A DNA stretch of 39,782 nt. Origin: Gammaproteobacteria bacterium UBA1119. GTDB taxonomy: Bacteria > Pseudomonadota > Gammaproteobacteria > Pseudomonadales > Azotimanducaceae. The stretch's first letter is position 1, and every line of letters begins with the position of its first letter. The stretch spans positions 1 through 39,782 of the forward strand of contig DCBA01000053.1 in NCBI GenBank assembly GCA_002313255.1, read 5' to 3'. A program made the position numbers and the translations under genes. The notes below the pieces were generated by a model, which searched no databases, was not told the origin of the DNA, and was given only the letters and a program-made list of their open reading frames with translations. Of this stretch, positions 1 to 39,782 are shown piece after piece.

Positions 1-1002
1 GAGTTCCTGGGCGGTGCCAGCGAGAAAATGGCTGGCAAGGATAGCGATATCGGGTTTGCGGTCGCGTAGAGCTGGAACGTGTATGCGAATCACGTTAATT
101 CGATGGTATAGGTCGTCGCGAAATCGGCTGTCTAGAACAAGAGACTCTAGATTTCGGTGGGTTGCTGTAATGATACGCACGTCTACGCTGATATTGTGGC
201 GTCCGCCAACTCGATAAAAGCTTCCTTCGGCGAGCACGCGCAGTAAGCGAGTTTGAGCAGGCAACGGCATATCGCCAATTTCGTCGAGAAAAAGGCTGCC
301 TCCATTGGCTTGTTCAAAGCGACCGGCGCGCTGTTCAGTGGCACCGGTGAATGCTCCCCGCTCGTGTCCGAACAGTTCAGATTCGATCAGCTCACTCGGT
401 ATGGCAGCCATATTGAGGGCGACTAATGGACCGGTGGCTCGAGGACTGTGATCGTGGAGGGCTTGGGCAACGAGCTCTTTTCCGCTGCCACTTTCACCCG
501 TGATCATTACGGTTGCCGTCGATTGCGTGAGGCGTCCGATTGCTCGGAATACTTCTTGCATCGCCGGCGCTCGACCCACAATACCGTTGGCGGAAGGCTC
601 CGCATCCAGCTCAATGGGATCTTGTCGTAGATGGGTTTGGTTTGCCGCACGTCGGACTGTGGCGACGATATCGTCGATGTCAAAAGGCTTAGCGACATAT
701 TCGAAGGCGCCGCGCTCAAATGACGTGACGGTTGTTTCGAGATCTGAATGCGCCGTCATAATAACGATCGGTAAATTTTCAAACCGGGCGTTTACCTCGG
801 ATAAAACATCGAAACCATCGGTGCCGGGCATGCGGATGTCGGAGACGATCACGTGAGGTTGTTGGGCGCTTTTAAGCGCATCGAGCAGTAGCTCGCCGTT
901 CGCGAAATCCCGGGTAGTGAATCCGGCCTTTTCAAATGCGCGATTGAGCACCCAACGAATGCTATCGTCGTCGTCGACGACCCAAACGATTAGATTAGCC
1001 AT
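1..1002 (-). CDS. ntrC: Nitrogen regulation response regulator NtrC (C-terminus cut by window edge)
   Basis: NtrC activates sigma-54 promoters of nitrogen-assimilation genes after phosphorylation by NtrB. I read this gene from an ATG at 1002 to base 1 without a stop, giving 334 residues. The receiver domain (about 1-120) has an acidic DDDD cluster near residue 10, the phospho-acceptor Asp55 in SDIRMPG, and a conserved Lys in AKPFD. The AAA+ domain starts near residue 140, with Walker A GESGSGKE, the sigma-54-contacting GAFTGA loop and Walker [10 protein letters not shown]. The C-terminal Fis-type HTH domain lies outside the window. The start overlaps the end of ntrB by 8 bp, so the two are co-transcribed and probably translationally coupled. 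The domain order and partner make NtrC more likely than another sigma-54 activator. Confidence 0.95.
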
Positions 1003-2092
1003 GTCTGGGTTGCTTAAGCGGTAGATACATCTCGAAGGTGGTCAACCCTGGAGCGCTTGTGCAGTCAATGATTCCATGGTGGTGATCGACAATCGCTTGA
1101 GTTAGCGCTAAACCTAAGCCGTGACCGTTGGCTTTACTAGTAATCATAGGAAAGAAAATTTGATCCATAATATCGGGTGGAATCCCCGGACCGTTGTCAC
1201 TAATCGCAATCCTGATGGCTAGTGGATGAATCCGCTTCCCAATCGTGAATCTGTGCACGACGCTTGTCGTTAAGGTAATGACCGGGTTAGTGGTTGCCTC
1301 GAGTGCGGCACGGGCATTTCGTACGATATTTAGGGTTGCTTGGACAAGTTGCTCAGAATCCGCTTCAAGATCAGGGACGCTAGGATCGTAGTCGCGCACA
1401 AATTCGACTGCTGCATCGGCGCGATTGGTCCCCCTTATAGCAGCGCTCTCTAGCGCAATCACGCGCTCCAGGATCTGGTGAATATTGACCTGGGTGAACG
1501 ACGGCGCTTTGTTCGGGCCGAGCAATCGGTCGACCAAATTGCACAATCGGTCGACCTCACTCATGATGACCGCGGTGTATTCGTGTTGTTCAGTCGAAAG
1601 CTCCGCCTGCAACAGTTGAGCCGCTCCGCGGATGCCCCCGAGGGGATTTTTTACTTCGTGTGCAAGACCACGAACGAGTTCTCGAGTCGCGCGTTGAGCT
1701 GTGCGGTTTTGATCTTCACGATTAATTTGTTTGAAGCGGTCCAGTGGTTCGATTTCAATGAGCACGCGTCCATTCTGTAGAGGAGAGATGGAATAGTTTG
1801 CCGTGATTTTTTCTCCTTTCGACGTTATCAGTAATGACGTTTCTCTTTTCGTAAACGGCTGATCGGAGGCAAGGTTGGTTCTCAATGCCGTTGCCGCTAG
1901 ATGTGGGTCTTTGAACAAGCTGGAAAACGGCGCTCCCAACGATCGGGTTAGGCTCTGACCAGATAGCGATTGAGCGGTTTGGTTTAGGTAAACCACAGAC
2001 AATTCCTCGTCGAGAACAATGACCGCCGCTTTAAGATGGTCAAGAACGTTGTTTGAGTCGATTATCACGAATACTTTAAGCCAGATGCTCAC
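995..2092 (-). CDS. ntrB: Nitrogen regulation sensor histidine kinase NtrB
   Basis: NtrB phosphorylates and dephosphorylates NtrC in response to the PII protein. The product has 365 residues: an N-terminal PAS-like domain (about 15-120), then the dimerisation/phospho-acceptor helix with His145 in GLAHEVKNPLGG, typical of NtrB. The HATPase domain follows, with the N box NIVRNARAAL (about 255), G1 DNGPGIPPDI (about 300) and G2 GHGLGLAL (about 323). There is no transmembrane segment, as expected for a cytoplasmic kinase. The longest frame begins with GTG at 2092 without a clear Shine-Dalgarno. A GTG at 2068 (residue 9) is an equally plausible start and gives an N-terminus closer to other NtrB proteins. 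glnA is not directly upstream, unlike in many proteobacteria. Confidence 0.95.
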   Translation of the reverse strand: MSIWLKVFVIIDSNNVLDHLKAAVIVLDEELSVVYLNQTAQSLSGQSLTRSLGAPFSSLFKDPHLAATALRTNLASDQPFTKRETSLLITSKGEKITANYSISPLQNGRVLIEIEPLDRFKQINREDQNRTAQRATRELVRGLAHEVKNPLGGIRGAAQLLQAELSTEQHEYTAVIMSEVDRLCNLVDRLLGPNKAPSFTQVNIHQILERVIALESAAIRGTNRADAAVEFVRDYDPSVPDLEADSEQLVQATLNIVRNARAALEATTNPVITLTTSVVHRFTIGKRIHPLAIRIAISDNGPGIPPDIMDQIFFPMITSKANGHGLGLALTQAIVDHHHGIIDCTSAPGLTTFEMYLPLKQPRHG

Positions 2093-2200
2093 TAACAGCG
2101 CAAAATTTGGAAGAGTTAAAGTGAATCGCGCGAATAACTAACATCGTCATATATGTAATTCATAGGGTCAGGCCTTGCCTATAAGTTAAGAGGCCAAACG

Positions 2201-2266
2201 TGCACTAAAATAGAGCAGTATGGGCACCCCCGTCAATATCGCTTGCGAGGCGCACCAAAATGGCAC
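2201..2266. promoter_or_regulatory. Two NtrC-box-like dyads upstream of ntrB
   Basis: The 234-bp gap between the tusA-like gene and ntrB carries TGCACTAAAATAGAGCAG (2201-2218), a near-perfect dyad (TGCACT / AGAGCA). About 50 bp away is GCACCAAAATGGCAC (2252-2266). Both resemble the NtrC box of glnA promoters (GCAC-N7-GTGC type, often with an A-rich centre). On the minus strand a GG-N10-GC pair lies at 2215-2228, but its flanks match the sigma-54 consensus poorly. Autoregulation of ntrBC by NtrC is therefore possible and not proven. I see no gene in this gap. Confidence 0.35.
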
Positions 2267-2326
2267 ATTAGGGACTTTCAGCATAGTCCGAGACTGGAAC
2301 CAACGTAACGATTGGACTCACCTTTG

Positions 2327-2572
2327 CTATTTACGTGATACCCGGATGACGAGTTGGATATCGTGGTGTTCATGGCTAGTTTCGAGCACGGTGTGGCCAT
2401 GCACGCGGCACCAAGCCGGAATATCTTCGAGCGACCCAGGATCTGTAGTAAGAACCTTGAGAATCGTTCCGGGAGTCAGCTGTTTGATTCTCTCCTGCGT
2501 ACGAATGACGGGGAGAGGACAAAGAAGTCCACGCGCATCGACAATCTTGATCGGTTGGTTAGGAGCCGACAT
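2327..2572 (-). CDS. TusA-like sulfur carrier protein
   Basis: This is an 81-residue TusA/SirA-family protein, a small cytoplasmic carrier that holds persulfide sulfur and hands it to acceptor enzymes such as tRNA thiolases. The family signature CPLPV sits near the N-terminus, with Cys18 the persulfide-carrying residue. The rest has the compact beta-alpha-beta-alpha pattern expected (DPGSLEDIPAWCR helix, then LVIRV strand). It starts inside the last 14 bp of the PP-loop gene upstream in the same operon, which suggests it is that protein's sulfur donor. It could be another member of the TusA family (YedF/YeeD-like), so I give no symbol. Confidence 0.88.
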   Translation of the reverse strand: MSAPNQPIKIVDARGLLCPLPVIRTQERIKQLTPGTILKVLTTDPGSLEDIPAWCRVHGHTVLETSHEHHDIQLVIRVSRK

Positions 2573-3626
2573 GCCAGCTAGGTTCGAGTTCGTTCGGCGC
2601 CATGGGGGTCACCTCGATATCGCGGGTTAGGCCGGTTGCGGACGCGACCGTCACCAATAGCTTGTCGGCGGCCCTTCCTTGACTGTATCGAGCCACAATG
2701 CGTGCGGCGAGTTCGATATCAGTCGTCGTCGGGCTACCATCGATCAGCGCGAGTGGACCGGGATAGTCGGTAACAACAAGGTGAGTGAACTGATTGCGGT
2801 ACCCGGCTAAGAATCGATTTTCACCTTCCTCGCGACCGATAATTAGCTTGAAGTGAGGCCTTGGCCGTATATGCCGACCTATTTTTAGTAGCATGATGTC
2901 GTCCAATTGGTAGTCCCTTGAGTCTCGAGCCTCCCAAAGGTCCCGGAGTTTGTTTGAATACGTTTCATCGGTGAGAAAACAACATCCGCCCGCAGGCTGT
3001 GCATAGTCGCTAAAACCAAATTTTTCGGCGAGTTCCATTTGTGGTTTCCGGCTACGCCCGTGAAACCCGAATAATTGGTCGCGGTTTACCCAACCTTCTC
3101 GTTCCGGAAGAGTTGGTGGCAGGTTGAGTGCGCACAGTGGCCGTAGAAGTCTGTCGTTGGCGCCGGACTCCTTGGCAATGATCGGCATCGTTTCCCGCCG
3201 TTGGGATTTAGGTCGTTGGCCGATCACTTCGCCTGTCAAAACGAAATCGAAATCCAGATCGTCTATCAGGCCAAGTTCTAGAGTTTTACCTACCATGAAG
3301 ATTTTGCAGTCGAGACAAGGGTTAAGGTTCTGGCCGTAGCCGTGTCGGGGATGCAAAACAACGTCTTTGTAGTCCTCGGAGATGTCGATTATGTGTAATT
3401 TGATACCAAGTTGTTCTGCCACCCACAAAGCATTGTTGCGTTTGGGCTTTTCGTGTTTGCGATCGCGAATCGAGTGGGTATGCCCTTCGACGCAAAAACC
3501 GGTAAAAAAGTTGACCCCTTCAACATGAATGCCTTGTTCCTGTACGACGCGTGCGGCGAGCATCGAGTCGAGTCCACCCGAAATGAGTGCGACAGCTCGG
3601 CGTTGAGGTCGAGGGATCGAGCGCAT
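2559..3626 (-). CDS. PP-loop ATPase, MnmA/ThiI-like tRNA sulfurtransferase with C-terminal NFACT-like domain
   Basis: The product has 355 residues. A PP-loop (SGGLDSM, residues 16-22) shows an adenylating N-type ATP pyrophosphatase fold as in MnmA, ThiI and TtcA. A CxxC pair (NPCLDC, Cys104 and Cys107) and a second Cys pair (AGGCCFLTD, Cys215/Cys216) sit where thiolases keep catalytic cysteines. The C-terminal part (from about 235, with LLKIGRHIRPR and LIIGREEGEN) resembles the NFACT-R/DUF814-type domain found fused to PP-loop proteins often annotated as tRNA 2-thiouridylase-like. The downstream overlapping TusA-like gene fits a sulfur-relay role. The exact tRNA position modified is not known to me. 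It is divergent from dtd, with 39 bp between the starts. Confidence 0.8.
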   Translation of the reverse strand: MRSIPRPQRRAVALISGGLDSMLAARVVQEQGIHVEGVNFFTGFCVEGHTHSIRDRKHEKPKRNNALWVAEQLGIKLHIIDISEDYKDVVLHPRHGYGQNLNPCLDCKIFMVGKTLELGLIDDLDFDFVLTGEVIGQRPKSQRRETMPIIAKESGANDRLLRPLCALNLPPTLPEREGWVNRDQLFGFHGRSRKPQMELAEKFGFSDYAQPAGGCCFLTDETYSNKLRDLWEARDSRDYQLDDIMLLKIGRHIRPRPHFKLIIGREEGENRFLAGYRNQFTHLVVTDYPGPLALIDGSPTTTDIELAARIVARYSQGRAADKLLVTVASATGLTRDIEVTPMAPNELEPSWHVGS

Positions 3627-3665
3627 GAATGGTATTTTAAACTATATTCTCAGTTGGTCGGTCAA

Positions 3666-4106
3666 TTGAAAGCAGTACTGCAACGGGTAACCAAGGCTCA
3701 GGTATCGGTGGGGGACGATGTCGTTGCCGAAATCGGTCCGGGACTATTGATTTTCCTAGGCGTCGTCAGAGGCGATACGAAAGAAACGGCTGTATGGATG
3801 GCACGCAAGACTCTTTCGATCCGTATTTTTGCTGACGAGAAACACGCTATGAACCTATCTGTTGTCGATGTCGCTGGAAGTCTGTTGGTGGTCTCTCAAT
3901 TTACGCTAGCCGCAGAAACTAGGCGCGGAAACCGTCCTAGCTATAGCTCGGCCGCAGAGTCTGCTGATGCTGAACGGTTATACGAGCACTACGTCGAGAC
4001 GTTGCGGTGCGAAACGAATCAAGTCGAAACGGGATCATTTGGTTCTGATATGCGGGTTACGCTCGAAAATGACGGGCCGGTTACGATTCTTCTCGACCAC
4101 GAGTAG
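3666..4106 (+). CDS. dtd: D-aminoacyl-tRNA deacylase
   Basis: Dtd hydrolyses D-amino acids wrongly attached to tRNA, and glycine mis-charged on tRNA-Ala. The encoded 146 residues match the family length of about 145. Signature motifs are SQFTLAAETRRGNRPSY in the middle and NDGPVTI near the C-terminus, where the Gly-Pro dipeptide that gives chiral proofreading is present. I place the start at TTG 3666 (reading M-K-A-V-L-Q-R-V), because homologues begin exactly here. The open frame extends upstream to 3411, but that part overlaps the divergent PP-loop gene and has no family similarity. The 3' end overlaps the convergent tatC by 26 bp. Confidence 0.93.
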   Translation: MKAVLQRVTKAQVSVGDDVVAEIGPGLLIFLGVVRGDTKETAVWMARKTLSIRIFADEKHAMNLSVVDVAGSLLVVSQFTLAAETRRGNRPSYSSAAESADAERLYEHYVETLRCETNQVETGSFGSDMRVTLENDGPVTILLDHE

Positions 4107-4869
4107 CGAAACGCGACAGGAAGATTCCAAGTTCGAATAGCGCCCACATCGGGATGGCCAACAGAACTTGGGATATCACATCGGGGGGCGTTAAAAGCAT
4201 GCCGAGAAAGAAGCATCCTACCAACACATAAAGTCGTTTCTCTGCCATGGATTCAGGCGAAGCGAAACCTGTCATGACCAACAGAACCGTAGCGATGGGG
4301 ATTTCGAACGCGAGCCCGAACGCAAGGAACATCTTAACGATGAAATCCAGGTACGGACTGATGTCCGTCATCCACGTTACGAATTCCATATTAACGCTCG
4401 CAAAAAAACCGAACACCAGCGGGAAGACGAGGTAATAGGCGAATGCGGTGCCTAAGTAAAAAAGAGCAATGCTGGAAACAAGCAACGGAATTGCAAAGTG
4501 TTTCTCACGTAAGTAGAGACCAGGGGCGATGAACCCCCAAGCCTGGTGGAGAATCACGGGCATCGCGAGAAAAACAGCCGCCAGGATCGCCAGCTTGAAC
4601 GGTGTTAGAAAGGGCGAGGCGACGTCGGTTGCGATCATCGTGCCACCTTCGGGAAGATGCGCCAGCAACGGCGCGGCGATGAATTCAAAGATGAGCGCAT
4701 TAAAGTAGAAAGTCGGTATAAAAAGCAGGACAACGACTATTAGCGACTTGAGAATACGGTTACGAAGCTCGAGCAGGTGTGAGAGAAAAGGTCGTTCATC
4801 GTTGTCGACAGACTGATCGTGATCGGCTGAGGATTTTTCGGTCTCAGGATTGGTGGCCTCGTCAGCCAC
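4081..4869 (-). CDS. tatC: Twin-arginine translocase subunit TatC
   Basis: TatC is the multi-spanning core of the Tat system and binds the twin-arginine signal peptide of folded proteins. The 262-residue product opens with an acidic cytoplasmic tail, then [14 protein letters not shown], the conserved N-terminal signature. About six hydrophobic segments follow, with the first periplasmic loop [17 protein letters not shown] typical of TatC. The GTG start at 4869 overlaps the tatB stop by 8 bp. It is the last gene of the minus-strand ubi-tat operon and runs convergently into dtd. Confidence 0.96.
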
Positions 4870-5203
4870 CGGCGGTTGCCCCCTCTTTATCGTCTGTGGT
4901 GGCGTCAGAGGTTAGCTGCCGCGCGATGGGATCGATAGAGTCCGTAACCCCATCCATTTCGGTCTTTACGTCCTGTTCCAAGCGGTTGATTTCTTCTTTG
5001 ATCTGTTCGTCGTGTAATTGACGACGAATATCGTCCATGCCGACTTCGTGTTCTATTTCAGTTTTGACGCTGTAATAGCTCCGTCGTAATCGGCCGAACC
5101 AAAGTCCTAGCGTTCGAATTGCCGTGGGTAAACGCTCCGGCCCGAGCACCACCAACGCGACGGCGCACACAAGCACGAGTTCCGGGAACGCAATATCAAA
5201 CAT
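4862..5203 (-). CDS. tatB: Sec-independent translocase protein TatB
   Basis: TatB is the single-span Tat subunit that pairs with TatC in the substrate receptor. I start it at ATG 5203, giving 113 residues with the classic N-terminus [20 protein letters not shown], then GPERLP, the hinge that follows the membrane helix. The amphipathic helix [12 protein letters not shown] and a long charged helix follow, and the tail is acidic and low complexity. The frame is open further upstream to 5347, but that part lies over tatA and has no similarity. It overlaps tatA by 8 bp. Confidence 0.95.
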
Positions 5204-5435
5204 TCGTATCCTGTTTGGGCGTATCGTCAGAGTCGGTTTCGCTGGAAACGTTTTCCGCGACACCAGCATCCGTAGAATCGGTGCTGGCTTCCTCCTCGTT
5301 GTTGTTGCCGGACATTGCGGATCGAAAGCCTTTGATAGCGCCACCAAGGTCGGAGCCTAAGGTCTTAATTCGTTTGGCACCGAAAATAACAATGACGATC
5401 GCAAGTATGATCAGTAATTCTGTGGGACCAGGCAT
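5196..5435 (-). CDS. tatA: Twin-arginine translocase subunit TatA
   Basis: TatA polymerises to form the Tat transport path. The 79-residue product has a short N-terminus ([20 protein letters not shown]), where one hydrophobic helix runs into the [20 protein letters not shown] hinge and amphipathic helix that mark TatA/TatE. A polar Asp/Glu/Ser-rich tail follows. The Gly-Pro pair near the start, where many TatA proteins begin with a Gly or Ser, is a minor variation. It follows ubiB after 93 bp that hold no gene. Confidence 0.95.
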
Positions 5436-5528
5436 GGCGATCTTCCTCTCGTTTTACGAGTGACCGACCATTATAGACCCCTGGCGCAAACGTTATTGGG
5501 TCGTGGAAAGAACGACGGGAGCGGCAAA

Positions 5529-7175
5529 TTAACCGCGACCCACCAGAACTGAACCTACCAACGTTGCGGCAATACCCGCGGTTGCGGTCATGTTATCTCC
5601 GCCTATAGCGATCACCTCCATGAACGATTCCCAAAGTAATCCCAAACCCGCAACCACTAACACCGCGCCAGCGACGCGCGCGCGTCGTCGTCGTCGTCGT
5701 TCCGAAAGTAGCGCCGAGGTGAGATTTTCCATGGCTTGTTTTTGTTCGACCGCGAGACGTCCCAGCTCGGGCAATTGACGCGAGCCCGTTATGAGCAGCT
5801 CGGGAATGCGTGGAAGGAGCTCTATAAGCCCGGGTCCTTGATCTACTACCGTTTTGAGTATGGCTCCAGGACCGTAGTGTTCACGCATCCATTTTTCCAT
5901 GAAGGGTTTTGCCGTTGCCCACAAATTGAGATCTGGGTATAGCTGTCGTCCCAGGCCCTCGATGTTCAATAGCGTTTTCTGTAATAACACCAATTGCGGT
6001 TGGACTTCCATGTCGAACCGACGAGCAGCCGAGAATAGGGCGATTAAAAAGGATCCAAACGATATCTCTGCCAGGGGGCGCTGAAAAAAGGGTTGACACA
6101 ACTGCCGAATCGTCGATTCGAATTCGCGCGCATCGGTCTTAGCGGAGATCCAACCGGATTCAGTGTGGAGTTTCGCGATCTCAGCGTAGTCTTCGTTGAA
6201 GAAAGCGACGATATTCCGCGCGAGGTAGGCCTGATCCTCTTTGGTCAGTTGTCCGATGATGGCGCAATCGATAGCGATGTAGCTGGGGTTGGCCGGATCG
6301 GAAACGTCGACGAAAATGTTTCCAGGATGCATGTCGGCATGAAAAAAGTTGTCGTTGAATACCTGTACGAAAAAAGTTTCGACACCGCGCTCAGCTAATT
6401 TTTTTAGATCTGTCCCACGCCTGCGTAAAGTTTCGAGGTCCGATATCGGCACGCCCTTAACCCGCTCCATGACAAGTACGTTCACAGAAGACAAATCGTC
6501 GTAGACCTTCGGTACGTACAATAAAGGCGACGTTTCAAAATTTCGTTGTAACCGGACTGTGTTTGCCGATTCCCGCAATAAATCGAGTTCTGCAAGGATC
6601 GTTTTTTCGTAATCCTCAACAACGCGAATCAAGTGCAATCGGCGGGCATCGGAAAAAAAACGTTCGAGCAACTTTGCCAATGCGAGGATGAGAGCCAGGT
6701 CTTTTTTAATGACTCCTGCGATACCGGGCCGTATGACTTTGACGACAACTTCTTCGCCGCTAGTCAGGGTGGCCTCATGCACTTGTGCAAGTGACGCGGA
6801 GGCGAGGGGTTGCTCCGAAAAAGTCGCGAAAGAGTCTGTAAGAGGTCGCCCGATCTCCGTTTCGATCGTGGAAATGGCCATCGCACTTGGGAATGGCGGG
6901 ACTCGGTCTTGGAGGCGCGCGAGCTCGTCGGCGTATTCTTCGGGCAACAAATCTCTTCGCGTCGAGAGGAGTTGTCCAAACTTGATGAACACGGGTCCTA
7001 GGCGTTCGATAGCAAGCCTGCATCGTTTTGCTTCTGAGATCTGGGGAGTAGGAAGCAATGACGTGGGAAACAGATACCGTGTCCAATGGTCTATTTGTAA
7101 TGCTTGTGGAATCGTATCCAGCCGATACCGCAGAGCAGTCGTGAGAATCTGTACTCCTCGACGTAGCGGAATCAA
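5529..7175 (-). CDS. ubiB: Ubiquinone biosynthesis accessory kinase-like protein UbiB
   Basis: UbiB is a membrane-bound atypical kinase/ATPase needed for ubiquinone synthesis. The 548-residue product carries the UbiB hallmarks: KxGQ (Lys65-Gln68) in PVFIKFGQLLSTRRDLLP, the Ala-rich loop PLASASLAQVHEA in place of a P-loop, VKVIRPG with the ion-pair Lys, ELDLLRESANT, and HADMHPGN with the catalytic-loop residues. The C-terminus has two hydrophobic helices expected for membrane anchoring, preceded by a run of six Arg. Its ATG overlaps the ubiJ stop by 4 bp (ATGA), so the two are coupled. Confidence 0.95.
   Translation of the reverse strand: MIPLRRGVQILTTALRYRLDTIPQALQIDHWTRYLFPTSLLPTPQISEAKRCRLAIERLGPVFIKFGQLLSTRRDLLPEEYADELARLQDRVPPFPSAMAISTIETEIGRPLTDSFATFSEQPLASASLAQVHEATLTSGEEVVVKVIRPGIAGVIKKDLALILALAKLLERFFSDARRLHLIRVVEDYEKTILAELDLLRESANTVRLQRNFETSPLLYVPKVYDDLSSVNVLVMERVKGVPISDLETLRRRGTDLKKLAERGVETFFVQVFNDNFFHADMHPGNIFVDVSDPANPSYIAIDCAIIGQLTKEDQAYLARNIVAFFNEDYAEIAKLHTESGWISAKTDAREFESTIRQLCQPFFQRPLAEISFGSFLIALFSAARRFDMEVQPQLVLLQKTLLNIEGLGRQLYPDLNLWATAKPFMEKWMREHYGPGAILKTVVDQGPGLIELLPRIPELLITGSRQLPELGRLAVEQKQAMENLTSALLSERRRRRRARVAGAVLVVAGLGLLWESFMEVIAIGGDNMTATAGIAATLVGSVLVGRG
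5683..5700. repeat. (CGT)6 trinucleotide tract inside ubiB
   Basis: Six perfect CGT repeats on the plus strand lie inside the coding part of ubiB. On the coding strand they give five consecutive CGA arginine codons followed by CGC, encoding the basic patch just before the C-terminal membrane helices. Confidence 0.9.
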
Positions 7176-7714
7176 CGTTCTTCTGCCTCTTTGAGACGTT
7201 TTTGTAACGCTTCAACGGCCGATGTTAATTCTTCGATTGAAGATTTGAGTTGGTCGATCTCGGCTCGGTTTGCGGCACCGGTAGTACGCCGGACGACCTC
7301 GTTTGCCAGGCCCTCGACTGCCGATCGCATCGCGCCCACGCCTACTTCGGCGGCAGAGCGCATCTGATCAGTTAATTGTTGTGCCTCCAGCGCCGGCTTG
7401 AAGACGCGTCGAAAGTCTTCCAGTAACGTCAAATCACCGTCAAGCGAGACCACATCGGTCTGTTTTCCCAGCATGACTTCAAAGATTCCCGAAATCGAAC
7501 CGCTCACCTTTAGGTCTGGGGTAGGATCAATATTCCCGAGGACTCTCGCCTTACCCCCGGTGAATCGAAATGACAAATTCAACCCGGTGGCGTCAATCAC
7601 TATGCACTTTTCGTCGAGCCTCTCGATGGCTTCTCTGGCGCCGTCGTCGAGGCTATTTTTGGCGCGCAGTACGGCTTCAATCGCGGCGGCAGTGGTGGAT
7701 TCAATGAGGGTCAT
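7172..7714 (-). CDS. ubiJ: Ubiquinone biosynthesis accessory factor UbiJ (SCP2 domain)
   Basis: UbiJ is a lipid-binding scaffold of the soluble ubiquinone-biosynthesis complex, working with UbiK. The product has 180 residues with an SCP2 fold (about 15-110; LSFRFTGGKARVLGNIDPTPDLKV region) and a C-terminal coiled coil rich in Glu, Lys and Leu (about 145-180), the usual architecture. The gene sits between ubiE and ubiB as in E. coli and overlaps both by 4 bp. Sequence conservation in this family is low, so the call rests on architecture plus position. Confidence 0.87.
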   Translation of the reverse strand: MTLIESTTAAAIEAVLRAKNSLDDGAREAIERLDEKCIVIDATGLNLSFRFTGGKARVLGNIDPTPDLKVSGSISGIFEVMLGKQTDVVSLDGDLTLLEDFRRVFKPALEAQQLTDQMRSAAEVGVGAMRSAVEGLANEVVRRTTGAANRAEIDQLKSSIEELTSAVEALQKRLKEAEER

Positions 7715-8448
7715 TTTTCAGCTCGATGAATGGCGACTAAGCCGCCCAATAAATTTTCGTAACGAACTTCAGGGAAACCGGCGTCCGTGATTATGCAGTT
7801 TAGTTCCGATTGATTCGGATGTACGTCTATCGACTCTATTAGGTAGCGATAGGACGCGGAATCCCCCGCGATCAGTTGACCTGCAATGGGCCAAGACTGC
7901 TGATAAAACCTGTAGGCTCTTTTCAGCAAAGGGTGGGTTGTCTTAGAGAACTCGAGAATGACGAGGATTCCACCAGGTTTCAAGATACGGTGACACTCGG
8001 ACAGTGCGCAGTCCTTATTCGTCATATTGCGTAAACCAAATGCGATAGTAATTGCATCGAAATAGCAGTCCGAAAAAGGTAACTTTTCAGCATCTGCGAC
8101 TGTCGTTTGAATCCATGCATAACCTGAATCGATGAGCTTATCGCGACCAATATTGGTCATTGATTCGTTAATGTCCGCGAGAATTACTTGGCCTTCGTGA
8201 CCGACCACATCGGCTAGAAGACCGCAAAGATCGCCTGTACCACCAGCGACATCAAGTACCTTTGATCCCGGTCTTAACGATGTGGTCTCGATGGCGATAC
8301 GCTTAAAAATTCGGTGGAGTCCAAACGACATCACGTCGTTCATGACGTCGTAACGATCGGCGACGGTTCGAAAAATATTTCCCACGCGTCGGGTTTTTTC
8401 GTCAGGCTCGACGAAATCGTAGCCGAAATTCACTCGATCCTCATTCAC
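7711..8448 (-). CDS. ubiE: Ubiquinone/menaquinone C-methyltransferase UbiE
   Basis: UbiE methylates the benzoquinol ring using S-adenosylmethionine. Motifs visible are YDVMNDVMSFGLHR near the N-terminus, the SAM-binding motif LDVAGGTGDL, ITIAFGLRNM and LKPGGILVILEFSKT, all characteristic. I place the start at GTG 8448 (245 residues). It overlaps the previous stop as GTGA, and AGAGG lies 7 nt upstream as a good ribosome binding site. A longer frame from ATG 8469 would overlap the previous gene by 25 bp and adds seven residues without similarity. Confidence 0.95.
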   Translation of the reverse strand: MNEDRVNFGYDFVEPDEKTRRVGNIFRTVADRYDVMNDVMSFGLHRIFKRIAIETTSLRPGSKVLDVAGGTGDLCGLLADVVGHEGQVILADINESMTNIGRDKLIDSGYAWIQTTVADAEKLPFSDCYFDAITIAFGLRNMTNKDCALSECHRILKPGGILVILEFSKTTHPLLKRAYRFYQQSWPIAGQLIAGDSASYRYLIESIDVHPNQSELNCIITDAGFPEVRYENLLGGLVAIHRAEK

Positions 8449-8834
8449 GATTCGACCTCTGGTTTCCACTGTCCGACGGGAATCGTGGGTAATCGGGACG
8501 CATTAGCTGACCGCAATTCAACAATGTATTTTTGCCAGTATTCTTCTTTGTGACGGGATAGATCTGCGAGGTAGTCCCAAGAATAGATGCCGGTGTCGTG
8601 CCCATCACTGAAAACAATTCGTAGCGCATAATTCCCAATCGATTCCATCGAATCGATGCCGATGTGTTTCTTTCCCGTTTGTAGCTTCCGTTCTGACTCG
8701 GAATGGCCGCGGACCTCGGCCGACGGCGAGTACACCCGTAGAAGTTCTGCCGGTAAAAGCGAGTCGAAGCCATCGGCATAACAAAGTTCGAGCGTTCGGG
8801 ACGCAGCGTGGTACGTGATGGATTGGGGATTCAC
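8445..8834 (-). CDS. DUF971 domain protein (gamma-butyrobetaine hydroxylase-like N-terminal domain)
   Basis: The 129-residue protein consists of one DUF971 domain, the small fold found at the N-terminus of gamma-butyrobetaine hydroxylases and as free-standing proteins. Typical features are the LPAELLRVYSPSAEV segment, the middle YALRIVFSDGHDTGIYSWDYL with the conserved DGHDTGIYSW core, and a helical tail. In proteobacteria it is commonly placed beside hslVU and ubiE, as here. Free-standing members have been linked to iron-sulfur or metal handling, but I cannot confirm a role from sequence. It lies 8 bp after hslU. Confidence 0.9.
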   Translation of the reverse strand: MNPQSITYHAASRTLELCYADGFDSLLPAELLRVYSPSAEVRGHSESERKLQTGKKHIGIDSMESIGNYALRIVFSDGHDTGIYSWDYLADLSRHKEEYWQKYIVELRSANASRLPTIPVGQWKPEVES

Positions 8835-8842
8835 GGGCTCAC

Positions 8843-10165
8843 CTACAAGATATACCGCGACAGATCTTGATTGGTAACCAAGCTCTCCAAGTGGTCGTTA
8901 ACGTAGGCCGTGTCGACGTGAAGTGAATTGGTTGTATCCCCGGCGCTGAACGAAACCTCGTCCATCAGACGCTCCATGACTGTGTGCAACCTGCGTGCAC
9001 CAATGTTCTCTGTATTTTCGTTTACCTGCCAGGCGAGCTCAGCAATTCGCGTTAGCGCTTCCTCAGTGAAGGTAACCTCGATTCCTTCGGTGCCAAGCAA
9101 TGCAACGTACTGTTCGATGAGAGACGCATGTGGTTCCGTAAGGATTCGATTGAAATCCGAGGGCGTTAGTGGGTGCAGTTCCACGCGAATTGGTAAGCGT
9201 CCTTGAAGCTCGGGTATAAGGTCGGATGGTTTGGCTAGATGGAACGCACCTGAGGCGATGAAGAGAATGTGATCGGTACGGATCATCCCGTACTTAGTCG
9301 AAACCGTGCAGCCTTCAATAAGCGGCAATAGGTCTCGCTGGACGCCCTCCCGCGAAACGTCGGCACCGACGTGATCAGACCTCCGGGTGACTTTGTCAAT
9401 TTCATCTAAGAAGACGATGCCCGTTTGTTCCACGGCTTCAACGGCCTGGGCCTTGATCTCGTCTTCGTTCACCAGCTTTACTGCTTCTTCTTCACGGAGA
9501 CGACGATAGGCGTCCCGTATTTTTAGCCGGGCACTCTTTGTTTTACCTGTGGGCAGACTCGAGAACATATTTTGCAGCTGGCTGGTCATTTCCTCCATTC
9601 CTGGAGGCGCCATGATCTCCACACCTATTTGTGCGGTCTCAACATCAATTTCTATTTCGCGATCATCGAGTTCTCCTTCGCGAAGTTTTTTTCGAAATTT
9701 CTGCCGGGTGTCTGAGCCCTTTTTCTCTCCGTTGTCATCACTCGGCGTTGTTCTAGGTTCCGGCAAAAGTGCGTCGAGAATCCGCTCCTCGGCGGCGTCG
9801 TCGGCTCGGTGCTGGACCTTTTCCAGCTCGGTTTCACGCAACAATTTTACCGCCACGTCTGCAAGATCACGGACGATCGACTCGACATCTCTGCCGACAT
9901 AGCCGACTTCAGTGAATTTTGTTGCTTCAACTTTCATGAAAGGAGCGTTGGCAAGCCGCGCTAGTCGTCGGGCGATTTCGGTTTTACCCACCCCCGTGGG
10001 ACCGATCATTAAAATGTTCTTTGGAGTGACCTCCTCCCGTAAATCCTCGTTGAGTTGCATACGGCGCCATCGATTGCGCAAGGCGATCGCGACCGCTCGC
10101 TTCGCGTCGTCCTGGCCAACGATGTGGTGGTCGAGTTCGTGGACGATTTCTCGAGGAGTCATCAT
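8843..10165 (-). CDS. hslU: ATP-dependent protease ATPase subunit HslU
   Basis: HslU is the AAA+ unfoldase that feeds substrates into the HslV peptidase. The product has 440 residues (E. coli 443). The N-terminus [20 protein letters not shown], Walker [14 protein letters not shown], the HslU-specific GYVGRDVES pore loop, the long inserted I-domain (about 110-230), Walker [10 protein letters not shown] and the C-terminal sensor region ending in RYIL are all present. The C-terminal Leu tail inserts into HslV. The start overlaps the hslV stop by 4 bp. Confidence 0.97.
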
Positions 10166-10707
10166 GATTTAGCGTCGAGAGTCTCGATGGTGGTTGAGTG
10201 ATTGGTGTAAACGCAGATCTCGGCGGCGATCGCCAGCGCTCTGGAGACGATCTCTTCAGCATTCAGTTCGGTGTTATCGAGCAAAGCCTTGGCTGCAGCT
10301 TGAGCATAAGGACCACCCGAACCAATGGCGATGAGTCCGTCTTCGGGTTCTATCACATCGCCGTTGCCGCTGATGATGAGCGAGGATTCTTCATCAGCAA
10401 CAGCCAGCAAGGCTTCGAGTCGGCGGAGCGCCCGGTCCGCACGCCAGTCTTTTGCTAATTCGACAGCAGCTCGAGTGAGGTTACCCTGATATTTATCCAA
10501 GTTAGCCTCGAACCGTTCGAATAGGGTAAACGCATCGGCCGTTCCGCCGGCAAAGCCTGCGATCACACGGTCCTCAGATAAGCGCCGGACTTTCCGGGCA
10601 TTACTTTTCATGATCGTGTCGCCTAGTGAGACTTGACCATCACCCCCTAGGGCCACTTTGCCTGGTCGACGAACAGATACAATGGTCGTACCGCGAAATT
10701 GTTCCAT
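10162..10707 (-). CDS. hslV: ATP-dependent protease peptidase subunit HslV
   Basis: HslV is the proteasome-beta-like threonine peptidase. The 181-residue product begins with a short propeptide MEQFRG followed by TTIVSVRR, and the first Thr after processing is the nucleophile. GGDGQVSLG and [17 protein letters not shown] follow, then [15 protein letters not shown] and a C-terminal helix, all as in the family. It forms an operon with hslU, in the same order as E. coli. Confidence 0.97.
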
Positions 10708-10761
10708 GAGAGCCCATTAACTGACGGGGTCCATCCATAGTGGGGAGCAAAAGCGCGAAAT

Positions 10762-11319
10762 TCAACCGTCGCGAGGAGGACGCTGGAGTACCAGCGCTGA
10801 TATTTTCTTGGTTCTGAGCTCCGACATGGCCTTGCGGGTTTCGCGGGGGGATGCATACGGTCCCACCAAGACGCGAAACCATCTATCTTCGCCGACCAGC
10901 CTGACCTCAGAGGTGGTTGCCGTCAATCCTGCCAGAATCAGCTCTGCGCGCAGCGCATCGGCTTCCTCTTGTTTACGAAATGATCCTGCCTGAAGCAAAT
11001 ATTCTTTTGCGGCCACACTTTTAGTAGTACTCATTTCATAAGGGTTGGTATCCACTGCGACGTCGTTCGTGGGAAGTGTTTCCCAGAATTCGTAGCGCGT
11101 GGATGACAAGTCTGGTCCGGGCGTTTTGTTGGTACGCTGTGAACTAGTTGCAGAGCCAAGGATGAGCGATGGAACTAGCGAAACGCCTATCGTACCCAAG
11201 ATCCCGACTGCGATACCGGCGAAAAAGGACTTGGTGCTAAAGCCGGTGAGTTTAGTTCGACGACCTGTTCGAGCTGATCTTCGTGCGCGACTGTTACGTT
11301 TCTGAGCATTGACGGTCAT
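10762..11319 (-). CDS. SPOR-domain cell-division protein, FtsN-like
   Basis: The 185-residue protein has a basic cytoplasmic tail (residues 1-30), one membrane helix (about 33-54), a low-complexity periplasmic linker and a C-terminal SPOR domain (about 105-183; YLLQAGSFRKQEEADALRAEL and RVLVGPYASPRETRKAMSEL). SPOR domains bind denuded septal peptidoglycan. Type II topology, size and position between priA and hslV match FtsN. The essential FtsN motif is too short and variable to identify here, so I leave the symbol open. Confidence 0.88.
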   Translation of the reverse strand: MTVNAQKRNSRARRSARTGRRTKLTGFSTKSFFAGIAVGILGTIGVSLVPSLILGSATSSQRTNKTPGPDLSSTRYEFWETLPTNDVAVDTNPYEMSTTKSVAAKEYLLQAGSFRKQEEADALRAELILAGLTATTSEVRLVGEDRWFRVLVGPYASPRETRKAMSELRTKKISALVLQRPPRDG

Positions 11320-11361
11320 GTGGAAACCATACTATCGATCGGAGATCGTGGTTGAACAAAA

Positions 11362-13515
11362 TTAGAATGTGTCGATAGGATCGACATCGATGGACCAACG
11401 GACCGAATTCTGGTTTGGTACTTTGTTCTCGACAGCTTCGAGTGCGCGCTGTATCTCCGACCTGCGGCGCGATACCAACAAGGCCTGATGACGAAAACGA
11501 CCGCTTTTTCTTGCGAGAGGTGCTGTGACTGGTCCCAACGCTTCAACGTCAAATGTTGCGACGATCGCAAGGAGCTGGAGGAGAAAGGTCTCGGATTCGT
11601 TGGGGTTCGATGCGTCGGCGCGAAGCATCGCCATGACGGTGAACGGCGGCAATTGGGCAATTCGCCTGTGCTGCATTTCGGTCTTTGTAAAACCGTCGTA
11701 CCCGTACTCTGTTAGCGCCACAAGATTGGGATTGGCCGGGTCATAGGACTGTATCCAAACCTCGCCAGGTCTTTCAGCACGCCCAGCGCGACCGGCCACC
11801 TGAGTAATGAGCTGGGCGGTACGTTCAGGGCCTCGGAAGTCTGGAGATAGGAAACCGTTGTCGGCATTCACAACGGCAACGAGTGTGACGTTAGGGAGGT
11901 GATGACCCTTTGCAAGCATTTGAGTCCCAACAAGAATACGCCTGGACGGGTTGGTTAAGGTAGAGAATAGGTTTTGTAGTTGGGTTTGAGATCGGGTGGT
12001 ATCCCTGTCCACCCGTAACGTGGGGACATCAGGAAATTCTGTCTTAAGGGTTTGTTCGACGCGTTGGGTCCCTGCACCGAGCGCAACGATTTCCTCGCTC
12101 GCGCATTCCGGACATGCGGTTGGAGCTGGGTAGCGACGCAGACAATGATGACATTGAAGTAGTTTCGGTGATTGATGGAGAGTGAGCCGAACATCACAGG
12201 CGTCGCACTCGGCCCGCCAGCCACAACGTGAACAACATAGGGTCGGCGCGTACCCGCGTCGATTGATGAAAACCAGGACTTGCGCGTTGTTATTCAAATG
12301 CCGTCGTATAACTGTCAGCAACGGTTGGCTTAACCCGCCATTGAGGCGTTCACCCCGGATGTCCACGACGCGAAACGTGGGCATTTTTCGGCTACCGGGT
12401 CGCTCAGAAATCCGCGCCATCGAGTACCTTTTTCGGTCGACGTTGGCGATGGTCTCGAGCGACGGCGTTGCACTTCCTAGAACGCACGGAATGCCCAGCA
12501 TTTGGGCGCGGATGACGGCGACGTCTCTGGCCGAATAGCGCAATCCTTCAGTTTGCTTAAATGAAGGGTCATGTTCTTCGTCTACTACGATTACGCCTAG
12601 ATCTCGAAAATTCGAGAATATAGCTGAGCGTGTTCCAATGAGGATTTGATGCTCTCCACTGGCGACGCGAGCCCAAGTTCTAAAACGTTCCCGGTCTGAC
12701 TCCGCGGAATGAATAACCCCGGCTGCGCCAAAACGTTCGACAAAGCGAGCAGTCGTTTGCGGGGTCAGAGCGATTTCGGGAACGAGCACGACGGCTTGTT
12801 TCGCCTGCTTCAGCGCGTTTTCAATGACGCGCAGATAGACCTCAGTTTTGCCGCTACCCGTCACACCGTAAAGCGTATGTACCCCGAATTGGTCGAGGTT
12901 AGCGGTGATGGCTCGAATGGCCGCGGTTTGTTCCGAAGTAGGTTTGATATCGGAAGGGCTGATTCTGTAGTCGGCTCGTTCGACTTGCGAAATGATCGAG
13001 CCTTTTTCCTCGAGTTTCCGGAGTAGTGGGAGCGTAGCCCCAAACTTTCGAGCTTCGTTGGTGGTGACTGGACCTGTCTTTGAAAGAGATTCCCACAATC
13101 GACGTTGTCGAGGCGCTCTATCGAGCGACGTCGGAGTTGACTTCCCGACGGCGATCCAGATTAACGTTGGCTCGAATTCAGTGGGATTGCCACGCCGCGC
13201 AAGGGTTGGAATTAACGCCGCATATACGGACCCGATCGGATGGTGATAATAATCAGCAAGCCACGATGCAAGTTTTAGCAAGTCCGCTGTGAGTATGGGA
13301 GCAGCATCGAGGATATCTTCGATGGGTTTCATTGATCGCGTTGGATGATCCGACAGGGCGGTCACGATACCTATAACGTGGGATTTTCCGAGAGGCACTC
13401 GGACCCGTGTTCCCGGTAATGGAGCCGGTAAATCACTTGGTAATGAATACTCAAATGTCGTCCTGAGAGGCCTGGGTACGGCCACGTGTACGACGGAACC
13501 TAAGGTTGCGTCCAA
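11362..13515 (-). CDS. priA: Primosomal protein N' (replication restart helicase PriA)
   Basis: PriA recognises stalled forks and restarts replication as a 3'-5' superfamily 2 helicase. The 717-residue product has the N-terminal DNA-binding domain ([20 protein letters not shown]), Walker [17 protein letters not shown] ([12 protein letters not shown]), and GSATPSLE. The zinc-binding insertion has paired cysteines in [14 protein letters not shown] and [17 protein letters not shown]. Motifs V and VI follow ([25 protein letters not shown]). The frame starts with TTG at 13515 with AGGT just upstream. Length compares with 732 in E. coli. It is divergent from rpmE. Confidence 0.97.
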
Positions 13516-13570
13516 ATTACCTATTGCCTACACTGCGCCGCCCGATCACAAACGGCTGGACGGTAGCGCT

Positions 13571-13792
13571 GTGAAAAATGAGGTTCATCCTGAATACTCG
13601 GATATCAAGGCCACCTGCAGTTGCGGCAACGTGATCAAAACGCGATCCACCATAGGTCGTGATATCCACCTTGAAGTCTGTTCAGAGTGTCACCCGTTCT
13701 ATACCGGTAAGCAAAAGATTGTTGATTCCGGTGGTAGGGTAGAACGCTTCCGCCAACGTTTTGGTGACCGGTCGAGTAAAACGCCGACCTGA
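13571..13792 (+). CDS. rpmE: 50S ribosomal protein L31 (zinc-binding type)
   Basis: The 73-residue protein matches bL31: [20 protein letters not shown] with a CxC pair (Cys16, Cys18), then [14 protein letters not shown] with a CxxC pair (Cys37, Cys40), together forming the zinc site. The C-terminal segment [15 protein letters not shown] is typical. The presence of all four Cys makes it the zinc form, not the YkgM-type paralogue. Start is GTG at 13571. priA and rpmE are divergent neighbours as in E. coli. Confidence 0.96.
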
Positions 13793-13867
13793 TTTCTCTC
13801 ATAAGTTCACGAACTTCTGACGCCGCTGGTGTTAGCCTTAGGTTGCCGGAACAAGAAATTCTACGCC

Positions 13868-15253
13868 GTGAAGCGCACTCTTTTACTCATAACGATTTTG
13901 TTCACAGCAACGGGTGCAATGGGCGCCGGCGCCGGCAAGAAAATGTACGACGAGTTCGTCGAGAACGGACAGATATATCCGCATGACGGCTGGCAAGACT
14001 ACGTAACGAACCTTGGACACAAGTTATTGCAATATGCCTCGGTTACCCCCGAGAAATATAAGTTTATCGTTCTAGACAACTCGCAGATCAACGCATTTGC
14101 AACACCAGATGCATTCATATTTGTGAACCGCGGATTGCTTGCTTTTCTGAGTTCGGAGGAACAACTTGCGGCCGTAATCGGGCATGAAATTGGCCATGTT
14201 GTAGGCGAGCATGCGCGCCGGCGTAAGGTCGCGAATCTCCTAGGAAAAACCGCCGGAATTGCTGCAGCGATGATAACGGGACGAGGCGAGTTATATGACG
14301 TTTCAAACGCTGCCACAACCACCCTATTATCTGGATACGGTCGGGAGATGGAACTAGAAGCGGACCGCTACGGTGCGGAATTTCTCGCTCGGTCGGGGTA
14401 TAACCCACTTGCCATGATTGAAGTCGTGCAAGTCTTGAAGGACCAAGAATTGTTCTCTAAGCAGGTCGCGAATCAGCCATCCACTTACCATGGACTATTC
14501 TCGTCGCATCCAAAAAATGATAAGCGACTGCATGAGGTGGTTGCGTACGCCCAAAGCCAGTTACCGGATCGAGTTACTGAGCAAATTGGAGATTTTTGGT
14601 CTTTAATTGATGGATTGGCCTATGGAGACGAAGCCGCGGCTGGGATAGTCAGAGGCCAAACTTTCTATCACGGGGGATTGAGGATTGCGGTCGACTTCCC
14701 GAAAAATTGGACTGTGACGAATACCCCATCCCAAGTTTTGGGTAAAGCACCGGGAGGAAAGAAAGAGGCCCAAATAAGCGTTGCTCGGCATGAACCGGTA
14801 AAACGTAAAAGTCCGGAAGAATACGTTGTCGATGTCCTGAAACGGGATGACGTTGTTGATGGATCAGAACTCGAACTCAACGGTCTCAAAAACTACGTTG
14901 GCGAGCTTGAATCCGAAGATTCCGAAACTCCGATAGAGCTGATTGGCGTCATATATCGAGGCAAGCACGTGTTTTTGTTTCGGGGGGAGGCCGGTCCTAA
15001 CATCGATGCCGACGCATTCCGTACTGTTTTCATTGAGACGATAAAGACGCTTCGAGGGATGACTGCTGCAGACGTTCAAATGGTGAACACGCGACGCGTA
15101 AAAGTTTTAGTCGCGGACCCTCATGACACGTATGCCAAATTGGCACAAAGAACCGCGATTAGGCGGTATCCAGAGGAGTCCTTGCGTCTATTAAATGGGG
15201 GTCACCCGCACGGCGAACCTCGCGCCGGAGATTTCGTGAAAATCGTCGAGTGA
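13868..15253 (+). CDS. Periplasmic M48-family zinc metalloprotease
   Basis: I start this gene at GTG 13868 because it gives a clean signal peptide: basic MKRT, a hydrophobic stretch to about residue 18, and AMGAGA cleavage region. The product is then 461 residues. The M48 zinc site is VIGHEIGHVVGEHA (HExxH), with the third ligand Glu in ELEADRYGAEFLARSGYNP. After the protease domain (to about 260) comes a second region and a C-terminal stretch (about 400-455) that looks like a LysM-type wall-binding module (TYAKLAQRTAI, LRLLNGGHP, GDFVKIV). Family relatives such as BepA and LoiP do quality control of outer-membrane proteins. I cannot tell which role applies. It stands alone on the plus strand between rpmE and the MAPEG gene. 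Confidence 0.87.
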   Translation: MKRTLLLITILFTATGAMGAGAGKKMYDEFVENGQIYPHDGWQDYVTNLGHKLLQYASVTPEKYKFIVLDNSQINAFATPDAFIFVNRGLLAFLSSEEQLAAVIGHEIGHVVGEHARRRKVANLLGKTAGIAAAMITGRGELYDVSNAATTTLLSGYGREMELEADRYGAEFLARSGYNPLAMIEVVQVLKDQELFSKQVANQPSTYHGLFSSHPKNDKRLHEVVAYAQSQLPDRVTEQIGDFWSLIDGLAYGDEAAAGIVRGQTFYHGGLRIAVDFPKNWTVTNTPSQVLGKAPGGKKEAQISVARHEPVKRKSPEEYVVDVLKRDDVVDGSELELNGLKNYVGELESEDSETPIELIGVIYRGKHVFLFRGEAGPNIDADAFRTVFIETIKTLRGMTAADVQMVNTRRVKVLVADPHDTYAKLAQRTAIRRYPEESLRLLNGGHPHGEPRAGDFVKIVE

Positions 15254-15348
15254 AATCGAGGCGGCGTTTCGTTTTAGACCTGAAGCCCTTTGGTTTGTTA
15301 AGTTAAGTTCGTTCCCGGATCGAACGGTAATGAGAAGGAGCGAGAAAA

Positions 15349-15738
15349 GTGACTTTGTCTCTATGGTGTCTCGTGATTGTTGCACTGCTGCCGTATGTTC
15401 TAGCAGGAGTTGGTGGTTATTTTCGACAAGCTAATCTTGGCGCTGTGGATAACGACAATCCGCGAACCCAGGCCGCGTTATTGGAGGGGGCTGGCGCTCG
15501 TGCGTATGCGGCACAGGCGAACGCATGGGAAGCATTAGCGCTCTTGCTGGTTGGGCTGGCGCTGGTGCATTTCACTGGAACTGCGGATCAAGCTGGGACT
15601 GCTTCGATGGTTTTTGTGATTGCCCGAATCCTGCACGCATTTTTCTACATTCGCGGTGCTGCGACGCTGCGCTCGTTGAGCTTTTTAGGTGCGTTAGGAG
15701 CGTGGATTTGGTTAATTGTCATTGCAGCTTCGGGATAG
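15349..15738 (+). CDS. MAPEG family membrane protein
   Basis: The 129-residue integral membrane protein has four hydrophobic segments and the MAPEG-type core: NPRTQAALLEGAGARAYAAQANAWEAL after the first helix, then a helix ending in ARILHAFFYIRGAATLRSLSF. The Asn-x-x-Glu-like and Arg-x-x-His positions in helices 2 and 3 are as in bacterial MAPEG proteins. Eukaryotic relatives are glutathione-dependent enzymes of eicosanoid metabolism, and the bacterial role is mostly unknown. GTG start at 15349 is supported by AAGGAG about 10 nt upstream. It converges on the PBP1A gene with 13 bp between. Confidence 0.85.
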   Translation: MTLSLWCLVIVALLPYVLAGVGGYFRQANLGAVDNDNPRTQAALLEGAGARAYAAQANAWEALALLLVGLALVHFTGTADQAGTASMVFVIARILHAFFYIRGAATLRSLSFLGALGAWIWLIVIAASG

Positions 15739-15751
15739 CTTGGATAACTAG

Positions 15752-18127
15752 CTAAAAAACGTCCTCGGGCTGCAAAACACTGGGTATCGAGCTACTTTGT
15801 GGCCTTACGTTCGAAGTTGGGGCGTCTTCGGCAAAAAAGTACTCGAAGATGGCATCTTCCTGATCAGGAGGGGCGAGGCGCCCAGTTCGTGGATCAATCT
15901 TCGCACTGACCACTCCTGCGGGTTGCGCAAACAACGTTTCGGGCGTGTTCTTTAAAGCTTCTCGCATAAAGTCGATCCAAATAGGTAGCGGTATCGTTGA
16001 ACCGTATTCCGCTGAACCGATGGGTCTGTGATTGCTAAATCCGACCCAGACAGAAGTCACGAGATCTGCATGGAACCCGTTGAACCAGGTATCGGCTGCT
16101 TCATTTGTTGTGCCCGTTTTTCCCGATAGATCTGCTCTTTGCAGCTGGAGTGCACCGCGTCCTGTTCCACGTTTAATCACATCGCGGAGCATTGAGTTGA
16201 TGATAAAGACGTTTCGCTCTTCAACAACGCGTGGCGCACTGTGCGGCGTCGGATCGGTGTCGGATTTGCAAGCGCGACATACTATTGGATGTTTGGGTTC
16301 AAAGATGACAGAGCCATCGAGGGCCTCGATGCGCTTGACGATGTGTGGCGTGATTTTGTAACCGCCGTTGGCGAAGATCGCGTAACCACTCGCCATTTCG
16401 AGCGGCGTTAACGCCATCGTCCCTCCCCCGATTGCGAGCTGCGTGTTGCGTGGAAAGGTATCGGTTTCGAACCCGAAACGGCGTACGTATCGCATCACCT
16501 TGCCGGCACCAACCTCAAGCAGAACACGCATGGATACCAAGTTGATGGAACGGTACAGAGCTTCACGAAGTCGGGTAGGCCCATTGTATTCGCCGCTGTC
16601 ATTTCTGGGCCGATAGAGTTGCTCGAGATTCTTGTCCTCAAAGACCAAAGGAGCGTCTAGGTATACGCTGGCTGGAGTTACTCCGTGATCAAGAGCTGCA
16701 GAATAAACAAAAGGTTTGAAACTCGATCCGGGTTGACGAGCGGCTTGGACCGCGTGGTTGTATTGATTTCGCGAGAAATCAAATCCCCCAACCAACGCTG
16801 TTACCGCACCGGAGCGTGGATTAAGGGCAACCAAAGCACCCTGGATATTGGGTATCTGGGCCAGGTGCCACTGCTCGTCTTTTGCTGTTATGTGAATTAG
16901 ATCGCCTGGGTCGAGGATTTCTCCCGCGGTGCGCGGTGTTCTGCCACGACTGTCCGTGTCGATATACGGGCGCGCCCACCGGTAGCCTTCACGAGAAATG
17001 ACAACGGTGTTGCCATTAGCACGTAAGACCTGGATAGCGTTGTCGCTGGTTGAAACCACTACGGCGGGTTCAAGTTCACCGATCGGACGACGTGTTTCAA
17101 AGCTCTTTAAATAAGGATCCAAGGATTGTTCGTTGGCGGAAATGCGTACGCGACCGTAGGGGCCTCTATAGCCGTGGCGGCGATCATAGGCTTGTAGGTG
17201 AGTTCTGACGGCAGTCTGCGCGGCAGCTTGCTGCGCGGCGTCAATGGTCGTGTGCACGACGAAACCGCTATAGATGTCACGTCCATAGCGTTCGATTAGG
17301 TCGCGTCGTATCCATTCGGCGGGGTAGGGAGCATCAAGATCGACATCGCGATGGTGAACGTTCGCTGTGATCGGTGCGACGACGGCGGCTGTGTACTGTC
17401 GCTTGTTAATGATTCGGTTTTCGAGCATCCGGCGGAGTACTAAATTACGACGTTTTAACGCCCATACCGGGCCATTGATAGGATTCCCGGCCTCTGGACG
17501 TTTGGGAATACCTGCCAACATAGCGAGTTGTGGAAGGTTCAGTTGTTGGGCGGGTTTGCCGTAGTAGGTGTATGCGGCAGCCTGAAGCCCATAGGCACGT
17601 TTACCAAATGGAACGACGTTGATATAGAGCTCCAGAATTTCCTCTTTCGACAGCTCTTGTTCAATTTTGAGTGCCAATAGCATTTCTTTGAACTTTCGTA
17701 CGAAGGTCTGTTCGCGGGATAGATCGGCGACGTTACGTGGCAGTTGCATCGTTATCGTTGAGGCACCCGTGAGAACCGTTGAGTTAACCAGCAGCTTTAC
17801 GACGTCGTTGGCGAGCGAGATCCAATCCACGCCACCGTGTTCGTAAAAGCGTTTGTCTTCGGTGTATACCAGCGCGTCCTTGAAATATTGAGGAATATCT
17901 TGCAATTCGATCGGAATGAGCCGGCGGTTACCGAATTCCGCGAGCAATTCGCCTTCGTCGGCGTAAATTCGTAGCGGTGTTTCGAGTTGGTAGTGGCGGT
18001 AGGTTTCGGCGTCAGGTATTTGCGGGTCCAAATATAAAAAGACAGCTGCGAAGATCGTCACGCCGCCGCACGAGCCAATGCCGATAAGCCACAACAAATA
18101 TTTGATGGTTTTCGTGTGCCGCATCAT
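15752..18127 (-). CDS. mrcA: Penicillin-binding protein 1A (bifunctional peptidoglycan glycosyltransferase/transpeptidase)
   Basis: The product builds glycan strands and cross-links them in the periplasm. From ATG 18127 it has 791 residues: a short basic N-tail, one membrane anchor (about 8-32), and a GT51 domain with the catalytic Glu in EDKRFYEHGGVDW and STITMQLPRNV (usually QQL, here MQL). The long PBP1A-type linker follows, then the transpeptidase domain with SSFKPF (SxxK), SINLVS (SxN) and SGKTGT (KTG). The frame is open upstream to 18166, but a start at 18127 or 18124 places the anchor as in homologues. It is divergent from aroK, in the usual genomic setting for PBP1A, though the pilMNOPQ genes often found between them are absent. 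Confidence 0.95.
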   Translation of the reverse strand: MMRHTKTIKYLLWLIGIGSCGGVTIFAAVFLYLDPQIPDAETYRHYQLETPLRIYADEGELLAEFGNRRLIPIELQDIPQYFKDALVYTEDKRFYEHGGVDWISLANDVVKLLVNSTVLTGASTITMQLPRNVADLSREQTFVRKFKEMLLALKIEQELSKEEILELYINVVPFGKRAYGLQAAAYTYYGKPAQQLNLPQLAMLAGIPKRPEAGNPINGPVWALKRRNLVLRRMLENRIINKRQYTAAVVAPITANVHHRDVDLDAPYPAEWIRRDLIERYGRDIYSGFVVHTTIDAAQQAAAQTAVRTHLQAYDRRHGYRGPYGRVRISANEQSLDPYLKSFETRRPIGELEPAVVVSTSDNAIQVLRANGNTVVISREGYRWARPYIDTDSRGRTPRTAGEILDPGDLIHITAKDEQWHLAQIPNIQGALVALNPRSGAVTALVGGFDFSRNQYNHAVQAARQPGSSFKPFVYSAALDHGVTPASVYLDAPLVFEDKNLEQLYRPRNDSGEYNGPTRLREALYRSINLVSMRVLLEVGAGKVMRYVRRFGFETDTFPRNTQLAIGGGTMALTPLEMASGYAIFANGGYKITPHIVKRIEALDGSVIFEPKHPIVCRACKSDTDPTPHSAPRVVEERNVFIINSMLRDVIKRGTGRGALQLQRADLSGKTGTTNEAADTWFNGFHADLVTSVWVGFSNHRPIGSAEYGSTIPLPIWIDFMREALKNTPETLFAQPAGVVSAKIDPRTGRLAPPDQEDAIFEYFFAEDAPTSNVRPQSSSIPSVLQPEDVF

Positions 18128-18450
18128 GGCTCTATACACGAGGCCCCTGCATATTTGTCTCATCACGTGATCGACTCAGACAATTCATTTGATGGCGCGC
18201 GATCGAATACGTTGAGTGGGGACGAATGTACTCTTGAGCGTTACGTCGCGCTAGAACGCCTTCAATATTCGTACTTGATGTCCCGAAAACGGCTTTTCAC
18301 CGCACTTGTTGATGCCTTGGTCGTTAACGAAACGTTTCGCCAGACGGATACAGATCGTGGCAAATGCGTGGTCGCGAATTGGACTAAACGTTTGCTGTGT
18401 GCGTGGAACGCACAGGGTAAAATCGACCTGGCATCTTTGACGAGGTTGTC
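18128..18450. other. Divergent intergenic region between PBP1A and aroK
   Basis: This 323-bp stretch should hold the promoters of both flanking units. I see no convincing sigma-70 hexamer pair. A perfect 7-bp inverted repeat (18398-18404 / 18408-18414, loop GGA) lies 36 bp before aroK and has no T-tract. A plus-strand open frame crosses the region and ends at 18454 with an ATGA overlap into aroK. Its residues match no family I know, so I do not call it a gene. Confidence 0.5.
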
Positions 18451-18984
18451 ATGAAACATACAAGCGTCTTTCTAGTCGGTCTTATGGCCGTCGGGAAGTC
18501 GAGCGTCGGAAGACAACTCGCGGACGAGCTCGGATATTCGTTCTACGATTCTGACCGTGAAGTCGAAATCCGTGCGGGTGCAGAGATCGCTTGGATATTC
18601 GATGTCGAAGGTGAGAATGGGTTTCGGGAGAGGGAAATTCAGGTCATCAACGAGTTAACACCTATTGATCGGATCGTCCTCGCGACGGGAGGTGGCGTGG
18701 TCTTACGTGAAGAGAATCGGCGTGTACTTTCCAATCGAGGGTACGTTGCCTACCTTACAAGCCCAATAAGTCTTTTGGTGGAGCGTACTCGAAAGGACCG
18801 TAGAAGGCCGTTGTTAAGGGATGTGGACCCCGCGGCAACACTGGAGTTGTTCGCGCGCGAACGGGGACCTTTGTACGAGAGCGTCGCGGATCGGACGTTC
18901 ATGACGGACGGATCAAGCATCCGAAAAGTCGCACGAGAGGTTGCTCAGTGGCATCGGGACGCCCTTGAAAAGGCGGAATCGTAG
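18451..18984 (+). CDS. aroK: Shikimate kinase
   Basis: This enzyme phosphorylates shikimate with ATP in the aromatic amino-acid pathway. The 177-residue product has the P-loop GLMAVGKSSVGRQLA (normally GxxGxGKS/T; here Ala-Val-Gly-Lys-Ser), the shikimate-binding DSDREVE, the second substrate-binding segment ENGFREREI, and the Gly-rich LATGGGVVLREENR. The LID region RTRKDRRRPLL follows, giving the full family order. It is followed by aroB after a single base, the standard aroKB pair. Confidence 0.95.
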   Translation: MKHTSVFLVGLMAVGKSSVGRQLADELGYSFYDSDREVEIRAGAEIAWIFDVEGENGFREREIQVINELTPIDRIVLATGGGVVLREENRRVLSNRGYVAYLTSPISLLVERTRKDRRRPLLRDVDPAATLELFARERGPLYESVADRTFMTDGSSIRKVAREVAQWHRDALEKAES

Positions 18985-18985
18985 G

Positions 18986-20074
18986 ATGGTTGCACGCGTT
19001 GACATCGTTTTAAACGAGGATCGCGGATATCGAGTCCTAATCGGGTCGGGGGCGATAAGCAGCAAGGCATCTTGGCTCGACGCGCTTGGTTCCAAGGTGG
19101 CGGTGATAACGAATGCAACCGTCGCGGACTTGTATCTAGATACTTTGACTTCCGCGATAGACCGAGATCTGGACGTGATCGAAATCGGTGATGGTGAAGA
19201 ATTCAAGAGTCTCAAGACATTTTCCCAAGTGATCGATCGTCTCGTCGACGGCGGTCACAACCGCGATAGTACGATCATTGCTATGGGCGGCGGTGTTGTC
19301 GGGGATGTCGCAGGCTACGTGGCGGCGAGCTACCAACGAGGCATCGGGTATGTGCAAGTACCAACCACGTTGCTCGCTCAAGTCGATTCGTCGGTGGGTG
19401 GAAAGACGGCCGTCAACCATTCGTCGGGGAAAAATTTAATCGGTGCCTTTTATCAACCGAATCGGGTTGTTGCGGATACGGATACGCTTAATTCGCTCCC
19501 GGATCGAGAATATTTAGCGGGAATTGCTGAAGTTATTAAATACGGGGTAATAGGCGATCCGGCGTTTCTTGGCTGGCTGGAAGCGAATGTGGAAGCCCTG
19601 TGTGCCCGGGAGCAGAGTGCCATGGAATATGCGATCTGCCGATCTTGTCAACTAAAAGCGGCAATCGTTGTTGAGGATGAGCGCGAAATAGGCGTCAGGG
19701 CGAAGTTGAACTTCGGCCATACATTTGCCCACGCCATAGAAACGGTGACAGAATTTAGGTCCTATTTACACGGAGAAGCCGTCGCGATTGGCATGGTCAT
19801 GGCGGCGGATTTGTCGGTGCGAATGAATCTCTGTCAGTCCGACGCCGCGGACCGAGTTAGGCGTTTGATCGAGGTGTATGGACTGCCCGTGGTGGCTCCC
19901 AAGTGCCCCGCCTCACTGATGCTAGAGGCCATGGCAATGGATAAAAAAGTGATTGGAGGGCGAATGCGGTTTGTGTTGGTAAAACGAATCGGAGAAGTAT
20001 CTGTTGAAAGTGATGTTCCTCAGGGAAAACTAGAGCAAACGCTCGCTGCAGGGACGAACTCGTCTCGGGGCTAA
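18986..20074 (+). CDS. aroB: 3-dehydroquinate synthase
   Basis: This enzyme converts DAHP to 3-dehydroquinate using NAD and a divalent metal, and is the second step of the shikimate pathway. I start at ATG 18986, one base after the aroK stop, giving 362 residues. Visible motifs are the NAD-binding GGGVVGDVAGYVAASYQRGI, then VPTTLLAQVDSSVGGKTAVNH, KNLIGAFYQP, the metal-ligand Glu in AGIAEVIKYGVI, and the metal-ligand His residues in NFGHTFAHAIE and LHGEAVAIGM. A longer frame from 18941 would overlap aroK without similarity. Confidence 0.96.
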   Translation: MVARVDIVLNEDRGYRVLIGSGAISSKASWLDALGSKVAVITNATVADLYLDTLTSAIDRDLDVIEIGDGEEFKSLKTFSQVIDRLVDGGHNRDSTIIAMGGGVVGDVAGYVAASYQRGIGYVQVPTTLLAQVDSSVGGKTAVNHSSGKNLIGAFYQPNRVVADTDTLNSLPDREYLAGIAEVIKYGVIGDPAFLGWLEANVEALCAREQSAMEYAICRSCQLKAAIVVEDEREIGVRAKLNFGHTFAHAIETVTEFRSYLHGEAVAIGMVMAADLSVRMNLCQSDAADRVRRLIEVYGLPVVAPKCPASLMLEAMAMDKKVIGGRMRFVLVKRIGEVSVESDVPQGKLEQTLAAGTNSSRG

Positions 20075-20081
20075 AGCCCCG
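20066..20081. terminator. GC-rich hairpin between convergent aroB and gltD
   Basis: CGGGGC (20066-20071), loop TAAA, then GCCCCG (20076-20081) forms a perfect 6-bp stem across the aroB stop codon. The only gap between convergent aroB and gltD is 17 bp. There is no T-tract on either side, so it is a candidate bidirectional terminator or 3'-end hairpin without further support. Confidence 0.4.
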
Positions 20082-20091
20082 TGACGATGCC

Positions 20092-21585
20092 TTACCCCGG
20101 TAATACTGAAGATCCCATCAGGTGTCGATCGATGGACTGAGCAGCCTCTCGCCCTTCGTTGATAGCTCTAACGACAATGTTCTGACCACTCCGACAGTCA
20201 CCTGCCGCGAAGACCTTGGAGATACTTGTTTGATACGTGCCTTTATCCGCGGCGTAGTTAGATCTTTGATCTAGATCTACGCCGAGGGCTTCGGATAAAT
20301 AATGTTCCGGCCCTAAAAAGCCCATCGCCAAAATAATCAAATTGGTGTCCCAAGTCCGTTCCGAATTGGGTAAGGCTGTGCGTTGCCCTCCCGTGTAATC
20401 AAGATCGACGGTTTTAATGCCCACCACATTACCGTGACCATCGTCGATAAATTCAAGCGAATCGATCGCCCATGTTCTTGGGTCACCACCAAATCTCGCC
20501 GCCGCCTCTGCGTGGCCGTAGTCCACCTTAAAAACCACGGGGTCCTCGGGCCAGGGGTTAGTTGGCGATCTTTCCTTGGGGGGCGAAGGAAATACTTCGA
20601 AATTGGTCAGCGAACGACAGCCGTGTCGGAGACATGTACCTAGACAATCGGTGCCCGTATCGCCCCCACCAATGACGATGACGTCTTTATCGTGCGCGTC
20701 AATGTATTGGCCATCCTCTAGATTCGAACTTAAAAGGCTGCGCGTATTTTTCGTCAGAAAATCCATCGCAAAGTGGATACCATTCAAATTCCGACCGGGT
20801 ATCGGTAGGTCTCGAGGCGTGGTTGCCCCGGTGGTTAAAAGAAGCGCGTCGTTTTCTGCGATGAGCTTCGATACGTCAAACGTGTTACCCGAACCGTCTC
20901 CAACGTCGATTCCGGTCTTGAATTCAATACCTTCATGTCGGAGAAGGTGGATACGTCGTTCGACGACCGCTCTTTTTTCGAGCTTCATGTTGGGTATCCC
21001 GTACATCAACAAGCCACCGATTCGATCGGCTCGTTCGTAGACGATTACCGAATGGCCAACGCGATTTAGTTGCGCTGCCGCTGCTAAGCCCGCGGGTCCG
21101 GATCCGACTATGGCTATAGATTTTCCCGTTCGAGAAAGTGGAGGTTGCGGGGTTACCCACCCTTCTTCGAAGCCTCGGTCGATGATTGCCATCTCGATGT
21201 TCTTGATGGTGACGGGTGGATCGGTAATCCCAAGTACACAACTTCCCTCGCATGGCGCAGGGCATACTCGCCCAGTAAATTCCGGAAAGTTGTTGGTTGC
21301 GTGTAATCGATCGAGGGCGTCACGCCATTGGCCTCTGTATACGAGATCGTTCCATTCTGGAATAAGGTTGTGTATGGGACAGCCGGCTCTACCAAGACGA
21401 TGTTCGTGAGGCGCGTTGGATTGGCAAAAAGGGACGCCGCAATCCATGCAGCGGGCCCCCTGTTTCTCAAGGTGGGCTGTGCCCGGTTGCGTATAGATCT
21501 CGTCGAAGTCGAGAAGACGTGTGTTCGTGTCTCGGTACGGAGCAGCTTCGCGTTGAAATTCGATAAAACCGGTAGTCTTACCCAT
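20092..21585 (-). CDS. gltD: Glutamate synthase (NADPH) small subunit
   Basis: GltD takes electrons from NADPH and passes them through FAD and iron-sulfur clusters to the large subunit. The 497-residue product has the N-terminal cysteine clusters CMDCGVPFC and CPAPCEGSC for the 4Fe-4S centres, the FAD-binding [18 protein letters not shown] (about 160), and the NADPH-binding GGGDTGTDC (about 310). [21 protein letters not shown], the second FAD contact, lies near the C-terminus. It starts 27 bp after gltB in the same operon. Confidence 0.96.
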
Positions 21586-21612
21586 GATTAGCTGTCTGTT
21601 GTATGGCCATGG

Positions 21613-24600
21613 TTAATTAGCCCAACCACCCTCGTTCTCTGCAATCTCTGCAGCTATTTTCTGTTCTTCAAGCACCCGCTTGAAGTCAGTGGGCATTACC
21701 TTAATGAATGCGCTAACGGATCCAGCCCAGTCGTCGAGCAATGCATTTGCTTTAGTCGAACCTGTATAGATTGCGTGTTTATCGATCAATGCCTTTAATG
21801 CGTCGACGTCACCTCGTTCCTCTACCCTTTCGAGTTCAACCATATCTGTATTGCAGTGACTGGAGAACGATCCGGCTGGATCGTATACGTACGCGGTACC
21901 ACCGCTCATGCCGGCGGCAAAGTTTCTACCTGTCGGACCAAGGACGACGACCATTCCCCCGGTCATGTACTCGCAACCATGGTCTCCGACACCCTCAATG
22001 ACGGTATGAGCTCCACTATTACGAACGCAGAAACGTTCGGCCGCTAGACCTCGAAAGAAACATTCGCCCGCGGTTGCTCCGTATAAGGCAACGTTGCCGA
22101 TTAATACTTGCTCTTCTGCGACAAAACGGCTTGCTTTAGGTGGATAAATGATCAGTCTTCCGCCTGAAAGCCCTTTGCCGACATAATCGTTGGCATCGCC
22201 CTCGACTTCGAGTGTGACGCCCTTAACAAGCCAAGCACCAAAGCTTTGTCCGGCACTGCCCTTGAATTTAAAGTGGATGCTGTCGTCGGGCAGCATCTCC
22301 GCTCCTCGCCGACAAATGATCTTGTTGGACAGCATCCCGCCGACGACTCGATTTGTGTTCCGGATATCGAGTTCAGCGCGAACCCTTGTACCGCTGGCGA
22401 GCGCGGGTTCGGCGAGTTCGATGAGCCTGTTATCAAGCGCGTGTTCCAAACCGTGATCTTGTTCGTGGATGCAAAAAACACCGAGACAATTTTCGGGTTC
22501 TTCTGCTTTGCTGAGTATCCGTGACAGATCGAGGTCTTTTGCTTTCCAGTGGCTGACCGCGGGGTCAACGTCCAACACATCAACTCTCCCAATCATCTCG
22601 TTGACGGTACGGAAGCCAAGCTCGGCCATGAGCAAGCGCAGTTCCTTTGCGACCATGAAAAAGTAGTTCACGACATGCTCGGGTGCCCCTGCAAATTTCT
22701 TGCGCAGCCCGGGATCCTGCGTCGCGATGCCAACGGGACAGGTATTTAAATGGCATTTGCGCATCATGATGCAGCCGAGCGCCACTAAGGGGGCGGTCGC
22801 GAAACCAAACTCCTCGGCCCCAAGGCAGATGGCAATGGCTACGTCTCGTCCAGTTTTCAACTGTCCATCGGTCTGCAGCACCACACGTGAACGCAAATTG
22901 TTCATCACCAGTGTTTGATGAGCTTCAGCAACACCAAGTTCCCAAGGCACGCCTGCGTGCTTGATAGATGTTAAAGATGACGCGCCCGTACCACCGGTAT
23001 CACCCGCAATGACGAGGTGATCACTCCGCGCTTTCGTGACCCCGGCCGCGACTGCACCGACGCCGATTGCCGCTCCCAATTTGACACTGATACGCGCCGA
23101 AGGGTTCGCATTCTTGAGGTCGTGGATAAGTTGTGCGATGTCCTCGATCGAATAAATATCATGGTGAGGTGGTGGGCTGATTAACCCAACGCCTGGAGTT
23201 GAGTGCCGGATGCTGGCTATGTAGTCGTCGACCTTACTGCCTGGTAATTCGCCCCCCTCACCGGGTTTCGCGCCCTGAATGATCTTGATTTGCAGTTCGT
23301 CTGAATTGGCCAGATAGTTTGCTGTCACGCCAAAGCGACCGCTGGCGACTTGCTTGATTGCGGACCTCTTAGAATCGCCATTCTCCATCGGTTGAAAACG
23401 ATCAGGATCCTCACCTCCCTCACCGGTATTGGACTTGCCCCCAACTCGATTCATTGCGATGGCGAGCGATTCGTGCGCTTCGGCAGAAATTGAGCCAAAA
23501 CTCATTGCACCCGTGGCAAAGCGCGGGATGATCTCGGTCTCCGGCTCGACTTGTTCAAGGGGGATAGCGACGGTCGCCGTCGTTTTGAACGACAACAAAC
23601 CTCGAAGATTCGCCTCTCGAGTATTGGTTTTGTTGACGTGGTCGGCAAATCGCCAGTAAGCCTCTTCATTGTTTGTTCGCGCAGCCGATTGAAGGTCGGC
23701 CACCGCCTTCGGATCCCACATGTGGCGGTCGCCTCCGGGCCGCCAATGAAAGTCGCCCGGGTTAGGCAGGACAGGCTCGGCAACCGAATTCCGACCAGGG
23801 AAACCGATTGCGTGACGTCGTTGCATTTCCTCTGCAAGTACCTCAAATCCTGCACCTTCGACGCGACTCGCCGTCCCGGTAAAGGCTCGATCGATGACTT
23901 CCTCGGCAAGGCCGACGGCCTCAAAGATTTGTGCTCCTTTATATGACTGCAGGGTTGATATCCCCATCTTCGCCATGACTTTGAGCATGCCTTTGCCGGA
24001 TGCCTTCTTGTATGCCTCGACAACATCGTCGTCATCGCGGATGTGAGCTGCGTCTTCAAGATACCCATCGCGACGGGCCTGCCATAGCGCCTCGAACGCC
24101 AAGTACGGGTTGACGGCGTCCACACCGAAACCAACTAACAGACAATGGTGATGGACTTCTCGCGCTTCACCTGTCTCGAGAACGATACCAATACGTGTAC
24201 GTGCGTGATGATGGACGAGATGATGGTGTACGGTCCCGACGGCAAGGAGGGCGCTTATGGCGACGTGGCCTTTATCGACTGCCCGGTCAGATAGCACGAT
24301 GAGTTTGAATCCGCCGCCAATGGCGTCGATTGCTTCGGACGCGATACGGTCCAACGATGCCAGTAAGCCATCCCGTCCAGATCCCGTTGGAAACGTGATA
24401 TCGATGGTTTTGGATTTCCAACCGCGGTGGTCGATGTGTTTCAGTAACGAGAGTTCTTCATTGGATAGGACAGGTTGCGGAATACGAAGGCGATGAGCGT
24501 GTTGAGGCGTTGTGCTGAGCAAGTTTTCTTCAGGCCCGATATAACATTCCAAAGCCATGATCACTTCTTCCCGGATTGAATCAACGGCCGGATTGGTGAC

Positions 24601-26208
24601 TTGCGCAAACAGCTGTTTGAAGTAGTCGTAAAGCATACGTGGCTTATCCGACATGACGGCTAAGGCCGCGTCATTGCCCATCGAACCGAGAGGGTCCCTT
24701 AATTCTCTGACCATCGGAAGCAGCATAAATTGGAGTGTTTCGACCGTGTAGCCGAATGCCTGGCAGCGGACGAGAACCGAATCGACATCGAGACCTGGTA
24801 CCGGTTTTTCTGAAGCGAGATCGGTCAATTCAATGCGCTCATTCGCAAGCCATTCGCCGTATGGCTGTCGTTGAGCCCAATCCGATTTGATTTCTTCATC
24901 CGGAATCATGCGGCCCGCTTCGAAATCGATGAGGAAAATGCGACCGGGCTGCAGCCGACCTTTTTCGACCACTCGCTCGGGCGGTATATCGACCACGCCG
25001 ACCTCCGATGCCATGATGCATTTGTCATCGTCTGTAATGTAGTAACGAGAAGGTCGCAGGCCGTTTCGGTCGAGGACAGCTCCAATATAGGTTCCATCCG
25101 TAAAAGCAATTGATGCGGGTCCGTCCCATGGTTCCAATACACACGAGTTGTACTCATAGAACGCTCTTTTCTCGGGAGACATAGTGGTGTGTTGCTGCCA
25201 CGCCTCAGGGATCATCATGAGGACGGACTCTTGCAGGGTCCGTCCCGTTAGACTCAAGAATTCAAGAACATTGTCGAACGTGCCGGAGTCCGAACAGTCG
25301 GGTTCAACCACTGGGAAGAGCTTCTGTAGATCGCTACCAAAGAGGTCGGATTGCATCGTCCCTTCACGAGCATTCATCCAATTCTTGTTACCGAGCAACG
25401 TATTGATTTCGCCGTTATGGCTCATAAATCGGTTCGGCTGAGCTCGATCCCAGGAGGGAAAGGTGTTGGTAGAAAAACGCGAATGGACCATGGCTAGATG
25501 TGTTTGGTAGTCCTTATCAGCGAGATCAGGGAAGAAGTTATACAGTTGGTGTGGCGTCAGCATGCCTTTGTAGATAATGACCTTGGTCGAAAGACTACAA
25601 ACGTAAAACAACGATCGTTCGACGAGCTCTTCGTTAGAACGTAATTGGTGCGTTGCATGCTTTCGGATTAAGTACAGTTTGCGCTCGAGCGCGTCTCCTT
25701 CAAGCCCGTCGTCCGATGCGATAAAGACCTGTTCCATTGCTGGCATCGCTGCCCGAGCTGCGTCGCCGATATCGGCCTTATCTGGCTGTATGGGGAGTTC
25801 TCTCCACCCGACAAGGCGCTGACCGGCTTCTACGATGGTAGATTCAAAAACTTGCTTGCAGCGTGCTCGCTCCTCCGGATCACGTGGCAGGAATACGACA
25901 CCCGCGCCAAATGCACCGTCCTGGGGTAACTCGGTGCCCAACGCATCACGGACGACACGCCGCAGAAAATGAATGGGCAAGCCAGTAAGGATACCCGCAC
26001 CATCCCCTGTGTTTTTCTCGTAACCCAAGCCGCCGCGGTGGACCATGCAGCAATTCATGTTGTTGGCATCATCCATGATTACGCGGCTCGCTCGGCCCTT
26101 GATGTCGCAAATGAATCCAACGCCGCAGGCATCTTTCTCAAGAGCGGGATCGTAGAGACCACGCCGAGGAGGCATACCGAGAGTAAGCTGTTGCGAGAGC
26201 TCATTCAT
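21613..26208 (-). CDS. gltB: Glutamate synthase large subunit
   Basis: GltB makes two glutamates from glutamine and 2-oxoglutarate. I start at ATG 26208 (1531 residues). A GTG at 26244 adds 12 residues but has no ribosome binding site, whereas GGAGG lies 14 nt before 26208, slightly far. The N-terminal class II amidotransferase nucleophile is the Cys in DACGVGFICD (Cys28 from my start), after a propeptide that is removed. The central domain, FMN/synthase domain (GGTGASSLTSIKHAG) and the 3Fe-4S cysteines in CIMMRKCHLNTCPVG follow. The C-terminal GXGXG beta-helix ends the protein. Full length with no frame breaks. The upstream leader may regulate it. Confidence 0.96.
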   Translation of the reverse strand: MNELSQQLTLGMPPRRGLYDPALEKDACGVGFICDIKGRASRVIMDDANNMNCCMVHRGGLGYEKNTGDGAGILTGLPIHFLRRVVRDALGTELPQDGAFGAGVVFLPRDPEERARCKQVFESTIVEAGQRLVGWRELPIQPDKADIGDAARAAMPAMEQVFIASDDGLEGDALERKLYLIRKHATHQLRSNEELVERSLFYVCSLSTKVIIYKGMLTPHQLYNFFPDLADKDYQTHLAMVHSRFSTNTFPSWDRAQPNRFMSHNGEINTLLGNKNWMNAREGTMQSDLFGSDLQKLFPVVEPDCSDSGTFDNVLEFLSLTGRTLQESVLMMIPEAWQQHTTMSPEKRAFYEYNSCVLEPWDGPASIAFTDGTYIGAVLDRNGLRPSRYYITDDDKCIMASEVGVVDIPPERVVEKGRLQPGRIFLIDFEAGRMIPDEEIKSDWAQRQPYGEWLANERIELTDLASEKPVPGLDVDSVLVRCQAFGYTVETLQFMLLPMVRELRDPLGSMGNDAALAVMSDKPRMLYDYFKQLFAQVTNPAVDSIREEVIMALECYIGPEENLLSTTPQHAHRLRIPQPVLSNEELSLLKHIDHRGWKSKTIDITFPTGSGRDGLLASLDRIASEAIDAIGGGFKLIVLSDRAVDKGHVAISALLAVGTVHHHLVHHHARTRIGIVLETGEAREVHHHCLLVGFGVDAVNPYLAFEALWQARRDGYLEDAAHIRDDDDVVEAYKKASGKGMLKVMAKMGISTLQSYKGAQIFEAVGLAEEVIDRAFTGTASRVEGAGFEVLAEEMQRRHAIGFPGRNSVAEPVLPNPGDFHWRPGGDRHMWDPKAVADLQSAARTNNEEAYWRFADHVNKTNTREANLRGLLSFKTTATVAIPLEQVEPETEIIPRFATGAMSFGSISAEAHESLAIAMNRVGGKSNTGEGGEDPDRFQPMENGDSKRSAIKQVASGRFGVTANYLANSDELQIKIIQGAKPGEGGELPGSKVDDYIASIRHSTPGVGLISPPPHHDIYSIEDIAQLIHDLKNANPSARISVKLGAAIGVGAVAAGVTKARSDHLVIAGDTGGTGASSLTSIKHAGVPWELGVAEAHQTLVMNNLRSRVVLQTDGQLKTGRDVAIAICLGAEEFGFATAPLVALGCIMMRKCHLNTCPVGIATQDPGLRKKFAGAPEHVVNYFFMVAKELRLLMAELGFRTVNEMIGRVDVLDVDPAVSHWKAKDLDLSRILSKAEEPENCLGVFCIHEQDHGLEHALDNRLIELAEPALASGTRVRAELDIRNTNRVVGGMLSNKIICRRGAEMLPDDSIHFKFKGSAGQSFGAWLVKGVTLEVEGDANDYVGKGLSGGRLIIYPPKASRFVAEEQVLIGNVALYGATAGECFFRGLAAERFCVRNSGAHTVIEGVGDHGCEYMTGGMVVVLGPTGRNFAAGMSGGTAYVYDPAGSFSSHCNTDMVELERVEERGDVDALKALIDKHAIYTGSTKANALLDDWAGSVSAFIKVMPTDFKRVLEEQKIAAEIAENEGGWAN

Positions 26209-26232
26209 GCGCTGCTTTTTTGCCTCCAGTAA

Positions 26233-26275
26233 GGCGAGCAGCACCTGGCCGACTTACGCGGTTATTGCGCTCGCC
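26233..26275 (-). promoter_or_regulatory. Inverted repeat just upstream of the gltB ribosome binding site
   Basis: In the transcript, GGCGAGC (26275-26269) can pair with GCTCGCC (26239-26233) around a 29-nt loop. The helix ends a few bases before the GGAGG at 26227-26223. Its position between the structured leader and the ribosome binding site fits an expression platform, but this is inference. Confidence 0.35.
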
Positions 26276-26280
26276 CGTAA

Positions 26281-26352
26281 AACTTGCCTGAGAGTCCTTC
26301 CATCCCCATCCTCGGGCTGCCACAGGGTCGCGGGGGGACTAAGGACGTTCTC
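26281..26352 (-). promoter_or_regulatory. Structured gltB leader with glycine-riboswitch-like 3' segment
   Basis: In the gltB transcript leader, GAGA (26352-26349) and GTCCTT (26346-26341) pair with AAGGAC (26299-26294) and TCTC (26293-26290), a 10-bp helix with a 2-nt bulge. The following CTCTCAGGCAAG (26294-26283) matches the conserved 3' end of glycine riboswitch aptamers (ACTCTCAGGCAAAA). The distance between the two P1-like arms (53 nt) equals that of the first B. subtilis gcvT aptamer by my memory of that sequence. The inner CCGAGGATGGGG resembles only loosely the conserved CCGAAGGGGCAA. It may be a divergent glycine-type aptamer or simply another hairpin leader. Confidence 0.4.
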
Positions 26353-26430
26353 AAAAATAACTAGTGTTATCAAGTGTTAAGCGGAATCGGGTTGACCGCG
26401 TTCCAAATTGGCGCGGATTCGGTACCAGGC

Positions 26431-26844
26431 TCAATAAAACGACTGAAAATCGAGGCGCCTGTACAGTACACGGGCCGGCTCATTGTCTTCGGCGACCTGC
26501 AAATAACCGGTTTCTGCACCGTGCTCCGATCCGCAACGCAGGAGGTTTAAGCTCAGCTTGGGTCCTATCCAAAGCAACTAATCCGGGCGTGGATGGTATT
26601 CGGAAAAAGGTCGGCAGATTTTCTCGTCTGCAGGTATTTTCGCAATAACGAAATTTTTTTCAAGCAAGGGTTGTGTCCCTCGGTAGACGGGAACGATGGA
26701 ATTGCCGCGTTTGCTATAACTGCCCGAGAATCTTAGAAGCCAAAAATCTAAGAGAACTTGTTGAAATGCCGGTCGAGTGTTGAGATTAGCTTCTTCGAAC
26801 CGGCGGATTAGTTGGCTCGAGGAACAGGTCAAGAAGCCCTCCAT
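26431..26844 (-). pseudogene. Decayed GNAT-family acetyltransferase
   Basis: Three fragments of one GNAT protein follow each other in order on the minus strand but in different frames. The N-terminal part starts near ATG 26844 and reads RRFEEANLNTRPAFQQ, FWLLRF, YSKRGNSIVP and QPLLEK. At a 7-base A-run (plus-strand T at 26654-26660) the frame changes and continues as ENLPTFFRIPSTPGLVALD. A second shift leads to a C-terminal piece GAETGYLQVAEDNEPARVLY, stop at 26431, which is the classic GNAT end (YLQV..N..A..LYRRLGF). Intact relatives are about 250 residues, so roughly 100 or more internal residues, including the acetyl-CoA loop, are missing. The 26578-26934 open frame is therefore only the N-terminal remnant. 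Confidence 0.75.
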
Positions 26845-26964
26845 TTTGGCGTAACGGCGTTGGTCATCGGAATGATTAGACACCGCGTATTCGATCGCCG
26901 CTGTTTTTTTGAAAAGTATGCTGACGCCAAACAAAATTTATCCGGTCCGTGCCATCATCCAGGC

Positions 26965-27381
26965 ATGGAAGGCGTAACGTTTCCGATCGTCGTACATACG
27001 TTGATCTTCGATGAAGGGGGTCGACTGTTGTTACTCCGTCGAAAGGGAACGGGGTTCATGGATGGATACCTAGGACTGCCCGGAGGGCACCTCCAAGCGG
27101 GCGAAACCGTGTCCAACGCGGCAATGCGGGAATGCAAAGAAGAAGTCTGTATCGAGGCAAAAGCGATACAGCCACTGGTCGTTATGCCGTTCATGGGTGG
27201 CGTTGACTTCATTTTCGAAGCACATGAATGGACTGGTGTAGCAGAGATCGGGGAACCCGACAAGTGTTCAGAAATTGGCTGGTTTGTCCCGGAGACGCTA
27301 CCGCGCGATGCTGTCCCGTTTGTGCCGAAAGCACTCGAGTTACGAAGGCAAAAGGTCTGGTATCACGAATATTTCGACTAA
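26965..27381 (+). CDS. Nudix hydrolase
   Basis: The 138-residue protein starts at ATG 26965. The Nudix box is [21 protein letters not shown], which fits G-x5-E-x7-R-E-x-x-E-E, so the metal-binding Glu residues are present. The position after the last Glu pair has Val-Cys where many have x-Gly. Nudix enzymes hydrolyse nucleoside diphosphates linked to another group. The substrate cannot be inferred, though [12 protein letters not shown] suggests the MutT/DNA-or-nucleotide clean-up type. The frame is open upstream to 26812, but that part overlaps the divergent pseudogene. It precedes malate dehydrogenase by 80 bp. Confidence 0.88.
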
Positions 27382-27461
27382 GGGATTGTACGCATTGGCA
27401 TTCGAACAAGGTTAGAATCCGCCGCCTTTTGGGGCGCACGAATAGAGGGGGTGAAAGAACC

Positions 27462-28433
27462 ATGACGGATCCAGTACGCATTACGGTAACCGGGGCAGCT
27501 GGCCAGATCGGTTACGCGTTGGTTTATCGGATAGCGTCGGGCGCGATGCTTGGCGCGAAACAACCGATCGTCTTGCAACTTCTTGAGATTCCCCCCGCGA
27601 TGGACGCGCTTGAAGGCGTCGTGATGGAACTCGATGACTGCGCGTTTCCCCTGCTGCACGCCGTTGAAACCTCGGATGATCCGGATGTTGCATTTCGGGA
27701 CACGGATATCGGCCTGCTCGTAGGATCGCGACCGCGGGGTCCAGGCATGGAACGCAAGGAACTACTCGAAGCCAATGCGGCGATTTTTTCCGTGCAAGGC
27801 AAAGCGCTCAATGATGGTGCGTCGCGAAACGTTAAGGTACTCGTGGTAGGAAATCCGGCCAATACGAATTGCCTCATTGCGCAACGAAATGCGCCCGATC
27901 TCGATCCCAAGAACTTTACGGCCATGACTCGCCTTGACCATAACCGTGCCATCGCCCAACTTGCGTCCCGGACTGGCCATTCGGTTAGCGAAATCAAAGG
28001 CGTGTCGATCTGGGGAAATCACTCGGCGACCATGTATCCGGATTTGCATTCAGCCACGGTGCAGGAAAGCCCTGTGATGGACCTCGTCGATATGGATTGG
28101 TACAAAAACGATTTCATTCCGACTATTCAGCAACGCGGCGCCTCTATTATCGAAGCGAGGGGCGCTTCAAGCGCGGCGTCGGCCGCCAATGCCGCCATCG
28201 ATCACGTACACGACTGGATCGATGGTACGAGTGAGGTCGTTAGCATGGGTGTATTCAGCGATGGAAGTTACGGCATCGAAGAGGGGCTGATCTATTCCTT
28301 CCCTGTCATTTGCGAAGACGGCGATTGGCGCATTGTTCAAGATCGCCCGATCAACGAGTTCAGTCGCCAAAAAATGACCGATACAGAGAACGAATTAATC
28401 GAAGAACGTGACGCCGTGGCGCATCTTTTCTGA
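27462..28433 (+). CDS. mdh: Malate dehydrogenase (NAD-dependent, cytosolic type)
   Basis: Malate dehydrogenase interconverts malate and oxaloacetate in the TCA cycle. From ATG 27462, preceded by GAGGGGG, the product is 323 residues. It has the dinucleotide-binding [17 protein letters not shown], the mobile-loop region [15 protein letters not shown] with substrate-binding arginines, [11 protein letters not shown], and the catalytic His in [13 protein letters not shown]. These are the motifs of the group that includes cytosolic and many bacterial enzymes of about 325 residues, distinct from the lactate-dehydrogenase-like Mdh. It ends 4 bp before the convergent selenoprotein gene. Confidence 0.95.
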
Positions 28434-28437
28434 GGGG

Positions 28438-29322
28438 CTATTCGGTCCTGACTCTGGCCGCGGCTCTTAGAGCTTTTCTTTGCGCTTTCCTTTCCTCGCC
28501 CTTGAGTCGAAGTTTTTCTCGATCTTCGTTGCGCACCTCGAGGTAACGTTCGCGCCAGGTTTCGTCACCGGCCCACTGGAATGGACTGGCGACCGTTGAT
28601 CCAGCCGTTGTCGCCTCTTCGAGAACATCGAAGCTGTGGGATACGACGGAGTGCTGCATCTGCGTGTCATATGGCTTACCACAGGGATTGCCGAGAGGGA
28701 AATCGGTGAATAGGAAACGGGGCACGCCGCAATGTTCAACGATATCTCGCGCAGACCCAAGAATAACCGTTGGCATTCCGTTAGCTTCGAGGTGCCGGGC
28801 GATCAAACACACGGTTTGATGGCAGACAGGTCACAATGGGACGAGAAGCGCGATGTTGGCATTGTCCTGGAGACAACGATCAAGGATTTCTGGAGCGTCT
28901 GCTTCCATCGTTCGGCGATGACTGTATTCAGTTGGTGCGCAATAAAAGTTTGTGCAAATGGAACCGATCCGGTGGTCTCGCACCAATTGCTTTAATGTCT
29001 CTAACGGGAAGTAGGACCCAAGATCGTTCAAATGCGTCGCTTGCCTATCCCAGGAAAGGTCGTTGGCGTAAAGCCTTTCGGGAATTTTCGAGGTTGTTTG
29101 TATGGCGACTTCGCGAACGTCGTCGGCGTCGCGATCGTAAAGCGCCGCCGTGGTGATGAGGGCGATTCTGGACTCTCGAAGCGGACGGACGAGCGGTGTA
29201 AACGGAATTTCATCAAAGTGCGCCCACGTGTACGGAACCTCAAAGCCTTGGGCTTCGTAGTACGCACGTGTGCGTGCCATGTATTGAACGGCTTGACTCA
29301 TCATGTGCAATAAATCATACAC
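28438..29322 (-). CDS. GrdB-family-like selenoprotein with in-frame UGA (Sec164)
   Basis: This is one 294-residue gene interrupted by a single UGA at 28833-28831. Upstream, 163 residues end in IALLVPL. After the UGA the same frame continues as PVCHQTVCLIARHLE, then GMPTVILGSARD and RFLFTDFPLGNPCGKPYD, typical of the family annotated as glycine/sarcosine/betaine reductase selenoprotein B family. Homologues, as I recall them, have Cys in CPVCHQ at the UGA position, so here it reads U-P-V-C, a redox UxxC motif. A hairpin suited to SECIS follows the UGA. Start is GTG 29322 or one of the ATGs at 29304/29301, none with a good ribosome binding site. Function is unknown; classic GrdB cleaves C-N bonds, but no GrdA, GrdC or GrdE partner is in the window. 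Conventional annotation would split it into 28831-29322 and 28438-28812. Confidence 0.85.
28802..28820 (-). promoter_or_regulatory. Candidate bacterial SECIS hairpin
   Basis: In the transcript, ATCAAAC (28820-28814) pairs perfectly with GTTTGAT (28808-28802) around a CGUGU loop. The helix begins 10 nt after the UGA, placing the apical loop 18 nt downstream. Bacterial SECIS elements lie within the coding sequence at about this distance and have a small loop, often with G-U at the tip for SelB contact. A GU is present in this loop. Confidence 0.65.
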
Positions 29323-29352
29323 TCAGACAACGAGGTTATGGGGGACGTTCAA

Positions 29353-30618
29353 ATGGCGGGACCACTAGAGGGAGTCTGTGTCATAGAACTTGCGTTAGCG
29401 ATTCAAGGCCCGGCAGTGGGGTTTTTCTTCAGCGCCATGGGGGCGGACGTGGTCAAGGTTGAACCGCCGATGGGCGATGCGAGTCGATACCATCGAGGCG
29501 TCAACAACACCCTACCCGCCGCAGCGTACGGTTCGCAGTTCGTTGCGATGAACAAGGGGAAACGCTCGGTTTCCGTGGACCTAAAAACGGATTTGGGGCT
29601 AGAGGTGATGGAACGGTTGCTGGCGGGTGCCGATGTGTTTGTGAGCAATTATCGAGCGTCTGCGTTAGCCCGCATGGGGCTTGAACTAGAAGAGGTTACG
29701 AAGCGATATCCGAGACTGGTTGTGGGCCATGTGAATGGATTCGGACCCAAAGGACCTGAAGCGGATAAGGCCATGTTGGATGGAGCAGCGCAGGCGCGAG
29801 GGGGTATTACCGGTCTTTCGGGGGTGGGCGGCGAAGTTCCCATGCCGCCGGGGGCTACCGTTGCGGATCATGCGGGGGCGATGCAAACGGCGCTCGCCTG
29901 TGTCACGGCATTGTGTGCGCGCGCAAAAACGGGGCGTGGGCAGCTCGTTCAAACGTCTTCGTTGGGAGCACAACTGTGGCTACAAATGTGGGAGTTGCAG
30001 CACTCGTTCATGACGGGTGTACCCCTCACCCGTGAAGGTTCGCATCATCCGAACCTCAAAGCGCCATACGGTGTGTACATGACTAGAGATGATGTGCCCA
30101 TCATGTATGTGGCTGCGATGACCGACGTGTCATGGACCGCGTTTTGGTTGTTTGTCGACATGCCCGAGGCGTTGCTTCTTGAGCAATGGGACACGCCAGG
30201 AAAGCGAATCGGAGTTGCGGGATCTGATGATGGATTGGCCGAAATTCGCGATCTCATGACGACAGCGATTGCACTTCATACGATGGAAGAGTGGGAAGCG
30301 TTTTTCTCGACCGAACCGGAGATCATTTGGGAGCGGGTTCGTAATCACGAGGAAGTCCGTACTGATCCACAAAACATCGCTAACGACTACGTGGTCGATA
30401 TCGATCTGCCGGGGTCAGGAAAAACATCGACTGTAGGGACGCTTATGGCGTTCAGCGATACCCCAACCAAAGCTGCAGGCCCACCGCCGCCACTGGGAGA
30501 ACACACTGAAGAGGTGATGGCGGCGCTCGGTTTCGACTCAGCAGAAATCAAAAGCGTGCGGGATCACTCCGAAGCTGAGAAGGAAGCTATGTTGATTGCG
30601 CTGCTTGGTGACAATTGA
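29353..30618 (+). CDS. Class III (CaiB/BaiF) CoA-transferase
   Basis: Class III CoA-transferases move CoA between carboxylic acids through an aspartyl-CoA thioester. I start at ATG 29353 (421 residues) because GGGGA lies 7 nt upstream, whereas ATG 29338 has its GAGG only 2 nt away. Family features are PLEGVCVIELALAIQGP, MGADVVKVEPP, NKGKRSVSVDLKT, and the catalytic Asp172 in ATVADHAGAM. The C-terminus has the typical GEHTEEVMAALGF. It is divergent from the selenoprotein gene with a short shared intergenic region, followed by the small cysteine protein and acyl-CoA ligase on the same strand. Substrates cannot be inferred. Confidence 0.92.
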   Translation: MAGPLEGVCVIELALAIQGPAVGFFFSAMGADVVKVEPPMGDASRYHRGVNNTLPAAAYGSQFVAMNKGKRSVSVDLKTDLGLEVMERLLAGADVFVSNYRASALARMGLELEEVTKRYPRLVVGHVNGFGPKGPEADKAMLDGAAQARGGITGLSGVGGEVPMPPGATVADHAGAMQTALACVTALCARAKTGRGQLVQTSSLGAQLWLQMWELQHSFMTGVPLTREGSHHPNLKAPYGVYMTRDDVPIMYVAAMTDVSWTAFWLFVDMPEALLLEQWDTPGKRIGVAGSDDGLAEIRDLMTTAIALHTMEEWEAFFSTEPEIIWERVRNHEEVRTDPQNIANDYVVDIDLPGSGKTSTVGTLMAFSDTPTKAAGPPPPLGEHTEEVMAALGFDSAEIKSVRDHSEAEKEAMLIALLGDN

Positions 30619-30661
30619 TTTTGTACAATCTCGGCTCAAGCGAAGGATAGGGGTAGCGGTG

Positions 30662-30967
30662 ATGGCAGCCTTAGCGGCAGGTAAGCGATTAAAAAGTGCA
30701 GTTTGTGCGACGGAAATTATGGTCATTGCGGCGCCCGATGGGGAGGTCGAGTTGGAGTGCGGTGGTGTACCCATGACGGACGGGGAGGGCAATACCGGGG
30801 GCAGTGTCGATGCTAACTATGCTGAAGGCACGGCATTGGGCAAGCGTTACGTAAACGAAGACGGTGGCCTTGAGCTGTTGTGCGTCAAACCGGGTGATGG
30901 CTCGCTATCGACGGGCGGAGAAGCACTGAAGGTCAAGGACGCCAAGAAGTTGCCTAAGACGGACTAG
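30662..30967 (+). CDS. Small three-cysteine protein upstream of an acyl-CoA ligase
   Basis: The 101-residue protein starts at ATG 30662 (a GTG directly before it is an alternative), with GGGG about 9 nt upstream. Cys15 (KSAVCATEIMVI), Cys33 (ELECGGVPM) and Cys74 (ELLCVKPG) are the conspicuous residues. I recall similar short proteins with a CGG-x-PM motif next to acyl-CoA ligases in other bacteria, but I know no function for them. The spaced cysteines suggest metal or Fe-S binding or a redox role; this is inference. It lies 43 bp after the CoA-transferase and 79 bp before the ligase, probably in one operon. Confidence 0.75.
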   Translation: MAALAAGKRLKSAVCATEIMVIAAPDGEVELECGGVPMTDGEGNTGGSVDANYAEGTALGKRYVNEDGGLELLCVKPGDGSLSTGGEALKVKDAKKLPKTD

Positions 30968-31046
30968 TATTACTCCGTGTCCATTCGATCGTGAAGGTCG
31001 AGAAGCGGGCTCGAAGATACCGGTACGAACGGAAGAAGGACCGACC

Positions 31047-32552
31047 ATGAACATCATGATGCTGTTGGAGATGGCCGTGTCCGGGTGTCCGGAAAGGGTC
31101 GCTTTTGTTGATCCAGAGATGGACGCATCGATCAGTTACCAAGAACTCTTTGATTCGGCGGGCAACATAGCTTCGATCCTTGGAGCCACGGATGTCGCGC
31201 GGTTTGCGATGCTCGACGTCTCTAATATCGGTATCCCCATCGGCCTCTTTGCGAGCAGTTGGGCTGGAATACCCTATGTACCTCTCAACTATCGCCTCAC
31301 CGATCCTGAGATCGAAAGCCTTCTCGACCGAATTACCCCGGCGTATCTGGTCACCGAACCGGAGAGGGTCGCAGGGTTCCACGATCGGAAGGGGGTCCAA
31401 GTATCGTCTCGCAGCGATTTTGTTGCGCTTGCTCGTGAAACGGAGGGAACACCGGATGCCTGGTCGATGGACCCTGAAGACACGGCCGTTTTGCTGTTCA
31501 CCAGCGGAACGACGGGGGCGCCAAAAGCTGCCGTACTGCGACAAAAACACCTCGTATCGTACATTCTCGGATCAGTCGAGTTCATGGGAGCTGACGAAGA
31601 GGAGGCAGCGCTGGTGTGCGTTCCGCCGTACCACATTGCTGGGATTGCAGCAGTCTTAAGCTCGGTTTATTCCGGTCGAAGAGTCGTTCAACTGGCGAAT
31701 TTCAGTGCCGAGAAATGGGTTCAGTTAGCGCGTGACGAGAAGATCACGACGGCGTTCGTTGTGCCGACCATGCTCTCGCGTATTGTCGAAGAGCTTGCTG
31801 GTGCCACGAACGCGGACATGCCGCATCTGCAGTCGCTTTCATACGGTGGCGGAAAAATGCCGCTCTCAGTGATTCAGCGCGCGATGGAATTATTTCCGGG
31901 GACCGATTTTACGAATGCCTATGGACTCACCGAAACGAGTTCAACCATTACCGTTTTGGGACCGGATGAACACCGACTTGCCTCCGCGAGCGATGAGGAA
32001 GACGTCCAGCGTCGCTTAGTTTCGGTAGGCGCTCCACTACCCGGTATCGAACTTGAAATACGCGACGAGGAGGGAGCCGTGCAACCTGCTGGTTCGCGTG
32101 GAGAGATCCACGTACGAGGCGAGCAAGTCTCGGGGGAATATGAAGGGCGTGGAAGCGTCGTCGATAGCGATGGCTGGTTCCCGACCCGAGATGCTGGTTT
32201 CGTTGATGGCGAAGGTTTCCTGTTTATCGATGGACGAGCAGACGATGTTATTGTCCGGGGCGGCGAAAACATGTCCCCGGGCGAAATTGAGGACGTCCTA
32301 CTCGAGCATCCGGCGGTCAGCGATGCTGCGGTGGTGGGTATCCCGAGCGAAGAATGGGGTGAAGCCGTGGTCGCCGCTATCGTTATTTCGGATGCGGTGA
32401 CGACGGAAGAACTGCAAGCCTGGGTCAAAGACCAAATGCGTTCGTCTCGCGTGCCGGAGCGGCTGGAATTCTGGGACGAACTGCCTTACAACGAGACTGG
32501 GAAATTACTCCGTCGGGTAGTAAAAGAAAGGCTAGCGCAGCTGATCGATTAG
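31047..32552 (+). CDS. AMP-forming acyl-CoA synthetase/ligase
   Basis: The 501-residue enzyme belongs to the ANL superfamily and activates a carboxylic acid to acyl-CoA with ATP. It has the P-loop-like LLFTSGTTGAPKAAVL, the adenine-binding YGLTETSS, the ATP-binding DGWFPTRDAGFVD with the ribose-binding Asp, the hinge FLFIDGRADDVIVRGGENMSPGEIE split at Asp-Arg equivalents, and the catalytic Lys in NETGKLLRR. AAGGA lies 7 nt before the start. It ends with 4 bp overlap into the convergent CoA-transferase gene. The substrate is unknown; neighbours point to a short or branched acid degraded via CoA esters. Confidence 0.92.
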   Translation: MNIMMLLEMAVSGCPERVAFVDPEMDASISYQELFDSAGNIASILGATDVARFAMLDVSNIGIPIGLFASSWAGIPYVPLNYRLTDPEIESLLDRITPAYLVTEPERVAGFHDRKGVQVSSRSDFVALARETEGTPDAWSMDPEDTAVLLFTSGTTGAPKAAVLRQKHLVSYILGSVEFMGADEEEAALVCVPPYHIAGIAAVLSSVYSGRRVVQLANFSAEKWVQLARDEKITTAFVVPTMLSRIVEELAGATNADMPHLQSLSYGGGKMPLSVIQRAMELFPGTDFTNAYGLTETSSTITVLGPDEHRLASASDEEDVQRRLVSVGAPLPGIELEIRDEEGAVQPAGSRGEIHVRGEQVSGEYEGRGSVVDSDGWFPTRDAGFVDGEGFLFIDGRADDVIVRGGENMSPGEIEDVLLEHPAVSDAAVVGIPSEEWGEAVVAAIVISDAVTTEELQAWVKDQMRSSRVPERLEFWDELPYNETGKLLRRVVKERLAQLID

Positions 32553-33778
32553 GTGGGAGGGCGATCTACGATGACGCCCGAACTTTCTAGTTCTAGGATT
32601 CTTTCGTCCGAATAACCCAGCCACTCGCTTAGTATCTCGTGATTGTTTTCCCCTAACTTTGGGCAGGACGTCCAGTCGGCGCTCGAAATCCCGTTCATTT
32701 TGATTGGATTTCCGGGAATGGGGGTCGGTCCGCGCTCGATCGGTACGAAAAAATTACGAGCGATGGTCTGTGGATCGGACGTCATATCGGGTGTGGCACT
32801 CACCGGGCCAGCTGGGATATTTGCTTCTTGGAGAATAGCTGTCGCCTCGGTTTTACTGTAACGCTGTGTCCACGTTTCGATTAGCTGATCAATTGTGTGA
32901 TGTGTCTCGACGCGTTCTTCGAGACCTGCGGTCGCATCAAGGGATCCTGGGATTGTCGTGCAGATCGCTTGCCAATCCCGATCGTCTCGGCAAGCAATGG
33001 CTACCCAGTCGTCGTTTCCAGCACAACGGTAAACGCCGCAGGGGGCCATGTTGGGATGACGGTTACCGAACCTTTCCACCGATTCACCTAGCTGATGTTC
33101 AATCAGCCAAGGTCCACAAAAGGCAGTCGCTCCTTCGTGTAGGGACATTTCGACCAGCGCGCCACGCCCAGTTTGCTGGCGCCTTCGTAATGCCGTTACG
33201 ACGGCCGATGTTGCGTTGAGGGCGGCGATCGGGTCGGGCAACGCCATTGCCGTGTTCCGCGGTTCATCGGGCCCGTACCCCATGACGTCGGTCAGCCCGG
33301 AAAGCGGTTCGACCGTCGGTCCGAAAGCCACGCGATTTCTATAGGGTCCGTCCATACCGTAACCGGGCATGCTGACGTAGATGATTTTCGGGTTCGCTTC
33401 GGATAGCACCGGATAATCGAGACGCAAAGAAGGCATCGCCCGAGCGCTGAAATTTTCCATGACGACGTCTGCGTTTTTCACGAGTTCCAGAAACGTGGCC
33501 CGTCCTTCACCGGTCTTGAGGTTTACGGCCACACTCTTCTTATTGCGCTGTAATTTTACGAATACGGCGTTGACGTTGTAGGGATCGTCTCCGGGAGTAC
33601 CACCGATCCAACCCCCGATTGGTGTCGCCCGACCGTAACTGCGGGGTCCTCGACCTGTAGGTGATTCAATCTTCACAACGTCTGCACCCAAGTCGGCGAG
33701 GATGCGGGTTGCAAGGGGTCCCGCCCAAACGTGCGTTAGATCGAGGATGCGGATCCCGTTTAATGGTCCTTTAGCCAT
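32549..33778 (-). CDS. Class III CoA-transferase, Asp-containing member of pair 1
   Basis: From ATG 33778 the product is 409 residues (an upstream extension to 33820 lies over the previous gene). Features are GIRILDLTHVWAGPLATR, LGADVVKIESP, NKKSVAVNLKT and, at the active site, Asp182 in LPDPIAALNA. The start overlaps the preceding CoA-transferase-like gene by 8 bp, so the two are translationally coupled. That partner lacks the Asp, so this one probably supplies the catalytic residue of a heteromeric enzyme. A homodimeric enzyme remains possible. Confidence 0.9.
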   Translation of the reverse strand: MAKGPLNGIRILDLTHVWAGPLATRILADLGADVVKIESPTGRGPRSYGRATPIGGWIGGTPGDDPYNVNAVFVKLQRNKKSVAVNLKTGEGRATFLELVKNADVVMENFSARAMPSLRLDYPVLSEANPKIIYVSMPGYGMDGPYRNRVAFGPTVEPLSGLTDVMGYGPDEPRNTAMALPDPIAALNATSAVVTALRRRQQTGRGALVEMSLHEGATAFCGPWLIEHQLGESVERFGNRHPNMAPCGVYRCAGNDDWVAIACRDDRDWQAICTTIPGSLDATAGLEERVETHHTIDQLIETWTQRYSKTEATAILQEANIPAGPVSATPDMTSDPQTIARNFFVPIERGPTPIPGNPIKMNGISSADWTSCPKLGENNHEILSEWLGYSDERILELESSGVIVDRPPT

Positions 33779-34796
33779 GGGCTGATTCGGGCTCGGTAAG
33801 CTGAAGCTCAGTAAGAGCATCCCCGTGGATCTTCCACGCGGGTCGGGGCGATTGGATGGTCGAGCGTCCGTTGGTGACGGAGTGCCAAAACTCGCGTTGT
33901 TTAAGGTGCGGGTCGTCTAATACTTCGGACAGGGTGTGCACCACACCGACGGGGACTCGACATTCAGCGGCCCGATGTTCGATCTCGGAGCGGGTCATGT
34001 GCGCAATCGTGTCTGCAATGATTCTGTGCAGTACGTCCCGGTTTTGCGAACGAAGATCGTTACTTTTGAAACGCTCGTCGATGAGTAGTTCGGGACGCTT
34101 TAAGAAAATGGCGAAAGCGTCCCAAAAGGTTGGAACGATGTTGAGATATGCCCAACCGTCCATACACCGGAATAAGTTGGTCGGCACGACGGTCCAGAAG
34201 TCGTTGCCATGTCTGGATCGAATGGTCTTGGCACAGTGCCACATCACTGTGGTGAACTGACTCAACGCCATCACGACCTCGAGCATGCCGATGTCGATAG
34301 TGTTTTTCTGCTTAGCGATACGACATGCATTGGCCGCCGTGTAAGCGAACGCTCCACTTTGAAATTCCGGATAGTGCCCGGGCAACGTAAGCGGTGCGCG
34401 ATCCGGATCTCCCATTAGGTTTGTATACCCACCCATCGCCAAGATCACGCTAGGGGTTGCTTGCCAGTTGCGCTTGGGACCGGTCGCGCCAAACGGCGTG
34501 ATCGAAACCTTGACTGGAGTCTGCCAGCCGTTAAATCCAAGCGCTACAAGCGAATCTGCGGTAGCGGCCTCCGCAATAACAATATCCGCTTCAGCTGCGA
34601 GTTGAGCGATTAAGCTGGGATCGCTGGTATCGACGCGGCGCTTGGCGGCATGCAGGTAGTAATCAGAGGCGGCTTGACTGACCCAACCCGGGGACGCCGG
34701 CGGCGATTCGATCCGGACGACGTCGTATCCGGATTGTGCAAAAAGCCGCCCGCAATAGCCGGCCGCAAAACCACCGATTTCAAGTACGCGATCCAT
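33771..34796 (-). CDS. Short class III CoA-transferase-like protein lacking the catalytic Asp (pair 1)
   Basis: The 341-residue protein has the family N-terminus, but its ends are shortened (MDRVLEIGGFAAGYCGRLFAQ, then YDVVRIESPP). Other recognisable parts are AKRRVDT, VSITPFGATGP and MGGYTNLMGDPDRAPL. Where the catalytic Asp should be (as in D-x-x-G), it has HYPEFQSGAF, with Phe145 aligned and a Glu beside it. It is about 70 residues shorter than its partner. It follows the enoyl-CoA hydratase gene by 12 bp and overlaps the next CoA-transferase by 8 bp. Most likely it is a non-catalytic or regulatory subunit; an alternative nucleophile (the Glu) is conceivable. Confidence 0.85.
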   Translation of the reverse strand: MDRVLEIGGFAAGYCGRLFAQSGYDVVRIESPPASPGWVSQAASDYYLHAAKRRVDTSDPSLIAQLAAEADIVIAEAATADSLVALGFNGWQTPVKVSITPFGATGPKRNWQATPSVILAMGGYTNLMGDPDRAPLTLPGHYPEFQSGAFAYTAANACRIAKQKNTIDIGMLEVVMALSQFTTVMWHCAKTIRSRHGNDFWTVVPTNLFRCMDGWAYLNIVPTFWDAFAIFLKRPELLIDERFKSNDLRSQNRDVLHRIIADTIAHMTRSEIEHRAAECRVPVGVVHTLSEVLDDPHLKQREFWHSVTNGRSTIQSPRPAWKIHGDALTELQLTEPESAHG

Positions 34797-34808
34797 CGTA
34801 TAGGTCAG

Positions 34809-35774
34809 TTAATCGACGATCTCATCGACCAATCCCCATGACATCGCAGTTTCGGCGTCGATGCGTGCACCGGTCAACGCCCAAGCCGCCATTCGATGGC
34901 GGCCGATTCGTGGAAGGATGCTCGCGGTGCCACCCGCGCCAGGAATGAGGCCCATGGATACCTCTGGCAACTCGAAAAAAGCATCTCGCCGGGCACGCAC
35001 CTGGTGTGCAAACGCTGGCAATTCGATTCCAGCGCCGATACAAGCTCCGTGCACGTGTACCTCGATTCGGTCGTGAAGACTTGCCATCAAACTTCCGGCA
35101 CTACGGGCAACACGAGAAACGTGAGCGAGACCCGCGTCGGTGGCTTCGCCAAATTCGTCGAGATCGCCGCCCGCACTGAAGCACGATCCTGCCCCTCGCA
35201 AAGTCGCTTTGTGGATTCCGGAATCGAACGAGAGCAAGGACAAGGCGGCGCATAAGGCATCCCGCATCTCAGCGCTATAGGCGTTTCGTTTCTCCGGTCG
35301 ATTCAGTGTAAGCAACAGTTCGTTGTCGATACGTTCAACGGTCACCGCGGGTTCATCGCAAGTGGGTGAAGATTTGCGCGGTTCGCGTGAGCGGATCCAG
35401 CGCTGAAACTCGCTTCCGTGTTGTAAAGTTGAATAGGCTAGAGACTCGGCGACAAGCCGTTGCGGGATAGAGATGCTCTCGTTGTAACGGAGCAAGTGGA
35501 CTAAGACTGCGGAGGCAATAGGATTGTTTGAAATCGCACGTTCAACCGCCTGGGCCTGCTCTCTATTTGGGACAACCACGTCTGCGAGTGGCGGCGGAAT
35601 GGGGTCTTCGCTGATTGCAATGACGGGGCACGGGGGAAGATGTGGCGGAAGCGGGATGGTCCCATCTACTTCAACCAGCACGTAAGGATTGTCGCAAAAC
35701 AGGGAAAATTCTTCCGCTGAGGCGGCCGAGTACAATCGAGCGCTAAGCTCAGACAGCAACATTGGCTCGTTCAA
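34809..35774 (-). CDS. Enoyl-CoA hydratase/isomerase with N-terminal extension
   Basis: The 321-residue protein has a crotonase domain only from about residue 140 to the end. AGSCFSAGGDLDEF forms the oxyanion hole, GACIGAGIELPAF contains the first catalytic Glu (Glu251), and FELPEVSMGLIPGAGGT the second (Glu271), so hydration of an enoyl-CoA is possible. The first 140 residues form a separate domain, predicted mainly alpha with an RLVAESLAYSTLQ segment; I do not know its function. The protein ends shortly after the core without the usual C-terminal helices. It is the first gene of the 35774-32549 operon and divergent from the amidohydrolase. Confidence 0.85.
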   Translation of the reverse strand: MNEPMLLSELSARLYSAASAEEFSLFCDNPYVLVEVDGTIPLPPHLPPCPVIAISEDPIPPPLADVVVPNREQAQAVERAISNNPIASAVLVHLLRYNESISIPQRLVAESLAYSTLQHGSEFQRWIRSREPRKSSPTCDEPAVTVERIDNELLLTLNRPEKRNAYSAEMRDALCAALSLLSFDSGIHKATLRGAGSCFSAGGDLDEFGEATDAGLAHVSRVARSAGSLMASLHDRIEVHVHGACIGAGIELPAFAHQVRARRDAFFELPEVSMGLIPGAGGTASILPRIGRHRMAAWALTGARIDAETAMSWGLVDEIVD

Positions 35775-35832
35775 AGGTGCACCTTTGTCGATGGCAGAGA
35801 ACGGTGATTATGCACAAACGGGGGCGCAGATC

Positions 35833-35894
35833 GGGTATACCACGATACGATCAGCACATGGGTCGAGTAGCCCGACGATAATTCGCGGGTATAC
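35833..35894. promoter_or_regulatory. Direct repeat GGGTATAC in the divergent promoter region
   Basis: GGGTATAC occurs at 35833-35840 and again at 35887-35894, 54 bp apart (about five helical turns). The first copy extends to GGTATACC, an 8-bp palindrome. The region between the hydratase operon and the amidohydrolase (35775-35918) holds no gene, so these may be operator half sites for a shared regulator. No regulator gene is visible nearby. Confidence 0.3.
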
Positions 35895-35918
35895 ATTGGC
35901 GGGATTGCGGAGTCGTTG

Positions 35919-37244
35919 ATGTTGTTAATACGTAACGCCGAAGTCGAGGGTAGACGTGGTTTGGACGTCTTTTCCCACGACGGAAAAATCCGCGACATTG
36001 GACAAAATCTCGTGCACCCGGATGCTGAGACCGTTGAAGCGGATGGCGGCGTTTTATTACCTGGTTTGCACGATCATCATGTGCACCTATTTGCGCTCGC
36101 AGCGGCACGGCGCTCGGTTCCTTGTGGCCCTCCGGAAGTGGGCGATGATGAGATGTTGGCAACAGTCCTTCGAAATGCCGAAGATTCAACGGACGGCTGG
36201 ATTCGGGGCGTTGGGTATCATGAATCCGTTGCCGGCATGCTCGACCGGCATACGCTCGATACCATGGTGCCGGAACGACCGATTCGTATCCAACACCGAT
36301 CAGGGAAGATGTGGTTTATGAATTCATTAGCGCTTCAAGCGCTCGGTCTGAACGAGAGTAACGGTCAGTTATTCCGCAAAGATGCGTGGGTTCGCGAGCG
36401 CCTCGGCTCGGCAGGCGATCATTGGGTAGATGTTGCTGCCGCGTCCCGACTACTCGCTAGCTATGGCGTCACCGGAATCACGGACGCGACGGCTTCGAAC
36501 GACGCTGACGTCGAACGCGACTGGTCGGATATCGACGTGAGTCAGTGGGTACGACTGATGGGGAACGAGGACCTGGGTCATGGTGCGTTGAAAATCATGC
36601 TCGACGACTATGCGCTACCCGAAATCGAAGAGTTTCAGCAACGCGTCCGTGCAGCCCACGAGCGCGGACGCCCAGTCGCCATACACTGCGTGACCCGCAC
36701 GGAATTGGTGTATGCGCTATCCGCACTGACGGAGGTAGGTTCACTTTCGGGCGATCGGATCGAACACGCGTCGGTCGTGGATGAATCGACGCTGGACTTA
36801 ATGCAACGAGTCGGTGTCTGCGTAGTCACTCAGCCTAACTTCTTGGTTGAACGCGGCGACCAGTATTTGAAAGACGTTGACGCACAACAACTCAAATTTC
36901 TTTATCGCGCAAAAAGTTTTCTTGACGTGGGAATTCCGCTTGGTGGTGGTACCGATGCACCGTTTGGAGGCGCCGATCCATGGGCTGCGATGCATGCAGC
37001 CGTTCACCGTGAAACCGCGTTGGGCGAGGTTATCGGTGAGCGAGAAAAACTATCACCGGAACAGGCGATCGGCATGTTCACCTCCTCGGCGGAGGCGCCG
37101 GGGGGTCCATCGCGACAGATCTCTCCGGGTCGAACGGCAGACCTTTGTTTACTCGCAAGGCCTTGGTCTGAAGCCCGTACCCGGCTTTCGAGCGACGATG
37201 TGGCGATGACTGTGATGGGGGGAACTGTTACCTATCGACGTTAA
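35919..37244 (+). CDS. Amidohydrolase family protein (amidohydrolase 3-like)
   Basis: The 441-residue enzyme has a metal-dependent hydrolase TIM barrel. HVH (His54 and His56, in GLHDHHVHLF) is the first metal site, LKIMLDDY may carry the bridging Lys, then His in AIHCVTRTEL and RIEHASV, and the catalytic Asp in LGGGTDAPFGG. The small composite beta domain spans both ends (MLLIRNAEVEGRRG and GRTADLCLL). Relatives act on amides, imides or cyclic C-N bonds; the substrate here is unknown. ATG 35919 is preceded by an in-frame TTG at 35916, and I use the ATG. It stands alone on the plus strand, divergent from the hydratase operon. Confidence 0.9.
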   Translation: MLLIRNAEVEGRRGLDVFSHDGKIRDIGQNLVHPDAETVEADGGVLLPGLHDHHVHLFALAAARRSVPCGPPEVGDDEMLATVLRNAEDSTDGWIRGVGYHESVAGMLDRHTLDTMVPERPIRIQHRSGKMWFMNSLALQALGLNESNGQLFRKDAWVRERLGSAGDHWVDVAAASRLLASYGVTGITDATASNDADVERDWSDIDVSQWVRLMGNEDLGHGALKIMLDDYALPEIEEFQQRVRAAHERGRPVAIHCVTRTELVYALSALTEVGSLSGDRIEHASVVDESTLDLMQRVGVCVVTQPNFLVERGDQYLKDVDAQQLKFLYRAKSFLDVGIPLGGGTDAPFGGADPWAAMHAAVHRETALGEVIGEREKLSPEQAIGMFTSSAEAPGGPSRQISPGRTADLCLLARPWSEARTRLSSDDVAMTVMGGTVTYRR

Positions 37245-37313
37245 TCGCGTCCCAGCGTAGACCCGGGGGGAAGCGTTTTTACCCTCCCTTGTTTGTTAAT
37301 TCTGGAAAAACGG

Positions 37314-38540
37314 TTACGGATCGAGTGCGGCAAGCACTTCGTCGGTATGTTCACCCAGTTTGGGAGCGGGTCGATAGATCGACCATGGCGTTTTTTCGAA
37401 CCGGTAAGGCGCTCCGGGGTACGTGATCGTGCGGTCAATGTCCTCGTGACGTACCGGAACGTGGAAACCGCGTTCCTTGAAGTGCTCATCCTCGAATGCT
37501 TCCTCGGGCGAGTTGACGGCACCGGCGGCAAGTCCGGCACGTTGACAACCGAGAAAGAAGTCTTGCGCCGAAACGCTTGACGCGATCAACTGCAGCGCCG
37601 CGCGACCGGCTCCGAAAATCGCCGTGATGGCATCGTCTTGACCGATAAGAGATAGATCAAACGGCCCCTGCCACTCGGCGCCCATTTCGAGAAAGACCGC
37701 TTCTGGAAGTTGCTGTTCGAGTCCGAGACTATTAAGCCAGTCGTATAAAGCCTCGAATTCATGGGGAAATCGGGGCGGAACGCCCGTATTTGCGTAGCGT
37801 CCGTCGGCACATAGTTGCTGGGTTTCGCCTGATGGACTAACGGACGCGTGGCGCCCGGTTTGTCGCTGTACGGTCTTTTGCGCCACGAGCCAGGAGTAGG
37901 TCGCGGCTTCGGTCGATACGTTGGAGGCTGCGGTCATGGACACATCGATGAACTGCCCCTCCCCTGATACACCGCGATAGAGTAGAGCGGTCAGGGCCGA
38001 CAGGTAGGCAAAGTGAGCCGCTGTCTGATAACCCTGTAGTGGACCCCGAATCGGAGGGAGTGAGTGGTCGTCGTAACCGCAACTCCATGGTGGTCCAGAT
38101 GTTGCCATGATGGTCAGGTCCGTCGCTGGTAGATCACTCCGTGGATCGTTTCGACCGTGGGTCGTTACCGCGATGTGGATAAGATCGGGTTTGATTTCGG
38201 ACAAGGTGGGGTAATCGAGCTGCAATTTCGAGAGCCGATCGCGCGGTTCTGCTTCGATCAGCACATCTGTTGTTGCGATGAGCTTTCGAAAAGTCTCGGC
38301 ACCGTCGGGGTCTTCTAGGTCCAGGGTGATGGCACGTTTGCTGCTGTGGTAGTGCCACCAGTAGAGGCTGCGGTCCGGACCCGGTTTGTTGTCGAGAAAC
38401 GGTGGGTAGTCTCGACTTGGATCCCCGCCGGGTGGTTCAGCCAAAATCAGGTCAGCGCCCATGTCGGCCATCAATTTACCAGCGAATGCGATACGCTCAT
38501 TAGCCAGTTCGACGATCCGCAAACCGCTAAGGGCTGTCAT
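37314..38540 (-). CDS. Class III CoA-transferase-like protein lacking the catalytic Asp (pair 2)
   Basis: The 408-residue protein keeps the family frame: GLRIVELANERIAFAGK, MGADLILAEPPGG, SSKRAITLDLEDPDG, and GEHTDEVLAALDP at the end. At the active site it reads RGPLQGYQTAAHFAYLSA, with no Asp (Gln169/Gly170 fall near the D-x-x-G position). It overlaps its partner 38537-39772 by 4 bp (ATGA). Loss of the Asp suggests it serves as a second subunit beside the Asp-containing partner. It converges on the amidohydrolase; the 69 bp between hold nothing I can recognise. Confidence 0.88.
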   Translation of the reverse strand: MTALSGLRIVELANERIAFAGKLMADMGADLILAEPPGGDPSRDYPPFLDNKPGPDRSLYWWHYHSSKRAITLDLEDPDGAETFRKLIATTDVLIEAEPRDRLSKLQLDYPTLSEIKPDLIHIAVTTHGRNDPRSDLPATDLTIMATSGPPWSCGYDDHSLPPIRGPLQGYQTAAHFAYLSALTALLYRGVSGEGQFIDVSMTAASNVSTEAATYSWLVAQKTVQRQTGRHASVSPSGETQQLCADGRYANTGVPPRFPHEFEALYDWLNSLGLEQQLPEAVFLEMGAEWQGPFDLSLIGQDDAITAIFGAGRAALQLIASSVSAQDFFLGCQRAGLAAGAVNSPEEAFEDEHFKERGFHVPVRHEDIDRTITYPGAPYRFEKTPWSIYRPAPKLGEHTDEVLAALDP

Positions 38541-39772
38541 ATGACCCCCTCGGAGGCGAGTTGAATGACCTCGTCCTCGTTATACCCGAGAACGCGGGTC
38601 AGTACGTCCATGGTGTGCTCGGAGAGACACGGCGCGCCGTGAGTCATCTCCCAGTCGGTTTTCGAGAAATGCACGGGTTGTCCGTCGACTCGGACCTCAC
38701 CCATCTCGCGATGACGAACGGTCGGCCAGAGCCCAAACGATCCGGTTGCCGGGTCGCGATCGATTCGTTCTTCGGGTGTAAGGACGGCGGCTACAGGAAC
38801 TCGGACGTTTTGGAGCGCGGTTTCGATCTCATATTTCGTTTGGTCTTCGGTCCAGCCGCGCAGGCGTTGATCAAGCGCGTCTTGATGGTTGAGCCGATCC
38901 TCGAGCGTGGCGAACGCTTTGTCTGTTAACCAGGGACGTTGAATAACGGAACAGAGCGAATCCCAATCCGATTCGTTACGGCACGCGATCGCCACCCATT
39001 CGTCGTTGCCGAGGGTGGGGTAAATACCGTGGGGTGCCATGGGCGGCCATTGGTTACGATTGGAATGCGGCGAACCTTCTCGCCGCATTGGATTTGCATT
39101 GATGGTCCAATCCAGCAGCGCGGGCCCGTGGAGAGTTAACGCCGATTCTGTACAAGCCAGATCGACCCACTGGCCCTCGCCCGTCTTTTGACGGTGCAAT
39201 AAGGCCAACATGATAGCCATGGCCATGTAGTGGGCGCCGGTGTGATCCATAAATGAATAGCCCCAGCCGGCGGGCTCTAAACCGGGGAGTCCAGAGCTGA
39301 AAGTAAGACCCGAGACGGCCTGCACAATGGGGCCCCAGGTTCGAAAGTCGCTATAGGGTCCGACGTGTCCGAAGCCACAGTTGGACACGTAGACGATGTC
39401 CGGCTTGATGGCTTTGAGTTGTTCGTATCCAAAGCCCCATCTTTCGAGTACACCCTTGGCGAAGTTTTCGCTCACGACATCGGATACTCGAACGAGTTCA
39501 GCGAGAATTTCCTTTGCCTTTTCGTCGCGAAGATTAAGCGTAATACCGAGCTTGTCGGTGTTGTGATTATTGAATGCACCGCCAAGGTCAATGCCTCGCC
39601 GATCATCGATAAACGGCGCGGTGCCCCGGAGAATATCCCAACGGCCGTCGCGGACCGGATCTTCGATTCGGATGACCTCCGCGCCGAATGACGCTAACCA
39701 TTTGGTTGCGCCGGCGCCCGCTAGCTGGCCGGTAAAGTCGCAGATCCGGAAGGAAGACAAAGCTCCCGGCAT
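38537..39772 (-). CDS. Class III CoA-transferase, Asp-containing member of pair 2
   Basis: The 411-residue product shows FRICDFTGQLAGAGATKWL, FGAEVIRIEDP, TDKLGITLNLRDEKAKE, and the catalytic Asp176 in YSFMDHTGAHYMAMA. GEGQWVDLA and the C-terminal LSEHTMDVLTRVLGY complete the family pattern. It begins 10 bp from the right window edge, so upstream genes of its operon may lie outside. The 4-bp overlap with the Asp-lacking gene downstream couples their translation. Confidence 0.92.
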   Translation of the reverse strand: MPGALSSFRICDFTGQLAGAGATKWLASFGAEVIRIEDPVRDGRWDILRGTAPFIDDRRGIDLGGAFNNHNTDKLGITLNLRDEKAKEILAELVRVSDVVSENFAKGVLERWGFGYEQLKAIKPDIVYVSNCGFGHVGPYSDFRTWGPIVQAVSGLTFSSGLPGLEPAGWGYSFMDHTGAHYMAMAIMLALLHRQKTGEGQWVDLACTESALTLHGPALLDWTINANPMRREGSPHSNRNQWPPMAPHGIYPTLGNDEWVAIACRNESDWDSLCSVIQRPWLTDKAFATLEDRLNHQDALDQRLRGWTEDQTKYEIETALQNVRVPVAAVLTPEERIDRDPATGSFGLWPTVRHREMGEVRVDGQPVHFSKTDWEMTHGAPCLSEHTMDVLTRVLGYNEDEVIQLASEGVI

Positions 39773-39782
39773 GGGGCGTTTC

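What the first reader, a model, noticed from the sequence alone, without database searches (positions are those of the whole stretch)
28438..29322. Probable new selenoprotein: GrdB-like protein with UPVC motif read through UGA
One UGA (28833-28831) is the only in-frame break in an otherwise continuous 294-codon gene. Both sides carry family sequence in the same frame, and the UGA falls where homologues, as I recall them, have the first Cys of CPVCHQ. A plain pseudogene would more likely show frameshifts or a UAA/UAG, and less likely a UGA at a redox Cys. The context is an acyl-CoA gene neighbourhood without the anaerobic glycine reductase partners, so the role of this Sec protein would be different from classic GrdB.
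Basis: partly seen in the sequence, partly recalled or inferred. Interest (0 to 1): 0.85.

Follow-up and report, generated by a model that had tools for sequence, protein, structure and literature searches.

The report
Marine PrdB-like selenoprotein gene
An apparently interrupted gene in a probably marine bacterium is really an intact gene for a selenium-containing protein of a family already known to be common in the sea, although what that family does in oxygen-using bacteria is still unknown.

Summary
One in-frame UGA (28833-28831, minus strand) is the only break in a 294-codon gene, and sequence evidence says it is read as selenocysteine. The genome has tRNA-Sec, selA, selB and selD. The UGA is at the same column in 80 of 80 fetched named-genome loci. 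All 120 listed database homologues have Cys there. A hairpin after the UGA shows compensatory changes, and its tip pair is kept in only 2 of 15 Cys forms. Both sides are under similar purifying selection.

"New" and "GrdB-like" need correction. The nearest curated family is PrdB, well below its cut-off, and UxxC "PrdB" selenoproteins were reported as abundant in marine metagenomes in 2005 and 2008. What stands out is five UPxC paralogues, oxidase genes and no detected PrdA or GrdA (no positive control). An acyl-CoA ligase sits divergently upstream in 13 of 81 loci, none of them remote. It is probably a PrdA-free selenolate reductive enzyme of unknown substrate.

The parts
28438..29322 (-). PrdB-like selenoprotein gene, 294 codons counted from GTG 29322 (ATG at codon 7/8 is the likelier start), terminal stop TAG
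28831..28833 (-). UGA codon 164, read as selenocysteine; motif U-P-V-C-H-Q
   Evidence: TGA in 80 of 80 named-genome loci and in 29 of 29 relatives' loci (the two sets overlap); Cys in 120 of 120 listed database homologues
28802..28820 (-). Predicted bacterial SECIS apical hairpin: 7-bp stem AUCAAAC/GUUUGAU with loop CGUGU, starting 10 nt after the UGA
   Evidence: 93.7% standard pairs over 72 distinct N-free sequences against 17-31% when slid; compensatory changes; tip pair kept in 2 of 15 Cys forms; folds in the window RNA, z -1.72; no Rfam match
27228..28433 (+). Lactate/malate dehydrogenase family gene, convergent neighbour (functional link not shown)
29338..30618 (+). CoA-transferase family III (CaiB-type) gene, divergent neighbour 15 bp away (functional link not shown)
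31047..32552 (+). AMP-binding acyl-CoA ligase-type gene, divergent, 1.7 kb upstream; recurs near the gene in some other genera (functional link not shown)

Best explanation
The gene encodes a full-length selenoprotein. The UGA at codon 164 is decoded as selenocysteine by the genome's own SelA/SelB/SelD/tRNA-Sec system, helped by a SECIS hairpin that starts 10 nt after the UGA. The protein belongs to a large PrdB-like family with an active-site UPVC (or CPVC) motif on a predicted alpha/beta core, and it is one of five UPxC paralogues in this genome. Inferred, not shown: the selenolate attacks a carbon-heteroatom or other electrophilic bond of a small substrate, and the Cys three residues later resolves the intermediate as a selenenylsulfide that a cellular dithiol then reduces. 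This would be PrdB-type chemistry without the pyruvoyl partner PrdA, perhaps within acyl or acyl-CoA metabolism. I put the selenoprotein part at about 0.97 and this chemistry at about 0.4.
For: Sec machinery in the same genome: tRNA-Sec 69.2 bits, selB 403.7 and selA 546.1 bits on the same contig, selD 279.6 bits. Column: TGA in 80 of 80 named-genome loci and 29 of 29 relatives' loci; 148 of the 150 places listed carry one TGA (tool's tally; the column itself was read only in fetched loci), the two others being a Cys form and a piece beside a run of N; Cys in 120 of 120 listed homologues. RNA. Selection: dN/dS 0.09-0.18 before and 0.10-0.16 after the UGA in five same-genus comparisons. A PrdB-like match and selA co-occur: 71 both, 10 match only, 11 selA only, 53 neither, of 145 genomes (counted by hand; test). 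Five UPxC paralogues. Model pLDDT 91.8. Selenolate and pyruvoyl mechanism proposed for D-proline reductase: passages of PMC10298544.
Against: No proteomic, selenium-labelling or expression evidence exists here. The hairpin of the window alone is only modestly stable (9 of 200 shuffles fold as well), no Rfam family matches, the outermost pair forms in 54 of 72 sequences, and 3 of 72 break the 18-26 pair without compensation. The '1 TGA' tally of the genome search is not proof by itself: one such place (L151) is a Cys form whose TGA is its terminal stop. The co-occurrence with selA is driven mainly by taxonomy; within the window's own family it is 70/10/6/4, p = 0.045. Ten genomes have a match but no selA at E <= 1e-40; seven are under 90% complete, three are 90-93%. 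No structural relative of known function was found, so the chemistry rests on a distant PrdB resemblance and the UxxC motif.
Confidence: 0.88

Rival explanations
1. Pseudogene: the UGA is a nonsense mutation and the downstream half is decaying.
For: The frame is formally interrupted under code 11.
Against: Same UGA in six other same-genus genomes and in loci from records titled as other phyla; dN/dS similarly low on both sides; Cys at the column in 120 of 120 listed homologues.
Confidence: 0.01
2. UGA recoded as Trp or another residue (genome-wide code change), or a programmed readthrough unrelated to selenium.
For: An in-frame UGA inside an intact family could in principle be read by other means; this is a general possibility, no call supports it.
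Against: The aligned residue is Cys in 120 of 120 listed homologues, not Trp; tRNA-Sec, selA, selB and selD are present; the hairpin shows compensatory changes and its tip pair is kept in only 2 of 15 Cys forms; UGA ends the homologous gene in several relatives.
Confidence: 0.01
3. It is a selenoprotein whose UxxC is a thioredoxin-like thiol/selenol redox couple (detoxification or repair of oxidised small molecules), not a PrdB-type bond-cleaving enzyme.
For: UxxC spacing; two heme-copper oxidase genes; no PrdA detected (no positive control); no partner shared by remote copies.
Against: Sequence kinship is to PrdB/GrdB, and the predicted alpha/beta fold with many conserved residues outside the motif fits a substrate-binding enzyme better than a simple redox protein; the ligase, ECH-like and amidohydrolase genes near some orthologues fit metabolism.
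Confidence: 0.35
4. It is a D-proline reductase subunit with an unrecognised pyruvoyl partner elsewhere in the genome.
For: Best curated match is PrdB.
Against: 82.6 bits against a cut-off of 300; no PrdA match in the genome and one weak 31-bit match in 145 relatives, both without a positive control; no PrdA-like gene noticed next to it.
Confidence: 0.1

Closest known systems
PrdB, selenoprotein subunit of clostridial D-proline reductase (TIGR04483)
   Same: Best curated family match, spanning residues 41-250 with the Sec column inside it; UxxC motif.
   Different: 82.6 bits against a cut-off of 300; 294 residues against a 238-position model; no PrdA detected (no positive control); host genome has oxidase genes and five paralogues.
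Marine 'Proline reductase PrdB' selenoprotein family of the Sargasso Sea and GOS surveys (PMC1088965, PMC2398784)
   Same: Marine, UxxC, PrdB assignment (pfam07355 in GOS), Sec forms common (42 and 235) with fewer Cys homologues (1 and 110). Probably this very family.
   Different: I saw passages with counts and motifs only and had no sequences from them to align, so identity is inferred.
GrdB, glycine/sarcosine/betaine reductase selenoprotein B (PF07355, TIGR01917/TIGR01918)
   Same: Distant homology to the C-terminal half of the GrdB models.
   Different: Below the Pfam and NCBIfam cut-offs; 294 residues against models of 431-435 positions (NCBIfam); no GrdA match (no positive control).
GrdB-like FarB of monofluoroacetate dehalorespiration (Synergistota, PMC10838667)
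   Same: Precedent, as proposed in that paper, for a GrdB-type selenoprotein used on another carbon-heteroatom bond (passages).
   Different: Anaerobic host, four-gene operon; no sequence comparison was made here.

Membership tests
Bacterial selenoprotein | In-frame UGA at a column where homologues have Cys | tested here: met
   TGA in 80 of 80 and 29 of 29 relatives' loci read, Cys in 120 of 120 listed database homologues
Bacterial selenoprotein | SECIS hairpin immediately downstream of the UGA with a small G-containing apical loop | tested here: met
   72 distinct sequences, compensatory pairs, loop CGUGA in 55 of 72; weaker in Cys forms; feature described in PMC1088965 passages. Against: no Rfam match, z only -1.72 for the window
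Bacterial selenoprotein | tRNA-Sec, SelA, SelB and SelD in the genome | tested here: met
   each over the family cut-off
Bacterial selenoprotein | Selenium shown in the protein | not testable with these tools
   needs proteomics or 75Se labelling
PrdB (TIGR04483) | Score above the curated equivalog cut-off | tested here: not met
   82.6 bits against 300; the five places in the genome score 77-130
PrdB (TIGR04483) | PrdA pyruvoyl-forming partner in the genome | tested here: inconclusive
   no match in own genome, one weak 31-bit match in 145 relatives, but no positive control rang
PrdB (TIGR04483) | UxxC active-site motif | tested here: met
   UPVC; UxxC given for D-proline reductase
GrdB (PF07355) | Score above the Pfam gathering cut-off | tested here: not met
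   17.5 bits joined, 20 bits N-terminal part, cut-off 22
GrdB (PF07355) | GrdA partner in the genome | tested here: inconclusive
   no match, but no positive control rang

The most novel reading that the evidence does not exclude
A PrdA-independent branch of the PrdB/GrdB superfamily in oxygen-using bacteria: stand-alone UPxC selenoenzymes, expanded to several paralogues per genome in these Pseudomonadales and present as Sec forms in genomes labelled as other phyla, that carry out selenolate-based reductive cleavage on substrates other than D-proline, possibly linked to acyl-CoA metabolism. The name 'D-proline reductase' given to them in databases and metagenome surveys would then be a misannotation of an undescribed metabolic capacity.
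Probability: 0.4. Interest if true: 0.62.

Novelty: new member of a known kind. Interest (0 to 1): 0.36.

Why it matters
It restores a truncated-looking gene to a full-length selenoprotein, and it gives Sec/Cys pairs (for example this gene against the Bradyrhizobium forms) with which the family's function can be tested. If the PrdA-free reading holds, the 'proline reductase PrdB' selenoproteins counted among the most abundant in the ocean are not proline reductases, and their real reaction is an open, testable question.

Tried and rejected

Function from neighbourhood: ORFs around 81 copies (80 loci and the window) were clustered. From 44 non-redundant loci 157 neighbouring ORFs were chosen by script; I dropped 45 by hand to stay within the residue limit and scanned 112, from 43 of the 44 loci. 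The commonest Pfam families (short-chain dehydrogenases, luciferase-like monooxygenases) each hit 5 of 112; only the first 25 of 102 families are shown, and some ORFs may be antisense shadows. Contexts of some Cys forms and of the four paralogues differ from one another.

Absence of PrdA/GrdA: no positive-control genome rang, so absence is not proven. Literature: the searches gave no paper in the held open-licence library on PrdB-like selenoproteins in aerobic Gammaproteobacteria beyond the marine surveys and reviews; subscription journals and preprints are not held. Sampling: the 80 loci are the best of 150 matches to a Sec-form query, and the 120 homologues the best of 6966, so neither is a random sample of Sec against Cys; the Cys loci are mostly from one genus (g186).

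Errors made and corrected: my script put 5 of 30 loci on the wrong strand (L025, L031, L043, L045, L046); one search repeats the reading with the strands given. A pattern gave misleading motif counts; one search replaces it with an alignment.

Full report
WHAT IS THERE. On the minus strand of 28438-29322 there is a frame of 294 codons whose only internal stop is a TGA at codon 164 (28833-28831); it ends in TAG. GC3 is alike on both sides (0.57 and 0.56). The frame can start at GTG 29322, but several relatives begin near codon 7 or 8, where the window has ATG. The joined protein's best NCBIfam match is PrdB (TIGR04483), E 2.8e-23, 82.6 bits; both halves match alone, the first weakly. Pfam GRDB is just below its cut-off. 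The genome itself is unnamed; the same-genus contigs have the lengths of records titled Pseudomonadales or Gammaproteobacteria MAGs, some from ALOHA samples. That they are marine is my inference from these titles.

IS IT A SELENOPROTEIN? Machinery: the window's genome (2.78 Mb, 139 contigs, 93.5% complete) has tRNA-Sec (ARAGORN, anticodon tca), selB and selA next to it on contig C18, and selD on C86, each over the family cut-off.

Column: 81 of 145 genomes (own included) have a match, and 148 of the 150 places listed have one TGA inside; the list was cut and the column was read directly only in fetched loci. In the 30 loci fetched (the window itself, L019, and 29 from relatives) the TGA is always the U of UPVCHQ (one Cys codon holds an N). 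In 80 loci from named records (titles: Pseudomonadales and other Gammaproteobacteria, Deltaproteobacteria, Myxococcota, Chloroflexota, Actinobacteria, Alphaproteobacteria) it is TGA in 80 of 80; the two sets overlap. The two listed places without TGA are a Cys form (CPVCHQ) in G033 and a fragment beside a run of N in G088. A protein search found 6966 relatives; all 120 listed have Cys at this column. A tally of '1 TGA' alone can mislead: one such place (L151) is a Cys form whose TGA is its end.

RNA: 10 nt after the UGA starts a 7-bp hairpin. Over 72 distinct N-free sequences (of 74 distinct, 81 rows) 93.7% of pair cells are standard, against 17-31% when slid by 1-3 nt, and 88.7% on average (maximum 90.5% in 1000 shuffles) when 3' halves are dealt among sequences. 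Pairs change on both sides: C-G/T-A at 14-30, G-C/A-T at 17-27, A-T/T-A at 18-26. The G-C to A-T change is seen in the window's genus, L074 (also that genus, but a 57% identical copy), L083 and L135, which look like separate lineages, though no tree was built. In the A-T to T-A case (L060, L064, L066, L073, L077) residues T and S become S and G together, so the amino acids follow the RNA. Against: three of 72 have an uncompensated T-T there, and the outermost pair forms in 54 of 72. In 15 Cys-form loci, mostly one genus, 69.5% of cells pair, and the tip pair C19-G25, kept in 72 of 72 Sec sequences, is kept in 2 of 15. The fold of the window alone is modest (-11.2 kcal/mol, z -1.72); Rfam has no match.

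Selection: against five same-genus copies dN/dS is 0.09-0.18 before and 0.10-0.16 after the UGA. Co-occurrence of a PrdB-like match with selA over 145 genomes is 71/10/11/53 (both/match only/selA only/neither; counted by hand), Fisher p 2e-18, but this is mostly taxonomy; inside the window's family it is 70/10/6/4, p 0.045. Taken together, read-through as Sec is as sure as sequence alone can make it.

WHAT KIND OF SELENOPROTEIN? The genome has five PrdB-like places, each with one TGA, with motifs UPVCHQT (this one), UPVCHQS, UPNCTR, UPQCQL and UPLCTR. They score 77-130 bits against a PrdB cut-off of 300. PrdA and GrdA were not found, and PrdA gave one 31-bit match in 145 relatives, but no control genome rang in these searches, so absence is likely, not proven. 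Two heme-copper oxidase genes suggest aerobic respiration. The AlphaFold2 model (50-sequence alignment) has mean pLDDT 91.8 and pTM 0.91, an alpha/beta protein with the Sec just before helix 165-180, after strand 157-161. No solved structure matches convincingly.

SURROUNDINGS. The window holds glutamate synthase, 3-dehydroquinate synthase, penicillin-binding and PriA genes on one side and five CaiB-type CoA-transferases, an AMP-binding ligase, an enoyl-CoA hydratase-like gene and an amidohydrolase on the other. The gene is oriented against both direct neighbours. Recount: a divergent AMP-binding ligase of the same cluster lies 0.3-2.2 kb upstream in 13 of 81 loci, seven of the window's genus (window included) and six beyond it at 59-62% identity (L059, L061, L062, L065, L067, L091); L059, L065 and L091 also keep the hydratase-like and amidohydrolase genes. 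Five more (L060, L064, L066, L073, L077) have a ligase of that cluster about 5.1 kb upstream on the same strand. In L059 the ligase carries a glyoxalase domain at its end. Most remote copies have none of these, and among 112 neighbours scanned from 43 non-redundant loci no Pfam family hits more than 5. So an acyl-CoA link is possible for the nearest orthologues, but it may be mere shared descent of gene order.

HOW IT PROBABLY WORKS. Shown: UGA conserved, Sec machinery, SECIS hairpin, Sec/Cys exchange, family. Inferred: the Sec selenolate is the nucleophile and the Cys of UPVC resolves it, with a dithiol as reductant, as proposed for D-proline and glycine reductases (passages of PMC10298544). 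Without PrdA the pyruvoyl adduct of proline is not available, so the substrate should be another one. GrdB-like FarB for fluoroacetate is a proposed precedent for re-use (passages of PMC10838667). A plain thiol/selenol redox role is the main rival.

WHAT IS KNOWN. 'Proline reductase PrdB' with UxxC was third among the known selenoprotein families in the Sargasso Sea (42 genes, 1 Cys homolog there; passages) and had 235 Sec and 110 Cys members in GOS (passages). A 2006 survey lists proline reductase selenoproteins also in Anaeromyxobacter and Geobacter (passages of PMC1794560). PrdB is listed as a known family in 2022 and 2026 reviews (passages). Homologues in databases are named 'D-proline reductase (dithiol) PrdB' or 'glycine reductase', some in Bradyrhizobium. 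I could not align the survey sequences, so identity with this family is inferred. Hence: a new member of a known kind. What I did not find described (searches, open-licence PMC only) is the PrdA-free, multi-paralogue occurrence in oxygen-using bacteria.

Noticed in passing
L129, L130, L131, L132 (G000 contigs C118, C46, C19, C37): Four further PrdB-like genes with an in-frame UGA in the same genome; two (L130, L132) have C-terminal parts roughly 100 residues longer, and the residues after UPxC differ between paralogues.
   Followed up: partly
L134 (genome G354; match 98% identical to the Bradyrhizobium protein P0031): A Cys form whose DNA still keeps 6 of 7 pairs and the CGTGA loop of the SECIS hairpin, suggesting a fairly recent Sec-to-Cys change.
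   Followed up: partly
L159 (G033:C181): A Cys form (CPVCHQ) inside the otherwise Sec-rich family of the window's genome.
   Followed up: partly
G000:C18:93-3470 and G000:C86:2184-3086: tRNA-Sec, selB and selA lie in a row at the end of one contig; selD is elsewhere, in an open frame of 731 aa that may be a fusion.
   Followed up: no
window 29338-30618, 32549-34796, 37314-39772: Five CaiB-type CoA-transferase family III genes lie within 10.5 kb.
   Followed up: no
window 30596-30967 and L059:7645-9681: A 123-aa ORF beside the ligase, with relatives near the gene in 10 of 81 loci, has no Pfam match; in L059 the ligase has a C-terminal glyoxalase domain.
   Followed up: partly
L085 and L086: Loci titled Gammaproteobacteria and Chloroflexota have the same 51-base stretch from the UGA and matching neighbour clusters; one record is probably mis-binned.
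   Followed up: no
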